Assembly (NCBI RefSeq): GCF_000429545.1
Contig: NZ_AUCB01000021.1
Location: 1-64,000, forward strand
Source: Arenibacter certesii DSM 19833
Lineage (GTDB): Bacteria; Bacteroidota; Bacteroidia; Flavobacteriales; Flavobacteriaceae
Length of the DNA stretch: 64,000 bases
Direction: 5' to 3'
Within the stretch, counting starts at the first letter, position 1. Every line of letters begins with the position of its first letter. The position numbers and the translations under genes are program-made. Positions 1-64,000 of the stretch are shown here, in pieces. The notes beneath the pieces are model-generated. The model had not been told where the DNA came from. It was given only the letters and a program-made list of their open reading frames with translations, and ran no database searches.

Positions 1-252
1 CTGTTCGATCTTACGGGATGAATACAAGTTGCGAAGGTAGGCGTAGACTAAGATTTTGAGCAAATCCCGAGGATGATAGCTTGAGGTGCCACCGCCTTTA
101 TAGGTTCTTTCTATGGAGGTAATATCTATCTGGTCCAAAATGTTGTTGACGATACGTACAGGATGGTGCTCTGGAACAAGATCATCATAACTGGGTGGAA
201 GAAGACTCAATTGTGCCTGACTGTTGGTCTTCCATACAACTTTTCTTTTCAT
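1..252 (-). CDS. IS1182-family transposase, N-terminal part (runs off the window)
   Basis: The minus strand reads 84 codons without a stop from ATG at 252 to the left edge. The protein starts MKRKVVWKTNSQAQLSLLPP and continues with a segment containing DLVPEHHPVRIVNNILDQI and YHPRDLLKILVYAYL. This is the N-terminal domain (DUF772 type) of IS1182/IS5-like DDE transposases, which cut and paste the element. The catalytic DDE domain lies outside the window, so whether the gene is intact cannot be judged. It is transcribed away from the polysaccharide locus that begins at 549, and may mark the left border of that variable region. Confidence 0.8.
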   Translation of the reverse strand, partial: MKRKVVWKTNSQAQLSLLPPSYDDLVPEHHPVRIVNNILDQIDITSIERTYKGGGTSSYHPRDLLKILVYAYLRNLYSSRKIEQ

Positions 253-328
253 ACCTTAAGATACGAAAAACAGGACTTTTCTTAAAATATAAAGCACAAA
301 AAAGAGGCTGCCTTTTTAGACAGCCTCA
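1..328 (-). mobile_element. IS1182-like insertion sequence, one end
   Basis: The transposase gene plus its upstream flank. The hairpin at 304-327 (GAGGCTG ... CAGCCTC) resembles ends I associate with IS1182-type elements of Bacteroidetes, so the element probably ends near 304-328. The target duplication and the other end are not visible, so the boundary is inferred. Confidence 0.45.
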
Positions 329-338
329 TTTTTTTTTA
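304..338 (+). terminator. Rho-independent terminator-like hairpin
   Basis: GAGGCTG pairs with CAGCCTC around a 10-nt loop. A T run follows on the plus strand and an A run precedes it, so it could stop transcription both ways. It would shield the polysaccharide genes from the insertion sequence. It may also be the insertion sequence end itself. Confidence 0.55.
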
Positions 339-548
339 GAAAAAGATTCTAATGTTTGACCCTTTATAATAACTACTAAAAAACTAATATAAATTTATTC
401 GAATATTAAAAAGGTAGTGCTTAACGATTTTAATTGCCATTCAAAGTGTGGATTAGCTAATTTATACTCTATTATGGATATTTGACCTTAATTAAAGAGT
501 ACTAAATACTATGCGCATTATAAATTCCAAAAATAAACTAGATATTTT

Positions 549-1982
549 ATGAGTCTAGGTTCCCAAATGTTTAAGGGAATGGCTTGGAGTGCCATAGAAC
601 GTCTTTCCGTACAAGCAGTCCAGTTTGTAATAGGGATTATTCTTGCTCGTATTCTTACTCCAAAAGAATACGGTATTATTGGAATACTGTTGGTTTTCAT
701 TGTAATTTCAAATGTATTTATCGATAGTGGGTTTACAAAAGCTTTAATTCAGAAACAAAAAAGAACAGAAGCGGACATTTCTACTGTTTTTTGGTTCAAC
801 ATATTAATAAGTATTATCTGCTATCTTCTTTTGTGGATTTCGGCACCATTTATTGCTGAATTTTATGACTTAACAGATCTAACTCTGCTATTGAGGGTGA
901 TATCTTTCTCTTTAATAATAAACGCCTTATTTACCATCCCAATTACATTGCTTACTATCGATTTAGATTTTAAGGCTATATCCAAAATTAACCTAATAGC
1001 AACGATAATTTCAGGAATAATAGCTGTGTATTTTGCTTACACCGGATTTGGAGTCTGGGCATTGGTAATACAGATTATGGCACGCTCTACCTTTACAGCC
1101 GTTCTTACTTGGTTTTTAATTAAATGGAGACCACTATTTGTTTTTTCCAAGCTTTCTATTAAGGAGCTGTTTTCGTATGGATCGAAACTTTTGGCATCGT
1201 CCTTATTAAACACGACTGTAAATAACTTTTATGCACTCTTTATTGCGAAATTAATTAGCACCAAAGATTTAGGTTTTTATACTCGCGGCACTCAATTTTC
1301 AGATATGGTTTTCGGTATTCTAAGTGCGGTCTTAGATAGTGTGCTTTTACCAGGGCTTTCAACAATTCAAGACCAGAGAGAACTTCTCATCAAATATACG
1401 CGTACAATTATCAAGTCCACTGCCCTATTCACAATTCCAATATTTCTTTTTTTAGCAATACTTGCCGAACCTTTAATAAAAGTTCTATTAACTGAGAAAT
1501 GGCTTCCTGCCGTTCCTATTATGCAAATTTTCTGTGTCGCACGACTTGTAACGGTTATTTCTGGAATTAATATAAACCTTCTTTACGTAATTGGCCGTAC
1601 AGATTTGGCATTACGTCAAAATTACTTTAAGATTGTTATTCGTGTAGTTGCGTTTATAATCGCTTTAAAATATGGCATTTATTATATTGCCTTAGCGGAG
1701 CTTATATCCACTTTCATTCACTTTTTTATTAATTCTTATTATCCAGGTAAGATTATGAACTATGGAGCACTAAATCAGATTAAAGATATATCCAAGATCA
1801 TTTTTATAAGCATTTTAATAGTTTTGATCTCTTTCGTTTTAATGCAGGTAATTGATAATGAAATACTCCAACTTTGTATTATTCCAATAATAATGATATT
1901 CTTATATATTAGTTTGATTAGGTGGTTTAAAATTCCAGAGTATTTTCAATTGATGATTAGGATAAAAACTTTATTAAGATAA
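549..1982 (+). CDS. Polysaccharide flippase, Wzx/MOP family (WzxC-like)
   Basis: A 477-residue, very hydrophobic protein with about a dozen predicted membrane helices. It starts MSLGSQMFKGMAWSAIERLS, the typical opening of Wzx/WzxC-type lipopolysaccharide biosynthesis flippases (Polysacc_synt family). Early motifs include QFVIGIILARILTPKEYG, seen in nearly all members. Such proteins move undecaprenyl-linked repeat units across the inner membrane. Length is normal for the family. It is the first gene of the polysaccharide locus, 34 bp ahead of an acyltransferase. ATG at 549 fits homologues. The polymer it serves is set by the genes that follow; substrate specificity cannot be read from sequence. 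Confidence 0.88.
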   Translation: MSLGSQMFKGMAWSAIERLSVQAVQFVIGIILARILTPKEYGIIGILLVFIVISNVFIDSGFTKALIQKQKRTEADISTVFWFNILISIICYLLLWISAPFIAEFYDLTDLTLLLRVISFSLIINALFTIPITLLTIDLDFKAISKINLIATIISGIIAVYFAYTGFGVWALVIQIMARSTFTAVLTWFLIKWRPLFVFSKLSIKELFSYGSKLLASSLLNTTVNNFYALFIAKLISTKDLGFYTRGTQFSDMVFGILSAVLDSVLLPGLSTIQDQRELLIKYTRTIIKSTALFTIPIFLFLAILAEPLIKVLLTEKWLPAVPIMQIFCVARLVTVISGININLLYVIGRTDLALRQNYFKIVIRVVAFIIALKYGIYYIALAELISTFIHFFINSYYPGKIMNYGALNQIKDISKIIFISILIVLISFVLMQVIDNEILQLCIIPIIMIFLYISLIRWFKIPEYFQLMIRIKTLLR

Positions 1983-2016
1983 GAATTAATAATCCTTAAA
2001 GATTGCAGTAGACCCT

Positions 2017-2730
2017 ATGAAAAAGCACATCTCAAGGTTGATTTTTTCAAATAGCTTTTTAACATCGATAGTCATGTTCTTCGTTAAAATGAGATTGAAA
2101 CAAAAAATTGACATTGCATTTGGCAGGAATGTATTCATTACCCTATCTAATAAATATGAGGGCCATAATAGGCTAAATGATAACTGTACTCTCGCAAGTT
2201 CCATGATTGGATATGGTTCTTATATAGGTCCAAATTGCAATATTTATAAGACTAAAATTGGTAGGTTTACGTCAATTGGACCAAAAGTCACCTGTATTTT
2301 CGGGAAACATCCCTCCAACACTTTTGTAAGTACGCATCCGGCCTTCTTTTCAACCGGAAAACAGGCGGGCTTTACTTTTGTTGACAAACAATTATTTGAA
2401 GAATTTGAAAAACCATTTGATGAAGATAAAAAGTATTCTATAGCTATAGGCAATGACGTATGGATTGGGGAAGGTGTTTCTATCATGGATGGGGTCCACA
2501 TTGGAGATGGAGCTATAGTAGCTGCCAATGCTTTAGTCGTTAAAGATGTACCTCCATACACCATTGTTGGTGGATTACCTGCAAAACCGATAAAAAAACG
2601 ATTTTCTGATGATCACATCACCTTTTTAATGGCTTTTAAATGGTGGGATAAAGACATAAATTGGATTAAAGCGAATGCACACCAATTTACGGATATTATA
2701 GAATTTTATAAAAAAAACAAAAATGAATAG
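2017..2730 (+). CDS. Hexapeptide-repeat O-acyltransferase (CatB/xenobiotic type)
   Basis: A 237-residue left-handed beta-helix acyltransferase. Hexapeptide turns are visible at about residues 60-95 and 142-190 (IGNDVWIGEGVSI, GVHIGDGAIVAANA), ending in the usual IVGGLPAKPIKKRF segment. Histidines 98 and 107 are candidates for the catalytic base in the loop that separates the two helix parts, as in CatB-like acetyltransferases. It probably adds an acetyl group from acetyl-CoA to a sugar of the repeat unit in the cytoplasm. Its end overlaps the next gene by 8 bp, so the two are translated together. Confidence 0.85.
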   Translation: MKKHISRLIFSNSFLTSIVMFFVKMRLKQKIDIAFGRNVFITLSNKYEGHNRLNDNCTLASSMIGYGSYIGPNCNIYKTKIGRFTSIGPKVTCIFGKHPSNTFVSTHPAFFSTGKQAGFTFVDKQLFEEFEKPFDEDKKYSIAIGNDVWIGEGVSIMDGVHIGDGAIVAANALVVKDVPPYTIVGGLPAKPIKKRFSDDHITFLMAFKWWDKDINWIKANAHQFTDIIEFYKKNKNE

Positions 2731-3883
2731 TCAGTCATTGCCCATAGTTGTTATAGCTTATAACAGGCCTAGATCGCTACGGCGCCTATTAGACTCTCTT
2801 TCAAAAGCTACTTATCCAGATCGTAACGTACCCTTAATTATAAGCATCGATCATTCCGACACCAACAAAGAGGTACTGCAAATAGCAACAGACTTTGAGT
2901 GGCTATTTGGAATAAAAACAGTGGTATATTCTGATGTCAATCTTGGTTTAAGAAAGCATGTATTGAAATGCGGAAATTACGCCACTGAATATGGAAATGT
3001 AATTTTACTTGAAGATGACCTTTATGTATCCCCCTGTTTCTACGAGTATACTTTAAAAGCATTGGAGTTTACGAAAGGGAAAGAGTACATAGGAGGAGTA
3101 TCTTTATATAACCATCAATTTAACGTGCATAAAGTAGTCAACTTTACTGCTATTGACGACGGTTTTGATAATTGGTATTTTCAATTTGCCTCTTCTTGGG
3201 GACAAGCATGGTCCAAGACGCATTGGGAGGAATTTTATACCTGGTATAAAAATCAAGGTGTCCTACCTCCCAACCCAGAAACACCCGATAATGTTACTGC
3301 TTGGTCAGAAAAATCTTGGTTAAAGTATTACATCGTTTACCTGATTGAAAAGAACAAGTTTTTTCTCTACCCCAAGGTTTCCTTAACAACCAACTTCAGC
3401 GACCAAGGTACTCATGCAGTTAAAGATAGTAGTACCTACCAAGTATCCCTCTTACATTACGCAGCTAAAAACTTTAATTTTAGCAAATTAGAAGAATCAA
3501 ATAGTACTTATGATGCCTTTTTCGAGAATTTGAAACTACATAAACTTCTAGAACTTAATAAACATGAGCTGTGCGTAGATTTAAATGGGTATAGGAAAGT
3601 ATATAATAAACGTTACATCCTTACCACCCAAATACTGAATTTTGAAATTGTAAAATCCTATGGCAAGGCTTTAAAACCTATTGACGCCAATATTATAGCT
3701 AATATTCCTGGCAATGAAATTTTCCTTTATGATTCAAGTAAAACGGTAACAAATATAATCACAATAGATAAATTACAAAATATACTCTATAATATAAAAT
3801 ACATCTCTTACAGGGATGCTTTATATCTATTTGTTAGCATGACAAAAATGAAAATTAGTAGCGTTATCAATAAATTGAAATAA
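2723..3883 (+). CDS. Glycosyltransferase, GT-A fold (GT2-like)
   Basis: A 386-residue protein whose N-terminus, LPIVVIAYNRPRSLRRLLDS, is the nucleotide-binding start of GT2-type enzymes. The metal-binding EDD is at residues 97-99 in VILLEDDLYVSP. The middle part (SSWGQAWSKTHWEEF) is typical of the sugar transferases sometimes labelled HlpA-like in surface polysaccharide loci. It should transfer one sugar from a nucleotide donor to the lipid-linked repeat unit at the inner face of the membrane. It starts inside the preceding acyltransferase gene. Donor and linkage are unknown. Confidence 0.82.
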   Translation: MNSQSLPIVVIAYNRPRSLRRLLDSLSKATYPDRNVPLIISIDHSDTNKEVLQIATDFEWLFGIKTVVYSDVNLGLRKHVLKCGNYATEYGNVILLEDDLYVSPCFYEYTLKALEFTKGKEYIGGVSLYNHQFNVHKVVNFTAIDDGFDNWYFQFASSWGQAWSKTHWEEFYTWYKNQGVLPPNPETPDNVTAWSEKSWLKYYIVYLIEKNKFFLYPKVSLTTNFSDQGTHAVKDSSTYQVSLLHYAAKNFNFSKLEESNSTYDAFFENLKLHKLLELNKHELCVDLNGYRKVYNKRYILTTQILNFEIVKSYGKALKPIDANIIANIPGNEIFLYDSSKTVTNIITIDKLQNILYNIKYISYRDALYLFVSMTKMKISSVINKLK

Positions 3884-3953
3884 TAGAGTTATAATATCTA
3901 TTGTACTGTAGTTTTTTAATATAATTAGAATCAAAATAAGATTAGAAGAAAGA

Positions 3954-5141
3954 ATGAATTCAATTCCTAAATACATAGTAGATACAGGAGTTTTAATAAT
4001 TATCCTATTGGGCTTATACCTTTTAAACCCCTTTAGTATGGGATATTTATTTGGTTATCTTTTAACGCCTGTAGTATTTCTAAAAAGTAGTTTTATTAGA
4101 GAAAATTTAGATCTTGATTTTGTATTGCTTATTCTTTTTTCAATTTTCTATGCCTTATTTTATTCATTTAGTGCGGATGCAGCAGACGGGAAACAGTTTA
4201 TTTTAATCTACTCATTATCTCCACCAACATTTTATTTAGTTGGAAAATTTTTAGTCCGATTAAAACCAACATCTAATACCGTTTTTTATATTTTGTTCTT
4301 TATTGGTGCCATTTTCTCTATTTCCGCGGTAATATCCGTTTTTTTAAACTTCCAAGAGGGCGGATTTGCACAATTAGATAGATCTATTCCTATGTTTTGG
4401 GACGGCAGTCCAATTTCAGCCACAATCATGGGCGGATTCTTAACCTTTAACATGTGTATTCCTGCAGTATTAATTACTACACAAGGAAAAAAAGGTGTAG
4501 CTTTCAACATAGGGGCATTATGCTTATTTATTTTATCATTAATATGCGCTCTAAGACTAGGGAGCAGAACGCAATTGGGTATCTTTTTAATAACAACTGT
4601 CTTTGCTATACTATATATGCTACCTAGACAATCCATTAAAAAAAATGTATGGTTGTTTGGACTCATGGCTGCGGTTATTCTCTATTTAATACGGAATGTC
4701 TCCTTTGATTTAAATGCAGATTGGCTAACAACCTTTGCAGGTAGAATGAGTGGTGGAACTGGTGAACTAGCTAGTGGGGGCGGAAGAACAGAAAGGTGGA
4801 TTAAGTCATTAGAGTACATGCTATCCCATCCCCTGGGATGGGACATTAAAGAATTTGGCTACTCCCATAATTTATGGCTTGATGTTTTGCGTGTGGCAGG
4901 AATTATACCTTTCGTAATTTTAATAATATACTCCATAAGATCTTACATTCAAATCAAAAGAACAATTCTGATAAATAAAGAAAGTATCTATTTAAACACG
5001 CAAATATTGATCTATGCAATAGCCATGTTCTTGCTTTTTATGATGGAACCCATATTTGAAGGTCTTTTTTCATTTTTTATTGTTTTTTGTATTTATAAAG
5101 GGATAATTAATAAATACTATAGTCATATTAGTCAATGCTAA
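3954..5141 (+). CDS. O-antigen polymerase/ligase-like membrane protein (Wzy)
   Basis: A 395-residue polytopic membrane protein with about 10-12 hydrophobic segments. A large periplasmic loop at roughly residues 265-310 carries GGGRTERWIKSLEYM and SHPLGWDIKEFGYSHNLWLD. The pattern R-x-W followed by the HN motif just before a membrane helix is characteristic of the Wzy_C/O-antigen ligase family. In this setting it is most likely the polymerase that links repeat units flipped by the Wzx at 549. A ligase role is less likely but cannot be excluded. It overlaps the following glycosyltransferase gene by 7 bp. Confidence 0.82.
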   Translation: MNSIPKYIVDTGVLIIILLGLYLLNPFSMGYLFGYLLTPVVFLKSSFIRENLDLDFVLLILFSIFYALFYSFSADAADGKQFILIYSLSPPTFYLVGKFLVRLKPTSNTVFYILFFIGAIFSISAVISVFLNFQEGGFAQLDRSIPMFWDGSPISATIMGGFLTFNMCIPAVLITTQGKKGVAFNIGALCLFILSLICALRLGSRTQLGIFLITTVFAILYMLPRQSIKKNVWLFGLMAAVILYLIRNVSFDLNADWLTTFAGRMSGGTGELASGGGRTERWIKSLEYMLSHPLGWDIKEFGYSHNLWLDVLRVAGIIPFVILIIYSIRSYIQIKRTILINKESIYLNTQILIYAIAMFLLFMMEPIFEGLFSFFIVFCIYKGIINKYYSHISQC

Positions 5142-6349
5142 AAATACTGTATATAAGCTCACTTTGCTCGGAGAAAACTTTACAATATATTTATGATACG
5201 TCCATTAATAAGCCCGAACAGGCTGCGCAAAAGTTTCATAGGTTATTGGCCCAAGGACTGGCAATGCACGAAAAATTATGTAGTGTAACAACCTTAAGTA
5301 CGCCTCCAGTAGTTCCCAGCAACCACAATAGAAAGCTTTGGAGATTGGCTCCCGAAAAAGTTGATAATCTAAAATACCGCTACGTTCCGTTTATAAATCT
5401 TCCTATTATTAAAAACATCGGTATTTTTATTTACACCTTTTTCAGCGTATTGTTTTTAACATCTTTCTTAAATAAAGGAAATAAAATAGTCCTTTGTGAT
5501 GTTTTAAACTTTACAGTCTCATTATCTTCATTATTGGCTTCAAAGTTAACAGGAGCAACCACGGTTGCGATTGTAACTGACATTCCTGGTCTAATGGTTA
5601 CAGAAAATAAAAATGAGGAAAATAAGCAATCCCTATACTTTACTACCATTACCAGGATGATACAGGGTTTTGATAGGTACGTATTATTGACGGAACAGAT
5701 GAACTTAGTAGTCAATCCCAATAATAGACCCTATATCATAATGGAAGGCCTAGTAAACATAAAGATGAACAAAATGGAGAATAATCTGGCCCTAAAAAAT
5801 AGGTTAAGAACTTTAATCTATGCAGGTGGATTGTATGCCAAATATGGAGTAAAAGACTTAATAGAAGCATTTATGTTATTAGACAACCAAGATGTAGCAC
5901 TACATTTATACGGTGCTGGGGAAATGACTTCAGAAATGCCCTCCTATACCAATAAGGATAGCAGGATTATATTTAAGGGAATGGTTCCTAATAAATTAGT
6001 AGTTCAAGAGCAACTTTCTGCTACCTTATTAATAAATCCTCGTCCAACAAATGAAGAATTCACCAAATTTTCTTTTCCGTCCAAAAACATGGAATATATG
6101 GTTTCTGGAACGCCCATGATAACAACAAAACTCCCGGGAATGCCAAAGGAATACTATCCATTCGTTTATTTATTTGAAACGGAAAGTGTAGTTGGAATGA
6201 TGAGTACTTTAAAAGATGTTCTTAATAAGTCTGATGAGGAATTACACCACTTTGGACAAGAGGCAAAAAGTTTTGTTCTTTCCAAAAAAAACAATTATAT
6301 CCAAGCTAATAGAATTTTAGATTTTCTAATCGCCAACAAAACCGAATAA
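5135..6349 (+). CDS. Glycosyltransferase, GT-B fold (GT4-like)
   Basis: A 404-residue protein with a C-terminal GT4-type donor domain: LIYAGGLYAKYGVKDLIEAF, ALHLYGAGE, then FPSKNMEYMVSGTPMITT near residue 325, where the acidic and glycine residues that hold the nucleotide sugar are placed. The N-terminal half, the acceptor domain, is divergent. It should act at the cytoplasmic membrane face in repeat-unit assembly. It starts inside the end of the polymerase gene and is followed after 4 bp by an acyltransferase, so it is part of one transcription unit. Donor sugar unknown. Confidence 0.83.
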   Translation: MLKILYISSLCSEKTLQYIYDTSINKPEQAAQKFHRLLAQGLAMHEKLCSVTTLSTPPVVPSNHNRKLWRLAPEKVDNLKYRYVPFINLPIIKNIGIFIYTFFSVLFLTSFLNKGNKIVLCDVLNFTVSLSSLLASKLTGATTVAIVTDIPGLMVTENKNEENKQSLYFTTITRMIQGFDRYVLLTEQMNLVVNPNNRPYIIMEGLVNIKMNKMENNLALKNRLRTLIYAGGLYAKYGVKDLIEAFMLLDNQDVALHLYGAGEMTSEMPSYTNKDSRIIFKGMVPNKLVVQEQLSATLLINPRPTNEEFTKFSFPSKNMEYMVSGTPMITTKLPGMPKEYYPFVYLFETESVVGMMSTLKDVLNKSDEELHHFGQEAKSFVLSKKNNYIQANRILDFLIANKTE

Positions 6350-6353
6350 ACTT

Positions 6354-7043
6354 ATGAGAAATAGAATTAAATATTTAGTTAAAGACAATATGTTTTTATT
6401 AAATATTGCACTAAGATTTCAAAGGTTTAGGAATAGATATAAAAAAGCAGTCTCAGGAAAAGGAAATAAAATAAAAAACAATGGGATCCTTTTAAATGTG
6501 AAGTTTGATATTATTGGGAACCATAACTGTATAAATATAGAACATGGTGCTATATTATCGGGCATTACCATATACATGAGAGGAGATAATCACACTTTAA
6601 GCATTGGCAAAAACTGTCAATTTAATGGCGGCTCAGTATGGTTCGAAGACCACCACTGTACCCTGGAAATAGGGAATAACAGCACCATAGAATCTGCTCA
6701 CATTGCAGTTACTGAACCGAATAAAAAAATTATAATTGGAGAAGATTGTATGTTCTCCAGCCATATTGAATTTAGAACAGGAGATTCCCATAGCATATTA
6801 GACAATACGACCAGACAACGTATTAATTACGCAGAAAATATTCAAATTGGCAATCATGTCTGGATTGGTGCTCATTCAATAATTTTAAAGGGAGTTACAA
6901 TTGGAAATAACTGTATTATAGGCACAAGTTCGTTAGTCACTAACAACATTCCTGACAATTCTATTGGTGCAGGTGTGCCCGCGAAAGTTGTGAAAAACAA
7001 TATCGACTGGGTTCGAGAACGGTTATATGAAAACGTGAAATAG
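6354..7043 (+). CDS. Hexapeptide-repeat acyltransferase (WbbJ/CapG-like)
   Basis: A 229-residue protein with hexapeptide turns through residues 60-130 and a strong C-terminal set (IQIGNHVWIGAHSIILKG, TIGNNCIIGTSSLVTNNI) ending SIGAGVPAKVVKNN. The loop with RTGDSHSI near residue 145 supplies a histidine that could be the general base. This is the second acetyltransferase of the locus and likely decorates another hydroxyl of the repeat unit. It is the last gene of the first block; a 413-bp empty stretch follows. Serine acetyltransferase is an unlikely alternative because the SAT N-terminal domain is missing. Confidence 0.82.
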   Translation: MRNRIKYLVKDNMFLLNIALRFQRFRNRYKKAVSGKGNKIKNNGILLNVKFDIIGNHNCINIEHGAILSGITIYMRGDNHTLSIGKNCQFNGGSVWFEDHHCTLEIGNNSTIESAHIAVTEPNKKIIIGEDCMFSSHIEFRTGDSHSILDNTTRQRINYAENIQIGNHVWIGAHSIILKGVTIGNNCIIGTSSLVTNNIPDNSIGAGVPAKVVKNNIDWVRERLYENVK

Positions 7044-7456
7044 CCTAATTAAACTCACCCTGCAACTGAGTTACTTGAGCAGAAAAATAATCGACAATTT
7101 AGTAGTACTTTTGCTGGATAATAATTTACCCGTATATATGGAATGTTTAACTATAAGAATGGAGTAATTAACTTTTATAAAGTATAAAGAAAGTAGAAAC
7201 AAAAGAACTAAACCTATATCAGATTAAGAAAATTAAATATTCTATCAATAGGTAGATACTTTAAGCAATTGCCCATCGTTAATATAATAATTAAACATGT
7301 GCAAGTAAAAAAAAGGTGTCACCTAAAATGAAATCATATAATTAAATTCGGCAACTCATCCCCAATTCCACACCATTGGTAGGGTTTTTATTCCAGTTTT
7401 TTTAATTATAAATATATTTATATTTTATTACTTAATGCTATTTAAATGTATCCCCC
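7044..7456. other. 413-bp gap inside the polysaccharide locus
   Basis: I see no gene on either strand and no clear terminator. The stretch is very AT-rich with many stops in all frames. A short palindrome GGTGTCACC lies near 7316 after an A run. It separates the wzx/wzy block from the rest of the locus and is a likely recombination seam or promoter region for the second block. Confidence 0.5.
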
Positions 7457-8533
7457 ATGAAAATCGCCTTACTGTTCCCCAATAATGTTTTTACATCTCC
7501 CTATCTCAAATATTATAAAAACATTTTAGAAAAAGAAAATATCGAATACGACTTATATACATGGGATAGAAATGGAGTTGACGAAGAAGGGTGTATTCCA
7601 TTTAAAAATAAGGTTAACGTATCCTTACCCTTATTGAGAACGTTAGATTTCATAAAATTTAGAGCGTTTTTAACTGGGCACCTTAAAAAGAACAACTATG
7701 ATAAAGTTATTGTTTTTTCAGGTCAACTTGGAATTTTAATGGGAGATTATCTTTTTAAATACTATCCAAAAAAATACATCTTAGACATCAGGGATTTTTC
7801 ACCAGTCATGAACTATTTCAAAAATAGGTTTGCAAAGCTTGTTGAGCAATCCTTTTTTGTATGCATATCCTCCAACGGTTTTAAACAATGGTTACCTCCC
7901 AAGGGAAATTATGTTTTAGGTCATAATATAGACATACATCTTGTAGAGGAGTCTTTAAATAACTTTCCTAACCGAGAGAAAACATTTGAGAAAAAGACAT
8001 TAAAAGTAGATACTATTGGTCAAATAAAAGACTTTAACTCCGATGCCAAGTTTATTGATCAATTAAAAAATGACAAGAGATTTGAGATGGAATTTATTGG
8101 TTTTGGACATGCATTACCCAATTTAAAGGAAAAAATAAATTCTGAGCAGGTTGAAAACATAAAATTCCATGGTCCTTATGAAAAAAAGGAAGAGCCCCAT
8201 CTCTTAAAGAATACAGATTTAATTAATATTTTAATTAGCCGCTTTGATAGTAACAAGGGAAGTACATTGTTAAGTAATAGATTATATTTATCTGCCCTTT
8301 ATAACATTCCATGTATTGTAAATGGGGATACTGAGCAAAGTAAAATAATTAAAAAATATAATTTGGGAATTGTTGTGGATAGATATGAGGAATTACCCCA
8401 GAAATTAATTACATACCGAGATAATTTTTGTCATCATAGTTTTAAAAATGGGTGTCGTGCTTTTTTAAATGATGTAAAAAAAGATTACTCCTTTTTCGAA
8501 AAAAACGTTACTAATTTTTTAATAGCTAAGTAA
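7457..8533 (+). CDS. Probable glycosyltransferase (GT-B like)
   Basis: A 358-residue protein that begins MKIALLFPNNVFTSPYLKYY, a Rossmann-like start of GT-B enzymes found in capsule loci. The middle has DKVIVFSGQLGILMGDY and YILDIRDFSP, and the C-terminal half has YLSALYNIPCIVNG, which matches the donor-domain turn of GT4 proteins. A strict E-x7-E motif is not evident, so family assignment is tentative. It lies 6 bp ahead of the FnlA-like gene and is probably transcribed with the FucNAc block. Codon use is AT-rich like the upstream block. Confidence 0.65.
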   Translation: MKIALLFPNNVFTSPYLKYYKNILEKENIEYDLYTWDRNGVDEEGCIPFKNKVNVSLPLLRTLDFIKFRAFLTGHLKKNNYDKVIVFSGQLGILMGDYLFKYYPKKYILDIRDFSPVMNYFKNRFAKLVEQSFFVCISSNGFKQWLPPKGNYVLGHNIDIHLVEESLNNFPNREKTFEKKTLKVDTIGQIKDFNSDAKFIDQLKNDKRFEMEFIGFGHALPNLKEKINSEQVENIKFHGPYEKKEEPHLLKNTDLINILISRFDSNKGSTLLSNRLYLSALYNIPCIVNGDTEQSKIIKKYNLGIVVDRYEELPQKLITYRDNFCHHSFKNGCRAFLNDVKKDYSFFEKNVTNFLIAK

Positions 8534-8539
8534 AAAAAC

Positions 8540-9544
8540 ATGTTTAAAGATAAAACACTACTCATTACAGGAGGTACAGGCTCCTTTGGAAACGCCGTGC
8601 TAAACCGCTTTTTGGAAACGAATATTAAAGAGATCCGCATCTTTAGCAGGGATGAGAAGAAGCAGGACGATATGCGGAACCAATTAAAAAACGAAAAGGT
8701 AAAATTCTATATTGGGGACGTAAGGGATTATAACAGTATTGCCAAAGCCATGCAGGGGGTAGATTACGTATTTCACGCTGCAGCACTAAAACAAGTCCCA
8801 TCTTGTGAATTTTTCCCCTTAGAAGCAACAAAGACCAACGTGTTTGGAACCCAGAACACCATAGATGCCGCAGTGGCCAATAATGTAAAACGCATTATTT
8901 GCCTTAGCACGGATAAAGCCGCCTACCCTATAAACGCCATGGGAATCAGTAAGGCCCTTATGGAAAAGGTTGCCGTTGCTGCATCCCGGAATATTCCTAA
9001 TGACAACACCATCGTCTGCCTAACCAGATATGGCAACGTAATGGCCTCTAGAGGTTCTGTAATCCCTTTGTTCGTAAAACAAATTAAGGAAAATGCTCCT
9101 CTAACAGTTACCGATCCCAATATGACCCGGTTCCTAATGTCATTAGAAGATGCCGTAGATTTGGTCATCTTCGCATTTTTAAATGGAAACCAAGGGGATC
9201 TCTTTGTTAACAAAGCACCCGCTAGCACTATAGGCGACCTTGCACAGGCCCTTAAGGATATTTACAAAGCTAATAACGAGATTAAGGTAATTGGTACCCG
9301 ACATGGGGAAAAGTTGTACGAAACCCTTTGTACTAGGGAAGAAATGCAAAAAGCTGAGGATATGGGCGAGTTCTATCGTATACCAGCGGATAACAGGGAT
9401 CTTAATTACAGCCGATATTTCTCTGAAGGAGAGACGGATACTAGTGTTATTGAGGATTACCACTCTCATAATACCGAGCAACTCACCAACTCTGCCCTAA
9501 AGGAAACCTTATTGAACTTAAATTATATAAAAGAGAATTTATAA
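8540..9544 (+). CDS. capE: UDP-GlcNAc 4,6-dehydratase/5-epimerase, CapE/FnlA/WbjB family
   Basis: A 334-residue extended SDR enzyme. The NAD(P) glycine motif GGTGSFG is at 11-17. STDK (123-126) and MGISK (134-138) give the T-D-K and M-x3-K catalytic pattern of the FlaA1/PglF/CapE group, where methionine replaces the usual tyrosine. In S. aureus and E. coli O26 the homologue dehydrates and epimerises UDP-GlcNAc as the first step to UDP-L-FucNAc. The next enzymes of that pathway, CapF and CapG homologues, follow at 10100 and 11254, which makes this role much more likely than PseB or PglF. The stop codon is directly followed by the next start. Confidence 0.88.
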   Translation: MFKDKTLLITGGTGSFGNAVLNRFLETNIKEIRIFSRDEKKQDDMRNQLKNEKVKFYIGDVRDYNSIAKAMQGVDYVFHAAALKQVPSCEFFPLEATKTNVFGTQNTIDAAVANNVKRIICLSTDKAAYPINAMGISKALMEKVAVAASRNIPNDNTIVCLTRYGNVMASRGSVIPLFVKQIKENAPLTVTDPNMTRFLMSLEDAVDLVIFAFLNGNQGDLFVNKAPASTIGDLAQALKDIYKANNEIKVIGTRHGEKLYETLCTREEMQKAEDMGEFYRIPADNRDLNYSRYFSEGETDTSVIEDYHSHNTEQLTNSALKETLLNLNYIKENL

Positions 9545-9967
9545 ATGCAGCAAGCCGTTCCTATCCAAGGAGACACTTTTAATGACAACAGGGGGAAAAT
9601 GAAATTTTTCAATGCTTTTGACATGTCCCCCATTGTCCGTTTTTACGAGATAGCACCTTCTTCCATCGATATTATTAGAGCCTGGCAAGGCCATAATCTA
9701 GAAAAGAAATGGTTCTATTGCCATAGCGGCAGCTTTGTAATTAATATTGTAAGCATTGCAGACCATAGCGCTACCGATTTTAGTCCGGAAAGATATGAAC
9801 TAAGCGCAGATACTCCGTTAGTGTTAGAAGTACCTGAAGGAAATGCCACCGGATTTAAAGCCATTCTTCCCCATTCTAAGCTCATGGTTTTTTCAGATTT
9901 CACTTTGGAAGAATCGGCCAAGGATGATATCCGATTCCCATTAGAAACCTGGAACGCCAAATGGTAA
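9545..9967 (+). CDS. Small cupin, WxcM/FdtA-like sugar isomerase or epimerase homologue
   Basis: A 140-residue single-domain RmlC-like cupin. Recognisable parts are FNDNRGKMKFFNAFDMSP at the start, IIRAWQGHNLEKKWFYCHSG at 63-82, and PEGNATGFKAI near 100. Such small cupins are often annotated as sugar epimerases and occur between capE and capF homologues in Bacteroidetes loci. The gene begins at the base after the CapE stop codon, so coupled expression with it is likely. A role as helper 3-epimerase in UDP-L-FucNAc synthesis is my inference; CapF also carries a cupin domain, so the need for a second one is unclear. Confidence 0.7.
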   Translation: MQQAVPIQGDTFNDNRGKMKFFNAFDMSPIVRFYEIAPSSIDIIRAWQGHNLEKKWFYCHSGSFVINIVSIADHSATDFSPERYELSADTPLVLEVPEGNATGFKAILPHSKLMVFSDFTLEESAKDDIRFPLETWNAKW

Positions 9968-10099
9968 GGGGTAATATTTGATTAAATACATAAATACGTT
10001 AAGAAAACCTTAGATTGCACAATTAGCATAAGAGAAAACATATATATAATAGTTACACTCCAACACTAATTATATTCGTTTAAGGCAAAATCAGCATCA

Positions 10100-11233
10100 A
10101 TGAAAAAAATTGGAATAACCGGACAGGCCGGTTTTGTAGGAAACCATCTTTACAACACTTTAAATTTAGACGACACGGTAACCTTAGTGCCGTTTGAAAG
10201 ATCTTATTTCGGGAATAAGGCTATGCTGGAAGAATTTGTAGCACAGTGCGATACAATAGTCCACTTGGCCGCCATGAATCGACATGAAGACCCTAATGTA
10301 ATCTACAATACCAATATAGACTTGGTGCAACAATTGGTAAGCGCATGTACATCCAAAAAAGCCACTCCACATATATTATTTTCTTCCTCCTCTCAAGAAG
10401 AAAAAGACAATCTATATGGACAGTCCAAAAAAGAGGGCAAGCAAATTTTTATGGAATGGGCAGAAAATGAAGGCGGTAAATTCACCTCTCTCACTATTCC
10501 CAATGTTTTTGGTCCCTTTGGAAAACCTAATTACAATTCCGTAGTAGCCACCTTTTGCCATAAGGTTGCACACAATGAAACACCAACCATAATTAACGAT
10601 GGCGAGGTAGGTCTCATTTACATTAATGAACTGGTGCAGATCTTTATTAACGCAATGAATAATGTGGAAGAAGGAGTATCAATCAATAAAAACTCCACGG
10701 AAATAAAGATAGCGCCTACCAAAAACATTAAAGTATCCGAAATACTTGCCCTATTACAACGGTATAAAAAGGATTATATGGAAAATGGGGTTTTTCCCAG
10801 TCTGGAAGTCGAATTTGAAAAATCGCTTTTCAATACTTTTAGATGCTATGTTCCCACCAGTCATTACCCCGTTAAATACATTAAAAACACGGATAATAGA
10901 GGTAGCTTTGTAGAAATAGCACGTACCCAAACTAGCGGCCAGTTTTCATTTTCTACCACTGTCCCAGGGATTACTAGGGGGAACCATTTCCATACGCGAA
11001 AAGCGGAACGTTTTGCGGTGATCAGCGGCAAAGCATTGATACAATTGCGAAAGATAGGTACAGACGAGATCATCGATTATTATCTAGACGGCAATGAACC
11101 CGCGTATGTAGACATGCCTATTTGGTATACCCATAACATAAAAAATATTGGCGACACAGAGTTGATCACTTTATTTTGGATCAATGAGCCTTACGACCCG
11201 CAAGATGCGGACACCTACTTTGTAAATGTGTAA
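10100..11233 (+). CDS. capF: CapF/FnlB-like bifunctional reductase-epimerase
   Basis: A 377-residue two-domain protein. The N-terminal SDR domain has GQAGFVGNH at 8-16 and the downstream segment YGQSKKEGK holding the Y-x3-K pair. The C-terminal cupin, from about residue 270, has GNHFHTRKAERFAVISGKAL with the metal-binding histidines of CapF. In S. aureus CapF the cupin epimerises C3 of the CapE product and the SDR domain reduces C4 with NADPH, giving UDP-N-acetyl-L-talosamine-type sugar. Full length and intact. It is 132 bp after the small cupin and 20 bp before the 2-epimerase. Confidence 0.9.
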   Translation: MKKIGITGQAGFVGNHLYNTLNLDDTVTLVPFERSYFGNKAMLEEFVAQCDTIVHLAAMNRHEDPNVIYNTNIDLVQQLVSACTSKKATPHILFSSSSQEEKDNLYGQSKKEGKQIFMEWAENEGGKFTSLTIPNVFGPFGKPNYNSVVATFCHKVAHNETPTIINDGEVGLIYINELVQIFINAMNNVEEGVSINKNSTEIKIAPTKNIKVSEILALLQRYKKDYMENGVFPSLEVEFEKSLFNTFRCYVPTSHYPVKYIKNTDNRGSFVEIARTQTSGQFSFSTTVPGITRGNHFHTRKAERFAVISGKALIQLRKIGTDEIIDYYLDGNEPAYVDMPIWYTHNIKNIGDTELITLFWINEPYDPQDADTYFVNV

Positions 11234-11253
11234 TCAACAAAAAATATTCAACC

Positions 11254-12390
11254 TTGAAAAAATTAAAAGTACTGACCGTCGTGGGAACGCGACCAGAAAT
11301 TATAAGATTAGCTTGTGTGCTAAACGCCCTTGATGCTAATGAGGCCATAGATCACACCTTAGTGCATACGGGACAGAATTACGATTATGAATTGAATGAA
11401 ATATTCTTTGATGATCTAGGAATCAGGAAACCAGATCATTTTCTGAATGCGGCAGGCAAAAATGCCTCGGAGACCGTAGGGAATATTATTATAAAAATAG
11501 ACCCCCTTTTAGAGGAGATAGATCCAGATGCATTTTTAGTACTTGGAGACACCAATTCCTGCCTCTGCGCTATACCAGCAAAAAAACGAAAAATCCCTGT
11601 TTTTCATATGGAGGCCGGTAACCGTTGTTTTGATCAACGTGTACCCGAAGAAACCAATCGCAAAATAGTGGATCATATTGCGGATATCAACATGACCTAT
11701 AGTGATATTGCAAGAGAATATCTCTTACGTGAAGGATTATCCCCAGATAGAGTCATAAAGACAGGGAGCCCCATGTACGAGGTGTTGGGGAATTTTAAAG
11801 CAAAAATAGAAGCTTCTAATGTATTGGATAAACTGAAGCTGGAAAAGCAAAAGTTCTTCGTAGTTTCTGCACACCGTGAAGAAAACATAAGCAATCCCAA
11901 AAATTTTGAAGGACTGATAACTTCCTTAAATCTAATCGCCGAAAAATACGATTATCCTATTATAGTATCCACCCATCCCCGGACCAGGAATATGTTGGAT
12001 GAAAAGAAAATGGATACCCATAAGAATATCCAGTTTCTAAAACCCTTAGGGTTTTCGGATTACAATGCCTTGCAATACCATTCCTTTGCCGTATTGTCTG
12101 ACAGTGGTACCATCTCGGAAGAATCGTCCATATTAAATTTTAGGGCCCTTAATATTAGAGAAGCTCATGAACGACCAGAGGCTATGGAAGAAGCTTCGGT
12201 AATGATGGTAGGACTTAACCCAGAACGCATCTTACAGGCCCTAGCTGCCCTAGAAGTCCAGGATAGGAACCCAGAACGCAATTTTAGAGAAGTAGCAGAC
12301 TATTCCATGCCCAACGTTAGTGAAAAAGTAGTGCGAATTATAATTTCCTATGTAGATTACATTAACAGGGTAGTTTGGTCTAAATCATAA
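11254..12390 (+). CDS. capG: UDP-N-acetyl sugar 2-epimerase, CapG/FnlC (WecB family)
   Basis: A 378-residue non-hydrolysing 2-epimerase. It has VVGTRPEIIRLACVL at the start, HTGQNYDYELNEIFFDD, and HMEAGNRCFDQRVPEETNRK, a variant typical of FnlC/CapG rather than WecB (which has GLRT). It should convert the CapF product to UDP-L-FucNAc, the last step of the pathway. The reading frame starts with TTG at 11254, where MKKLKVLTVVGTRPE lines up with homologues; no ATG is available at that point. WbuB-like transferase follows after 4 bp. Confidence 0.9.
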   Translation: MKKLKVLTVVGTRPEIIRLACVLNALDANEAIDHTLVHTGQNYDYELNEIFFDDLGIRKPDHFLNAAGKNASETVGNIIIKIDPLLEEIDPDAFLVLGDTNSCLCAIPAKKRKIPVFHMEAGNRCFDQRVPEETNRKIVDHIADINMTYSDIAREYLLREGLSPDRVIKTGSPMYEVLGNFKAKIEASNVLDKLKLEKQKFFVVSAHREENISNPKNFEGLITSLNLIAEKYDYPIIVSTHPRTRNMLDEKKMDTHKNIQFLKPLGFSDYNALQYHSFAVLSDSGTISEESSILNFRALNIREAHERPEAMEEASVMMVGLNPERILQALAALEVQDRNPERNFREVADYSMPNVSEKVVRIIISYVDYINRVVWSKS

Positions 12391-12394
12391 GTTT

Positions 12395-13594
12395 ATGAGA
12401 ATAATTTATTTAGGATTAGCTGTTCCAAATATGGACCATTATCACAATATGTTTACCGAACTGGTAGCAGAATTTCGGGATAATGGGCATGATATCATGG
12501 TGGTAGCACCATCCTATGCCCCCAATATAGAGGGCTTACAAATAGAGGATGGAGTTCCTGTTTTAAGGGTGCCTACCATGAAGATGTTCAGGGTTGGAAA
12601 AATACAGAAAGGATTGGCAACCCTACTACTCCCCTACCAATATAAACGAGCACTTAAAAAAGCCAAAATTGACTTGAATTTCGATTTGGTAATGATGCCC
12701 ACTCCTCCAATTACACTGGTTACTGTAGCCAGTTGGATAAAGCGGAAATATGGGGCAAAAATGTATTTGGTACTTCGTGATATTTTCCCCCAAAATGCAG
12801 TAGACCTTCAAATGATGAGCGCTAAAAGCCCGGTCTATTCCTATTTTAGGAAGAAAGAAAAAGAGATGTACCAAACTTCAGATTACATAGGGTGCATGTC
12901 TCCTGGAAATATAGCGTATGTAAAAACCCATAACCCCGAACAGGACGCTAGTAAATTACACCTATTGCCTAACTGGAGTCCGTTACATCCAAATTTAGAA
13001 CAGACCGAGATTAATAATATTAAGGAGCAATATGGTCTCTCTGATAAGTTTATCGTTATGTTCGGAGGGAATATTGGCAAACCCCAAAAAATGGAAAATA
13101 TAGTGGCACTTGCTAAATCTTGTGCTGCAATTAAGGATATCTTCTTTTTCATTATTGGGGGAGGGAATGAAAAGCAACACTTACAACAACTGATCCTTGA
13201 AGAAAAACTAGACAATGTTGAGGTAAAAGATTACCTGACCAGGGAGGAATATTTTAAAGTTTTACAAATTGCAGATGTCGGTCTAATATCGTTGAGCGAA
13301 GATTTTACCATACCTAATATACCTTCTAAATCTCTGGTCTATTTTAATGCTAAAGTGCCTATTTTGGCCTCCATAGACGTTAATACCGATTTTGGTCCAC
13401 ATATAGAAGAGATAGGGGCTGGCCTTTGGGCAGAAGCAGGTAAAACAGAAGTGTTGAAAGAAAAATTAATGCAGTTGTACCATAACCCCGAAAAAAGAAG
13501 AGAAATGGGGGAAAATGGGTATAACCACTTTAAAAGCTCCCTCTTGGTTTCTATGGCCTATAAGAATATAATGTCCCAAGTAAATGTGAAGTAG
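12395..13594 (+). CDS. wbuB: Glycosyltransferase, WbuB-like (L-FucNAc transferase candidate)
   Basis: A 399-residue GT4 enzyme. It starts MRIIYLGLAVPNMDHYHNMF, carries VLRDIFPQNAVDLQMM near residue 128, a feature of WbuB and related transferases, then FVMFGGNIGKPQKMEN and NIPSKSLVYFNAKVPILAS in the donor domain. In E. coli O26 the wbuB gene sits next to fnlABC and its product is assigned to L-FucNAc transfer. The same order here (fnlA, cupin, fnlB, fnlC, wbuB) supports the same donor. It would add L-FucNAc to the lipid-linked first sugar. Confidence 0.83.
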   Translation: MRIIYLGLAVPNMDHYHNMFTELVAEFRDNGHDIMVVAPSYAPNIEGLQIEDGVPVLRVPTMKMFRVGKIQKGLATLLLPYQYKRALKKAKIDLNFDLVMMPTPPITLVTVASWIKRKYGAKMYLVLRDIFPQNAVDLQMMSAKSPVYSYFRKKEKEMYQTSDYIGCMSPGNIAYVKTHNPEQDASKLHLLPNWSPLHPNLEQTEINNIKEQYGLSDKFIVMFGGNIGKPQKMENIVALAKSCAAIKDIFFFIIGGGNEKQHLQQLILEEKLDNVEVKDYLTREEYFKVLQIADVGLISLSEDFTIPNIPSKSLVYFNAKVPILASIDVNTDFGPHIEEIGAGLWAEAGKTEVLKEKLMQLYHNPEKRREMGENGYNHFKSSLLVSMAYKNIMSQVNVK

Positions 13595-13720
13595 TTGAAG
13601 TGTAGTTAATTGTTAAATATCGATAAACTACCGTTAATCAATAAATTTGATAGGTTCATCCTTGATATTAAATATTGCCAAAATTAAATACTTACTTTGG
13701 TTATCATATAGACCGCTAAT

Positions 13721-14332
13721 ATGTACCAACATTTTTTTAAACGAGTACTCGACCTAGTGATAGCTTTAGTTATGCTATTACTATTAAGTCCAATTTTTAT
13801 CTTACTAATTATCCTGTTATATATTTTTAATCAGGGCGAAGTTTTCTTTTTCCAAAAACGGCCCGGAAAAAATGAACGTATCTTCAGTATAATTAAGTTT
13901 AAGACCATGACCGATGAAAAGGATGCACAAGGAAATCTTCTACCCGATGCAGATAGATTAACCACGGTGGGTAAAATAGTGAGAAAGACTTCCATGGACG
14001 AGATACCCCAGTTGATCAATATTCTTAAAGGAGATATGAGTCTTATTGGTCCCCGCCCCTTATTAACCCAATATTTATCAGTTTATACGGAAAAAGAAAA
14101 ACTTAGACATTCCGTCTTACCAGGAATTACAGGCCTTTCGCAAGTGTCTGGTAGAAATAATCTAGGTTGGGACGAACGGCTGAGCATGGATGTGGAATAT
14201 GTAGAAAATATTTCTTTTTTACTTGATGCCAAGATATTTTTAAAAACTATAAAAAACGTACTTATATCCAAAGATATTGCAGTAGATGCTACTATAATGC
14301 CAAATTTAAATGATCACAGAAGAGAAGCTTAA
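13721..14332 (+). CDS. Small phosphoglycosyl transferase (PglC/WcaJ catalytic domain)
   Basis: A 203-residue monotopic initiating transferase. One hydrophobic helix lies at about residues 10-35, followed by KRPGKNERIFSIIKFKTM, RKTSMDEIPQLINILKGDMS and LIGPRPLL, the signature of the bacterial sugar transferase family. It moves a sugar-1-phosphate from a UDP-sugar to undecaprenyl phosphate, starting the repeat unit. The N-terminal membrane domain of WcaJ is absent, as in PglC. A 126-bp gap precedes it and its end overlaps the formyltransferase gene by 23 bp. The first sugar cannot be named; no other nucleotide-sugar pathway than UDP-L-FucNAc is visible. Confidence 0.88.
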   Translation: MYQHFFKRVLDLVIALVMLLLLSPIFILLIILLYIFNQGEVFFFQKRPGKNERIFSIIKFKTMTDEKDAQGNLLPDADRLTTVGKIVRKTSMDEIPQLINILKGDMSLIGPRPLLTQYLSVYTEKEKLRHSVLPGITGLSQVSGRNNLGWDERLSMDVEYVENISFLLDAKIFLKTIKNVLISKDIAVDATIMPNLNDHRREA

Positions 14333-14939
14333 TTGGGCTATCTTGGTTTCTAGATGGGGCCGTAACGCAAAAGATGTTATTACCGCATATACACAGGGAG
14401 AATTGGATCGTTCCAGAATTAGTCTACTTATATACGAAGTAGAACCTTGTGGTGCTGCAAAAGTTGCAAGAAAAGCAGGTATAGAAACCCTACGATTACA
14501 AAGAAACCATTTTGAAAGCCAAGAGACCTATCAGAAAGAAATTTTAAAAATTTTAAAGCAAAGGGAAATTAACTATGTATTATTACTGAGTTTCAAGCAT
14601 ATTATTAAACAAGATTTATTGAAGGCTTTTACCAACAGAATAATTAATATTCATCCTTCCCTCTTTCCAAGTTTTTTAAGAACACATACGGCAATCCAGG
14701 AAGCTTTGGAGTATGGAGTAAAGGTTTCTGGACTTACAACCCATATTATTGATGAGGAAATAGATAAGGGAACAATTTTATGCCAAGAGGTAATTAAGTT
14801 TAAAAAAAACGAAACGTTTGAAACGGTATATCCAAAATTTGGAAAAAAAGGAAAAAAGATTGTCCTAAAGACAATCTCATTGATAGAAAAAAAACACTTT
14901 AAGAACAAAAAGTCCAAAAATCAAATATTACAATATTGA
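14310..14939 (+). CDS. Formyltransferase-fold protein, probable sugar N-formyltransferase
   Basis: A 209-residue protein of the PurN/Fmt formyltransferase superfamily. AILVSRWGRNAKDVITA at 10-26 matches the PurN start, and the catalytic triad is complete: N113 and H115 in NIHPSLFPSF, and D152 in HIIDEEIDKG, with H145 seven residues before it as in PurN. It would transfer a formyl group from N10-formyltetrahydrofolate. Its gene overlaps the initiating transferase by 23 bp and the next glycosyltransferase by 4 bp, so a role in formylating an amino sugar of the polymer is more likely than purine synthesis. No aminotransferase is visible in the window, so the amino-sugar acceptor is unexplained. 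Confidence 0.72.
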   Translation: MITEEKLNWAILVSRWGRNAKDVITAYTQGELDRSRISLLIYEVEPCGAAKVARKAGIETLRLQRNHFESQETYQKEILKILKQREINYVLLLSFKHIIKQDLLKAFTNRIINIHPSLFPSFLRTHTAIQEALEYGVKVSGLTTHIIDEEIDKGTILCQEVIKFKKNETFETVYPKFGKKGKKIVLKTISLIEKKHFKNKKSKNQILQY

Positions 14940-16060
14940 AAGTCCTATTCTTATTAAGCAGAATTGAAAAAAGTGGCGTAACACTTCATACCTTAGACCT
15001 TGCCCAGGGGCTTGTTGATCTAGGGCACGAGCTTGTTCTTATTACTGGTGGCATAACGGACAGAAACAATGAGTACTTAGTTAAAATTGAAAATGATTTT
15101 AAGAACCTAGGCACGGAAGTTAGAACATTTAAAACGCCATCGGGAAATATCCTTAATAAAATAGGTATTTCAACTGCTGCTATTTACCAAATCCTTAAGT
15201 GGATAAAAGAGCTTAAACCAGATGTAATCCATTCACAATCCCCTAATATGTCTTTTTTACCATGGATATTAGGCAAGCCATTTGTATCTACGATCCATAA
15301 TGTGAATGTGCAATTGGAGAAAAGTTTTAAATATAAAAATCCCACTCAATTAATCGCTATAAGTAGAGAGTCCAAAGAATATGGCATAGAAAAATTAGGG
15401 GCAAAGCCAGACAGTGTTTCAGTAATATGCCATGGTATTTCCAAAAGATATGCCGAAACATCTCCTGAAAAAGAGCTAACACTGTTAAAACAAAAGTATA
15501 ATCTGCCAAAAGAAAAAGTAATTATTGGCTATGTAGGTAGAATTACTGAGGACAAAGGATTGGATGTCCTCATTACTGCCTTGGAGAAACATCTTCCAAC
15601 AACCACTACAGACAACATACATATCGTTTTTCTAGGTGATTATTGGTTAGAACCCGATGAAATTTGGCTACAAAATATAGTTGAAAAATCCGCACTAAAG
15701 AACCAAATAAGTATTGTACCTTTTCAGGATCCAAAACCGTTCTATGAAGTGTTCGATATTTTTGTACTTCCTTCCAAATATGAGGCTTTTGGCCTTGTAT
15801 CCATAGAAGCAATGATGAGTAAGTGCTGCACCGTTAGGACTGACACTAATGGAGCTTTAGACCAAATTGATCATGATAAAGAGGGTTATATATTCCAAAA
15901 CGGTAATGCCAAAGCATTGGCAGCTATTCTGCAGCCATTAATTGAAAACAAGGAACTTAGGGATTCCATTGCAGAAAATGGAAAAATAAAAGCATTGAAA
16001 AATTTCACTATAGAGGCCATGTCCAAAAAGACATTGGCTATTTATAATAAACTCACTTAA
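14936..16060 (+). CDS. Glycosyltransferase, GT4 family
   Basis: A 374-residue GT-B enzyme. The acceptor domain starts KVLFLLSRIEKSGVTLHTL with LAQGLVDLGHELVLITGG, and the donor domain has VIIGYVGRITEDKGLDVLI and the E-x7-E region LPSKYEAFGLVSIEAMMSK. The start is TTG at 14936, overlapping the formyltransferase stop in TTGA; no ATG lies nearby. It probably adds a sugar to the growing lipid-linked unit. Donor unknown. Confidence 0.87.
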   Translation: MKVLFLLSRIEKSGVTLHTLDLAQGLVDLGHELVLITGGITDRNNEYLVKIENDFKNLGTEVRTFKTPSGNILNKIGISTAAIYQILKWIKELKPDVIHSQSPNMSFLPWILGKPFVSTIHNVNVQLEKSFKYKNPTQLIAISRESKEYGIEKLGAKPDSVSVICHGISKRYAETSPEKELTLLKQKYNLPKEKVIIGYVGRITEDKGLDVLITALEKHLPTTTTDNIHIVFLGDYWLEPDEIWLQNIVEKSALKNQISIVPFQDPKPFYEVFDIFVLPSKYEAFGLVSIEAMMSKCCTVRTDTNGALDQIDHDKEGYIFQNGNAKALAAILQPLIENKELRDSIAENGKIKALKNFTIEAMSKKTLAIYNKLT

Positions 16061-16073
16061 CATCTTTAGCGCC

Positions 16074-17090
16074 ATGTTAGATATAATAACAGAGAAGAAA
16101 GATTGGGAGAATGCTCTGGGGCAGTTAGGGGACTATGATTTCTATCATACGTATGATTATCATCACCTATCTAAAAATGATACAGAGGATCCTGTACTAT
16201 TATTATACACCAATAATCATTTAACAGTAGCGCTCCCACTATTGGTCCGCCCTATTCTTAACACCCCCTATTTAGATGCCACATCGGTCTATGGCTATGC
16301 AGGACCATTATGCAATAACACCTCGGAATATAACGATTTTAAGGAGTTTCAAAATTGCCTTATGGCGTATTTTAAGAAGAGAAATATCATTTCTGTCTTT
16401 TCACGTCTTAATCCATATATTTCCAATCAGAATAACATCTTATCAGGTATGGGCAATGTAAATCCTAGTGGCAAGGTGGTTAATATAGACCTAACCCAAA
16501 CTTTAGATGATCAACGTTCTGCATATCGTAGGGATACCAGAAGTAGAATTAATAAGGCAAGAAGATTATGTTCTGTTAGAAAAGCTGAAAATGCGGAGGA
16601 CATTAGAAGCTTTATTGATATTTATATAGAAACTATGAAAAAATTAGAGGCAGATTCATCTTATTTCTTTGATGAGGATTACTTCTTTAATTTTTTAAAA
16701 TGTAAGGATTTTGAAACGGAGATACTTTTGGCAATCCATAATGAAAGTAAAGAAGTGGTTGCCGGTTCCATGTTTGTAAAAACAAATAACATAATTCAAT
16801 ATCACCTTTCAGGAACCAATCCAGATTATATGAATATTACGCCCTCTCGATTGCTGCTAGATGAAATGCGCATAAGTGGTACTCAAGAGAAATTCACCTA
16901 CTTTAATCTTGGTGGTGGTTATCAAAGTAAGGAAGATGCCTTATTTAATTTTAAATCATCCTTTTCCAAAGACATACGATTATTTAACGTGTGGAAATTT
17001 ATAGTAGATGAAAACGTCTATAACGAACTAAAACAAGATGCCGCTATAACGGAAACCGATTTTTTCCCGGCGTACCGGGCCATTATTTAA
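16074..17090 (+). CDS. FemAB/GNAT-like acyltransferase
   Basis: A 338-residue protein with the fold of FemX/FemAB peptidoglycan aminoacyltransferases, which are built from two GNAT domains. Supporting parts are FYHTYDYHHLSKN near residue 24, the basic RDTRSRINKARR near 157, and the C-terminal FNLGGGYQSKEDALFNFKSSF, a strong marker of the family. In polysaccharide loci such proteins probably acylate or aminoacylate a sugar amine. It sits 13 bp after a glycosyltransferase. A broken paralogue lies at 17999. True FemAB function on lipid II is less likely given the location. Confidence 0.72.
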   Translation: MLDIITEKKDWENALGQLGDYDFYHTYDYHHLSKNDTEDPVLLLYTNNHLTVALPLLVRPILNTPYLDATSVYGYAGPLCNNTSEYNDFKEFQNCLMAYFKKRNIISVFSRLNPYISNQNNILSGMGNVNPSGKVVNIDLTQTLDDQRSAYRRDTRSRINKARRLCSVRKAENAEDIRSFIDIYIETMKKLEADSSYFFDEDYFFNFLKCKDFETEILLAIHNESKEVVAGSMFVKTNNIIQYHLSGTNPDYMNITPSRLLLDEMRISGTQEKFTYFNLGGGYQSKEDALFNFKSSFSKDIRLFNVWKFIVDENVYNELKQDAAITETDFFPAYRAII

Positions 17091-17110
17091 TAATTTATAA
17101 AAATACCCAA

Positions 17111-17941
17111 ATGATTATTTTTATTGTACCCATAAAAAGTGCCCAAATATCCTCCAATTGGGAAGTGTTTTCAATTTTGGTAGAAAGGACCATGAGATCT
17201 ATTTGCCAGCAGACAAGTAGTAATTTTAAGGTGGTAGCGGTTTGCCACGAAATACCGAAACTTAATTTTCAACATCCGGCTTTAGAATTTATACAGGTAG
17301 ATTTTGACCCTCCTACTGCAAAAAATATTGAAAAATTGCAATCAGATGATCCATTAAACTATAGGAATGCCGCCAAAGAAGCTGATAAAGCTAAAAAGAT
17401 AATGCAGGGCGTAGCTTACTCTAAAAAATATAACGCCTCCCATTACATGGTTGTAGATGCCGATGATTGCATTAGTAAGCATATTGCAAAGTTGGCAGAA
17501 GAAGATACCAACAATGTTCCTGGTTGGTTCATTAAACAAGGTTACATCTACAATGAGGGTAGCAATTTGATCTTTCTTAATAAGAATACTTTTAATGTTT
17601 TATGTGGGACCTGTATCGTTGTAAGATCGGAATATATAAATCAATTGTTACAGGAAAAACCATACCCACTTTACAATCATGACTTCACTACCTTGGGTAC
17701 TGGTGAAAAGTTGCAGCCTCTACCCTTTCCTGGAGCTATTTATAGCATTGGAAATACCGAAAATTATTGTAGCACCCCGGAGGCAGTAAAGAAAATGAAT
17801 TCCTATAACTTTCTAACTAAGGATTTCTATGAAAATATTATTAGAAAGTTAATGAAATACAGAGTTAAGCTTGTTACCGACGGTTTTAGAAAAGAATTTG
17901 GATTGACCAAACTGGATTTCAGCTCAGTTTTTACCAAGTAA
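17111..17941 (+). CDS. Glycosyltransferase family A protein (GT2-like)
   Basis: A 276-residue protein with a GT-A type start, MIIFIVPIKSAQISSNWEVF, and VERTMRSICQQTSSNFKVVAVCHE, the first beta-alpha unit of GT2 enzymes. SHYMVVDADDCISKHIAK near 115 holds the D-x-D type metal site (DADD). It may be the last transferase of the locus. It lies between the intact FemAB-like gene and its broken paralogue, 20 bp after the former and 57 bp before the latter. Donor unknown. Confidence 0.75.
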   Translation: MIIFIVPIKSAQISSNWEVFSILVERTMRSICQQTSSNFKVVAVCHEIPKLNFQHPALEFIQVDFDPPTAKNIEKLQSDDPLNYRNAAKEADKAKKIMQGVAYSKKYNASHYMVVDADDCISKHIAKLAEEDTNNVPGWFIKQGYIYNEGSNLIFLNKNTFNVLCGTCIVVRSEYINQLLQEKPYPLYNHDFTTLGTGEKLQPLPFPGAIYSIGNTENYCSTPEAVKKMNSYNFLTKDFYENIIRKLMKYRVKLVTDGFRKEFGLTKLDFSSVFTK

Positions 17942-17998
17942 TTTCAATATTAAACTATATGAAATTCGGTTTACTGATTTTTCAAAAACCATAGGTGA

Positions 17999-18259
17999 AT
18001 GTTCACTGTAATTGATAATAAGGACCAATGGAATGCGATATTAAAAGAAGTGGACACCTATAATCTGTATCACACGTACGAATATCATCAAATAACGAAA
18101 AGCAGTGAGGAAGCGCCCGTTATGATATGTTTTTCCGAAAACAATAGACCAATAGCTATCCCCTTATTACTTAGACGTATTCCCTATTCCAATTACAAGG
18201 ATTGCACCTCTATATATGGATATGCCGGCCTTTGGGTTATCCTGAATGGATTAGCATAA
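17999..18259 (+). pseudogene. Truncated FemAB-like paralogue
   Basis: An 86-codon frame whose first 77 residues align end to end with the N-terminus of the protein at 16074: both have NLYHTYEYH/DFYHTYDYH at the same place, a run of P-L-L residues, and SIYGYAG/SVYGYAG. After YGYAG the match stops at once and the frame ends with LWVILNGLA. Full-length family members have about 340 residues, so about three quarters of the protein is missing. Nothing downstream to 18581 resembles the lost part. It looks like a gene copy cut by a deletion or recombination at the right border of the locus. Confidence 0.8.
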
Positions 18260-18581
18260 CACAGTATTTCTGAGAAAAATAACTTTGCCATGTGGTAATG
18301 TCGCAAAAACTATATTCCTCTTAAAATCGCGCTTATACCCAAGGGAAAACGACTACAAAAGAATAATATGTCTCATAAAGATTATTAGCTGATTTCTAGT
18401 TTCCAGCTATTTTATAACGTGACTAATTTTTGGATTTGCTTACAGATAAAATAGTTTTACGATAGACAGGATATGGGTATAAATAGCCAGTAGGGTTATC
18501 TCTAGAGGAAAGGTATAGGCCGTAAAAAACAAAACCCCCATCAATTACATGATGGGGGTTTGTTATTATCGCGATGTGATA
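18260..18581. other. Gap between polysaccharide locus and dnaK
   Basis: No gene is seen. It holds the sequence that replaced the lost part of the FemAB-like gene and, at its right end, the dnaK terminator. The rest has no recognisable repeat. Confidence 0.6.
18522..18561 (-). terminator. Rho-independent terminator of dnaK
   Basis: A perfect 12-bp stem, AAACCCCCATCA with TGATGGGGGTTT, around a 6-nt loop. On the minus strand it is followed by TTTTGTTTTTT. It lies 20 bp past the dnaK stop codon. Confidence 0.9.
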
Positions 18582-20495
18582 TTACTTCACTTCTTCAAAA
18601 TCTACGTCCTCAACGTTATCGGCTTCTTTGGACTCTCCATTAGATGAAGCAGAATCCGCTCCGGCCCCTGCAGGTGCACCTTGTTGTGCCTCTGCTTGCG
18701 CTTTGTACATTTCTTCAGAAGCTACCTTCCATGCTTCATTAATCTTATCCAAAGCAGGTGTAATTACAGCTAGATCCTTAGATTCATACGCTTTCTTAAG
18801 TTCTTCCAAAGCTTCCTCGATTGGCTTCTTTTTGTCAGCAGACAATTTATCGCCAAACTCTTTCAATTGCTTCTCTGTCTGGAAGATCATACCATCCGCC
18901 TCATTCAGCTTATCTACAGTTTCCTTCGCTTTTTTATCAGCTTCTGCATTAGCTTCGGCCTCAGCTTTCATCTTCTTGATTTCCTCTTCAGTCAACCCGG
19001 AAGAAGCTTCAATCCTAATATCCTGACTCTTATTAGTAGCCTTATCTGTAGCAGATACTTTTATAATCCCGTTAGCATCAATATCAAAAGTTACCTCAAT
19101 TTGTGGAATTCCTCTTTGTGCTGGTGGAATACCGTCTAAATGGAAACGTCCAATAGTTTTATTGTCGGTCGCCATAGGACGCTCTCCTTGCAGTACGTGA
19201 ATTTCAACCGAAGGCTGATTATCTGCTGCAGTAGAGAAAACTTGTGATTTCTTAGTAGGGATAGTCGTGTTAGCGTCAATTAATTTAGTCATTACGCCAC
19301 CCATAGTTTCAATACCTAAGGATAAAGGTGTAACATCTAATAACAATACGTCTTTTACATCTCCTGTAAGAACCCCACCTTGAATAGCAGCACCAACTGC
19401 AACTACTTCATCTGGGTTAACTCCTTTAGATGGCTTCTTGCCAAAGAACTTCTCTACCGCTTCCTGTACAGCTGGGATCCTGGTAGATCCCCCTACCAAA
19501 ATTACCTCGTCTATATCACTTTTTGTTAAGCCTGCTGCTTTTAGGGCCGACTCACAAGGAGCAATCGTTCTTTTTACCAAATCATCTATCAATTGTTCGA
19601 ATTTTGATCTGGTCAAAGTACGTACCAAATGCTTAGGTCCCGAAGCGGTAGCCGTAACATATGGTAAGTTAATTTCGGTCTGAGAAGAAGACGACAACTC
19701 AATTTTTGCCTTCTCTGCAGCTTCCCTTAAACGTTGCAATGCCATGGCATCTTTACGCAAGTCTATACCTTCTTCACTATTAAATTCGTCCGCCAACCAA
19801 TCTATTACCTTCTGGTCTACATCATCACCTCCCAAGTGGGTGTCTCCTTCGGTAGACAATACTTCAAAAACACCATCACCCAATTCAAGAATGGAAACAT
19901 CATGTGTACCTCCACCAAAATCAAAAACTACTATTTTTTGGTCGGTATCCTTCTTATCCATACCATAAGCCAAAGAAGCTGCGGTAGGTTCGTTAATGAT
20001 ACGCTCTACCGTAAGTCCGGCAATTTCACCAGCTTCCTTAGTAGCTTGTCTTTGTGCGTCGTTAAAGTAAGCAGGAACCGTAATAACAGCCCTAGAAACG
20101 GTCTGACCTAAATAATCTTCAGCCGTTTTCTTCATTTTCTGAAGAATCATGGCCGATAATTCCTGTGGTGAATATAAACGACCGTCAATATCTACTCTAG
20201 AGGTATCATTATCTCCTTTTACCACTTTATAAGGTACTCTATCGGCCTCTTTATTAGATTCCGAATATTTATTCCCCATAAAACGTTTAATGGAGTAAAT
20301 GGTTTTCGTTGGATTGGTAACTGCTTGTCTTTTTGCAGGATCGCCAACCTTAATCTCACCACCCTCTACAAAAGCAATGACAGATGGAGTAGTTCTCTTA
20401 CCTTCTGCATTTGGGATCACAACAGGCTCATTACCCTCCATTACGGAAACACAAGAGTTTGTTGTTCCTAAATCTATTCCAATAATTTTACTCAT
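18582..20495 (-). CDS. dnaK: Chaperone protein DnaK (Hsp70)
   Basis: A 637-residue full-length Hsp70. It starts [20 protein letters not shown], the phosphate-binding loop of the ATPase domain. [17 protein letters not shown] and [19 protein letters not shown] are the second and third nucleotide-binding motifs. The substrate-binding domain has [20 protein letters not shown]. The C-terminal tail ends in the acidic [11 protein letters not shown] conserved in bacterial DnaK. It folds and protects cytoplasmic proteins with DnaJ and GrpE, which are not adjacent here. It is a single-gene unit with its own terminator; a possible sigma-54-like or heat-shock element lies 58-75 bp upstream. Confidence 0.98.
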
Positions 20496-20553
20496 GTTTA
20501 TGTATTTACTATGTTATGTTATAAATTCTTTTAATTGTTCTCGTCACTAATAA

Positions 20554-20569
20554 GACAAGGATTGTGCCA
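20554..20569 (-). promoter_or_regulatory. Sigma-54-like or heat-shock promoter element of dnaK
   Basis: On the minus strand the sequence is TGGCACAATCCTTGTC. The -24 part TGGCAC is perfect and the spacing to the -12 part is right (TTGT against the usual TTGC). A second CCTTGTC with CTGCCA lies about 30 bp further upstream. Transcription would start near 20542, giving a leader of about 47 nt. The usual TAnnTTTG box is not seen here. Assignment to sigma-54 is tentative. Confidence 0.4.
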
Positions 20570-20640
20570 TCACAAATAAATATGACAAGGTGGCAGTTCA
20601 CCCTAATTTATCTCTTATTTCAGTGATTTTTCATACCTAT

Positions 20641-20755
20641 TTGGGCATTCCCCTTTGGCATAAATAAGCCAAAGGGTCGTGCTTTTCATTGCTAGTCCCA
20701 TTAACCGCCCCTAGTAGGCCGGCAAATGGGAGCTATACATTGCAATCACTAATGC
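20641..20755. repeat. Structured intergenic element (three-stem), degenerate interspersed repeat of Bacteroidetes type
   Basis: Three nested pairings are visible: an outer stem GCATT (20645-20649) with AATGC (20751-20755), a perfect 9-bp hairpin CCCTTTGGC / GCCAAAGGG (20651-20676), and a 7-bp hairpin TCCCATT / AATGGGA (20696-20731). Between them are GGTCGTGCTTTTC and TCACTAATGC. From memory this resembles a repeat common in Flavobacteriaceae with GGGCGTTCCC at one end and CTAACGC at the other. If so, the outer pair has changed from GCGTT/AACGC to GCATT/AATGC while keeping pairing. Only one copy is in this window. Confidence 0.5.
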
Positions 20756-20907
20756 GAAAAAACAATATTCAGATGTGAGATGTGAGTAGAAAGATGGACA
20801 GTATGTAAAATAAAACTTATTGGCACAATATACAATTGGTGCGTTTCTACTTCGGTTCATCTATAACGCTTCAAATTATCAAATTGAAAAATTGATTCAT
20901 GGCTAAA

Positions 20908-20938
20908 TTGATTCATAGGTACTATAATCCTATCTTTA
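20908..20938 (+). promoter_or_regulatory. Candidate sdaA promoter
   Basis: TTG at 20908-20910, a 20-bp spacer and TATCTTTA at 20931-20938 match the Bacteroidetes form (TTG, TAnnTTTG) with one mismatch. The ATG lies 23 bp after the box. Confidence 0.45.
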
Positions 20939-20961
20939 CTGCCAAAATAATAGTAATATAG

Positions 20962-22386
20962 ATGGAATGTATTAGTGTTTTCGATATGCTGAAAATTGGG
21001 GTTGGACCTTCCAGTTCCCACACCTTAGGCCCCTGGCGTGCTGGTGAGCGATTTATTGGGGAACTAAAGAAAAAGAAAGTCTTCAACTCCATAAGAAGTC
21101 TCAGGGTAGAGGCCTATGGCTCCTTGGCCCTAACCGGAAAAGGTCACGCTACGGACATCGCTATTATGATGGGATTAACAGGTGCCGATCCAGTAACCGT
21201 TCCTATAGAAAGTATAGAAGGGATTATCCAAGAAATTAAAGATCGCAAAACACTTCATTTAGATACAACCCTAGAAATTTCCTTCGACCCAAAAACGGAT
21301 ATTGTATTTGTTAGGGAATTCCTTCCTTTCCATGCGAATGGAATGACCTTTATTGCCACTCTCGCGAATGGCAAAAAAATAGCGGAAACTTATTACTCTA
21401 TTGGAGGCGGATTTGTAGTAAAGGAAGAAATGGCCAATTCCAAAAAGAAAAAAGAAGTTTTTAAAACGTTTCCCTTCCCCATACAAAATGGTGTACAGCT
21501 GTTGGCAACTTGCAAAACGGAAAATAAATCTATCTCAGAAATAGTCTTGGAAAATGAGCGCTCCTTACGCACCGATGCAGAAATAGACCAAGGTTTACAT
21601 CACATTTGGGATACGATGCTTTCTTCTATGTACACCGGCTGCCATACCGAAGGACATTTACCAGGGGGCCTCAATGTTAGGCGACGTGCATACGATTCCC
21701 ATGAAAAATTAAAAGGCAACCTACCCTACTCTACGCCAGAAGAATGGTTGCAGACCATTCGGAAAACAGAGGTGAAATTTCGATCAATCCTTAAATGGGT
21801 CAGCTGTTTTGCACTCAGCGTAAATGAGGTAAATGCCTCTTTAGGAAGAGTGGTAACTGCACCAACGAATGGGAGCGCCGGAGTAATTCCAGCAGTACTG
21901 ATGTACTATATGGTCATTGAAAACCATGAAGCTGATTTTGAACATATAAAGCAATTCTTACTCGTTGCAGGAGAAATAGGCAGTATCTTTAAAAAAGGTG
22001 CCACTATCTCAGCCGCCATGGGTGGCTGTCAGGCAGAAATTGGCGTTTCCTCATCTATGGCAGCGGCAGCCTTAACCGAACTTATGGGCGGTACTCCAGA
22101 GCAAGTCCTCATGGCAGCGGAAATTGCTATGGAACATCACCTAGGCCTCACCTGTGATCCTATAGCAGGCTTGGTACAGATACCATGCATAGAACGGAAC
22201 TGTATGGGTGCTATAAAAGCCATAAATGCCGCAGAATTGGCATTAGATGCAGATCCTGCCAATGCTAAGGTTCCACTAGATAAAGTAGTGAACACCATGT
22301 GGGAAACAGCCAAGGATATGAGCACCAAATACAAGGAGACCTCGGAAGGCGGACTCGCAGTAGGGGTATTCCTAAGTGATTGTTGA
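20962..22386 (+). CDS. sdaA: L-serine ammonia-lyase, single-chain iron-sulfur type
   Basis: A 474-residue L-serine dehydratase with both domains in one chain. The N-terminal beta domain has [20 protein letters not shown] with the SSSHT substrate motif. The alpha domain has [37 protein letters not shown] and [20 protein letters not shown], where the cysteines that hold the [4Fe-4S] cluster are found. It converts L-serine to pyruvate and ammonia in the cytoplasm. Length is normal. It stands alone between two repeat-bearing gaps. The serine synthesis enzyme is encoded 15 kb away at 37199. Confidence 0.96.
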
Positions 22387-22967
22387 TTTGGGATAGGCGT
22401 GGGTATAAAGTAGTGCCTATTGAGATTTTTGAACGTTGAATGTCCCTAATACAGATTGACCACTACTAAAGAAAAAAATATACGCACCTTCCTTTATTTG
22501 GCAGGAAGGTGGTTTGCCCAAAAGTGCAAGCCGGAGGGATAGAAAACTACAACAGAGCTTACGTTTGTACAAAGTGCATAGAAGGTAGTAATGAGACTGT
22601 AAGATTACTAAAATATCGCTGTTCTCTGATTAATGAATCTGTGTGCATAACTAGGGCTTAGGTTTCCTGTCTAAACCACTTATCCATAACATTGACCTGA
22701 CTAGCGAACTCATACCAGCAATGAATCTTACTTCCCAGAAACGGTCAACTTTTATAAGATCTAAAAAATGGTAATGAATGGTCCCGTAAGTTTTCACGGG
22801 GATTATTAGCCAATTTAGAATAACGGCTTTTGCCAAAATTGGAAAGCTTCACGTGTAGCCCAACACCATTGGTACATTAATTCCTCCAGAGGATGAGATT
22901 TCTCAATCGAGAAAAATTGAGGATTATAGCAAAATGAATTGCCCTCAATTACAACTGATTTTGACCA

Positions 22968-22992
22968 CGCCTACTTAAAGGCAGGCAAGCGC
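22968..22992 (+). repeat. Short GC-rich interspersed repeat, copy 1
   Basis: CGCCTACTTAAAGGCAGGC followed by AAGCGC. It matches the copy at 31565-31597 (GCCCGCCT ... GGCAGGCTAGCGC) in order and spacing but its inner hairpin is decayed. Confidence 0.45.
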
Positions 22993-23139
22993 AATCTCCA
23001 ATAATCCGGTAGCTGATCCCGCTGGTAGATAGGCATGGCCGGCTTTAGCAACCTTATTCGGTAAGCAAAAATAATGAACAATTAGCAGTGAAATCAGTGG
23101 CCAGTGACCAGTAAACAGGGAAATTCATACAACGGTCCA

Positions 23140-23420
23140 TAACGCATTCATCGAATTAACCAATTTACAAATCTGCAAATCAGCACATTTTTAAATTACC
23201 AATTATTACATTGCTACATTAACACCTCTCCAAATCTTCAAAGGAACTCATCGTCAAATTTCCTATTGCTACAATTCCACAGTGGTCAATTGCTATATCA
23301 ATACATTGATTCATTTCCAAACCACCCTTATTGGCACTTTTCTACATTGGTCAACTGTTACATTGATACACGAGTACATGACCAAATTAACAAATCGCCT
23401 CATTTCCAAATTGATCCAAT
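23140..23420. repeat. Degenerate AT-rich tandem repeats, unit about 65 bp
   Basis: Related segments start with TGGTCAATTGCTATATCAAT at 23283 and TGGTCAACTGTTACATTGAT at 23348, a 65-bp step. Both continue with a (C/T)ATT(T)CCAAA or ACCAAA part. A third, weaker copy with ACATTGCTACATT begins near 23205. Stops occur in all frames, so it is not coding. Confidence 0.5.
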
Positions 23421-23643
23421 CCTACTTTAATATATTTTAAATTCGCAACTATCCTAACACAGATACTCTCAAAAAATCCCACCTACCACTTATCAGGTCA
23501 ATATTTAATGTAAAACACGTAACATATACGAGGTATCTCATCCTAAAAACAGGTTTATTTGTATACGAGGCTCCACCACTAGTCCGCGCCTTTAAGTCGC
23601 ACTTTAACCATGGACGCTTTTAACCAACTAAAATGATGTCTAT

Positions 23644-25884
23644 ATGAGAACCTATCTACTAAATGCGGTATGGCTACTGCTATTACTATCCCTTGCCTGT
23701 AAAGAAGCTCCCAACGAAACACGCTCCACTGCAACTTTGCCAGTTTATAAGGATGTACCCTATTTTCAGGATTACAGTATAAAATATATGTCTAATAATG
23801 AAGATCTTGAATTATATTCTGCCTATATGGATAGGAACAAATTAATCCAGATTGCTTCCTCTAAAGGAGTACTGCGCACGCACGATGGTCAGTTTCTGTA
23901 CCCAGGAATACTTATGCAAGACAAAACCTATAGACCTCTTACCGATAAAAATATTACAGCAATGACCTTGTATGAGGATCAGTTTATATATTTAGATGAT
24001 AAAGCGGTCCTTAGCAATGCTTGGGCAGGTACACTATACCTGAAGCACGATTTACCCAAAGCCTCCCTATTTTCCGCAGGTAGGGATTTTAGCTTTTTAA
24101 TTAGCGACGGTAGCGCTCTACAATATGTGAGCAAGAATAATAAAGGATGGAAAGGGGAAGTCGCCAATGATTTAGTCATTAGTATTGAATTCGATAATAA
24201 AAAAAGTATCTACTATATCCTTGGAAAAAAATCGGTAACCGCATTCGACCCCAATAAACAAAGCCAAACAAAAATTGTCGAAGGGGAGAATTTCACCTCC
24301 TTGGCAATAATGAATGCCAATTTAATCATAGGTACTTTAGATGGATATCTAGAAGTGGCTTCTGCTACGGGAAAAAAAATTAGTGAAACGCATAAAGATT
24401 TACCGTGGACCGAAATAACCTGTATAGAAAACATTGATGGGAATCTTTGGTTTGGATCCACAAAGGGCGCCTTTATGCTAAAAGAGGACGGCAAATATAA
24501 TTACTATTACGGAAAAAGATGGTTGCCAGGAAATATGGTACGTCATATTTCAAAAGCGAACGATGGTTCTATCCTAATTCTAACCGATGACGGCCTGGGT
24601 CAAATCGTTTTTGAGGAAATGACCCTCTTTGATAAAGCGCAATATTTTGAAAAACAAGTACGACATAGACACATTCGCTTAGGGTTTAATTCCACCTTGG
24701 TAGATCTAGATAATGGAAATATTGATTCTGGACGACTCTCAGATTCCGATAATGATGGACTATGGACCACCATGTATTTAGCCGGACAAGCATTCCGTTA
24801 TTCAGTAACCAAATCAGAAGAAGCATTGCAAAACTGTATGGAAGCTATGGATGCTATGGAGCGACTTTTCGATATTAATCCAGTGCCAGGATTTCCTTCC
24901 CGCTCCTATGAGCGAAGTGGATATATAGAGCGTTTGGGAGACCCTGAAAGATGGCAGCATACAGATGATCCTGAATGGGATTGGAAATCTACTACTAGTA
25001 GTGATGAAGCAATAGGACATATTTTCGCCTATGGAGTAATGGCCGAACTTATGGATAATGAGCTGAAAGACCGTGCCATTGTTCTGATAGACACCCTAAT
25101 GAGTCATATAGTAAAGAACGATTTGTACCTCGTTGATTTTGATGGCAAACCTACCACCTGGGGACGTTGGAACCCAGAATATGTAAACGAAAGGCCCAAA
25201 ATGGTGGGGGATCGAAAGATTAATGCTTCCAATATTGTAGCTATGTTGCAAACAGCCTATCATTTTACTGGTAAGGAAAAATATAAGGAAAAAGCCTTCG
25301 ATCTTATGGAAAATCACGGTTATCTGGACAACTTAATGTGGCCCATGAAAGATGTGGCTATGGCTCCTGATGATGCTGACGATTGGAGCAAAATGCTGTC
25401 CGAATCCTGGAACCATTCCGATGATGAAATGTACTTTCTAGGGTATTGGGGATTGTATAGGTATGCTTTTAACGATACCCTTAAAACAAAATTCAAAGAA
25501 TCTATAATTGATCATTGGGAAATTGAAAGACCCGAAAAAGAAGGGGCCTGGAATATTATGACTGCATTAACGGGCACACAAGAATTTGATCTGGAAGAAG
25601 CGGCGTGGTACCTTAGAGAGCACCCAATGGACTTGGTTACTTGGGATATTATGAATAGTCATAGAAAAGACATCACCTTTATAGAACCCAATTTTAGAGA
25701 ACAGACCCTCACCGAAGTATTACCTCCAGATGAAAGGCGAGTTCAACGTCATAATGGCAATATGTTTCGTCTAGATAAGGTAGGGAATGATGGCGGAGAA
25801 GAGTATTCTGCAGGGGATATTTGGCTCCTGCCCTATTGGATGGGACGATATTTAGGTATTATAAGTGAACCAATGGTGGAGTAA
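23644..25884 (+). CDS. Large lipoprotein: beta-propeller-like part plus six-hairpin (toroid) part
   Basis: A 746-residue protein with a lipoprotein signal: hydrophobic LLNAVWLLLLLSLA then C19. Residues about 45-340 are rich in short beta repeats with ITCIENIDGNLWFGSTKGAF and LILTDDGLGQIV, which recall the two-component-regulator propeller blades. Residues about 345-740 look helical with DNDGLWTTMYLAGQAFRY and many W/D/E residues, like (alpha/alpha)6 glycosidases or epimerases. I do not recognise a named family. It likely sits on the outer membrane or in the periplasm and may bind or cut a carbohydrate. It is monocistronic and isolated by long gaps. No catalytic residues can be assigned. Confidence 0.6.
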   Translation: MRTYLLNAVWLLLLLSLACKEAPNETRSTATLPVYKDVPYFQDYSIKYMSNNEDLELYSAYMDRNKLIQIASSKGVLRTHDGQFLYPGILMQDKTYRPLTDKNITAMTLYEDQFIYLDDKAVLSNAWAGTLYLKHDLPKASLFSAGRDFSFLISDGSALQYVSKNNKGWKGEVANDLVISIEFDNKKSIYYILGKKSVTAFDPNKQSQTKIVEGENFTSLAIMNANLIIGTLDGYLEVASATGKKISETHKDLPWTEITCIENIDGNLWFGSTKGAFMLKEDGKYNYYYGKRWLPGNMVRHISKANDGSILILTDDGLGQIVFEEMTLFDKAQYFEKQVRHRHIRLGFNSTLVDLDNGNIDSGRLSDSDNDGLWTTMYLAGQAFRYSVTKSEEALQNCMEAMDAMERLFDINPVPGFPSRSYERSGYIERLGDPERWQHTDDPEWDWKSTTSSDEAIGHIFAYGVMAELMDNELKDRAIVLIDTLMSHIVKNDLYLVDFDGKPTTWGRWNPEYVNERPKMVGDRKINASNIVAMLQTAYHFTGKEKYKEKAFDLMENHGYLDNLMWPMKDVAMAPDDADDWSKMLSESWNHSDDEMYFLGYWGLYRYAFNDTLKTKFKESIIDHWEIERPEKEGAWNIMTALTGTQEFDLEEAAWYLREHPMDLVTWDIMNSHRKDITFIEPNFREQTLTEVLPPDERRVQRHNGNMFRLDKVGNDGGEEYSAGDIWLLPYWMGRYLGIISEPMVE

Positions 25885-25905
25885 CTAGAATAAAGATTTG
25901 AGTTC

Positions 25906-25934
25906 CTCCCTCGGGCGGGCACGAGCGTACGAGC
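25906..25934 (+). repeat. Short GC-rich interspersed repeat, copy 2 (decayed)
   Basis: CCCTCGGGCGGGCACGAGCG resembles the right half of the copies at 22968 and 31565 (GGGCAGGCTAGCGC). The left half is not recognisable. It follows the stop codon of the propeller lipoprotein by about 20 bp. Confidence 0.35.
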
Positions 25935-26084
25935 TTTAGTCAACATAAGTTTGGTGGGTTTATAAGGTGTATTTAGATCATTTAGGTAGAAGTGTATATT
26001 TAAAAGACCTCCACTTTATACCGGAAAAGTCATTACACCATGCTGTAATGGTCGGACTTCTTCTGGACTTGTTTATATAATGAT

Positions 26085-26136
26085 GAATTTTCGCTCCCTT
26101 TGGTTTCGACCTTTCAGGAGGGGTTAACGAAAATTC
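26085..26136. repeat. 9-bp inverted repeat
   Basis: GAATTTTCG at 26085-26093 pairs with CGAAAATTC at 26128-26136 across 34 nt. No T run follows, so it is not a clear terminator. Function unknown. Confidence 0.5.
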
Positions 26137-26458
26137 AGCTCAAATTTTCAATAATTTTTTTTGATAATTAAAGTAGGCGTTTATTTTTGGTCAAGTTTAT
26201 TACCTGATAATCAGCGTCTTGAATAATTATATAGATGAAAATTATTCCTCTAGGGAGGCGCAAGGAGGCTAACTTTATACAATATAAATCAAGGGTACCT
26301 ATATAAATCGGTGAACTTAATTGATACTATTAAAGCATCGGTTTTTCTTGCTTACATTTATATAGATAAAACTTAACGTATAGATAGGATAACAGCACTA
26401 TATTAATCTCCAAAACAAAAAACATCAATTAAGTCCCGAAGTAATATCGTCCTAGAAA

Positions 26459-27859
26459 ATGATAGATTTATCAAAATCTTTTAAACTATATAGACTATTG
26501 CCTGTAATGCCTCTATTACTTATAATAACGATTATTATGATATTAACCAGCTGCGACCAAAAGCATCAAAAAGAAGAACATCAACTCACGAATGATCTTT
26601 CCCAAAACCATGATTTGGATAATAATGATAATTTCTCTCCAGACGACAAATGGTTGGTATACGATACTAGAACAGAAGAAGGGGGAATTGGAGCCAATGG
26701 AAAAATTGAAAAGGTGCATATAGAAACCGGGGAAAAGAAAGTCTTATACCATTTAAAACAAAATACCCCCTACGGTCCTGGCGTAGGCGCAGTAAGCTAC
26801 AATCCTACGGAAAATGAAGTTATATTTATCCACGGCCTTAAAAATGCTAGTCCAGATTATCCCTATGAACAATGGCGCAGAAGTGGGGTAATTGTAAAGG
26901 ACAATAAACCAAACCATCCCATTTATATGGATGCAAGGGATACCGCTGTACCCTTTACGCCAGGAGCATTGCGTGGAGGTACACACCGACACGAATTTAG
27001 TGGAGACGGCCAATGGGTGGGGTTTACCTATAACGATGCCATTATGAAAAAAATGGAGGATGATTCAGGTCTACTCCATAACTTAAGAACCATTGGCGTT
27101 TCCAAAAAGGACACTCCTGTATTGGTTCCCCAACCCAATTGGGAAGAAGATTTCTCGGGGGAATGGTTTAGCGTAGTAGTGGTAACAGTAGTCCCTAATC
27201 CTGTTCCTGGAAGCGACCAGATCAGTAGGGCCGCGGGCGACAGTTGGATAGGGTATTCTGGGTATCAAAAAACCAATGGTAGCCTACAGCGGGCGAGAGC
27301 CTTTATTGGTACTGTAAAAAACGAAAAAGGAAAAGACATAGATGAAGTGTTCGTAGTAGATATTCCAGAAAACATCAGCATCCCTGGCGATGCCCCCTTA
27401 GAAGGTACAACTACCACTATGCCTGCACCACCTAGAGGCACCGTACAACGTAGACTTACCTTTACCTCCGAAAGTGACTATCCTGGATGTGAAGGGATTG
27501 TCCGATCTTCATTTGATGGTAGTTTATTGGCTTTTATTGCTAGGGACAATCAAAATATTAAACAGGTTTTCACCATTCCTCCTACTGGAGGATCAGCGGC
27601 ACAGCAAACCTTTCACCCTTCCGATGTTACTGGTGGTATACGCTGGCACCCAACTAACCAAAGCTTAATTTATATTTGGGACAACACATTGATCCATTTA
27701 AAAATAGGAGAAAAAGAAGGTCAAGTCCTTACTAAACCCTCACCGCTTACAATTACAAATCCGGTATGGTCTCATAATGGAAAAATTTTGGCGTATAATC
27801 GCAACCTCCCCCAACAAGAAGGAATTACAACAAAACAAATATTCCTAATTCACTTTTAA
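26459..27859 (+). CDS. DUF3748/TolB-like propeller lipoprotein (YidR-like)
   Basis: A 466-residue protein with a signal peptide (PVMPLLLIITIIMILTS) and lipobox cysteine C32. The mature part has FSPDDKWLVYDTRTEEGGIG, TPGALRGGTHRHEFSGDGQW and GIVRSSFDGSLLAFIARDN, repeated strand motifs of a TolB-type six-bladed propeller. The pattern fits DUF3748, whose E. coli member is YidR; function of that family is unknown. Likely anchored in the outer or inner membrane facing the periplasm. It stands alone, 574 bp after the other lipoprotein gene. Start ATG at 26459; the N-region is long, and M17 could be an alternative start. Confidence 0.65.
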   Translation: MIDLSKSFKLYRLLPVMPLLLIITIIMILTSCDQKHQKEEHQLTNDLSQNHDLDNNDNFSPDDKWLVYDTRTEEGGIGANGKIEKVHIETGEKKVLYHLKQNTPYGPGVGAVSYNPTENEVIFIHGLKNASPDYPYEQWRRSGVIVKDNKPNHPIYMDARDTAVPFTPGALRGGTHRHEFSGDGQWVGFTYNDAIMKKMEDDSGLLHNLRTIGVSKKDTPVLVPQPNWEEDFSGEWFSVVVVTVVPNPVPGSDQISRAAGDSWIGYSGYQKTNGSLQRARAFIGTVKNEKGKDIDEVFVVDIPENISIPGDAPLEGTTTTMPAPPRGTVQRRLTFTSESDYPGCEGIVRSSFDGSLLAFIARDNQNIKQVFTIPPTGGSAAQQTFHPSDVTGGIRWHPTNQSLIYIWDNTLIHLKIGEKEGQVLTKPSPLTITNPVWSHNGKILAYNRNLPQQEGITTKQIFLIHF

Positions 27860-28111
27860 GGGCATATACTTATTGACCATAGCTATAGTATGAAAGCGTA
27901 TATTATAATTATATCCCTTAAACCCAGGTTGAAGCAGCTTAATCTATTACAGTTAATTTAAATTTTAGTAAAACCATTCTCAGGTTTTTTTGTTTTTCCA
28001 TATACTTAACGTAAAATTACATTTTGATACATACTATCTGATTCATTGTTTATACGCAGGCATTTACTAGGTGCCTTATTCCACTTATAAATTGATCTAA
28101 CCAATTAGAAA

Positions 28112-28450
28112 ATGTTTAAGGGAGTTTTATATATATTTCTGTTCTTAATCCTCGGGGAAGTTATAGTCTATCTATTCAACCTTTCGATAGCTGGAAACAT
28201 AATTGGTATGGTAGCCATTTTTATTGCACTAAAATTGAAGGTTATAAAGTTGCAGGAGGTTAAAGCCGCATCAGATCAATTTATAAAGTATATGGTATTA
28301 TTTTTCATTCCCTATGGTGTAGGCCTAATGACCTTTTATGATATACTAAAGCTGCATTGGATAGCAATTGTTGTCAGCACGGTCATTAGTACTATTCTAA
28401 CATTATATGTAACAGGGATAATCCTGCAAAAATTCGGAAAGAATGAGTGA
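28112..28450 (+). CDS. lrgA: CidA/LrgA family membrane protein
   Basis: A 112-residue protein with four membrane helices. Key parts are LILGEVIVYLFNLSIAGNIIGM and IKYMVLFFIPYGVGLMTFYD, the core of the holin-like CidA/LrgA family (the usual form is FFVPAGVG). It is thought to act with LrgB in murein hydrolase control or pyruvate uptake. It overlaps lrgB by 8 bp, so the two are translated together. No LytS sensor kinase gene is adjacent; an orphan LytTR regulator lies at 30813. Confidence 0.88.
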   Translation: MFKGVLYIFLFLILGEVIVYLFNLSIAGNIIGMVAIFIALKLKVIKLQEVKAASDQFIKYMVLFFIPYGVGLMTFYDILKLHWIAIVVSTVISTILTLYVTGIILQKFGKNE

Positions 28451-29138
28451 GATTTATCAGCTACCTCTTTTCGGAATTTTGATTACACTATTGGCATTTC
28501 ATTTTTCCAAAAAAATAGGAAGTAAATGGAAATTTGTTCTTTTTAATCCAGTTTTACTCTCTGTTATTTCCATAATTTGCTTTTTAGTCGTTTTCGAGAT
28601 TGAATTTGAAGCGTATAACGTTGGCGGGCAATATTTAGGATTTTTATTAGGACCCACTGTTGTAGCCCTAGGAGTTCTCTTTTATGAGAAGTATGAGCAA
28701 ATAAAAGAAAATATAATTCCTTTTGTATCTGCTGTAATTATTGGTGGAACCATGAGTATAATTTCTGTTTGTAGCCTTGCTATAATTCTAGGAGCTTCTG
28801 AACCAATTGTAAGATCCATAGCGCCTAAATCTGTCACCACCCCTATAGCATTAGAAATCGCCAACACAATTGGAGGTGTACCCTATATAGCAGCTGGAAT
28901 AGTCATAGCTGTGGGCATCTTTGGAAATGCTTTTGGTCCTGCCATTTTACGTGTTTTGGGAATAAAGAGCAAAAATGCGATAGGCGCAGCACTAGGGACT
29001 GCCGCCCATGGCATAGGCACTGCAAGGGCATTAGATGAAGGAAAGCTACCAGGGGCCTATGGTGGATTAGCAATGTGCATAAATGGGTTATTAACCGCTA
29101 TCATCACGCCATACCTTGTTAACCTATTCCTATCTTAG
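28443..29138 (+). CDS. lrgB: LrgB family membrane protein
   Basis: A 231-residue membrane protein with about six to seven helices. Marker segments are FLLGPTVVALGVLFYEKYE, LAPKSVTTPIA-like IAPKSVTTPIALEIANTIGG, and AIGAALGTAAHGIGTARAL, all conserved in LrgB/YohK. Together with LrgA it forms the lrgAB unit, linked in other bacteria to murein hydrolase export, overflow metabolism or pyruvate transport. Start ATG lies within the 3' end of lrgA. Confidence 0.92.
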   Translation: MSEIYQLPLFGILITLLAFHFSKKIGSKWKFVLFNPVLLSVISIICFLVVFEIEFEAYNVGGQYLGFLLGPTVVALGVLFYEKYEQIKENIIPFVSAVIIGGTMSIISVCSLAIILGASEPIVRSIAPKSVTTPIALEIANTIGGVPYIAAGIVIAVGIFGNAFGPAILRVLGIKSKNAIGAALGTAAHGIGTARALDEGKLPGAYGGLAMCINGLLTAIITPYLVNLFLS

Positions 29139-29456
29139 GAAAACTAGTTAGGTTCTGAAATAATTTTAATCCAGACCGCTACCTTATCTATTTACGACCT
29201 ATTAAAAGATAGAAACTGTGGCATTTGCTTCCTTCAGGTTAGTTCTCTAAGAGGGCTCTTAAAAAGGATCAAAGGTTGGTAATAATTAAAAGCTGTACGG
29301 GGAACCTGGAATCACAACCAAAATTTGAAATATATTGAGGACATCCAGACGATGTAGATGTAAATTTATCCGGGGCAAGCCCTCACGGGGTATTTACCCC
29401 TTTAATATAAAAAAAGCCGCAAAAATGCGGCTTTTAATCTCGTTATTAAGGATTTA
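29139..29456. other. Gap between convergent lrgB and rplI
   Basis: No gene is seen; a 66-codon plus-strand frame here crosses the terminator and rplI and is rejected. The right part has the palindrome GGGGTATTTACCCC (29387-29400) next to CGGGGCAAGCCCTC, and the rplI terminator. Confidence 0.55.
29407..29436 (-). terminator. Rho-independent terminator of the rpsF-rpsR-rplI operon
   Basis: A perfect 9-bp stem AAAAGCCGC / GCGGCTTTT with a 6-nt loop. On the minus strand it ends in a T run, 20 bp after the rplI stop. It may also stop lrgAB transcription from the other side. Confidence 0.88.
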
Positions 29457-29912
29457 TTATCCTTTAGCCTCAGCTACAACATCAAATGGGAAATCTACGA
29501 TTACATCTCTATGCAATCTAATTTGGGCATTATAAGGTCCTGTTCTTTTAATAACACCACCTGCAATTGATATAAATTTCTTATCAATAGCATGTCCTTC
29601 TTTCTCCAAAGCTGCTGCAAGGTCTATATTGGAAATAGATCCAAATAATTTATCTCCTGCTCCAGATTTTGCAGTTATCTTAATATCTAACTGTTTTAAG
29701 CTCTCTGCAACTTTATTGGCCTCATCAACCACTTTCTTTTCCTTATGAGCTCTTTGTTTTAAATTTTCTGCCAATACTTTTTTAGCAGAAGGAGTAGCCA
29801 TGGTAGCCATTCCACGAGGGATAAGGTAGTTTCTACCAAATCCGTTCTTAACCGTTACCACGTCATCTTTAAAACCTAAGTTCTGTATATCTTCCTTTAA
29901 TATAAGTTCCAT
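29457..29912 (-). CDS. rplI: 50S ribosomal protein L9
   Basis: A 151-residue ribosomal protein. MELILKEDIQNLGFKDDVVTVKNGFGRNYLIPRGMA is the L9 N-terminal domain that binds 23S rRNA (shown here in part: VKNGFGRNYLIPRGMA). The long central helix and C-terminal domain (KLFGSISNIDLAAAL, IRLHRDVIVDFPFDV) are complete. Last gene of the rpsF-rpsR-rplI operon, 13 bp after rpsR. Confidence 0.98.
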   Translation of the reverse strand: MELILKEDIQNLGFKDDVVTVKNGFGRNYLIPRGMATMATPSAKKVLAENLKQRAHKEKKVVDEANKVAESLKQLDIKITAKSGAGDKLFGSISNIDLAAALEKEGHAIDKKFISIAGGVIKRTGPYNAQIRLHRDVIVDFPFDVVAEAKG

Positions 29913-29925
29913 CGTCCTATTTTTT

Positions 29926-30222
29926 TTATTTTAGTAAATCGCCAACATAGGGCATTAAAGCTAAATGACGAGCTCTTTTAACCGCTACAGCCACTTTACG
30001 CTGATATTTCAAGGAAGTACCGGTAAGTCTTCTTGGAAGTAATTTACCTTGTTCGTTTACCAACTTGATTAAGAAGTCTGGATCTTTATAATCCACATAC
30101 TTTATTCCCGATTTTTTGAATCGACAATATTTCTTTTGAGTACTGGTCTCTATATTAAGTGGGGTTAGATATCTAATTTCCCCATCTTTTTTACCTTTTG
30201 CTTGTTGTTCTATTGATGCCAT
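29926..30222 (-). CDS. rpsR: 30S ribosomal protein S18
   Basis: A 98-residue S18 protein. [19 protein letters not shown] and [20 protein letters not shown] are the conserved 16S rRNA and S6-contact segments. Slightly longer N-terminus than in E. coli ([18 protein letters not shown]), normal in Bacteroidetes. Middle gene of the operon, 5 bp after rpsF. Confidence 0.98.
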
Positions 30223-30227
30223 AATCC

Positions 30228-30566
30228 TTACGCTTTAGCTTTTAACTTTGTTCTTCTTCTCTCTGCCCATGAAACAGCATGTTTGTCTAGTTTTACAGTC
30301 AAGAAACGCATAACACGCTCATCTCTTCTAAATTCTAGCTCAAAAGGCAACAATACATCGCCCTCTGCGGTAAATTCGAACAAATGGTAAAAACCACTCT
30401 TCTTCTTTTGGATTGGATAGGCCAATTTTTTTAGGCCCCAATTTTCTTTGGCTACCATTTTGGCACCTTTGTTAATTAAGAAATCCTCAAATTTCTTAAC
30501 TGTTTCCTCTACCTGTGTATCAGACAGAACGGGATTTAAAATGAAAACAGTTTCGTAATTGTTCAT
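30228..30566 (-). CDS. rpsF: 30S ribosomal protein S6
   Basis: A 112-residue S6 protein. [20 protein letters not shown] and [18 protein letters not shown] are typical; S6 binds S18 on the platform of the small subunit. The C-terminal tail is basic ([12 protein letters not shown]). First gene of the operon, with a good Bacteroidetes promoter 24-54 bp upstream. Confidence 0.98.
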
Positions 30567-30589
30567 ATTATTAAATTTTTTTAAGTGCG

Positions 30590-30620
30590 CAAAAATAAGA
30601 ATTTTTTGTTCTAATTACAA
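30590..30620 (-). promoter_or_regulatory. Promoter of the rpsF operon
   Basis: Read on the minus strand: TTG (30618-30620), 20-bp spacer, TATTTTTG (30590-30597), a full match to the Bacteroidetes -33/-7 pattern. The start of transcription would be near 30583, about 17 nt before the rpsF ATG. Confidence 0.65.
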
Positions 30621-30812
30621 GAAAATCTATAAATCTTCGTTATAGCTAAACAACTTACGGATTCGACCCGAATTTAAACCTGAACAAAACCAAATAAAAC
30701 CAATAACCCCGTCATTTTACACAATAATTATAGCAATTTAAATAATTTTGTTGCAGTTCAGCTATATTTTTATGTACTTTGTCGATGATTTAACCCCACA
30801 AATCAACCAACT

Positions 30813-31505
30813 ATGAAATTAAGAAGTATAATTGTAGACGATTCGTCTATGCAACGAATGGCAGTTGCTAAGTTAGTTAACAGTCATCCCAATTTAGCTT
30901 TGGTAGCGGAATACAGTAATGCCATAGAGGCAAAGAACGGCATTAAGAACAACGATATCGATTTAATTTTCCTTGATGTGGAGATGCCGATTATCACGGG
31001 ATTTGATTTATTGGAATCCTTGGACAATAGTCCTCAGGTAATTCTAATAACCGGCAAGCCCGATTATGCACTTAAAGCGTTTGAATACGACGTAACAGAC
31101 TACCTACACAAACCAATTACACTAGCCCGTTTTGATGCTGCGGTTAAAAGAGCGTTAACAAAATACGAGCAAATTAATAAGGTTGTAGAAGACGAAGAGC
31201 ACATTTTTGTGAAAAGCAACCTTAAAAAACGCAAAGTCATCCTTAATGATATAAAGTGGATAGAAGCGTTGGGCGACTATATTAAATTAGTTACAGATGA
31301 GGCCAATATCGTTATTCTATCTACCATGAAATCTTTTGAAAAGCAATTGCCGGAAGACAAGTTTTTAAGAATTCACAAATCCTACATCGTCAACTTGGAA
31401 AAAATAGAGAAGTTTAACAGCAAAAACGTAGAAGTTGGCGGAAAACAAATACCTCTAAGTAGAAATAAGAAAACAGAATTGGCAGAAGCGTTAAATAATT
31501 TTTAA
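30813..31505 (+). CDS. LytTR-family response regulator
   Basis: A 230-residue regulator. The receiver domain (1-120) has IIVDDSS with D9/D10, the phosphoacceptor D55 in LIFLDVEMP, and the conserved lysine in YLHKPI. The LytTR DNA-binding domain (about 130-230) has IFVKSNLKKRKVILNDIKWI, FLRIHKSYIVNL and IPLSRNKKTEL. It should bind short direct repeats when phosphorylated by a membrane sensor of the LytS/YehU type. No kinase gene is next to it. LytTR regulators often control lrgAB, which is encoded 1.7 kb away, so a link is possible but unproven. Confidence 0.93.
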   Translation: MKLRSIIVDDSSMQRMAVAKLVNSHPNLALVAEYSNAIEAKNGIKNNDIDLIFLDVEMPIITGFDLLESLDNSPQVILITGKPDYALKAFEYDVTDYLHKPITLARFDAAVKRALTKYEQINKVVEDEEHIFVKSNLKKRKVILNDIKWIEALGDYIKLVTDEANIVILSTMKSFEKQLPEDKFLRIHKSYIVNLEKIEKFNSKNVEVGGKQIPLSRNKKTELAEALNNF

Positions 31506-31564
31506 TTCAGTTACTTTTGGTTGAACCTTGAACCATCGAAAGGAAACTACCTGTAACAATTTAA

Positions 31565-31597
31565 TGCCCGCCTAAACAAAGCGGGCAGGCTAGCGCT
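31565..31597 (+). repeat. Short GC-rich interspersed repeat, copy 3 (best preserved)
   Basis: GCCCGC (31566-31571) pairs with GCGGGC (31581-31586), then AGGCTAGCGCT. Same order as the copy at 22968-22992. It lies 18 bp past the priA stop codon and 60 bp past the LytTR gene. Confidence 0.55.
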
Positions 31598-31614
31598 AGG
31601 GAATATAACATCAA

Positions 31615-34077
31615 TTATATGTGATCTACATTGTAGATAACGCGCACTCCCCTATAAAACGATATAGCATTAAAGGATTTTTCAATCCGCTTAATGCTAT
31701 TTTTTGTGTGTACCAAGGAATGATCATTCCCAATTTTCAATAGCACATTTTTAAGATATTGGTTCCTTATTCTAGCCACAGGAGGATATTCTGGTCCCAG
31801 TACCATTTTCCCAAAACCAATCCGCAAAGATTTTGCAAACCACTCTGCCGCCTCATTCAATTTGTTATAGTCCTTATGCTTAAAAGTAATTCTAATAATC
31901 CTATTGCCCGGAGGGTATTTAAACTGTTCCCGTTCATAGAGTTGCTCGTTAAACATTTCTACATAATCATGAGTAGTAACTTGCTGTAATATTCTATGAT
32001 CTGGATCATAACTTTGAATAATTACCTTTCCTCTTTTCTGGGTACGCCCTGCCCTACCTGCTACTTGGGTCAGCAACTGAAAACTTCTCTCATGCGCCCT
32101 ATAATCGGGGAAGTTCAATAGCGTATCGGCATTCATAATCCCTACCAAATTCACATTTCTAAAATCGAGTCCCTTAGTTAGCATCTGCGTTCCCACGAGA
32201 ATATCTATTTCTTGTTGCTCGAAGGCCGAAATTATTTTTTCATAACCATACTTCCCTCTTGTGGTATCTAAGTCCATACGGCCAACTTTCGCCGTGGGAA
32301 AAAGGGCTTGTAACTCTTGCTCTACCTGTTCCGTACCAAAACCTTTGGTATCCAAAGTGGTACTTCCACAGGCCTGACAGCTTGTTTGTAATGCAATGTG
32401 ATAACTGCAATAATGGCAACGCAGTTGCTTACGCAATTGGTGGTACGTTAGGCTTACATCGCAATTTGGACACTGGGGAGTATGTCCACAAGTAGTACAT
32501 TCTAATATTGGGGCATACCCCCTTCTATTTTGAAAAAGGATTACCTGCTCCCCATTTTCCAAAGTTTCGGTAATTTCTTCCAGTAACCGCTCCGAAAAAT
32601 GTCCTTTCATTCTTTTTTTACGGGTTTGCTCACGGATATTCACCAACTCCATTTCTGGCATTAACACATCGCCATAGCGCCGTTGAATCCGCGCATAACC
32701 GTATTTGGAAATCTTTACATTGTAAAAAGTCTCTACACTTGGTGTAGCCGACCCTAAAAGCACATTACTTCCATGAAAATTACCTAAAACAACTGCAGCA
32801 TCCCTTGCATGGTACCTAGGCGCCGGATCATATTGCTTAAAGGAACTCTCGTGTTCCTCATCTACAATAATAAGCCCTAGGTCCTGAAAGGGAAGAAATA
32901 TGGCAGACCGTGCCCCTATTACAATTTGAGCCGTTGTTTCCTTTTTAAGCACATTATTCCACACCTCCACCCGTTCTTGCACATTGTACTTGGAATGATA
33001 AACAGCCACCTTTTCTCCGAAATAAGCTTGCAGTCTGGAAATCAATTGTGTGGTAAGTGCAATTTCTGGGAGTAAATAAAGGGCTTGCTTTCCATTTTTA
33101 ATAACCTCTTGGATTAACTTAACGTACACCTCTGTTTTACCAGAAGAAGTTACGCCGTGTAAAAGAGTTACTTTTCCTAATGCAAAGGACTTACTTATAG
33201 CATCAAATGCACTTTGTTGGTATTCATTCAGGGATTTTAGCGCCTCATGATCATGACCACCTTCGAAAACGACCCGGTCTGTCCGGATAAACTGTTCTTC
33301 AAGGATTCCTTTATCGATGAGTGTTTTAATAATGGAATTGGAACTATTGGCAGAGGTCGCTAAGTCGCTAATCTTAACAGGCTTTTTAGTTACCGCTTGT
33401 AATTGAAACAAAGAAAGCACCACGTCTCGCTGCTTAGGAGCCCTAGATAAGGAAAGAAGCAATGCTTCCAAACTTTCCTCGGTACTATAATCTTTTCCTA
33501 ATTGTACATACCGTACCAGTTTAGGCTTATATTGTTCGTAGACCTCTTCTTTTATGAAAATAATATTTTTCTCAAGCAGGCTATTTAAAATGGGTATTAC
33601 ATTCTTTTTCTCTAGGATATCACTAATCTCTCGAACCCTAAGAATCGACTGATGTTGCAAGGCTTCAAAAACTAAAAACTCATCATCCTTTAGGTCAGTT
33701 TCATCTATTATTGCTTTCTCGTTTCTAAGGATCAGGGTTTCACTTTCTAGCAAAAGGGCACTCGGGACAGCAGCCCTAAAAACCTCACCCACTGTACACA
33801 TGTAGTATTGCGCCAGCCATTCCCAAAAGCGTAATTGCGTAGGCGTCACCAATGGATCTTGATCCAAAATCTGATCAATTTCCTTTGCCTCATAGACCGT
33901 AGGCGCCGTTTGATGCACCTTAACTACAATAGCAGTATATATTTTGGATTTACCAAAGGGAACTGCAACTCTCATCCCCGGTTTTAATAGTTCCGCTTCT
34001 GTAGGAGAGATACTATAGGTAAATTCCTTCTCCAGCGGAATAGGTAAGATAACATTGATAAAATAAGGCATTCCCAT
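31615..34077 (-). CDS. priA: Primosomal replication restart helicase PriA
   Basis: An 820-residue helicase. The N-terminal DNA-binding domain is followed by Walker A GVTSSGKT (308-315), the Walker B segment VDEEHESSFKQYDPAPRYHARD (shown as DEEHESSFKQY), and a zinc module with four C-x2-C pairs (CTTCGHTPQCPNC, CHYC, CQAC). The late helicase motif GTQMLTKGLDFRNV is intact. PriA reloads the replicative helicase at stalled forks. It is the last gene of a four-gene minus-strand run, 6 bp after the DUF2147 gene. Confidence 0.97.
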   Translation of the reverse strand: MGMPYFINVILPIPLEKEFTYSISPTEAELLKPGMRVAVPFGKSKIYTAIVVKVHQTAPTVYEAKEIDQILDQDPLVTPTQLRFWEWLAQYYMCTVGEVFRAAVPSALLLESETLILRNEKAIIDETDLKDDEFLVFEALQHQSILRVREISDILEKKNVIPILNSLLEKNIIFIKEEVYEQYKPKLVRYVQLGKDYSTEESLEALLLSLSRAPKQRDVVLSLFQLQAVTKKPVKISDLATSANSSNSIIKTLIDKGILEEQFIRTDRVVFEGGHDHEALKSLNEYQQSAFDAISKSFALGKVTLLHGVTSSGKTEVYVKLIQEVIKNGKQALYLLPEIALTTQLISRLQAYFGEKVAVYHSKYNVQERVEVWNNVLKKETTAQIVIGARSAIFLPFQDLGLIIVDEEHESSFKQYDPAPRYHARDAAVVLGNFHGSNVLLGSATPSVETFYNVKISKYGYARIQRRYGDVLMPEMELVNIREQTRKKRMKGHFSERLLEEITETLENGEQVILFQNRRGYAPILECTTCGHTPQCPNCDVSLTYHQLRKQLRCHYCSYHIALQTSCQACGSTTLDTKGFGTEQVEQELQALFPTAKVGRMDLDTTRGKYGYEKIISAFEQQEIDILVGTQMLTKGLDFRNVNLVGIMNADTLLNFPDYRAHERSFQLLTQVAGRAGRTQKRGKVIIQSYDPDHRILQQVTTHDYVEMFNEQLYEREQFKYPPGNRIIRITFKHKDYNKLNEAAEWFAKSLRIGFGKMVLGPEYPPVARIRNQYLKNVLLKIGNDHSLVHTKNSIKRIEKSFNAISFYRGVRVIYNVDHI

Positions 34078-34083
34078 ACGTTT

Positions 34084-34524
34084 CTATCCCTCTGCGCGTA
34101 TCCAAGTTTGTGTACGAAAAATAAATGCTAAATAACCCCTTACCTTCAATTCATCAGGATTTTCGGGATTAAGCCATATTTTACATCTAAAAGTCATTGC
34201 CTGCTCCGGATCAAATAAGGTTTTCCCTTTCCATACGCCACCACCACCATGTTTCAAATCTTCAATTATCTTCATCCCCAATATTGGCTGATTCTTTTTC
34301 TCCCCTTCACATTTATCACAAACCGCCTCTTCCTTTCCCGGTTCTAAAATTTCCACAACCTCACCGTGCATCATTCCGTCCTCTTCATATATATCTATTA
34401 TCGCTTTAGGATTCCCAGTTCTATCATCTATCGTCTTCCATTTCCCAAAAACACTCTGCGCTTCCGAAGGAATATATAACAACATACAAATTAGCCCAAC
34501 TATCCACTTATTTCTTTTTACCAT
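34084..34524 (-). CDS. DUF2147 family secreted protein
   Basis: A 146-residue protein with a signal peptide (WIVGLICMLLYIPSEAQ) and the DUF2147 core: SVFGKWKTIDDRTGNPKAI and a middle CDKCEGEKKNQPILGMKII. The two cysteines of CDKC are conserved in this family. Exported small beta-barrel-like protein of unknown role. Its start overlaps the end of the BrkB-like gene by 17 bp, so it is in the nadC-priA operon. Confidence 0.85.
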   Translation of the reverse strand: MVKRNKWIVGLICMLLYIPSEAQSVFGKWKTIDDRTGNPKAIIDIYEEDGMMHGEVVEILEPGKEEAVCDKCEGEKKNQPILGMKIIEDLKHGGGGVWKGKTLFDPEQAMTFRCKIWLNPENPDELKVRGYLAFIFRTQTWIRAEG

Positions 34525-35494
34525 GTACTTTATATTTTTTTCTCAATGAATTTAACGAGGCATTCAATTCGAACCCAAGTAGTAATATGATTGAATTTAG
34601 CCAAATAAAAACCAATAATATCAGCAAGCCACTTAAAGCCCCATATAATTCGTTATACCGGGCAAACTTTTCCACATACACCCCAAAAAAATAAGAGGTT
34701 ACAATAAAGAGCAGCGTGGTCATTGAAGCTCCTGCAGAGAAAAATTTAGCTTGCTTGCCCTCTTTGGTCCCAAAATAATACAAAACTGCCGTTATAAAAT
34801 AAAAAAGAAGTCCCAAAAATACAAACTTGCCCCACTGCACCAATGCAAAATCGTTTTCATCTACGTTCAAGGCATTTTTACCATGTATTATTTCATAAAG
34901 CCCCCCTAAGATATAGGCCTCAAAATAAACGTATACCACGGCACCTACCAAAAGGAGAACCGACAAGAACAACCCAACGGCTAAGGCCGTTAAATACTGT
35001 CTTACAATACTTCTATTAGGACTAACGTGATACGAGGTTTCGAAGCCGCCAAATATAGCATTAACCCCATTGGCCATTAAAAAAATAGAGGTGAAAAAGG
35101 CAAGCGCCGAAGAAAGGAGATCTCCTCTTTCCTGTGCTTTTATCTGCAAATAGATTTCACTAAAGTATTCTCCCGTAGCAGTAGGAAGAAAAGCCTCTAA
35201 AAACTCTAAAAATTCCGCATCAAAATTAGAGTTTTCCAATGCGACATAGGGAATGATAAAAGGAACTAATGTCAATAGAAATATCAATAACGGAAATAGC
35301 GCTAGGAATAAGCTAAATGCAATAGCACTGGCCCTTGTAGACACCGCTCCCTTTATAATTCCAAAGACATACATTTCAATAAGATCGTAGGATGACAAGC
35401 CTTCAAACCCCGGTAATTTAATATTCTTCAGCAATCTTATTACCAAATTAAGAACCGGTATCCTCTCTAGCTTTTCCTCAATCTCTTTTGACAT
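34508..35494 (-). CDS. YihY/BrkB family inner membrane protein
   Basis: A 328-residue protein with about six membrane helices. The opening IKGAVSTRASAIAFSLFLALFPLL and the later YHVSPNRSIVRQYLTAL fit the YihY (formerly RNase BN) family. It lacks nuclease motifs; the old RNase BN name is wrong for this family. Function unknown, perhaps transport. It starts at the base next to the nadC stop codon, so coupling is likely. Confidence 0.9.
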   Translation of the reverse strand: MSKEIEEKLERIPVLNLVIRLLKNIKLPGFEGLSSYDLIEMYVFGIIKGAVSTRASAIAFSLFLALFPLLIFLLTLVPFIIPYVALENSNFDAEFLEFLEAFLPTATGEYFSEIYLQIKAQERGDLLSSALAFFTSIFLMANGVNAIFGGFETSYHVSPNRSIVRQYLTALAVGLFLSVLLLVGAVVYVYFEAYILGGLYEIIHGKNALNVDENDFALVQWGKFVFLGLLFYFITAVLYYFGTKEGKQAKFFSAGASMTTLLFIVTSYFFGVYVEKFARYNELYGALSGLLILLVFIWLNSIILLLGFELNASLNSLRKKYKVHGKKK

Positions 35495-36352
35495 CTATAT
35501 GGCTTTAAGGCTTAAATCCATATTGTAAACCGAGTGGGTCAATGCCCCGGAAGATATATAATTCACGCCACATGCCGCATATTTGGCAATGGTATGCTCA
35601 TTAATCCCTCCAGAGGACTCCGTTAAACAGGCGTCTCCAATTATTTCTACAGCTCTTTTGGTATCTTCTAAACTGAAATTATCTAGCAGTATCCGGTAAA
35701 CCCCTTTAGAAGCCAATATTTCCTTAACCTCGGTTAGGTTTCTAGCCTCTACTATAATTTTCAGGTCTTTTTGGTTATCAGCTAAATATGTATGGGTCTT
35801 TTCAATTGCTTTGGTAATACCTCCCGCAAAATCTATGTGATTATCCTTTAACATAATCATATCGTAAAGGGCAAATCTGTGATTCTCCCCTCCTCCTATT
35901 TTTACTGCCCATTTCTCTAAAGCCCTTATACCGGGCGTAGTTTTTCTAGTATCCAATATTTTGGTTTCGGTTCCTTTAAGTAAATTTGCAAAATAATTGG
36001 TTTTCGTGGCAATAGCACTCATTCGCTGCATTGCATTTAGCACAAGGCGCTCTGCCTTAAGAATGCTTTGGGAATTACCCGAAACATGAAACACAACATC
36101 TCCGAACTTTACTGACTCACCATCCTTAACAAAAACCTCAATTTCCAAGGTTTTATCTATATATTGAAATACTAGTTGGGCAAATTCTACCCCAGCAATA
36201 ATCCCCTTATCCTTTACCAATAATTTTGCTTTTCCTTGTGCGGAGGGGGGTATACATGCCAAAGAACTATGATCGCCATCACCAACATCTTCCCGTACAG
36301 CATTTTTAATAATTAGATCTAACTCGGTTCTAAATTGTTCTTCTGAAATCAT
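35495..36352 (-). CDS. nadC: Nicotinate-nucleotide pyrophosphorylase (carboxylating)
   Basis: A 285-residue quinolinate phosphoribosyltransferase. It has LDTRKTTPGIRALEKWAV and GGGENHRFALYDMIMLKDNH, the substrate-binding segments, and SSGGINEHTIAKYAACGV near the end with the phosphate-binding part. It converts quinolinate and PRPP to nicotinate mononucleotide in NAD synthesis. First gene of the run to priA; a 212-bp divergent gap separates it from rlmH. Confidence 0.97.
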   Translation of the reverse strand: MISEEQFRTELDLIIKNAVREDVGDGDHSSLACIPPSAQGKAKLLVKDKGIIAGVEFAQLVFQYIDKTLEIEVFVKDGESVKFGDVVFHVSGNSQSILKAERLVLNAMQRMSAIATKTNYFANLLKGTETKILDTRKTTPGIRALEKWAVKIGGGENHRFALYDMIMLKDNHIDFAGGITKAIEKTHTYLADNQKDLKIIVEARNLTEVKEILASKGVYRILLDNFSLEDTKRAVEIIGDACLTESSGGINEHTIAKYAACGVNYISSGALTHSVYNMDLSLKAI

Positions 36353-36552
36353 ATCGCAACTATTTTCATGCTAATTTAATAAAATGTTTGGGTTGTAAAG
36401 AGTTTATTACACCCAAAGACGTACCGATTTCCCTCGCTTTTGGCGATCTGTATTAGTTAACCACATATATCGCCTGATTGTCATTAGTTGATAACTAAAT
36501 AAGGATAGATCTATATTTTTAATTTTTCTTATGGTAAATAAAATTAGCAGCT

Positions 36553-36560
36553 TATTTTTG
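36553..36560 (+). promoter_or_regulatory. TAnnTTTG box directly before rlmH
   Basis: TATTTTTG ends 4 bp before the rlmH ATG (36565). If this is the -7 box, transcription would begin at or next to the start codon, giving a leaderless mRNA. No good TTG is seen at the right distance upstream, so it is a weak call. Confidence 0.4.
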
Positions 36561-36564
36561 CCCC

Positions 36565-37038
36565 ATGACCATAAAGCTACTTGTTCTGGGAAAAACGGAC
36601 AGCGCTCCCTTGATCCAATTAATTGGAGAATATCAAAATCGATTAAAGCACTATGTGCGATTTGAATTAGATATTGTTCCCGATATAAAAAACACCAAAA
36701 ATCTTTCTGAGAAACAGCAAAAAGATAAGGAAGGGGAAGCCATATTAAATAGATTAAACCCTACAGATATCCTCATTTTATTAGACGAGAAAGGGAAGCA
36801 GAAAACCTCTTTAGAATTCTCCCAATATGTACAAAAGAAAATGAACTCAGGAATAAAGCAGTTGGTTTTAGTTGTTGGTGGGCCTTATGGATTTAGTGAT
36901 GCCGTTTACCAAAAGTCCCAAGGGTCGCTTAGTTTATCCAAAATGACCTTTTCTCATCAGATGGTGCGTTTATTTGTGGTAGAGCAGCTGTATAGAGCTT
37001 TTACCATCCTAAAAAACGAACCCTACCATCATCAATAA
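36565..37038 (+). CDS. rlmH: 23S rRNA (pseudouridine1915-N3)-methyltransferase RlmH
   Basis: A 157-residue SPOUT methyltransferase of the normal length. LVLGKTDSAPLIQLIGEY starts the protein, LVVGGPYGFSDAVY forms the S-adenosylmethionine knot, and SLSKMTFSHQMVRLFVVEQL with the final AFTILKNEPYHH are the family signature. It methylates pseudouridine 1915 in helix 69. Single gene, with an unusually close promoter-like box. Confidence 0.97.
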   Translation: MTIKLLVLGKTDSAPLIQLIGEYQNRLKHYVRFELDIVPDIKNTKNLSEKQQKDKEGEAILNRLNPTDILILLDEKGKQKTSLEFSQYVQKKMNSGIKQLVLVVGGPYGFSDAVYQKSQGSLSLSKMTFSHQMVRLFVVEQLYRAFTILKNEPYHHQ

Positions 37039-37198
37039 GCATTTTTAATTAGCGCAAAGGAGAGGATAAATGCCAGTATTAGAAAGACAACTATCACATT
37101 TCAAAATTAAAAACCCCGAGAACTTTACCTACCAAAAGGATTAAATCAAGGCAAATATAGTTCCCAGGGAGTCTTTCTAATATAATGTACTACTTCAA

Positions 37199-39091
37199 TT
37201 AGTACAACACCCTGAATTTAATAGTATTGTCTATCTTTTTTAAGGCTTTAATAACATCTTTATTGTACTTCTTGTCCAGATCCGTTATAACATAGCCCAA
37301 CTCACTATCTGTAGACAAATACTGTCCTGAAATATTCATGTTAAAACGCGCCAAAACTTCGTTGATTTTAGCCATTACTCCAGGCACATTTTTATGGATG
37401 TGCAAAAAGCGATGTGCATTATTTTGTTTTGGCAATCTAATATTCGGAAAATTAACGGCATCTACAGTATTCCCAGAATTTATATAATCCTTTATTTTAT
37501 TGGGAACAAATTCTGCAATATCTCGTTGTGCCTCTTCGGTACTTCCTCCAATATGCGGAGTTAGTATTACATTCTGCAAACCTTTTAGTTCAGTATAAAA
37601 TTCACCATTGCCTCTAGGTTCTTCAGGGAATACATCTATAGCAGCACCAGCGATCTTACCGCTTTTTAATGCAGCTGCCAAAGCGGCAATATCCACAACA
37701 AAACCTCTAGATAAGTTTACAAAGAGCGCTCCATCTCTCATTTGATTGATTTCTCGCTCTCCTATAAAATTATAATTGGCCTTATTATCATCTATATGCA
37801 AGGTAACCACGTCTGAGATATTCAAAAGTTCTTCCAAGGAATTGCACCTTGTAGCATTCCCCAAAGCAAGCTGATCACCAACATCGTAGTAATAGACTCG
37901 CATACCAAGGGCTTCCGCCAACACGGATAGTTGTTTACCAATATTACCATATCCTACAATCCCTAAGTTCTTACCTCTAACTTCTTTAGAGTTTGCAGCA
38001 GTTTTATTCCACTCCCCCGCATGAATTTCCGTACTTCGAGGGAAAATACTCCTCATCAGCATAATAATCTCTCCAATGGCAAGCTCTACCACGGATCTGG
38101 TATTACTATAGGGTGCGTTAAATACAGCCACCCCTCTTTTTTTACATGCTTCTAAATCTATTTGGGTGGTCCCAATACAAAAAGCGCCCACTACCATTAA
38201 TTTTTCTGCAGCTTCCAAAACCTTCTCGGTAACCTGGGTCTTAGAACGTATTCCCAGTACATGGACATCCTTTACTTTTTCAATAAGTTCTTCCTCTGTT
38301 AAACTATGAGTAAGGAGCTCTACAGAAAAACCTTCTGCTGAAAGGGCGTCAAAGGCATCTGAATGGATGTTTTCCAATAATAAAATCTTGATTCTGTTTT
38401 TGGGGTAGGATATTTTTCTAGGCAATTTATTTACAAATAAAAATTCATCTAAATTAGGCGTAATATAATCTGCATTCTTTGCAGCCTTCTCTCTGTGCAC
38501 ATTCTCGGTATAAGCGAAAAACTTATCGGCAATACCAGCCTCACGCATTACATAATCGCTATAACCATCACCAATGACCTGAACTTCTCCTTGAAGTCCC
38601 AGGTTTTTTAGGCACTCTATTTTCCCGTTATGTGAGGACAATACATTATCTTCATCAAAACCGATTATATTTCCATCTTGATCAAATTTAAAAGTGTTTG
38701 CATACACCCTATCTGCAGGAATATTGTACGCCTCCACTATAGGATCTATAAACTCTTTAAATCCAGCAGAAATCACATAAATATCATCCGAATAGGTCTC
38801 AAAAAACTCTTTATTGGATTCTATTGATTTGGAAATTTTGTGGCGCAGTAATTCTACCAATTCCACCAAATCATCTTTATGGGCATTCAATAGCTTAATG
38901 CGCTTTTCCAAGGATTCCGTAAACGAGATATCACCATCTATTCCTAAATTGGTGATTTTTTGAATCTCCTCGATTATTTCATCCTTATCACTTCTATCTT
39001 TTAGTGTGATTTCGGCCAAAACATCCAGGGCTTCTACCCTAGTAAGAGTACTGTCAAAATCAAACACATATTTTCTGCTTTCTACAACCAT
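37199..39091 (-). CDS. serA: Fused phosphoserine phosphatase-like / D-3-phosphoglycerate dehydrogenase
   Basis: A 630-residue fusion in one uninterrupted frame. Residues 1-225 are a HAD domain with DFDSTLT (11-17), VISAGFKEF and VIGDGYSDYVM, the motifs of SerB-type phosphoserine phosphatases. Residues about 230-545 are the SerA dehydrogenase with GIVGYGNIGKQ for NAD binding and the arginine/glutamate/histidine triad (SRGFVVD, EEPRGNG, LTPHIGGST). Residues 550-630 are an ACT domain (HKNVPGVMAKINEVL). It may catalyse both the first and last steps of serine synthesis. Such fusions are known in Bacteroidetes. SerC is not in the window. Confidence 0.94.
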   Translation of the reverse strand: MVVESRKYVFDFDSTLTRVEALDVLAEITLKDRSDKDEIIEEIQKITNLGIDGDISFTESLEKRIKLLNAHKDDLVELVELLRHKISKSIESNKEFFETYSDDIYVISAGFKEFIDPIVEAYNIPADRVYANTFKFDQDGNIIGFDEDNVLSSHNGKIECLKNLGLQGEVQVIGDGYSDYVMREAGIADKFFAYTENVHREKAAKNADYITPNLDEFLFVNKLPRKISYPKNRIKILLLENIHSDAFDALSAEGFSVELLTHSLTEEELIEKVKDVHVLGIRSKTQVTEKVLEAAEKLMVVGAFCIGTTQIDLEACKKRGVAVFNAPYSNTRSVVELAIGEIIMLMRSIFPRSTEIHAGEWNKTAANSKEVRGKNLGIVGYGNIGKQLSVLAEALGMRVYYYDVGDQLALGNATRCNSLEELLNISDVVTLHIDDNKANYNFIGEREINQMRDGALFVNLSRGFVVDIAALAAALKSGKIAGAAIDVFPEEPRGNGEFYTELKGLQNVILTPHIGGSTEEAQRDIAEFVPNKIKDYINSGNTVDAVNFPNIRLPKQNNAHRFLHIHKNVPGVMAKINEVLARFNMNISGQYLSTDSELGYVITDLDKKYNKDVIKALKKIDNTIKFRVLY

Positions 39092-39407
39092 ATTAGCGTG
39101 AAAAAAATTAAGCAGTAAAAGTATGAATAATTATCGTTAGACGCCTTAAACTCAATAAAAAACTAAGTGAACAGTTGATTTTTTAACCAAGAAGTAAGAA
39201 AATGATTGTTTTGGAACAATAATTTTAACAAATCCTAAAAAGCACCTTGCCAAAAAAGGTTTTACTCTGCAGATTACCATCAATTCCGCATCACCATTAC
39301 TCAAAATAAATCATGTAATTTTCGCCAATCAATAGCCCATTCCAAAGCCATAATAAAAAAAGACCTGCTACCCGAACTCATAGGTATTTAAGATTAGAAA
39401 CAACGCT
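39092..39407. other. Gap between serA and the DUF3307 gene
   Basis: No gene, terminator or clear promoter is seen. Upstream of serA the weak box TACTTTTA (minus strand, near 39111-39118) is one mismatch from TAnnTTTG. Confidence 0.45.
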
Positions 39408-40109
39408 TTATCTTGTCCACATATAAAGCAAACCAGTAATGATAGCCAACCCAAAACTCAATAAGGTACCAATCAAAATATATTCTGTAAGCTTACGGGA
39501 ATTACTTTCCTTAAGATCGTTAAATCTAAATACAGACTTAGCGGTTATTAACAATCCTATTGCCTCCCAACGCCCTAAAATGATAAAGGTAAGCACAAAC
39601 AAGCGCTCTATAATGCCAATATACTTTCCGGCATTTGGAAGGGATTTATGATCTAACTCTATCTTATCCGACATCCCACCTAAAAGCTTTGCCATTACTA
39701 TGGATGATGGGAACCCTACAAATACCACCGCCGTTACCAATGCCCAATCAATTTCTTTTATCAAACTTAAGGTATGCTCCATAAAATTTGAATAATAAGC
39801 ACAACTATAAAGTACTGCAATATGAAATAGTTGATCTATAAAGAAGGGAATGGCCTTGTTCTTAAAATAAGGGTTAGCGTACAGTTTACCAAGGTCTATA
39901 AGATAATGTGATACAGCAATCAGTACCGCCCATCTCCAGAGATTTAAATCCCATAACAGTAGCATTACCAGTCCAAAATGAATCAACGTATGAAGGTATA
40001 AGTAACTAGATGTGATTTTATTGACCTCCTTATGAACCACCCATCGGTTAGGTTGCAGCATAAAATCCCCAATTAGATGGGCCAATAAAAGTGTAGTAAA
40101 TAATATCAT
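39408..40109 (-). CDS. DUF3307 family membrane protein
   Basis: A 233-residue membrane protein. The start LFTTLLLAHLIGDFMLQPNRWVVHK is the DUF3307 signature, with histidine and aspartate in the first helix (LLAHLIGDF). Several more helices follow. Function unknown. It starts 4 bp inside the end of the SatD-like gene, a pairing found in other bacteria, which implies the two work together. Confidence 0.88.
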   Translation of the reverse strand: MILFTTLLLAHLIGDFMLQPNRWVVHKEVNKITSSYLYLHTLIHFGLVMLLLWDLNLWRWAVLIAVSHYLIDLGKLYANPYFKNKAIPFFIDQLFHIAVLYSCAYYSNFMEHTLSLIKEIDWALVTAVVFVGFPSSIVMAKLLGGMSDKIELDHKSLPNAGKYIGIIERLFVLTFIILGRWEAIGLLITAKSVFRFNDLKESNSRKLTEYILIGTLLSFGLAIITGLLYMWTR

Positions 40110-40717
40110 ACCTTTATTTCCTTGATTACTGATTCATAATACTGCAACAGATCCTCCACCAAATCCATTCTTGCTCGGTTTAGGCGCTGACTCACTGCAG
40201 ATTGATTTATACCCAAACGATCGGCAATTTGTTGTTGCGATTCGGTTGGATTCCCTAAGGTTAACTGCACTATTTCCGCAGAAACTACAGACCAACTATC
40301 CATAAAGTCCAACGCAAGGCTTAAAATGAGATTTAGGGTCCTGTCCTCTTTTTCGGTCCCAGTTACTACCGCAAGGTTTAGCTTTTTCTCCCTTAATGTT
40401 TCAAAAATTCTTCCCGAACGTTGGTGTGCCTCACCATTAGACTGACTTACGCTACTTGCTAAAAAAGTCACCTTCCCCAACCCTATGCCCATCCTAACAT
40501 CCAAAGGCTTTATCTGCTTAATAATGGCCTTAATCTGTATAGCCATGCGCAATGCATTTTCTGGCGTAGTTTTTATCTGAAATTCATCTCCTCTATAGAT
40601 TTCCCAGTCCCCAGGAGTCTCACCTGTATTTACCAAGTATGCTTTTAAAGCCCTCATCCAATCGGATGATTGATCTATTTGAGAGTTAATTATATCACCT
40701 GTAATAATTGCTACCAT
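40106..40717 (-). CDS. SatD-like regulatory protein
   Basis: A 203-residue protein. It opens MVAIITGDIINSQ and RALKAYLVNTGETPGDWEIYRGDEFQIKT (read as separate motifs), typical of the SatD family. Its C-terminal end has an HTH of sigma-region-4 type: QQIADRLGINQSAVSQRLNRA at about 160-180 (20 residues: QQIADRLGINQSAVSQRLNR). It likely binds DNA and senses a signal with its N-terminal part. The tandem AGC-N6-GCT repeats just upstream are candidate binding sites, which suggests autoregulation. Genes overlap with DUF3307 by 4 bp. Confidence 0.82.
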   Translation of the reverse strand: MVAIITGDIINSQIDQSSDWMRALKAYLVNTGETPGDWEIYRGDEFQIKTTPENALRMAIQIKAIIKQIKPLDVRMGIGLGKVTFLASSVSQSNGEAHQRSGRIFETLREKKLNLAVVTGTEKEDRTLNLILSLALDFMDSWSVVSAEIVQLTLGNPTESQQQIADRLGINQSAVSQRLNRARMDLVEDLLQYYESVIKEIKV

Positions 40718-40724
40718 ATTAATA

Positions 40725-40771
40725 AGCTATAAAGCTAATATACAATAATATAAGCTAAAGTGCTAATATAC
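40725..40771 (-). promoter_or_regulatory. Tandem operator-like repeat upstream of satD-like gene
   Basis: Two 19-bp copies, AGCTATAAAGCTAATATAC (40725-40743) and AGCTAAAGTGCTAATATAC (40753-40771), 28 bp apart. Each contains the inverted repeat AGC-N6-GCT. They begin 8 bp before the start codon of the HTH-containing protein, where a repressor would block its own promoter. Confidence 0.6.
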
Positions 40772-40885
40772 CAAAATATAAGTGAAATACCTAATACTCA
40801 CCATGTTCATATAAATGACCCTCAGAAACAAAATCATCATGCAACCGAATATCACGATAGCAAAGCCAGCAGAAAGTTAGTTCGA

Positions 40886-41338
40886 CTAAAACCAACGCCT
40901 TACCCCTACACAGTATTTTTGGAATTCTTTAGGAAATTTTTCAAACAGCACTTCTTCTTCCGGAATAATTTGAAAAGCATTCATATAGTACACAAAACCG
41001 GCCGCAAGCAAAGTATTAAATGCATTTCCCAGATACAATCCCCATCCTAACAAAAGAAGTAACAATGCCAAGTACATAGGGTTCCTAGAATATTTATACA
41101 AACCTCGCGTTACTAGTGTGGATACATTTGAAGGCGTGGAGGGGTTTATTGTGGTGCTTGCCCTGAAAAATTGAGCCAAAGAAATAACACCTATAACTCC
41201 AGCCATAGCGAAAAAAAAGAGCATTAAATAGCTTCTTCCAAAAAAGTCGAAATATCCGACTGGTAAATATTCTGCGAGAATAAACATTAATCCAGCAAAC
41301 AAAATAACAACGACCAATGGTGGAATTTTTAATTTCAT
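40886..41338 (-). CDS. Isoprenylcysteine carboxylmethyltransferase-like membrane protein
   Basis: A 150-residue membrane protein with four to five helices. The C-terminal half has the family core: TRGLYKYSRNPMYLALLLLL and FQIIPEEEVLFEKFPKEFQK, where RNPMY and the EE pair bind S-adenosylmethionine. Bacterial members methylate phospholipids or unknown small targets; true prenyl-protein targets are absent from bacteria. Single gene, divergent from rdgB. Confidence 0.88.
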   Translation of the reverse strand: MKLKIPPLVVVILFAGLMFILAEYLPVGYFDFFGRSYLMLFFFAMAGVIGVISLAQFFRASTTINPSTPSNVSTLVTRGLYKYSRNPMYLALLLLLLGWGLYLGNAFNTLLAAGFVYYMNAFQIIPEEEVLFEKFPKEFQKYCVGVRRWF

Positions 41339-41431
41339 ACATTAAAAATAAAACATAAATAAAATTACTACTTTTGAATCTACCAAAATAATTTATATAA
41401 GCTTACCCTACAACAATAAAAAATAATTGGA

Positions 41432-42013
41432 ATGCAATTGGTATTCGCTACAAATAATCGCAACAAGCTACAAGAGGTTCAAAAGTTATTCCCACCAGAA
41501 ATAACACTACTGTCCTTGGAGGATATTGGTTGCCACGAAGAAATAGAGGAAACCGAATCCACCTTGGAAGGAAACGCTATTCTAAAGGCCAATTTCATCA
41601 CCAAAAACTACGGGTATTCCTGTTTCGCGGATGACACAGGGCTACTAGTAGATGCCCTAGACGGTGCACCGGGGGTACATTCCGCAAGATATGCAGGAGA
41701 TCAAAAAAATACAGAGGACAATATAAATAAGTTATTGACTAACCTAGAGGGAGAATCCAACCGGTCTGCACATTTTAAAACCGTCATCGCCTTAAATTAC
41801 AATAACGAACAATTTCTTTTTCAAGGTATCGTAACAGGCTATCTCGCGACAGAGAGAAAAGGAGCAAAAGGATTTGGCTACGACCCTATCTTTATTCCAG
41901 ATGGCTATGATAAAACTTTTGCGGAATTGTCATTAGACATTAAAAATCAAATAAGTCACAGAGCCAAGGCAACTCAACAATTGTTGGCTTTCTTTAAAAC
42001 AAACCACCCCTAA
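41432..42013 (+). CDS. rdgB: dITP/XTP pyrophosphatase RdgB (HAM1 family)
   Basis: A 193-residue enzyme. FATNNRNKLQEVQKLFP at the start, FADDTGLLVDALDGAPGVHSARYAG in the middle (catalytic D in ADDTG) and KGFGYDPIFIP are the HAM1 signature. It removes inosine and xanthosine triphosphates to keep DNA and RNA clean. TACTTTTG at 41369-41376 is a possible -7 box, 55 bp upstream, without a clear -33 TTG. A DUF4337-like gene follows after 23 bp. Confidence 0.97.
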   Translation: MQLVFATNNRNKLQEVQKLFPPEITLLSLEDIGCHEEIEETESTLEGNAILKANFITKNYGYSCFADDTGLLVDALDGAPGVHSARYAGDQKNTEDNINKLLTNLEGESNRSAHFKTVIALNYNNEQFLFQGIVTGYLATERKGAKGFGYDPIFIPDGYDKTFAELSLDIKNQISHRAKATQQLLAFFKTNHP

Positions 42014-42036
42014 ATACATATCCCCCCACTCCAAAG

Positions 42037-42651
42037 ATGAAAAAAAACATATTTTTTAAGAGCAAGGAAACTATAGGGGGCATATTAATCGCTGCTTTTG
42101 CCGCCTTATTAGCCATTACAGAATTAATCAACAGCAACCTAGAGGAACAAACCATTATTTCCCAAAACCAACAGGTAAGTTACTCCAACTGGTACCAAGC
42201 CAAAAGCATCAAGCAAAACCTAAAGGAAAGTGAATTGGACTTTCTAAAAGCTTTTATGGAAATTGGGATAGTACCTCCAGAGAAACATCAGAATTTTAAA
42301 AATATAATGGCCCATACCAAATCTATGGTCATTAAATATGAGGCGGAAAAAACCGAACTACTTGTAGGATCTTCCAATATTCCACGCCAATATTGGGCTC
42401 AAGATTTGGACGGAGAAATGGGAAAGATAATAGGCGTAAAGGAATGGATCTCCATGACACAAAAGTATGAGGAGGCCTCCCAAAAAATGAATTTCGCCAA
42501 ATTACTCTTTCAAATCTGCATAGTACTATGTGCTGTATGTATTGTAATAAGGGATAATAAAAAATTACAATCCAATTTTATCTATTTATCATTATTTTTT
42601 GGCGCACTGGGCATAACATCAGCTATATATGGATGTGTTTTAGCCTTTTAA
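42037..42651 (+). CDS. DUF4337-like membrane protein
   Basis: A 204-residue protein with one N-terminal helix (GGILIAAFAALLAITELI) and two C-terminal helices (LLFQICIVLCAVCIVI and FIYLSLFFGALGITSAIYG). Between them is a coiled, charged part with SNWYQAKSIKQNLKES, which recalls DUF4337. Function unknown. It follows rdgB by 23 bp, so it may be cotranscribed. Confidence 0.6.
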   Translation: MKKNIFFKSKETIGGILIAAFAALLAITELINSNLEEQTIISQNQQVSYSNWYQAKSIKQNLKESELDFLKAFMEIGIVPPEKHQNFKNIMAHTKSMVIKYEAEKTELLVGSSNIPRQYWAQDLDGEMGKIIGVKEWISMTQKYEEASQKMNFAKLLFQICIVLCAVCIVIRDNKKLQSNFIYLSLFFGALGITSAIYGCVLAF

Positions 42652-42681
42652 GAAGGTTAGAAATGAACTTAAAATAAATTA

Positions 42682-42710
42682 TTGTAATTTAAAAATAAAC
42701 ACTACCTTTG
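42682..42710 (+). promoter_or_regulatory. Promoter of the DEAD-box helicase gene
   Basis: TTG at 42682-42684, 18-bp spacer, TACCTTTG at 42703-42710, a full match to the Bacteroidetes pattern. It gives a leader of about 105 nt before the ATG at 42821. Confidence 0.7.
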
Positions 42711-42769
42711 CCGCTTTAATTAACGCCGCTGGTATAGCATGTGTTGTAGTGAGTCTTAATAGGTTATAA

Positions 42770-42809
42770 AAATAATCGCTCCGATCAACATACATATTTG
42801 CGATTATTT
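42770..42809 (+). promoter_or_regulatory. Leader hairpin before the DEAD-box helicase start codon
   Basis: AAATAATCGC (42770-42779) pairs perfectly with GCGATTATTT (42800-42809), loop 20 nt. The stem ends 11 nt before the ATG, so it could hide or expose the ribosome entry site. A cold- or helicase-responsive switch is a reasonable guess, by analogy with other cold-shock RNA helicases. Confidence 0.55.
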
Positions 42810-42820
42810 AATAACATATT

Positions 42821-44641
42821 ATGACAAAATTTGAAGCATTAGGGCTAGATCAGTCCCTATTAAATGCTATTTCAGATCTTGGATTTGAAAATCCATCTGA
42901 AGTACAAGAAAAAGCAATCCCAATTTTATTAGAAAGCGATACGGATTTGGTTGCCCTAGCCCAAACTGGGACAGGAAAGACCGCCGCATTCGGATTTCCA
43001 TTAATTCAAAAGATAGACCGCGAGAGCAGAACTACCCAAGGATTAATACTTTCTCCTACCCGTGAACTTTGTTTGCAGATCACCAATGAAATGGTACATT
43101 ATTCCAAATACGAAAAGGGATTAAATGTAGTAGCCATTTATGGAGGTGCAAGCATAACAGATCAGGCCAGACAGATAAAAAGAGGGGCGCAAATAATAGT
43201 CGCTACTCCTGGAAGAATGAAAGATATGATAAATCGAGGTTTGGTAGATATTTCCAAAATCGATTACTGTATCCTAGATGAGGCAGATGAGATGTTGAAC
43301 ATGGGCTTTTTTGAGGATATCAAAGATATTCTTTCCAACACCCCAAAAGAGAAATCTACTTGGTTATTTTCGGCCACCATGCCTAAAGAGGTATCAATTA
43401 TTGCCAAGAAATTTATGAACAATCCACAGGAAATTACTGTGGGTACAAAAAATTCTGGTACCAATACCGTACAGCATGAATATTATGTAGTAGGTGGTAG
43501 AGATAGATATCCTGCTTTAAAAAGGTTGGCAGATACCAATCCCGACATCTTCTCGGTTATTTTCTGTAGAACTAAAAGGGATACCCAAAAAGTAGCGGAA
43601 AAACTAATCGAAGACGGATACAATGCAGGTGCATTACATGGAGATTTAAGTCAGAACCAAAGGGATTTGGTTATGAACTCTTTCCGTAAGAGACAGATAC
43701 AAATGTTGGTAGCAACAGATGTTGCAGCTAGAGGAATAGACGTTGATGATATTACACACGTTATCAACTACCAATTACCTGATGAAATTGAAACCTATAC
43801 CCACAGAAGTGGTCGTACAGGAAGAGCAGGTAAAACCGGAATCTCCATGGTAATTATTACCAAAAGTGAGTTACGAAAGATTAAAGCCATTGAAAGTAAG
43901 ATAAAGCAATCATTTATCGCAAAAACCATTCCTACGGGAATGGAGATCTGTGAGATTCAGCTTTACCATTTGGCGAATAAAATAAAAGAAACCAAAATTA
44001 ATAAGGAAGTAGACCACTATTTACCTGCTATTAATGAAGTACTTGAAGGAATTGATCGTGAAGAACTGATCAAAAAAATTGTTTCCGTAGAGTTCACTCG
44101 TTTCTTCAATTATTATAACAAAACCAAAGACCTAAACGTTGCCTCTTCAAGAGAGAGAGACGATAGAGGGTCGGACACAAGCAACGGAACACTTAACAAT
44201 GGTAACGTAAGATACTTTATTAATGTTGGGGAAAAAGACGGCTATGACTGGATGTCCCTTAAAGATTTTATCAGGGATACCGTTAATCTAGGACAAGATG
44301 ATATCTTTAAAGTAGATGTTAAGGAAAGTTTTTCTTTCTTTAATACCGATGCTGCAGCCACAGAAGAAATCTTAAAAACCTTTACTGAATTTAAGGTAGA
44401 CGGAAGATTTGTTAATGTTGAAGTTTCCAAGAACCCAGGTGGTGAAGGTGGAGGAAGACGCGGTGGCGGCGGAAGACGCGACAGCAGAAAAAGTGGATTC
44501 GGAGGAAGAAGCGGTGGCGGAAAAGATTTTCGAAACAACGATAGAAGCAGAAGTAAAAGAAGTGACCGAGGTCCTGCTAAAGGAAACTCTTCCAGTAGTT
44601 CTGGTAAAAGAAGGACTCAAAGAAAAAGTGACTCCTATTAG
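42821..44641 (+). CDS. deaD: ATP-dependent DEAD-box RNA helicase (DeaD/CsdA type)
   Basis: A 606-residue RNA helicase. Q motif at the start, Walker A AQTGTGKTAAFGFPL, DEAD box in ILDEADEMLNMGFF, SAT in FSATMP, and HRSGRTGRAGKTG (motif VI) are intact. Residues about 465-545 form a DbpA-like RNA-binding domain (YFINVGEKDGYDWMSLKDFI). The tail (about 550-606) is rich in RGG, GGR and S/R repeats, which often bind RNA. It likely acts in ribosome assembly and RNA unwinding at low temperature. Its own strong terminator follows. Confidence 0.95.
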   Translation: MTKFEALGLDQSLLNAISDLGFENPSEVQEKAIPILLESDTDLVALAQTGTGKTAAFGFPLIQKIDRESRTTQGLILSPTRELCLQITNEMVHYSKYEKGLNVVAIYGGASITDQARQIKRGAQIIVATPGRMKDMINRGLVDISKIDYCILDEADEMLNMGFFEDIKDILSNTPKEKSTWLFSATMPKEVSIIAKKFMNNPQEITVGTKNSGTNTVQHEYYVVGGRDRYPALKRLADTNPDIFSVIFCRTKRDTQKVAEKLIEDGYNAGALHGDLSQNQRDLVMNSFRKRQIQMLVATDVAARGIDVDDITHVINYQLPDEIETYTHRSGRTGRAGKTGISMVIITKSELRKIKAIESKIKQSFIAKTIPTGMEICEIQLYHLANKIKETKINKEVDHYLPAINEVLEGIDREELIKKIVSVEFTRFFNYYNKTKDLNVASSRERDDRGSDTSNGTLNNGNVRYFINVGEKDGYDWMSLKDFIRDTVNLGQDDIFKVDVKESFSFFNTDAAATEEILKTFTEFKVDGRFVNVEVSKNPGGEGGGRRGGGGRRDSRKSGFGGRSGGGKDFRNNDRSRSKRSDRGPAKGNSSSSSGKRRTQRKSDSY

Positions 44642-44651
44642 TTAATTGTAT

Positions 44652-44685
44652 ACTAAAAAAATACGCTTCGGCGTATTTTTTTAGT
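44652..44685 (+). terminator. Bidirectional Rho-independent terminator of the helicase gene
   Basis: A perfect 15-bp stem (ACTAAAAAAATACGC with its complement) capped by the stable loop C-TTCG-G. T runs on both strands. It lies 11 bp past the stop codon. Confidence 0.93.
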
Positions 44686-44717
44686 TAGTTTACCAATTAT
44701 AATCTTGGCTCTATTTC

Positions 44718-45497
44718 ATGAAAACCTTTTTATTGACCTTCTTGATCGTCTTTGTTACTTTTGGCTACTCGCAAGAGACTGAAAGGGAAGACGAAATAAA
44801 AAAACTTAAAGCTGTTGTAATAAATGCCCAAACGGACCAACCTATGGAAAGTGTCCACGTGGTAAACCTCAACCAGGTAATTGGTACTATTACCAATAAA
44901 GAGGGAGAATTCTCTATAACCGCTCAGGTTAACGACACTTTATACTTTACCTTTTTAGGATTTAAATCACAAAAAGTGAGGGTAACCAACGATATGTTCA
45001 AGTTTAAGAACACTAAAATATCGCTTACCGAGTTGGCCTACGCTTTAGAAGAAGTTATTGTAAGACCCTATTCCCTTACCGGCTACTTAGAAATAGATGT
45101 AAAAAATTTACCGCTAAATACTGCGTTTCAGTATAGCATCTCTGGGCTATCTGTGGGTTACGAGGCAGGGAGCAAAAATCCAAGTGCGGTCACCAAGGTT
45201 CTGGGTGCCATCCTCAATCCAGCAGATCTCTTGAGGAATCTTTTTGGAAAGAAACCTAACCAAATGAAGAAGCTCCGCCAGATGAAGGAAGATGATAGAA
45301 TTAGAGACTTACTAGCTTCCAAATTTGATAGAGAAACCCTTACAGAACTACTACAGATAGAAAAGGTAGATATTGAGGACATATTAAGTAACTGCAACTA
45401 TTCCAAATCCTTTATTGCCACTGCCAATGATCTTCAAATCTTAGACGCGATTAGTAGTTGTTACGAAGAATTTAAGGTGCTTAACCGCAAAAGATAG
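44718..45497 (+). CDS. Secreted protein with carboxypeptidase-regulatory-like domain
   Basis: A 259-residue protein with a signal peptide (FLLTFLIVFVTFGYSQ). Residues about 28-110 are a CarboxypepD_reg-like beta-sandwich: AVVINAQTDQPMESVHVVNL, GTITNKEGEFSITAQVNDT and LYFTFLGFKSQKVRV. The C-terminal 150 residues are helical with many charged residues and are specific to Bacteroidetes relatives. Probably periplasmic or outer-membrane associated. No receptor gene is adjacent. Role unknown. Confidence 0.82.
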   Translation: MKTFLLTFLIVFVTFGYSQETEREDEIKKLKAVVINAQTDQPMESVHVVNLNQVIGTITNKEGEFSITAQVNDTLYFTFLGFKSQKVRVTNDMFKFKNTKISLTELAYALEEVIVRPYSLTGYLEIDVKNLPLNTAFQYSISGLSVGYEAGSKNPSAVTKVLGAILNPADLLRNLFGKKPNQMKKLRQMKEDDRIRDLLASKFDRETLTELLQIEKVDIEDILSNCNYSKSFIATANDLQILDAISSCYEEFKVLNRKR

Positions 45498-45633
45498 TTT
45501 GTTTCAGGAAGCATCTTGATTTATAAATTCTATCCAAGGAATGCCATAATCCAAATCTAGATATAGATAACCTAGATAATAATTAAATATTGGTTTATTT
45601 GAAGGGCATACAACAATCTAGGAAAAAATAAAT

Positions 45634-46161
45634 CTATTCTTCCATTATTACTTTTAAATTCCTTAATCCCGCTTCAAAATCTTTTCCTACCATTGTATCC
45701 ATATTCATAAAAAGCATCATCACGGACATGGGAAATCTATTCTTTCCTTTAAATCCCCAAACTACTTCTGTTTCGTCAATCGCTTTTTCAGTAAGAATAA
45801 GATAACTATTAGAAGTGGACTTAAAGGGTTTTAAGAAGTGGAGCTGTCCTTCTACACTTTCCCCTTCCACTATTTTGGCAATTTCCTGCTCACCTTCCCC
45901 TACTTCCTTATTCCCCTTCCAATAACTTACAAAACCGACCTCTCCATCTGTTCCCGTAAATGTATTGATCATATTGGGATCTTTATTTGCCCAAGGCGAC
46001 CATTCCTGTTGTTTTTTCAAAAATTTAATATTATCAAAAACCTTTTTCTTGGAACTATTAATTAGAATAGACCTTGAAACATCATATGTTTTTGGAGCAA
46101 TAATAGCCAAGAGAACAATTACCATGATAATACCCAGTAATATGTACAGTAAAGTTAACAT
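45634..46161 (-). CDS. SRPBCC (polyketide cyclase-like) membrane-anchored protein
   Basis: A 175-residue protein. One N-terminal membrane helix (LLYILLGIIMVIVLLAIIA) is followed by a START/SRPBCC fold: VSRSILINSSKKKVFDNIKF, QQEWSPWANKDPNM, and FMNMDTMVGKDFEAGLRNLK at the end. Such domains bind hydrophobic ligands in a deep cavity. Function unknown. It follows trmH on the same strand with a 41-bp gap. Confidence 0.85.
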   Translation of the reverse strand: MLTLLYILLGIIMVIVLLAIIAPKTYDVSRSILINSSKKKVFDNIKFLKKQQEWSPWANKDPNMINTFTGTDGEVGFVSYWKGNKEVGEGEQEIAKIVEGESVEGQLHFLKPFKSTSNSYLILTEKAIDETEVVWGFKGKNRFPMSVMMLFMNMDTMVGKDFEAGLRNLKVIMEE

Positions 46162-46202
46162 GACCCCTAAATGGATTGTTTCACTTAAAGATAGGTATAC
46201 TA

Positions 46203-46865
46203 TTATTTTCTTCCGTAAAATCGAGCCAAAACATCCGCTACACTACGAACCGATTTTTTGGTCCAGTCTAACCTTCTTTCCAGTTTTTCTTTCTCTGTCA
46301 GCTGCCAATTTAAATCCGATTTTTTCATAAGGCTGGTAAGCCTATGTAGGATTATTGCTGCTGAAACGGAAATATTAAGGCTTTCTGTGAATCCAACCAT
46401 GGGTATGGTAAGGTATGAATCTGCCTTATCCATTACTTCCTGACTTAATCCATCCCGTTCGGTGCCAAAAAAAAGGGCCGTTTTTTCATTAAGCTCAAAA
46501 TCGGGCAATAGCACCCCATTTTCATGAGGGGTTGTGGCCACAATACGATACCCCTCCTTTTTTAGAGCCTCAATACAAGATGTAGTAGTATTATATCTTT
46601 TAGTATCTACCCATTGCTGTGCCCCCATAGAGATACTTTTATCCAATCGTTTGCCGTATCTGTTTTCGATTAAATGTGCTTCTTGGATTCCAAAAATATC
46701 ACAACTCCTGATTACGGCACTCATATTGTGCATCTGATACACATCCTCAACAGCAACAGTAATAAACTTGGTGCGATCTTCCAATATATCCAAAAAACGT
46801 TGCTTCCTTTTTGGGGTAATAAACCCTTCTAAATACGCTAGCAGATCATGGTCAATCATATCCAT
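46203..46865 (-). CDS. trmH: tRNA (guanosine(18)-2'-O)-methyltransferase
   Basis: A 220-residue SpoU/TrmH methyltransferase. YQMHNMSAVIRSCDIFGIQ is motif 1, FFGTERDGLSQEV motif 2, and IPMVGFTESLNISVSAAIIL motif 3, together forming the trefoil knot. The N-terminal and C-terminal TrmH extensions are present. It methylates the ribose of G18 in tRNA. Divergent from the sirtuin gene at 46918. Confidence 0.93.
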   Translation of the reverse strand: MDMIDHDLLAYLEGFITPKRKQRFLDILEDRTKFITVAVEDVYQMHNMSAVIRSCDIFGIQEAHLIENRYGKRLDKSISMGAQQWVDTKRYNTTTSCIEALKKEGYRIVATTPHENGVLLPDFELNEKTALFFGTERDGLSQEVMDKADSYLTIPMVGFTESLNISVSAAIILHRLTSLMKKSDLNWQLTEKEKLERRLDWTKKSVRSVADVLARFYGRK

Positions 46866-46917
46866 ACTTATTGATGTTCAGAAAAAATCTTAGATTTACA
46901 AATATATATTCTTTTAA

Positions 46918-47610
46918 ATGAAAAAAATAGTTGTTTTAACCGGGGCAGGCATCAGTGCAGAAAGCGGTATTAAAACCTTTAGGGATGCCGATGGATTATG
47001 GGAAGGACACGATGTAATGGAGGTTGCTACCCCCCAGGGCTATGCAAAAAACCCTGGATTGGTCCTTGATTTCTATAACAAGAGAAGAAGACAATTGCTA
47101 GAAGTAAGCCCTAATCAGGCACATCATTCCCTATCAAAATTAGAAGACCATTACAAGGTACATATCATTACCCAAAATGTAGATGACCTACATGAAAGAG
47201 CAGGGAGTTCTAACGTACTCCATTTACATGGGGAATTACTAAAAGCAAGAGGAAGCAATGACCCTAATAGCATTGTAGAATGCAAACAAGATATAAAGTT
47301 AGGCGATCTATGTGCAGCGGGCACTCAACTACGGCCCCATATTGTTTGGTTTGGCGAGGATGTACCTCTGCTTGATCAGGCTGCCGACATAACAGCCAAT
47401 GCAGATATTTTAATAATTATAGGCACTTCTATGCAAGTTTACCCAGCCGCAAATCTGGTACACTACGCACCCAATAACATCCCTATTTATTTTATAGACC
47501 CTAAACCCAATATTAGGGAAAACAGCTTTAACAACCTTACTATAATTAAAGACAGCGCCACAAAGGGAATGGAAATACTGGCCCAACAATTGCTTGAAGA
47601 TAAATTGTAA
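46918..47610 (+). CDS. cobB: NAD-dependent protein deacylase (class III sirtuin, CobB)
   Basis: A 230-residue sirtuin. VLTGAGISAESGIKTFRDADG binds NAD, ITQNVDDLHERAGS and HLHGEL carry the catalytic histidine, and PHIVWFGE is the acyl-lysine groove. FYNKRR holds the Y-x2-R pair of class III enzymes that remove succinyl or malonyl groups. The zinc ribbon is odd: the expected first C-x2-C pair is absent (ARGSNDPNSIVECKQD), leaving only two cysteines. A zinc-free small domain is known in some Bacteroidetes sirtuins and need not mean loss of activity. Confidence 0.92.
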   Translation: MKKIVVLTGAGISAESGIKTFRDADGLWEGHDVMEVATPQGYAKNPGLVLDFYNKRRRQLLEVSPNQAHHSLSKLEDHYKVHIITQNVDDLHERAGSSNVLHLHGELLKARGSNDPNSIVECKQDIKLGDLCAAGTQLRPHIVWFGEDVPLLDQAADITANADILIIIGTSMQVYPAANLVHYAPNNIPIYFIDPKPNIRENSFNNLTIIKDSATKGMEILAQQLLEDKL

Positions 47611-47715
47611 CATCTATACCTGCTTTAGATTTAAACTGAAATAACATAACGTCTTGTGAGCAGCTTAGAATAGCATAAAACACTAAAGCATATTGATGCT
47701 ACTAGGAAGAAGAGA

Positions 47716-48285
47716 ATGAAAATGCCTGCCTTTGTTATAAACCATCCCGAAAATATAGGCAACCTCCTGGAGATTGCTTTAAATGTAAGCGACCCTATTT
47801 CTTGTAAGGCATGGTCTGTTATGGAATTTATTGCAAAGCAACGCTTAATCTTTTTACTCCCGCATACAGCTGCCATACTTGAGAATAGTACAAAAACACA
47901 TCACGACGCTGCGGTAAGACCTATTGCAAAAATCTACGAGTACTTATGCCAATCCTATTTCATAGATAAAGATCCCAGCACATGCAACGCATTCCAAAAC
48001 GAACATTTCACGCAAATGGCCACAGTATGTTTTGATTGGCTGATAGACGAACAAAAGGTGGCCGCAAAGGCCTATTCAATGACCTGTCTATTATTGTTGG
48101 GCAGAAAATTTGATTGGATTTGGCCAGAATTGAGACAGGTATTGCACCAAAATTACCAAAAGGGAAGTCGGGCTTACCAGGCAAGGGCGAGGATGATACT
48201 TGCAAAATTGGGATGGTTGCCACAAGAGTCAATGCGCTATTGTAAGCCAAGGATATATGGGATTATAAATACCGATAACTGTTGA
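47716..48285 (+). CDS. Conserved hypothetical helical protein
   Basis: A 189-residue soluble protein. It is mostly helical with pairs such as NLLEIALNVSDPISCKAWSV and VKAYSMTCLLLLGRKFDWIW-like KAYSMTCLLLLGRKFDWIWP, which suggest HEAT-like or ARM-like repeats. No signal, membrane helix or catalytic motif. I do not recognise a named family. It lies between the sirtuin and purB genes on the same strand, with gaps of 105 and 141 bp. Confidence 0.6.
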   Translation: MKMPAFVINHPENIGNLLEIALNVSDPISCKAWSVMEFIAKQRLIFLLPHTAAILENSTKTHHDAAVRPIAKIYEYLCQSYFIDKDPSTCNAFQNEHFTQMATVCFDWLIDEQKVAAKAYSMTCLLLLGRKFDWIWPELRQVLHQNYQKGSRAYQARARMILAKLGWLPQESMRYCKPRIYGIINTDNC

Positions 48286-48386
48286 ACCATAGTTAGGATA
48301 TTTTAATTTCACATAGTGAGTAAAGACCTTCATTCCCATCCCTAAACATTATTTTAGGATCGCTTTTATACTCTTTAACTTATAGC

Positions 48387-48394
48387 TATCTTTG
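48387..48394 (+). promoter_or_regulatory. -7 box of the purB promoter
   Basis: TATCTTTG matches TAnnTTTG and is followed by GC, the commonest form in this group. No clear TTG lies about 19 bp upstream. Leader about 28 nt. Confidence 0.5.
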
Positions 48395-48426
48395 CGCTTT
48401 TCTAAAAACATCCAATTTCTTATAAA

Positions 48427-49770
48427 ATGTCATTAAACAAATTAAACGCCATTTCGCCTATAGACGGCAGGTATCGCAGTAAGACTGCTTCTTTGGCACC
48501 TTATTTTTCAGAAGAAGCACTTATTAAGTATAGGGTTTTAGTGGAAATTGAATATTTTATTGCGCTTTGCGAAATTCCTTTACCGCAATTGTCGGACTTT
48601 GAGACGGCCAAGTTTCCGGCATTACGGGAAATCTACAGTAACTTCACTACTGAAGACGCTACTGCAATTAAAGAAATTGAAAAGGTTACCAACCACGATG
48701 TTAAGGCAGTTGAGTACTTTATTAAAAAGAAATTTGATACCCTAGGCCTACAGGCTTTTAAGGAGTTTATACATTTTGGACTTACTTCCCAGGATATTAA
48801 TAACACAGCCATCCCTCTTTCTATAAAGGAAGCTATGGATGAAGTTTATGTTCCTAATTACTTAGAGGTATTAAATAAAATAGAAGAACTGGCAAAAGAA
48901 TGGGAAGCTGTCCCTATGTTAGCCAGAACTCACGGACAACCTGCATCCCCCACCCGATTGGGGAAGGAAGTAGATGTTTTTGCAGTGCGATTAAAAGAGC
49001 AGTTCCGTATGCTGGAGGAAATACCTAATGCAGCCAAGTTTGGGGGAGCCACAGGAAATTTTAACGCACACAAAGTTGCTTATCCAAACATCGATTGGAA
49101 AGCCTTCGGACAGAAATTTGTACAGGAAAAGTTAGGATTATATCACTCTTTCCCTACCACGCAAATTGAACATTACGATCATTTGGCAGGGTTGTTCGAT
49201 TGCCTAAAACGTATAAATACCATTATCTTGGATTTAGATAGGGATTTTTGGACCTATGTATCCATGGATTATTTTAAACAAAAAATAAAAGCTGGTGAAG
49301 TAGGATCATCTGCTATGCCTCATAAGGTAAATCCGATTGACTTTGAGAACTCCGAGGGAAATTTAGGGATTGCTAACGCCATTTTTGAACATTTATCGGC
49401 AAAGTTACCAGTATCCCGATTACAAAGGGACCTTACTGATAGTACTGTACTAAGAAATGTAGGTGTACCATTTGGGCATACCCTAATTGCATTTCAATCT
49501 ACCTTAAAAGGATTGAACAAATTACTCCTGAACGAAGATAAATTTGATCAAGACCTTGAGAACAATTGGCCGGTTGTGGCAGAAGCTATTCAAACCATCC
49601 TAAGAAGGGAAGCATATCCAGATCCTTACGAAACTTTAAAAGGATTAACAAGGACCAACGAAAAAATCACTCAAGATTCCATTGCCCATTTTATAGATAC
49701 TTTAGAAGTTAGCGAGGAGATAAAGAAGGAATTAAAGCAAATTACTCCCCGGAACTATACGGGGATATAA
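48427..49770 (+). CDS. purB: Adenylosuccinate lyase
   Basis: A 447-residue enzyme of the fumarase/aspartase superfamily. It starts LNKLNAISPIDGRYRSKTAS, has the histidine-bearing ARTHGQPASPTRLGKE, and the signature loop GSSAMPHKVNPIDFENSEGN. It acts twice in purine synthesis: on SAICAR and on adenylosuccinate. Length fits the E. coli-type form. Own -7 box and a terminator shared with the convergent DUF4252 gene. Confidence 0.97.
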   Translation: MSLNKLNAISPIDGRYRSKTASLAPYFSEEALIKYRVLVEIEYFIALCEIPLPQLSDFETAKFPALREIYSNFTTEDATAIKEIEKVTNHDVKAVEYFIKKKFDTLGLQAFKEFIHFGLTSQDINNTAIPLSIKEAMDEVYVPNYLEVLNKIEELAKEWEAVPMLARTHGQPASPTRLGKEVDVFAVRLKEQFRMLEEIPNAAKFGGATGNFNAHKVAYPNIDWKAFGQKFVQEKLGLYHSFPTTQIEHYDHLAGLFDCLKRINTIILDLDRDFWTYVSMDYFKQKIKAGEVGSSAMPHKVNPIDFENSEGNLGIANAIFEHLSAKLPVSRLQRDLTDSTVLRNVGVPFGHTLIAFQSTLKGLNKLLLNEDKFDQDLENNWPVVAEAIQTILRREAYPDPYETLKGLTRTNEKITQDSIAHFIDTLEVSEEIKKELKQITPRNYTGI

Positions 49771-49864
49771 GAGCGGGAATAAACCATCTCCTTCTTTAAT
49801 GTCAGTTATTTGCACTCTTTACAATTCTCGACTTTAACAATTAAAAAGGGAAGTGATCTTAACT

Positions 49865-49904
49865 AAAAAACCTGCTTTGAAAAATTCCAAAGCAGGTTTT
49901 TTTT
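49865..49904. terminator. Bidirectional terminator between purB and the DUF4252 gene
   Basis: CCTGCTTTG (49871-49879) pairs with CAAAGCAGG (49888-49896), flanked by an A run and a T run. It serves both convergent genes. Confidence 0.9.
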
Positions 49905-49923
49905 ATTAATTGAGGCGCAGGTC

Positions 49924-50469
49924 TTAATCGCCTTTAAAAAACGCTCCCATTTGCTGTAAGCCTTCTCCCTTGTAATCAGATTTTTCTAAAGCTTGGATAA
50001 ATTGAACCAATTTAACAGGATTCATATCCTTGCCCAGTACCCTTACTACCATAAACCCCTTATCATCGCTATCCCCATATATAATCACCTCATCAATAGC
50101 ATTTTCATCACCCAAATAGTTGACTGTAGCTTTTCCATAAGAAGTATTCATTTTCATTAGCTCTGTAAACTTCTCATTTTTTAAAATAGCTCTTATATTT
50201 AACCGCTCTTTCTGGAAATCGGCCTCATTTTCACCTGTCTTCTTATAGGCGAGGATGTTCAGTTTTCTCAATGACTCCATCGCCTCTTTCTGTTCCATCG
50301 TTAAATTGGCCTTTTCTAAATTTAAAAGACTTACAGGGAGGTCTACGGATATAAAATTAGGGTTCTCGGCATTATCCACATAATACTCTTGCAAGCTTTG
50401 GTTAGAGGAGCAACTAAGAAACATAACCAATAACAGTACAGCACTTCCCCGGGTTAGTAACACTTTCAT
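49924..50469 (-). CDS. DUF4252 lipoprotein
   Basis: A 181-residue protein with a lipoprotein signal (VLLTRGSAVLLLVMFLSC, lipobox LSC at about 18-20). The DUF4252 core is visible: FISVDLPVSLLNLEKANLTM, and the C-terminal VIIYGDSDDKGFMVVRVLGK. Function unknown. It follows another DUF4252 gene, 86 bp downstream of it, as part of the sigma-factor operon. Confidence 0.82.
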   Translation of the reverse strand: MKVLLTRGSAVLLLVMFLSCSSNQSLQEYYVDNAENPNFISVDLPVSLLNLEKANLTMEQKEAMESLRKLNILAYKKTGENEADFQKERLNIRAILKNEKFTELMKMNTSYGKATVNYLGDENAIDEVIIYGDSDDKGFMVVRVLGKDMNPVKLVQFIQALEKSDYKGEGLQQMGAFFKGD

Positions 50470-50555
50470 TTTTTCAATTTTTATTAAATTTATTTTATAA
50501 TCCCTGTGGTTAAAAACAAGTGCTTTCCTTTTCTGGACTACCCTGTATAATTACC

Positions 50556-51104
50556 CTACTTCTTGTTCTTTCCAGCCTTATTTAATTCACTTGGCAGGTT
50601 CATCTTCTTGGTTAGCGACCCTATCTTGTTTAAATCTATGTCTCCAGTAAGCGACAACAATACAGTTTCAATTTTTCTATCATTAATTTCGGCACCAGCA
50701 TTCTTTATACCCGTAACAAACATGAGCAGTTCACTCACATGGTCTTCGTCCTTCCCACTTTTGATATAAAATTTCACATTGGCCTCCTTATCTTTTACCC
50801 GCATCAATTCTTGTAGAGAGGCAGATTTAAGGTACTTTGCCATAGTAGACTCCATATCGGCAGCAACCGTTTTATCTTCCGTAATAAACACCTTTAAATT
50901 CTTTAAGTTCTGGGCTATGTCCATAAAATCTTGTGCCTCTTGGTCATTTACTTCAACATCTATTTTACTTAGAAGCCTAAACATACTTTCGTTTACCACC
51001 ACGGCACTTACTTTATCCAAATCTTCAAATTTATCGAACACGGATTGCGAGAACCCAGAAAATGGAAGTACGGCCAATATTGCAATTATGATAATTTTTC
51101 TCAT
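50556..51104 (-). CDS. DUF4252 secreted protein
   Basis: A 182-residue protein with a cleavable signal (IIIAILAVLPFSGFSQ). SVFDKFEDLDKVSAVVVNES and LLSKIDVEVNDQEAQDFMDI mark DUF4252; SLTGDIDLNKIGSLTKKMNL ends the domain. Second copy of the family in this operon, but not lipidated. It starts 11 bp after the small membrane protein gene. Confidence 0.85.
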   Translation of the reverse strand: MRKIIIIAILAVLPFSGFSQSVFDKFEDLDKVSAVVVNESMFRLLSKIDVEVNDQEAQDFMDIAQNLKNLKVFITEDKTVAADMESTMAKYLKSASLQELMRVKDKEANVKFYIKSGKDEDHVSELLMFVTGIKNAGAEINDRKIETVLLSLTGDIDLNKIGSLTKKMNLPSELNKAGKNKK

Positions 51105-51115
51105 CTCTTTATAAT

Positions 51116-51550
51116 TTAATTTTTATTGTATATTTTTTCTTTTGTTGCTTCAAATTCTTTTAAATAGGCTACTTTTTCCGTACCCCTTTCAAAATTGGCC
51201 GCCAACAGGCTAAGCGCTTTTTTAGTTTCCTGATAAGCAAATTCCGCTTTTTTCTGCTCTTGCTGATTATAGTAAACAGTACCAAAATAAATGCCAAACA
51301 CTAAAACTGCTGCTGCAGCAATTGAGGCCCATGCCAAATAACCTCTCTGCCGTTTAGGCTTTGGCAGCATCTGCTTGGTAAACCGCTCTTCCTTGGCAGC
51401 GGAAAAATAGTGAAACATTGGTGCGTAAGATTTTAAATGCCCCGGAATATCCTCATTTGCGAAATAATCCCGTACTATTTCTTCTTCGGCAACTGTCGTA
51501 GTAGCCTCTAAATATTTCTCCAACAATTTTTCTATTCTATCCAATTCCAT
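51116..51550 (-). CDS. Single-pass membrane protein, possible anti-sigma factor
   Basis: A 144-residue protein with a cytoplasmic acidic N-terminus (LDRIEKLLEKYLEATTTVAE), one membrane helix (YLAWASIAAAAVLVFGIYF, about 75-95) and a charged coiled outer part. The size, topology and the 14-bp overlap with the sigma-factor gene suggest it binds and restrains the sigma factor. No zinc-binding anti-sigma motif is seen, so the role is inferred from context. Confidence 0.65.
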   Translation of the reverse strand: MELDRIEKLLEKYLEATTTVAEEEIVRDYFANEDIPGHLKSYAPMFHYFSAAKEERFTKQMLPKPKRQRGYLAWASIAAAAVLVFGIYFGTVYYNQQEQKKAEFAYQETKKALSLLAANFERGTEKVAYLKEFEATKEKIYNKN

Positions 51551-52046
51551 AATTATGTTTTTGCACTAATTTTTCTCTCACCGTTTTTCTCGCTCTGGAG
51601 AGTGCTACCCTTATTGCAGTAGGCTTCATGTCTAATAATTTTGCAATCTCATCAAATTCATATTGTTCTACATCTCTTAATTGAAGCACCATTTTTTGCT
51701 GTTCGGGCAATTCCTCCATTATTTTCTCTACCCAGCTAAGACTGTCGCTAACCTCTATTTCTGATTGTAAAGAAACATTTTCGTCTTGGTAATTGCTGTG
51801 CACCAATTTTAAATTGCCCGCTTGTTTCGACTTCAATCTGTCTAAACAAAAATTCTTTGTCATGGTCATCGCATAGGCCTCTACATTATTATAGTTGGCC
51901 ATTATCTTATTCTTGGACCATAGCTTCATTAAAATTTCCTGCGTGGCGTCCTCCGCCTCTTCCCTAGAGACTAACAATCGTTTAGCAAGCCTAAACATTT
52001 TATCCTTAAAAGGAAGTACCACATCTAAAAACTCTGTCTGTTGCAT
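51537..52046 (-). CDS. RNA polymerase ECF sigma factor
   Basis: A sigma-70 family ECF protein of 169 residues from ATG at 52046. Region 2 has LAKRLLVSREEAEDATQEIL and KLWSKNKIMANYNNVEAYAM; region 4 has LPEQQKMVLQLRDVEQYEFD and KPTAIRVALSRARKTVREKL (each read separately). A longer frame from TTG at 52073 adds nine residues but would overlap the promoter box TATTTTTG at 52071-52078, so I prefer the ATG. It likely drives this operon and perhaps the divergent S41 protease genes. Confidence 0.9.
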   Translation of the reverse strand: MQQTEFLDVVLPFKDKMFRLAKRLLVSREEAEDATQEILMKLWSKNKIMANYNNVEAYAMTMTKNFCLDRLKSKQAGNLKLVHSNYQDENVSLQSEIEVSDSLSWVEKIMEELPEQQKMVLQLRDVEQYEFDEIAKLLDMKPTAIRVALSRARKTVREKLVQKHNYGIG

Positions 52047-52278
52047 TTGGTCCGGTTGTTTTGCAATCCCCAAAAATAGGATTACAATAGGAAGACGAAA
52101 TAAATCGGCTTTTGTTACGTTTTATTTTTATTTCTTTTCAATGTTCGTAATTTACGCTCAAAGAAACCAAATATGTATTTATTCCGTATATATAGAAATT
52201 ATTCCCCCGACTTCAATATATTTTTTACGTTGGAATGATTTTTGTTTACCCTAATATAGTAGAATCTTAATCTTTACA

Positions 52279-53775
52279 ATGAAAAAATATCTAAGTTTAG
52301 CAGTACTGGGAATGAGCTTACTCTTTATCCAATGTACCAAAAATGATGAAGTACTTCCTGAACCAGTGGCGCCGGGAACAGAACCTGAAGTAGAAGCGAT
52401 AGATGTAACGGTACAGAACTTTATGTGGCAAACCATGAACCTTTATTATTTTTGGCAGAGCGATGTAAAGGACCTAGCAGATGACAGGTTTACCACAAAA
52501 TCAGAATACAGGGAGTTTTTGGAATCTGAACAAGATCCTGGAAAATTCTATACTGAAAAACTTCTTTTTTCTGAGGATCGATTCAGTTTCTATTCTGAAG
52601 ATTATAAAGAGCTCACTAAAGCCTTTTCTGGAGTTTCCAAAAGCAACGGCTTGGAATTTGGACTTAGCCTTTTCGCGGATAGCGATGACGTATTTGGCTA
52701 TGTAAGATATGTAGTACCTAATTCTAACGCGGCTAGCAAAGAGATTGAAAGAGGAGACTTTTTCACAGGTGTAAATGGTATAACCTTAAACTTGGATAAT
52801 TATGAAGAACTCCTGTTTGGGGAAAATGACACGTACACCCTAAATATGGCCACCATTTCTGATAACGTCATAAATAATACAAATCGTGAGGTTACCCTGA
52901 CCAAAGAAGCAGATTTAACGGAGAATCCAGTTTACATTGCCAAAATTTTGGAGGTAAACGGCAGAAAAATTGGCTATCTTATGTATAATAGCTTCACAAA
53001 CGAATTTGATGAGGATCTTAACGATGCTTTTGGCACCTTTAAATCTGCAGGAGTAACAGACTTAGTGTTGGACTTAAGGTATAATCCTGGAGGATCCGTG
53101 AATTCTGCAGTGTTGTTATCCAGTATGGTTTATGGACCGTATTCCGATAAAGTTTTCTTAAAGGCGAGATATAACGAAAGATTACAAGAAGGTTATGAAA
53201 ATAGTAATGTAGATCTTAACACTTATTTCTCGGACAAAACCGATAAAAGTAGTCCAGTAAATTCGTTGGGACTTAATAAAGTATACGTCCTTGCCACCGG
53301 AAGCAGCGCTTCTGCGAGTGAACTGGTAATTAACGGCTTGGATCCTTATATAAATGTAGTACATATTGGCACTAAAACAACTGGAAAAAACGAATTCTCC
53401 GTCACCTTTGTGGATGATTTTGATAATGGAAATGTGTATGATCCTGAAAGAGAAAACGAAATAAATCCCGACAATCATTGGGCCATACAGCCCCTAATTG
53501 GTAGGAATGAGAATTCAGTAGGATTTTCTGATTATACCGATGGACTACAACCGGATATCGCATTAGCAGAAGATTTGTCTAACCTAGGGATTTTAGGAGA
53601 CAAGAATGAGCCCCTATTAAAAAAAGCCATATCAGAAATCACAGGTATATCCGCCAAAATGGATTTCACCGTCCATCATCCTGTAAAATTGGTTACCAGT
53701 TCTAAGATGTTCACCAAAACGAGGGACAATATGTATATGGACTTTATAACGCCATTACCTATAAAAAAACAATAA
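52279..53775 (+). CDS. S41 family peptidase lipoprotein (copy 1)
   Basis: A 498-residue protein with a lipoprotein signal (LAVLGMSLLFIQC, C19). An N-terminal domain with FMWQTMNLYYFWQSDVKDL is followed by a PDZ-like part (about 115-190) and the S41 core: VLDLRYNPGGSVNSAVLLS and LATGSSASASELVINGLDPY with the catalytic serine in SASASE, then KTTGKNEFS with the lysine. It cleaves proteins in the periplasm or at the surface. It faces the sigma-factor operon across a 205-bp divergent gap and is followed by a paralogue. Confidence 0.92.
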   Translation: MKKYLSLAVLGMSLLFIQCTKNDEVLPEPVAPGTEPEVEAIDVTVQNFMWQTMNLYYFWQSDVKDLADDRFTTKSEYREFLESEQDPGKFYTEKLLFSEDRFSFYSEDYKELTKAFSGVSKSNGLEFGLSLFADSDDVFGYVRYVVPNSNAASKEIERGDFFTGVNGITLNLDNYEELLFGENDTYTLNMATISDNVINNTNREVTLTKEADLTENPVYIAKILEVNGRKIGYLMYNSFTNEFDEDLNDAFGTFKSAGVTDLVLDLRYNPGGSVNSAVLLSSMVYGPYSDKVFLKARYNERLQEGYENSNVDLNTYFSDKTDKSSPVNSLGLNKVYVLATGSSASASELVINGLDPYINVVHIGTKTTGKNEFSVTFVDDFDNGNVYDPERENEINPDNHWAIQPLIGRNENSVGFSDYTDGLQPDIALAEDLSNLGILGDKNEPLLKKAISEITGISAKMDFTVHHPVKLVTSSKMFTKTRDNMYMDFITPLPIKKQ

Positions 53776-53853
53776 TAAAGGTGTATTGATGAAGGGTAAA
53801 TTGGTTAACATTACCCAACTTTTATAATGTTATAGGGCCATCGCCAAATTTTT

Positions 53854-55317
53854 ATGAGAAATTTTTTTGCACTACTACTCGTTACTACAGTTCTATCCTG
53901 TACGGACAAAGATGATGACGCTTTTATTTACCCAAAAGATTCAGAGGTCCAAAATTTTATGTGGCAGGGATTAAACCAATGGTACTTTTGGCAGGCAGAT
54001 GCCCCTAACCTAGGAGATAGTAGATTTGCGACTAATGAAGAGTATGTAGATTACTTGGAGCAATATACTGACCCAGAAGAGTTTTTTTTCCAAACCTGCT
54101 ACCGTCATATAAAAATTGTAGGAGAGGCTAATGCTATAGATCGTTTTAGCTTTTTAGAAGAAGATTACAGAGTGCTGGTAAACTCTTTAAACGGCATCTC
54201 TAAAAGCAACGGAATGGAATTTGGCTTAGCACGTTTTAAAGGAAGTCCCGATATTTTTGGCTATGTACGGTATATTATCCCTAACTCTGATGCAGCTTCC
54301 AAAGATATATCTAGGGGAGAGATTTTTAATCGGGTAAACGGCACTAAACTAACAGATTCTAACTACGTAAATTTACTTTTTGGTAATAACGACACCTATA
54401 CGCTAGGTATGGCCGATATTAACGGCAACGTGATTACCGACAGTAACAGAAAAGTAACCCTAACCAAACGGGAAGGATTGGTAGAAAACCCTATCCTGGT
54501 CGCAAAAACAGTAGAAGTAAAGGGCACTAAAATTGCCTACCTCATGTATAACGGATTTACCGCCGGGTTTAACGAGGAATTAAATACGGTATTCGCACAG
54601 TTTAAATCCGAAGGTGTAACGGAACTAGTTTTGGATTTCAGGTATAACCCTGGGGGATCGGTAAATAGCGCAAGGCTTTTAGCTAGTATGGTCTATGGCA
54701 CCAATACCAATGAAATTTTTATTAGGCAACGTTGGAATGATAAAAAACAAGCCACCTACAGTTCCGAAGACCACTTTGCATCTAAAACCGATAAGGGATC
54801 AGCAATAAATTCTCTAAATCTCAATCAAGTATATGTGTTGGCCACAAGAAGCTCTGCAAGCGCCAGTGAACTAGTTATGAACGGATTAGCACCTTATGTA
54901 GATGTTATTCATATAGGAGAACGAACAAGAGGTAAAAATGAGTTTTCTGTTACCATGGTGGATGATATAGCAAACGATTATATCTATAGCCCTGCCCGGG
55001 AAAACAAAATCAACCCTAACCATAAATGGGCAATGCAGCCACTTATGGGACGTAATGAGAACGCAGTTGGATTCTCTGATTATACAACTGGTCTTGCTCC
55101 AAACATAGAAATTAGTGAAGACCTATCTAATTTAGGAGTATTAGGGGATCCCAATGAGACCCTTTTTTCAAGGGCAATCCAAGAAATTACAGGAACAACT
55201 GCCAAAAGAGATTACACAAGTCCAATGACCGTAGAAGAAATCTCCAACTCTAAACTCTTCACTCCCACGAAAGACAATATGTATTTAGATAAAATGGAAA
55301 GCTTACCGCTCCAATAA
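53854..55317 (+). CDS. S41 family peptidase lipoprotein (copy 2)
   Basis: A 487-residue paralogue of the gene before it, sharing FMWQGLNQWYFWQADAPNL, KSNGMEFGLARF, VLDFRYNPGGSVNSARLL and ATRSSASASELVMNGLAPY with the catalytic serine, then TRGKNEFSV with the lysine. Signal peptide FALLLVTTVLSC with lipobox C16. It has an extra insertion near residues 70-85 (FFFQTCYRHIKIVGEAN). It follows copy 1 by 78 bp and was probably made by tandem duplication long ago, as the two differ at many positions. A terminator follows. Confidence 0.92.
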   Translation: MRNFFALLLVTTVLSCTDKDDDAFIYPKDSEVQNFMWQGLNQWYFWQADAPNLGDSRFATNEEYVDYLEQYTDPEEFFFQTCYRHIKIVGEANAIDRFSFLEEDYRVLVNSLNGISKSNGMEFGLARFKGSPDIFGYVRYIIPNSDAASKDISRGEIFNRVNGTKLTDSNYVNLLFGNNDTYTLGMADINGNVITDSNRKVTLTKREGLVENPILVAKTVEVKGTKIAYLMYNGFTAGFNEELNTVFAQFKSEGVTELVLDFRYNPGGSVNSARLLASMVYGTNTNEIFIRQRWNDKKQATYSSEDHFASKTDKGSAINSLNLNQVYVLATRSSASASELVMNGLAPYVDVIHIGERTRGKNEFSVTMVDDIANDYIYSPARENKINPNHKWAMQPLMGRNENAVGFSDYTTGLAPNIEISEDLSNLGVLGDPNETLFSRAIQEITGTTAKRDYTSPMTVEEISNSKLFTPTKDNMYLDKMESLPLQ

Positions 55318-55336
55318 ACTTACTTAAAACAAAGAC

Positions 55337-55380
55337 GGGCCCGTTTTATCGATTTATCAATATAACCGGCCCATTTTTTT
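55337..55380 (+). terminator. Terminator after the S41 protease pair
   Basis: GGGCC (55337-55341) pairs with GGCCC (55368-55372), extended by a few pairs inside, then a run of T. It lies about 20 bp past the stop codon. Confidence 0.7.
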
Positions 55381-55397
55381 ATATAACCTACACCAGT

Positions 55398-55433
55398 AAA
55401 ACCTGATGGGGATAGTATCAACTACCCCCATCA
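55398..55433 (-). terminator. Terminator of the btuB-like gene
   Basis: A 13-bp stem with one mismatch, TGATGGGGATAGT (55404-55416) with ACTACCCCCATCA (55421-55433), loop of 4 nt. On the minus strand a short T run (GGTTTTAC) follows. It lies 11 bp past the gene's stop. Confidence 0.75.
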
Positions 55434-55444
55434 ATCAAAACGCA

Positions 55445-57301
55445 TTATAAATTAAGATTTAACCCCAACCTGATGTTTCTTCCTTTAGTAGTATAACCTA
55501 GAATTTCTGTATACGCTTCGTTTAGAAGGTTACTTGCATTCAAGAAAAAGGACAATTTATTCGCTATCACTTCGTGTGCTATATAAAAATCTAAAAGAGA
55601 ATACGATGCCAGGTCAACATTCACAGATGGGAAAGTTCCGAAATCGGTATCCGTACGTTTTCCGGTCATGGAAAAGTTTAGGTTTGCATTGGTACGTTTG
55701 GAAAAGTCATAGCCTAAAAAAGCATTTAATTTGTGTTTTGGTAAACGAATAGCATTATCTCCCTCTCTCTCCGTAAACGTATAGTTAGCACCAAGATTAA
55801 AATTGGTTATCGGGGTCCAATTCAGCTCTACCTCTACCCCACTAGCATCAATTGTAGTATCTGCATTTTCATAACCTGCATTACCATAATACACAAAGTT
55901 CTTTTCTTTTCTATTAAAATAAAGTGCGCTTATTCTAAAATCAGTATTTAAAGCGTATTCCAATCCACCTTCCACAGTACGATTCTCCTCGGGCTTCAAA
56001 TCTGCATTGGCCCCAAAATTACCGAACAGCTGATTTAAACTAGGCGTAATATATGAGGTAGCATAAGACCCCATCACCTTAACATAACCGTTGGAATTTT
56101 TAATAGTAAATGACGGGTTTACATTATAAACAAAATGGGATCCATACTCAGAGTGATTATTAGCGCGCATGCCTGTATTTAAATTAAAACCAAAGTCGGA
56201 CACATATACCATGTTCACATAAGGATCTACAATGTTAAAATCCTGAACCTCAGAATACTCCGTCTCATCATGGATATAATTTAGGCCTAATATGGTATGT
56301 AGATTATTATTAAAACTATACTTATTATAAAAATCTAAAACCCTGTTTTTACCTTTATAAATAGTAGGAAAACCATCTTCAATATCGGATTCATACTCGC
56401 TAAAGGCTGTATTAAGTACCAAAGCGCCTTTATTGTACTTATATTCCGCGGATAATCCGGCTCTATTTTGCTCACTAAGAAACACATAAGGAGCATCGAT
56501 CATTCCATAGGCTTCATCAAACTCTGCCCTGGTCTTGGTCTGATTCGCATAGACTCTAATTTTAAATTCATCGGAAAAGGCATATCCCAATTTTAAATCC
56601 GCAGCAAAATTGGAAAAATCATCCTCTTCATTGTTGGGTGTAACCAATGCCGACATCCCTTCCGAATATCGATTAGAGAATCCAACATTATAGCTAAACT
56701 TGTTCAAAGTACCATTAATGGAAACATTATTGGAAAAATCTGCTATATCGTAGTTTTGATCTTCGGATGTATGATTGGTACCCATACTCGATTGAAAATT
56801 TCCGGAAATTTTATTTTCCGAGACTTTTTTTGTCGTAATATTGATAACCGCAGTGGCTGCGTTGGTACCATACAAGGTACTTGCCGCACCCTTAATAATT
56901 TCTATGGATTCTATATTTGAAGTGGAAAGTAATCTTAAATCATATTCCTGATTTACAGATGACGGGTCAGAAATACGAACCCCATCAACCAAAACCAAAA
57001 CCTGTCTGCCTCTACCTCCACGGGCATAAACACCTAAAACAGTACCTTCCTTCCCATTACTCCCGGCAAGGGAAAATCCGCTTTTAGAATTGATGATTTC
57101 AGCGATGGTTTTTCCCTGACTTCTTTTTATCTCTTCTGAAGAAATCTTAATCACCGTTTTTCCGGAATTCTCCCTACTAAGTTCAAATCGGGAATCACTC
57201 ACCACAACTTCGTCCAAATGCTGGATATTTACCTCCTCTTGAGCTACTGCTCCAGTATAAGCTAATATAGCTGCACACAAACCAATAAAATTTTTATTCA
57301 T
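55445..57301 (-). CDS. btuB: TonB-dependent vitamin B12 receptor (BtuB-like)
   Basis: A 618-residue outer membrane receptor with a signal peptide (FIGLCAAILAYTGAVAQ). The plug domain has LDEVVVSDSRFELS (TonB box region), IAEIINSKSGFSLAG, and VLVLVDGVRISDPSS and IEIIKGAASTLYGTNAATAV. The C-terminal barrel ends YTTKGRNIRLGLNLNL with the final hydrophobic residue for barrel insertion. A cobalamin riboswitch lies 89 nt upstream, and btuFCD-like genes diverge, so vitamin B12 or a precursor is the likely cargo. The gene is about as long as BtuB (about 600). Confidence 0.9.
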   Translation of the reverse strand: MNKNFIGLCAAILAYTGAVAQEEVNIQHLDEVVVSDSRFELSRENSGKTVIKISSEEIKRSQGKTIAEIINSKSGFSLAGSNGKEGTVLGVYARGGRGRQVLVLVDGVRISDPSSVNQEYDLRLLSTSNIESIEIIKGAASTLYGTNAATAVINITTKKVSENKISGNFQSSMGTNHTSEDQNYDIADFSNNVSINGTLNKFSYNVGFSNRYSEGMSALVTPNNEEDDFSNFAADLKLGYAFSDEFKIRVYANQTKTRAEFDEAYGMIDAPYVFLSEQNRAGLSAEYKYNKGALVLNTAFSEYESDIEDGFPTIYKGKNRVLDFYNKYSFNNNLHTILGLNYIHDETEYSEVQDFNIVDPYVNMVYVSDFGFNLNTGMRANNHSEYGSHFVYNVNPSFTIKNSNGYVKVMGSYATSYITPSLNQLFGNFGANADLKPEENRTVEGGLEYALNTDFRISALYFNRKEKNFVYYGNAGYENADTTIDASGVEVELNWTPITNFNLGANYTFTEREGDNAIRLPKHKLNAFLGYDFSKRTNANLNFSMTGKRTDTDFGTFPSVNVDLASYSLLDFYIAHEVIANKLSFFLNASNLLNEAYTEILGYTTKGRNIRLGLNLNL

Positions 57302-57315
57302 TATTCGTTCAATTC

Positions 57316-57365
57316 AAAAAACGGGAGAGTTGCATGTCTGTACCCATACGCAAACCTTTGTCCCG
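57316..57365 (-). terminator. Riboswitch-linked terminator hairpin
   Basis: On the minus strand CGGGA and TCCCG (57322-57326 and 57361-57365) close an imperfect hairpin with GTTTGC ... GCAAC inside, followed by TTTTTTG. It lies between the cobalamin riboswitch and the btuB start, so B12 binding probably promotes early stop of transcription. Confidence 0.65.
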
Positions 57366-57389
57366 AAAGTTTAACATTATAATTTTTCG

Positions 57390-57583
57390 AATTTGGCAGG
57401 TCTCCTGACTTGCGTACTATCATATACCTTCCCACCCGTGATGTTTGGGCAGTGGTTTTAGAAGAAATGACAGCCATCCACAGTAATTCGGACAATGCTT
57501 ACAGTTGCGGGAACAGTTTCAGATTTTCACTGAATTCCCATTTAATCTTACCCTCCTATTGCAAGAGGGATTGGAACCAAATT
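57390..57583 (-). ncRNA. Cobalamin (AdoCbl) riboswitch
   Basis: On the minus strand the B12 box reads AGTCAGGAGACCTGCC (57395-57410). Upstream parts are GGGAATTCAGTGAAAATCTG and CCCGCAACTGTAAGC, the core of the class, and CACTGCCC/GGGTGGGAAGG-like P7/P10 segments. The outer stem is AATTTGG (57577-57583) with CCAAATT (57390-57396). When cobalamin binds, the downstream terminator and pseudoknot should reduce btuB expression. Confidence 0.93.
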
Positions 57584-57702
57584 TCGCTGCGAAGCTAACT
57601 CATTTTTTAAAATTGGGCAGGGTAATTATTGAGTTTTATATTTTAGCGGAGGTTCCTTTAGCCCAGAAGGAGTCTACATAAAATAAATATACTTTAGGAG
57701 CT

Positions 57703-58920
57703 ATGGAATCTTATCAAAATGCTTTGGTCAAAAAATTTAATACTACTTTTGAACCTGTACAATTAAAAATAGCCCTTTTGAATAAAATAATATATTTACT
57801 AGTAGTGCTAACAGTTTTGTCTTGTAAGCGGGAGAAAAAAGGAACTATTCCCAGTGAGGTAACAACATCTATAAACATAGAATACGCTAAGGGTTTTACC
57901 ATGGAAAAACTAACCAATGGAATAACCCTTATCAATATAACCTCACCATGGCCCAATTCCGAAGCAACATTTACCTACGCCCTAGTTCCTAAGGACATAC
58001 TACCCTCTATTAGTTTAGACAGAGATGCGTACCAAGCCATCGTTCCAGTACCTGTAGAAAATATTGTAGTAACCTCTACCACCCACATTCCTGCTTTGGA
58101 CGCATTGGGGCAAACAGAGAAACTAATAGGCTTTCCCGATACTAAGTATATTTCCTCAGAAAAAACACGGAAGCGTATAGATGCAGGTCACGTTGAGGAT
58201 TTGGGTCAGAATGAAGCTTTAAATACAGAAATGGTAATTGCCCTAAGACCCGAGTTAGTAGTGGGTTTTGGGATCAATAACGAAAACAAAGCCTATGAAA
58301 CCATTCAGAGGGCAGGTGTGCCAGTGGTTTATAATGGGGAATGGACGGAAGAAACCCCTTTGGGAAAAGCAGAATGGATTAAGTTTTTTGCACCATTTTT
58401 TCAGCAGGAAGCAAAAGCAGATTCCATTTTTTCTACTATTGCAAATAGCTATAACCGTACTAAGCTTTTGGCACAACAGGCGAAAGCACGCCCTACAGTA
58501 TTAAGTGGCGCTCTTTATAAAGATATATGGTACCTTCCAGGGGGTAAAAGTTGGGGAGCACAGTTCCTGGAAGACGCCAATACAGATTACCTCTGGAAAG
58601 AATCTCAAGAAACCGGTAGCCTCTCCCTTAGTTTAGAAAGTGTTTTAGAGAAAGGGCAGGATGCTGATTTTTGGATATCACCCTCCCAGTTTACAAGTTA
58701 TGACGGGATGATGGACAGTAATAGACACTATTCCCAATTCTCCCCTTATAAAAACAAGAAGATATACACCTACGCCAGTACCAAGGGTGCTACAGAAGGT
58801 ATGCTTTATTTTGAATTAGCACCCAACCGGCCAGATCTGGTCCTAAAGGACCTGATCCATATCTTTCATCCGGAACTACTTCCGGAACACAACTCAGTTT
58901 TCTTTAAACCCCTGGATTAA
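57703..58920 (+). CDS. btuF: ABC transporter substrate-binding lipoprotein (BtuF-like)
   Basis: A protein of up to 405 residues of the FecB/BtuF periplasmic binding family. The frame opens at ATG 57703, but the lipoprotein signal (NKIIYLLVVLTVLSC, C41) lies far inside. Starting at TTG 57778 (codon 26) would give a normal short signal peptide with C16 and is more plausible biologically. The mature part has VVTSTTHIPALDALGQTEKL and MVIALRPELVVGF, the ligand-cleft segments. It delivers cobalamin or a similar chelate to the permease encoded next. The stop codon touches the permease start. Divergent from the btuB-riboswitch unit. Confidence 0.88.
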   Translation: MESYQNALVKKFNTTFEPVQLKIALLNKIIYLLVVLTVLSCKREKKGTIPSEVTTSINIEYAKGFTMEKLTNGITLINITSPWPNSEATFTYALVPKDILPSISLDRDAYQAIVPVPVENIVVTSTTHIPALDALGQTEKLIGFPDTKYISSEKTRKRIDAGHVEDLGQNEALNTEMVIALRPELVVGFGINNENKAYETIQRAGVPVVYNGEWTEETPLGKAEWIKFFAPFFQQEAKADSIFSTIANSYNRTKLLAQQAKARPTVLSGALYKDIWYLPGGKSWGAQFLEDANTDYLWKESQETGSLSLSLESVLEKGQDADFWISPSQFTSYDGMMDSNRHYSQFSPYKNKKIYTYASTKGATEGMLYFELAPNRPDLVLKDLIHIFHPELLPEHNSVFFKPLD

Positions 58921-59952
58921 GTGCCTCGCTCAAAATCATATACTCTATATTTTATACTGCTGGTTGTAGTATTACTTGCTTGTTTTATGGTAAACATCAG
59001 CTTTGGCTCTGTATCCATACCCCTCACAGAGGTGGTAAACGCCATATTAGGTAGCGCTACGGAAAAGGCTTCATGGGCCTATATTATTTGGGATTATAGA
59101 ATCCCTAAGGCGTTAACAGCCATACTGGTCGGTAGCGGACTAGCTTTAAGTGGTTTGCTTATGCAGACATTATTCCGTAACCCTTTAGCCGGACCATTTG
59201 TACTTGGAATAAGCTCTGGCGCCAGTCTTGGAGCTGCGATACTAATTATGGGCGCTTCCCTCTTTAATGGAATATTTGCTTTTGGGATCGTAAACGACAT
59301 CTCTCTTGCCCTGGCTTCCAGTATAGGAAGCTTTTTAGTACTACTAGCAGTAATGTTAGTTGCCTCTAGGGTGAAAGACACCATGGCACTACTTATTATT
59401 GGCCTAATGTTTGGTAGTCTTACCGCAGCAGTCGTAAGTGTGCTTTCCTACTTTTCTACAGCAGAAAAATTACAGCAATATATTTACTGGTCTTTTGGTA
59501 GCTTGGGAAATCTTTCTTGGCAGCAACTGCTTCTATTATTTATTATAATAGTAATTGGCCTGTTCATCAGTATTATATCTATAAAGCCACTAAACTCCCT
59601 TTTATTGGGTGAGAATTATGCCAGAAGTATGGGAGTAAATATAAAAAGATCGCGCTATTCCATTATAATAGCTACCGGTCTACTAGCTGGCGGCGCTAGT
59701 GCTTTTGCTGGCCCCATAGCCTTTATTGGGTTAGCGGTCCCCCATTTAACGCGTCAAATTTTCAATACCACTGACCATAGAATACTGCTACCGGCAGTAA
59801 TGGTCTACGGTGCCATTCTAATGCTAATATGCGATACCATTGCCCAATGGCCCACTTCGGCCAATGTACTGCCAATTAACGCTATCACTTCCATTATAGG
59901 GGCCCCTATAGTAATCTGGCTTTTGGTAAGAAAACGGAAAATGGTATTTTAA
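58921..59952 (+). CDS. btuC: FecCD-type ABC transporter permease (BtuC-like)
   Basis: A 343-residue permease with about ten membrane helices. Conserved segments are GSGLALSGLLMQTLFRNPLA, LGISSGASLGAAILIMG, and FAGPIAFIGLAVPHLTRQIF with the coupling-helix residues. The start is GTG at 58921, directly after the btuF stop (a TAAGTG junction). It forms the inner membrane channel for cobalamin or a siderophore; the riboswitch context favours cobalamin. Confidence 0.93.
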   Translation: MPRSKSYTLYFILLVVVLLACFMVNISFGSVSIPLTEVVNAILGSATEKASWAYIIWDYRIPKALTAILVGSGLALSGLLMQTLFRNPLAGPFVLGISSGASLGAAILIMGASLFNGIFAFGIVNDISLALASSIGSFLVLLAVMLVASRVKDTMALLIIGLMFGSLTAAVVSVLSYFSTAEKLQQYIYWSFGSLGNLSWQQLLLLFIIIVIGLFISIISIKPLNSLLLGENYARSMGVNIKRSRYSIIIATGLLAGGASAFAGPIAFIGLAVPHLTRQIFNTTDHRILLPAVMVYGAILMLICDTIAQWPTSANVLPINAITSIIGAPIVIWLLVRKRKMVF

Positions 59953-60072
59953 TCGATTTGTGGAGGCTGTACTATTTTTAACTCACAATAGGGAAAAGCA
60001 AAATGCACTAATCTCCATAGTTTAAAGTATTTTTGAAATCTATTAAATAACTTAGCTCTAAAATTAATAGTC

Positions 60073-60867
60073 ATTAGCACTACCTTAGAACATACCGCAT
60101 TATCGATTAAAGACCTAAGGATAGGGTATACCGCTAGAAAACAGATAAATGTAGTAGCGGAAAATATTAATTTCTCCTTAGTAAAGGGAGAATTGGCCGC
60201 AATCATAGGAGTAAACGGAATAGGGAAGTCCACCTTATTAAGAACTTTGGGAAAAGTGCAGCCGAAAATATCAGGCACTATTCAATTAAACAACATTCCT
60301 TTAGAGAAGCTAACTGACCTCAATCTTGCTACTCAGATTAGTGTCGTTTTGACCGAGCCTATTGCGTCTAAAAATTTAACGGTATGGGAATTGGTTAGCC
60401 TTGGAAGACAACCTTATACCAATTGGATAGGAACCTTGAGCGATGTGGATAAAGAGAAAATAAAATCTGCCCTAGAAATAGTAGATCTTACACCCTTGAA
60501 GTATAAAAAATGCTACGAACTGAGTGACGGGCAACTGCAGAAAGTAATGATCGCACGAGCTTTGGCACAGGACACCTTTATCATATTAATGGACGAGCCC
60601 ACCTCGCATTTAGACCTCTATCACAAAGTACAGATCTTAAAATTACTACAAGATATAGCCCATAAGACAAAAAAGACCATCCTTTTTACTACACATGAAA
60701 TTGAAATAGCTATTCAACTCTGTGATAAGATACTTATTTTGGAACAAGGAAAAAGTGCATTTGGAGAGCCCTGCGAATTAATCAGAAATAGAAATTTTGA
60801 GAACTTATTTCCTTCAGACACAATTACCTTTGATAGTAGTACCGGTGCGTTTAGGGTGAATAGGTAA
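60073..60867 (+). CDS. btuD: ABC transporter ATP-binding protein (BtuD/FecE-like), non-standard start
   Basis: A FecE/BtuD-type ATPase. Walker A GVNGIGKST, signature LSDGQLQKVMIARALAQ and Walker B IILMDEPTSHLDL are intact. A frame from TTG 60193 would start right at Walker A and lose the first beta strands. In the same frame, codons back to 60073 read S-T-T-L-E-H-T-A-L-S-I-K-D-L-R-I-G-Y, just as in full-length homologues. No ATG, GTG or TTG lies between the in-frame stop at 60034 and 60193, so I use ATT at 60073 as the start. The length (264 residues) is then normal. It follows the permease by 120 bp. Confidence 0.8.
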   Translation: MSTTLEHTALSIKDLRIGYTARKQINVVAENINFSLVKGELAAIIGVNGIGKSTLLRTLGKVQPKISGTIQLNNIPLEKLTDLNLATQISVVLTEPIASKNLTVWELVSLGRQPYTNWIGTLSDVDKEKIKSALEIVDLTPLKYKKCYELSDGQLQKVMIARALAQDTFIILMDEPTSHLDLYHKVQILKLLQDIAHKTKKTILFTTHEIEIAIQLCDKILILEQGKSAFGEPCELIRNRNFENLFPSDTITFDSSTGAFRVNR

Positions 60868-61113
60868 ATTAAGATTTTCTTTATAATTTGTATTTTATTC
60901 ACGAACTGAGATGTTATCCCACGAACACTTAGGCAAAATATTAATGTTATTTTGGATCCAGCCACTCATCGGCTTCCCTTAGAGTAATTGACTGCCCCAA
61001 GAAAAGGGGGCCGGGGTAACACCAAGGCGTATCCACTTAGGAATCTTTAAATTTGAATCCCTATTAACTTTTAACCCCAATCCACTATCTTTACGTTAAA
61101 GAACTCTTTTTAA

Positions 61114-62487
61114 ATGAATGAATTGCTTGCCCCTATAGCTATTTCCCTTATTTGTTTGGGAGTTGGCTATTTTTTAGGAAACTACATTAGAGGTCTAAAG
61201 ACCAAATCTGAACAGAGTGCTCTTTTAGAAAGAGAACATCAGTTACGGCATCATATTAACTCCTTGGAGGAGCAATTGAAAATGGTAGTATCAGATAAAA
61301 ACCAACTTCGGTTAGAGAAAGAAGAGCTAGGAAATCAGAACACCCGATATCAGGCACATCTGGAGAATCTCCAAATAAAAAACAAGGAACAAAAGGAAGA
61401 GGTAGAGAAATTACAGGCTACATTTACCAAAGAGTTTGAGAATTTGGCGAATAAGATTCTAGATGAAAAGAGCAGTAAATTTACCGAGCAGAACCGCGAG
61501 AACATTAAAAATATCTTAGCCCCCTTACAGGAAAAAATCGTCCTTTTCGAAAAAAAGGTAGAAGACAGTCAGAAGGAGAGTGTAGGCATGCATTCTGCCC
61601 TTAGAGAACAATTGGCAAACCTACAGACCCAAAATTTAAAAATTACCCAAGAGGCAGAGAATTTAACTAAAGCCCTAAAAGGAGATAGCAAAATGCAAGG
61701 GAATTGGGGAGAACTTGTCTTAGAGCGTGTATTAGAAAAATCAGGGCTGGAAAAAGACCGTGAATATAGTGTACAACAGAGTTTCAAAAGGGAAGATGGC
61801 ACAAAGGTGTTACCTGATGTAATCATCCATCTGCCCGACGGCAAAAAAATGATCGTAGATTCTAAGGTATCCCTTACCGATTATGAGCGCTATGTAAATT
61901 CTGAGGACGAGTTAAGGGAAAAATACCTTAAAGATCATATTCATTCGCTTCGCAGGCATGTAGACCAGCTTTCCGCCAAAAAATATGAAGACCTTTATGA
62001 GATGGATAGTCCGGATTTTGTTTTAATGTTTGTCCCTATAGAGCCTGCTTTCGCTATTGCCATAAATCACGACAATTCCCTTTACAATAAGGCATTTGAA
62101 CAAAATATCATTATAGTGACCCCTTCCACCCTATTAGCAACGCTCCGCACTATAGACACCATGTGGAACAATGAAAAACAACAGCGAAACGCCATTGCAA
62201 TCGCTAGACAAGCTGGAGCTCTCTACGATAAGTTTGAAGGTTTTGTTGGAGATTTAACCAAAGTAGGAAAGAAAATGGATGAGGCAAAAACCGAGTATAA
62301 GGGAGCAATGAATAAATTGGTGGAGGGAAGAGGAAATATTATCGTCAGTATTGAGAAGTTAAAAAAAATGGGCGCCAAGGCAAAAAAATCCATTCCAGAA
62401 CCTTTACTTAATAAAGCAATTGATCATATTGCAGAAGTAGAAAAGAAAGAGGAAGCAAACAAAAATAGCGTGCTACCCCTGCGCTAA
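61114..62487 (+). CDS. rmuC: DNA recombination protein RmuC homologue
   Basis: A 457-residue protein with one N-terminal membrane helix (IAISLICLGVGYFLGNYI), a long coiled coil (about 30-180) and the RmuC nuclease-like domain: MQGNWGELVLERVLEKSGLE, DVIIHLPDGKKMIVDSKVSL and TPSTLLATLRTIDTMWNNEK. It limits DNA inversions and may cut DNA. A weak -7-like box TATCTTTA lies at 61086-61093. It is followed after 18 bp by a small membrane protein gene. Confidence 0.94.
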   Translation: MNELLAPIAISLICLGVGYFLGNYIRGLKTKSEQSALLEREHQLRHHINSLEEQLKMVVSDKNQLRLEKEELGNQNTRYQAHLENLQIKNKEQKEEVEKLQATFTKEFENLANKILDEKSSKFTEQNRENIKNILAPLQEKIVLFEKKVEDSQKESVGMHSALREQLANLQTQNLKITQEAENLTKALKGDSKMQGNWGELVLERVLEKSGLEKDREYSVQQSFKREDGTKVLPDVIIHLPDGKKMIVDSKVSLTDYERYVNSEDELREKYLKDHIHSLRRHVDQLSAKKYEDLYEMDSPDFVLMFVPIEPAFAIAINHDNSLYNKAFEQNIIIVTPSTLLATLRTIDTMWNNEKQQRNAIAIARQAGALYDKFEGFVGDLTKVGKKMDEAKTEYKGAMNKLVEGRGNIIVSIEKLKKMGAKAKKSIPEPLLNKAIDHIAEVEKKEEANKNSVLPLR

Positions 62488-62505
62488 ACCTAAAATTATA
62501 GAGTT

Positions 62506-62856
62506 ATGAAAAAAACATTTGGTCTTATTCTATTGGCCGTTACCTTAATAATTACGGCCTATTTTCTCTTTGTATACTTTGTACCGTACAGCACTGGAAC
62601 TCGGTCTGGGGAACTCATAAAAATAAGTCATAAAGGCGTACTTATTAAAACTTGGGAGGGTGAAATCAGTCAAGGTATATCAGGGGCACAAATATTTTCC
62701 TTTTCAGCTACAGATAACGATGCTATTGAAAAGCTTAGGGAATATCAAGGCTCTTATGTTAGGGTAGACTATATAGAGCGCTATAGAACTTTTTTCTGGC
62801 TTGGGGACACCAAATATTTTGTCACCAAAGTTCAAAAAGAGAATTCTCCACATTAA
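62506..62856 (+). CDS. Small membrane-anchored protein of unknown function
   Basis: A 116-residue protein with one N-terminal helix (FGLILLAVTLIITAYFLFVY) and a small beta-rich outer part: RSGELIKISHKGVLIKTWEG and YVRVDYIERYRTFFWLGDT. Relatives in flavobacteria are sometimes labelled 6-phosphogluconate dehydrogenase, which is clearly wrong because no such domain fits. Probably cotranscribed with rmuC (18-bp gap) and the thioesterase gene (70 bp). Confidence 0.75.
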   Translation: MKKTFGLILLAVTLIITAYFLFVYFVPYSTGTRSGELIKISHKGVLIKTWEGEISQGISGAQIFSFSATDNDAIEKLREYQGSYVRVDYIERYRTFFWLGDTKYFVTKVQKENSPH

Positions 62857-62926
62857 ATTTTTTATTTTAATTGATTTATCACCCAGTACAAATTCTTGGG
62901 GAATATTATATTTTAAAAGTAAACTC

Positions 62927-63472
62927 ATGCAAAAGTTTAAATCGGCCAAACACTCTCAACTCTCCATTACCCAATTAATGCTCCCATCCCATTCTAATTT
63001 TGGAGGGAAAGTTCATGGAGGACACGTACTACACCTTATGGACCAAATTGCCTTTGCCTGTGCCTCAAAGCACTCCAATAGTTATTGTGTTACCGCATCG
63101 GTTAACAAGGTAGACTTTCTAAATCCTATTGAGGTGGGCGAATTGGTCACCTTAAAAGCATCTATAAACTATACTGGTCGTACCTCCATGGTAGTAGGTG
63201 TACGAGTAGAATCGGAAAATATTAGAACCGGGAAAATGCTGCATTGCAACTCATCTTATTTCACCATGGTCGCTAAGGATGCTGAAGGCAACAACTTACC
63301 GGTTCCGGGATTAATTATTGAAGACGAGCAAGGAGTAAGACGCTTTACGCGAAGCCTGGAGAGAAAAAAACAAGCTATGTCCAGGTCCACCAAATTTGAT
63401 GAATCTCAATTTAAGTTTCAAGACTATTTAAAGAAGCTAGACAAGGAAAATGTGAAAGTGATGTTGCGCTAA
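62927..63472 (+). CDS. Hotdog-fold acyl-CoA thioesterase
   Basis: A 181-residue thioesterase of the YciA/BACH type. FGGKVHGGHVLHLMDQIAFA is the catalytic helix segment and CVTASVNKVDFLNPIEVGEL the second motif. I chose ATG 62927 (MQKFKSAKHSQLSITQLM) because an earlier in-frame ATG at 62801 would overlap the upstream gene and add residues with no family match. It hydrolyses acyl-CoA in the cytoplasm. Charged C-terminal tail (ERKKQAMSRSTKFDES). Confidence 0.9.
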   Translation: MQKFKSAKHSQLSITQLMLPSHSNFGGKVHGGHVLHLMDQIAFACASKHSNSYCVTASVNKVDFLNPIEVGELVTLKASINYTGRTSMVVGVRVESENIRTGKMLHCNSSYFTMVAKDAEGNNLPVPGLIIEDEQGVRRFTRSLERKKQAMSRSTKFDESQFKFQDYLKKLDKENVKVMLR

Positions 63473-63475
63473 ACA

Positions 63476-63517
63476 AAATTGCCGCACAATCTTCAATTGT
63501 TGATTATGCGGCAATTT
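63476..63517. terminator. Bidirectional terminator
   Basis: AAATTGCCGCA (63476-63486) pairs perfectly with TGCGGCAATTT (63507-63517), loop 20 nt. It serves the convergent thioesterase and pgl genes. Confidence 0.8.
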
Positions 63518-63539
63518 AAATTAAAATAAGTAAAAGATA

Positions 63540-64000
63540 TTATGCTATACCAGCTGCAGCATCTTCATCCATGAACCAAATTAGGTTTTTAGATGTAGGC
63601 GCCACCAAGGAAGCGGGATATTGCTCATATCCATTCTCTTTCCCTATAATGGTCTTTACTTTTTCTGCCTTGCCCTCGCCTGTTACCAAGAACGCTACGG
63701 TCTTAGCATTATTAATTATTTTTCCAGTTATGGTAATCCTTCGCTGACCAGAATCTGGGTGAATGGCCACCTCGCAGTTTTCCTTAGAATCCCATAATTC
63801 AATCTCATGAGGAAATATAGAAGCTGTATGTCCATCATCTCCCATCCCTAGAATAACGAGATCAAATTGAGGCAGGTTGTTTTCTTTTGGCAATTGCACC
63901 TCCAATACCTCACCATACCTTACTGCTTCAGCTTGTGGATCTGCCTCTCCCAGCACGCGATGAATGTTTTCTTCCGGGATATCTATCTTTGATAAAAGAT
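63540..64000 (-). CDS. pgl: 6-phosphogluconolactonase (start outside the window)
   Basis: The minus-strand frame runs from the right edge to a stop at 63540, 153 residues seen. It reads LLSKIDIPEENIHRVLGEAD, then FDLVILGMGDDGHTASIFPH, the active-site signature of SugarP isomerase/6PGL proteins, and RRITITGKIINNAKTVAFLV. It hydrolyses 6-phosphogluconolactone in the oxidative pentose phosphate pathway. About 80-90 N-terminal residues lie beyond the window; zwf and gnd are the expected neighbours. Confidence 0.95.
   Translation of the reverse strand, partial: LLSKIDIPEENIHRVLGEADPQAEAVRYGEVLEVQLPKENNLPQFDLVILGMGDDGHTASIFPHEIELWDSKENCEVAIHPDSGQRRITITGKIINNAKTVAFLVTGEGKAEKVKTIIGKENGYEQYPASLVAPTSKNLIWFMDEDAAAGIA

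Follow-up and report, generated by a model that had tools for sequence, protein, structure and literature searches.

Several described systems resemble parts of the gene pair analysed here. In the available text of the two Panoptes reports (PMC12657218, PMC12657230), a palm enzyme can hold a membrane effector silent, following a toxin-antitoxin logic. The SatD-DUF3307 pair is like Panoptes (mCpol/OptS and 2TMbeta/OptE) in forming a two-gene operon (a prediction in the case of SatD) for a palm-fold protein and a membrane protein, with a 4-bp overlap between the genes and direct adjacency in 78/80 loci (the best 80 of 586). It is unlike Panoptes in that SatD has a helix-turn-helix (HTH) domain and tandem candidate operators, and in that the model of its partner is all-helical, in place of the soluble beta-barrel domain of 2TMbeta. 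Autoregulated toxin-antitoxin operons, of which HipB provides an example, share with the SatD locus the small operon and a regulator acting on palindromes in its own promoter (again predicted for SatD), whereas the palm domain and the 28–29 bp period of the operators set SatD apart from them. The SatD of the Streptococcus mutans sat operon is comparable in its family name, the one element of this comparison. To our knowledge, neither a product nor a defence role has been described for SatD.

According to one study (PMC11323703), transposon screens of Streptococcus pyogenes emm1, emm28, and emm49 score satD as essential, although only 178/249 genomes carry it, and the S. mutans sat genes are associated with tolerance to acid. 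A lysozyme study, in the portion available (PMC5786311), has satD about two-fold lower in one strain. The system had been called not understood in the initial annotation of this DNA, and our literature search found no functional account of SatD-DUF3307: there was no paper with both SatD and DUF3307, SatD was absent among the matches listed for its combination with GGDEF, palm domain, or mCpol, and the bare word SatD gave no title about this protein among the matches listed. In the text fragments returned, DUF3307 appears as a phage annotation and "SatD family" in an annotation study. PMC4886424, which deals with cyclase-like proteins of Bacteroidetes, was set aside: its subject is DUF2652, and the word SatD is absent from the text available.

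The locus described below lies in a stretch of 64,000 nucleotides of Arenibacter certesii (the window). The pair is best read as a palm-HTH regulator controlling its own operon, probably by repression and possibly gated by a nucleotide, together with a membrane partner. We give a probability of roughly 0.7 to this explanation as a whole, i.e., that SatD regulates the transcription of its own operon by binding tandem palindromes and is accompanied by a membrane partner. A SatD dimer would bind, through the C-terminal HTH, two to five palindromes of ~20 bp with a 28–29 bp period directly before satD, and the bound protein would probably repress satD and the overlapping partner gene. Residue 177 of the recognition helix would largely determine the half-site letters. 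The palm domain, with D8 and D44, would probably bind a nucleotide with metal, as a sensor or as an enzyme, and the nucleotide-bound palm would tune dimerisation and hence DNA binding, whilst the partner would act at the membrane by means of a core found in all three partner types compared. The repeats, their spacing, the covariation, the gene pairing, the predicted fold, and the conserved Asp pair are computed results; direct binding, the dimeric state of SatD, the sign of regulation, the nucleotide ligand, and the activity of the partner are what we infer. So far, SatD and DUF3307 have been family names with no function attached, and this explanation gives them a testable one.

The tandem palindromes and the SatD recognition helix

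The satD gene (40106–40717, minus strand, with the ATG at 40715–40717) encodes a 203-aa protein composed of an N-terminal nucleotide-cyclase-like palm and a C-terminal HTH, as indicated by Pfam and the AF2 model. In the Pfam scan, the product reaches 43.3 bits against the SatD family PF16264 (cut-off 29) and its HTH reaches 26.9 bits against Sigma70_r4 (cut-off 24.1). The partner gene (39408–40109, minus strand, 233 aa) starts within the satD stop region, giving the overlap of 4 bp. Its assignment as a DUF3307 membrane protein is based on PF11750 (94.3 bits for residues 3–111, cut-off 23), the all-helical AF2 model, and the co-occurrence with SatD. Both gene assignments of the initial annotation, an HTH-containing SatD-like gene and a DUF3307 membrane partner, are thereby confirmed.

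On the plus strand, AGCTATAAAGCTAATATAC is located at 40726–40744 and AGCTAAAGTGCTAATATAC at 40754–40772, 28 bp apart, and both finish in GCTAATATAC. The two repeats with AGC-N6-GCT before satD, their identical ends, and their spacing had all been read correctly from the sequence, with the given end position one base off. The repeats are better described as palindromes ATWAGC-N6-GCTWAT of ~20 bp each. Candidate operator palindrome 1, the nearest to the ATG, spans 40721–40740 (the pattern itself occupies 40722–40739) and stops 3 nt short of the satD ATG. Candidate palindrome 2 (40749–40768, pattern at 40750–40767) is placed 28 bp upstream of palindrome 1, and a degenerate candidate palindrome 3 (40777–40796) a further 28 bp upstream; no strand is assigned to the three. 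The third palindrome, the cyclase-like palm fold, and the common membrane core of the partners are additions to the initial annotation.

The layout upstream of satD was compared across relatives by a motif-free score for two alike palindromes, calculated for 140-bp upstream stretches with the spacing left free between 21 and 45 bp. The 110 pooled loci comprise 103 distinct upstreams, related to one another, with a mean score of 23.8, compared to 18.3 for 309 dinucleotide shuffles and 14.0 for 167 upstreams of other ORFs (the weaker of the two controls, because many of them are coding and have a lower AT content). Scores of at least 24 are observed for 70/103 satD upstreams, 2/309 shuffles, and 0/167 other-ORF upstreams. 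The spacing in the 89 upstreams scoring at least 22 is 28 bp in 84 cases, 29 in four, and 36 in one; the other 14/103 upstreams score below 22. The distance from the best pair to the ATG varies between 1 and 88 nt across the loci, whereas the spacing stays constant at 28.

The number of sites was counted in 154 distinct upstreams, taken from 163 (7/60 loci of one set were left out). The threshold for support was missed by 39/154 upstreams. In the 115 supported loci, sites counted with a separate, arbitrary threshold form arrays of two (41), three (55), four (17), or five (2). For two loci, L094 and L141, visual inspection of the 110 bp preceding satD shows no array. The satD-DUF3307 pair of L094 (4890–9000) departs from the usual gene order, with no PEMT, rdgB, or DEAD gene within 10 kb, and is perhaps a moved copy that has lost its operators.

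The half-site letters are clade-specific: TTAGC prevails in the Arenibacter-Maribacter-Zobellia clade, Flavobacterium has TTAC, and TTCC, ATCGG, ATCTG, TATCAC, TATGC, and others occur elsewhere (the half-site phase of a periodic array can be read in two ways, and the phase weighting G/C pairs was used). A search for the repeat before orthologous pairs had been set as a test beforehand. Now that it has been run, the layout stands (palindromes of ~20 bp, 28–29 bp apart) and the letters do not; the arrangement is general and the letters are specific to each clade.

More distant SatD proteins were represented by 32 loci (27 of 30 phylum loci and five plasmid loci, from Halorientalis, Haloplanus, Natronosalvus, Sphingomonas, and Agrobacterium), with a spacing of 19–45 bp allowed. 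The upstreams of 26/32 beat all of their 40 shuffles; six do not, by far the worst being L041 (16/40). At 28 loci no more than one of 40 shuffles is as good, and the spacing there is 29 bp in 21, 28 in six, and 27 in one. The best pairs of L042, L045, and L046 are unlike the visible repeats of their relatives; L045 is nevertheless one of the 26, and L046 one of the 28. The repeat layout thus reaches beyond the Flavobacteriia clade, to haloarchaeal and proteobacterial plasmids. On two haloarchaeal plasmids (L233 and L234, 1474–2891 in each) the SatD-DUF3307 genes overlap at their ends and are preceded by GTTCG/CGAAC palindromes 29 bp apart. Within family f5, the operator period is 29 and not 28 at several of the loci L033, L199, L201, L202, L227, L229, and L230, and 28 at L195 and L200; most of the distant subfamilies share 29.

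Were SatD the protein that binds the array, its recognition helix would have to vary along with the letters. The covariation was measured for 68 representatives with less than 75% identity, selected from the 115 supported of the 154 upstreams. Operator similarity follows the identity of residues 171–182 when palm identity is controlled for (partial r 0.355; 0/2000 permutations as high). For palm identity, with the helix controlled for, the partial r is 0.060 (327/2000 permutations as high). The best 11-residue sliding windows lie within residues 163–187 of SatD, and the predicted recognition helix, which is helical in the AF2 model, comprises residues 172–181 (40175–40204, minus strand). The strongest single column is 177, in the middle of this helix, with a partial r of 0.573 given whole-protein identity (0.332 for the next column). 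In the window this position is Q177 (codon 40187–40189, minus strand), the main predicted specificity residue.

With respect to the letters themselves, Q at position 177 occurs with WWAG in 35/37 representatives, R with TTAC in 5/8, K with TTCC in 4/5, and E or D with ATC in 8/10; the other eight representatives have A, F, G, H, L, S, or T. The exceptions with a basic residue are R with TTCC (L177), R with ATC (L212), and unclassed letters for R (L197) and K (L194), and the remaining ones are E with WWAG (L207), E with ATGC (L223), and Q with ATC (L031 and L117). Pairs that are path-independent on the palm tree differ in operator class in 10/14 cases when their residue-177 classes differ, compared to 2/25 when these are the same (2/9 at matched distance). 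By parsimony on the same tree, the residue class changes 21 times and the operator class 19 times (29.1 and 28.3 after shuffling). Both labels track the tree, and the raw association is therefore in part a matter of shared descent.

Since the letters covary with the recognition helix, SatD itself is the most likely binder, and the description of the repeats as operator-like is strengthened. On this comparative evidence, we predict with high confidence that SatD binds the array directly. Residue 177 would largely set the letters of the half-site. The even 28–29 bp period suggests contacts between adjacent dimers. Cooperative binding, proposed in the initial annotation, fits the conserved period and the arrays of two to five copies. 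A defined operator layout is thus kept from Flavobacteriia to haloarchaeal plasmids, with one residue predicted to set the DNA specificity.

Palm domain, membrane partner, and gene neighbourhood

The AF2 model of SatD has a mean pLDDT of 94.4 and an N-terminal palm domain (residues ~1–120; 40358–40717, minus strand), delimited by fold matches. In Foldseek and VIA-align the model matches class III adenylyl/guanylyl cyclases, GGDEF domains, GTP cyclohydrolase III, and Cas10/Cmr2; the same kinds of protein (with Cas10-type subunits) fill the top 50 VIA-align rows, at Z 9.5–11.2, where rows within 1 Z unit are tied. The first row is GTP cyclohydrolase III (MJ0145; Z 11.2, rmsd 2.8, 108 residues), an alignment that stops at residue 122 of the SatD model and leaves the HTH uncovered. 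The class III cyclases and GGDEF domains (best rows at Z 10–11) resemble SatD in the predicted fold and in the acidic residues of beta-1 and of the beta-hairpin, but not in sequence at the profile level. When PDB chains were searched with the SatD profile (hmmsearch, E limit 10), the 20 sequences retrieved were mostly HTH proteins, with no cyclase among them, and Pfam Guanylate_cyc stayed at 13.2 bits (E 0.066), short of its cut-off of 21.9. We do not file SatD as a cyclase; its N-terminal half is predicted, from the model, to have the nucleotide-cyclase/GGDEF/Cas10 palm fold.

The residues D8 (codon 40694–40696, minus strand) and D44 (codon 40586–40588, minus strand) are both Asp in 186/186 aligned SatD sequences. 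The former lies on strand beta-1 and the latter in the beta2-beta3 hairpin, as placed by the secondary structure of the model, with D44 between strands 38–41 and 45–50 in a hairpin that reads RGDEF (as in the window) or TLGDEF. Both are predicted metal ligands, at what we take to be the metal-ligand positions of the cyclase/GGDEF superfamily. Also invariant in the 186 sequences are S12, G43, and G95, while residue 45 is Glu in 138 sequences and Ser in 41. The fold, together with the invariance of D8 and D44, argues for nucleotide or metal binding and not for a particular product; we put the chance that the palm domain has a nucleotide ligand at about even.

The model of the partner consists of helices only, with no beta-barrel (mean pLDDT 88.2, pTM 0.68), and Foldseek found no PDB chain for it under E 1. 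In the loci examined from other SatD subfamilies, the downstream membrane proteins have ~240–250 or 105–115 residues, and four that were scanned, including a 137-aa one counted with them, have no Pfam match above the cut-off. In hhalign, the DUF3307 partner is related to the 245-aa type with 99.1% (residues 119–230) and to the short type with 94.0% (residues 164–231), and these two types to each other with 88.7%. The comparison shows a putative C-terminal membrane core that the three SatD-partner types have in common, with a consensus close to G..IG.LER..., A-K, R, Y.LIGTLLS. In the window it corresponds to residues ~160–233 of the partner (39411–39632, minus strand). Pfam DUF3307 covers only residues 3–111, so that the core is unnamed in Pfam, and it ties together partners that Pfam leaves unconnected. 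Membrane proteins with such a core are found downstream of satD at L035, L037, L044, L048, L050, L052, L054, L055, L058, and L060.

Several other assignments were considered for the partner. A channel-like pore in its C-terminal half (VIA-align rows with TRP and Kv/Nav chains and with transporters) is not claimed, because the Z of only 5–6 is inside the noise range for helical models. The N-terminal half of DUF3307 was compared, without finding support for a YdjM-type enzyme, to the metal hydrolase YdjM (PF04307), which gave 0.3% in hhalign against nine family members from relatives and is also absent from the Pfam matches of the partner, and to DUF6122, which gave 6.6%. A phage origin was discarded, no phage record matching the window proteins or the SatD of L037, and the search for SatD relatives on viral contigs gave no confirmed case. 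BFVD contains phage DUF3307 proteins of 119–131 aa (E 0.06–0.3) and PHROGs has phrog_2470 (1.3e-11, partner residues 1–106), so the N-terminal half of DUF3307 does have phage relatives.

SatD is present in 35/60 relatives and, by profile search, in 134/395 genomes of the order; in the phylum, PF16264 is found in 79/395 genomes (70 above the cut-off), and in 0/14 control genomes. DUF3307 occurs in 136/395 genomes of the order, including all 134 with SatD, the only two without it being G722 (a fragment) and G724. Two SatD matches each are found in G112, G220, G228, G259, G267, G285, G330, and G338. In the public genomes, for which the 80 best loci from 586 relatives were used, the closest named relatives are Arenibacter species. 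The DUF3307 gene directly follows satD on the same strand at all of these 80 loci (tblastn) except L117, at a contig end, and L126, which has no DUF3307. At L126 (5001–7703) the gene next to satD is a serA-type fusion; SatD alone is thus tolerated there.

The order DEAD gene, rdgB, PEMT, satD, DUF3307, serA-type fusion is kept in 52/55 of the loci longer than 10 kb that are not Flavobacterium-like. Flavobacterium-like loci retain the pair in 16/16 cases, without the serA, PEMT, rdgB, and DEAD neighbours. The fusion of the window (37199–39091, minus strand, 630 aa) combines a HAD phosphatase, a D-3-phosphoglycerate dehydrogenase, and an ACT-type domain, i.e., it is SerB-SerA-like, and such a fusion is near the pair in 54/55 non-Flavobacterium loci longer than 10 kb.

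The presence of a palm-fold protein beside a membrane gene, as in the available text on Panoptes (PMC12657218, PMC12657230), brings up a toxin-antitoxin or guard module, in which SatD would silence a harmful membrane partner through repression and perhaps also through a nucleotide product. By analogy with mCpol and 2TMbeta, the loss of SatD or of its nucleotide would free the partner. We regard both the module and this detail of it as unlikely. The main support is the essentiality of satD in Streptococcus pyogenes, in only 178/249 genomes of which it is found (PMC11323703, available text), the pattern expected if SatD represses a harmful neighbour; the module offers a testable explanation of why satD is essential in strains of a species in which many strains are without it. 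The retention of satD without DUF3307 at one locus (L126) and the occurrence of the pair on plasmids point in the same direction. On the other hand, the core chromosomal gene order around the pair is fixed (52/55 loci), unlike in a defence island, the modelled partner is built of helices and lacks a beta-barrel, and the S. mutans sat genes are tied to acid tolerance in the text available of PMC11323703. A known defence system was looked for in PADLOC (2023 library) and discarded: there was no clear match, the best being the HTH profile mad1 for SatD (E 0.031), with none for DUF3307. A broader form, a signalling or guard module across bacteria and archaea in which a palm nucleotide would set the coating of the array by SatD and hence the production of a harmful effector, is in our opinion also doubtful, if marginally less so. 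If true, the pair would be a transcriptional counterpart of Panoptes, with an effector core hitherto unnamed.

Sign of regulation and sites elsewhere in the genome

The consensus of the Bacteroidota-type -7 box is TAnnTTTG. This motif is found in 63/115 upstreams (21.4 expected from shuffles), and in 9/16 examples it directly touches or overlaps the right arm of a site, an arrangement compatible with repression; in the window there is no TAnnTTTG box before satD. We consider it likely that SatD represses its operon rather than activates it. Positive autoregulation, with SatD bound to the same array, would be conceivable for the Flavobacterium-like loci, where the best pair ends 33–88 bp before the ATG and, in the examples, a candidate -7 box lies downstream of it, although in some of them weaker copies are nearer. 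The resemblance of the SatD HTH to sigma-70 region 4 would also suit an activator. Against this, a site ends only a few bp from the ATG in the Arenibacter, Maribacter, and Zobellia loci, and elsewhere the -7-like TATATTTG adjoins the right arm of a site, as expected for occlusion. Activation seems improbable as compared to autorepression by SatD.

In the window, ATWAGC-N6-GCTWAT with at most one mismatch has three matches (0.94 expected; three were reached in 8/100 shuffles), and the only exact palindromes are the two before satD. The 4.99-Mb genome contains exact palindromes in four places, and in 66 places with at most one mismatch, versus 35 for a reversed control pattern. That another regulator binds the repeats, with satD merely a regulated gene, is very unlikely: exact sites like those of the window do exist elsewhere in the genome, but singly, the letters track the recognition helix of SatD beyond the relatedness of the palm domain, and the layout accompanies satD onto archaeal and proteobacterial plasmids. 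A role of the repeats at the RNA level (as hairpins or as an attenuator preceding the start codon), or their origin as general promoter or insertion debris, is still less credible, for although the palindromes are able to form hairpins and the last one in the window ends 3 nt before the ATG, the distance to the ATG ranges over 1–88 nt with the spacing at 28 throughout, the letters covary with a protein helix, and exact sites adjoin one another only at satD. As to the two other exact places in the genome, the third is a terminator-like hairpin followed by T, between two genes that we presume to be rplQ and carA, and the fourth is within an ORF, leaving satD as the one place where exact sites stand side by side.
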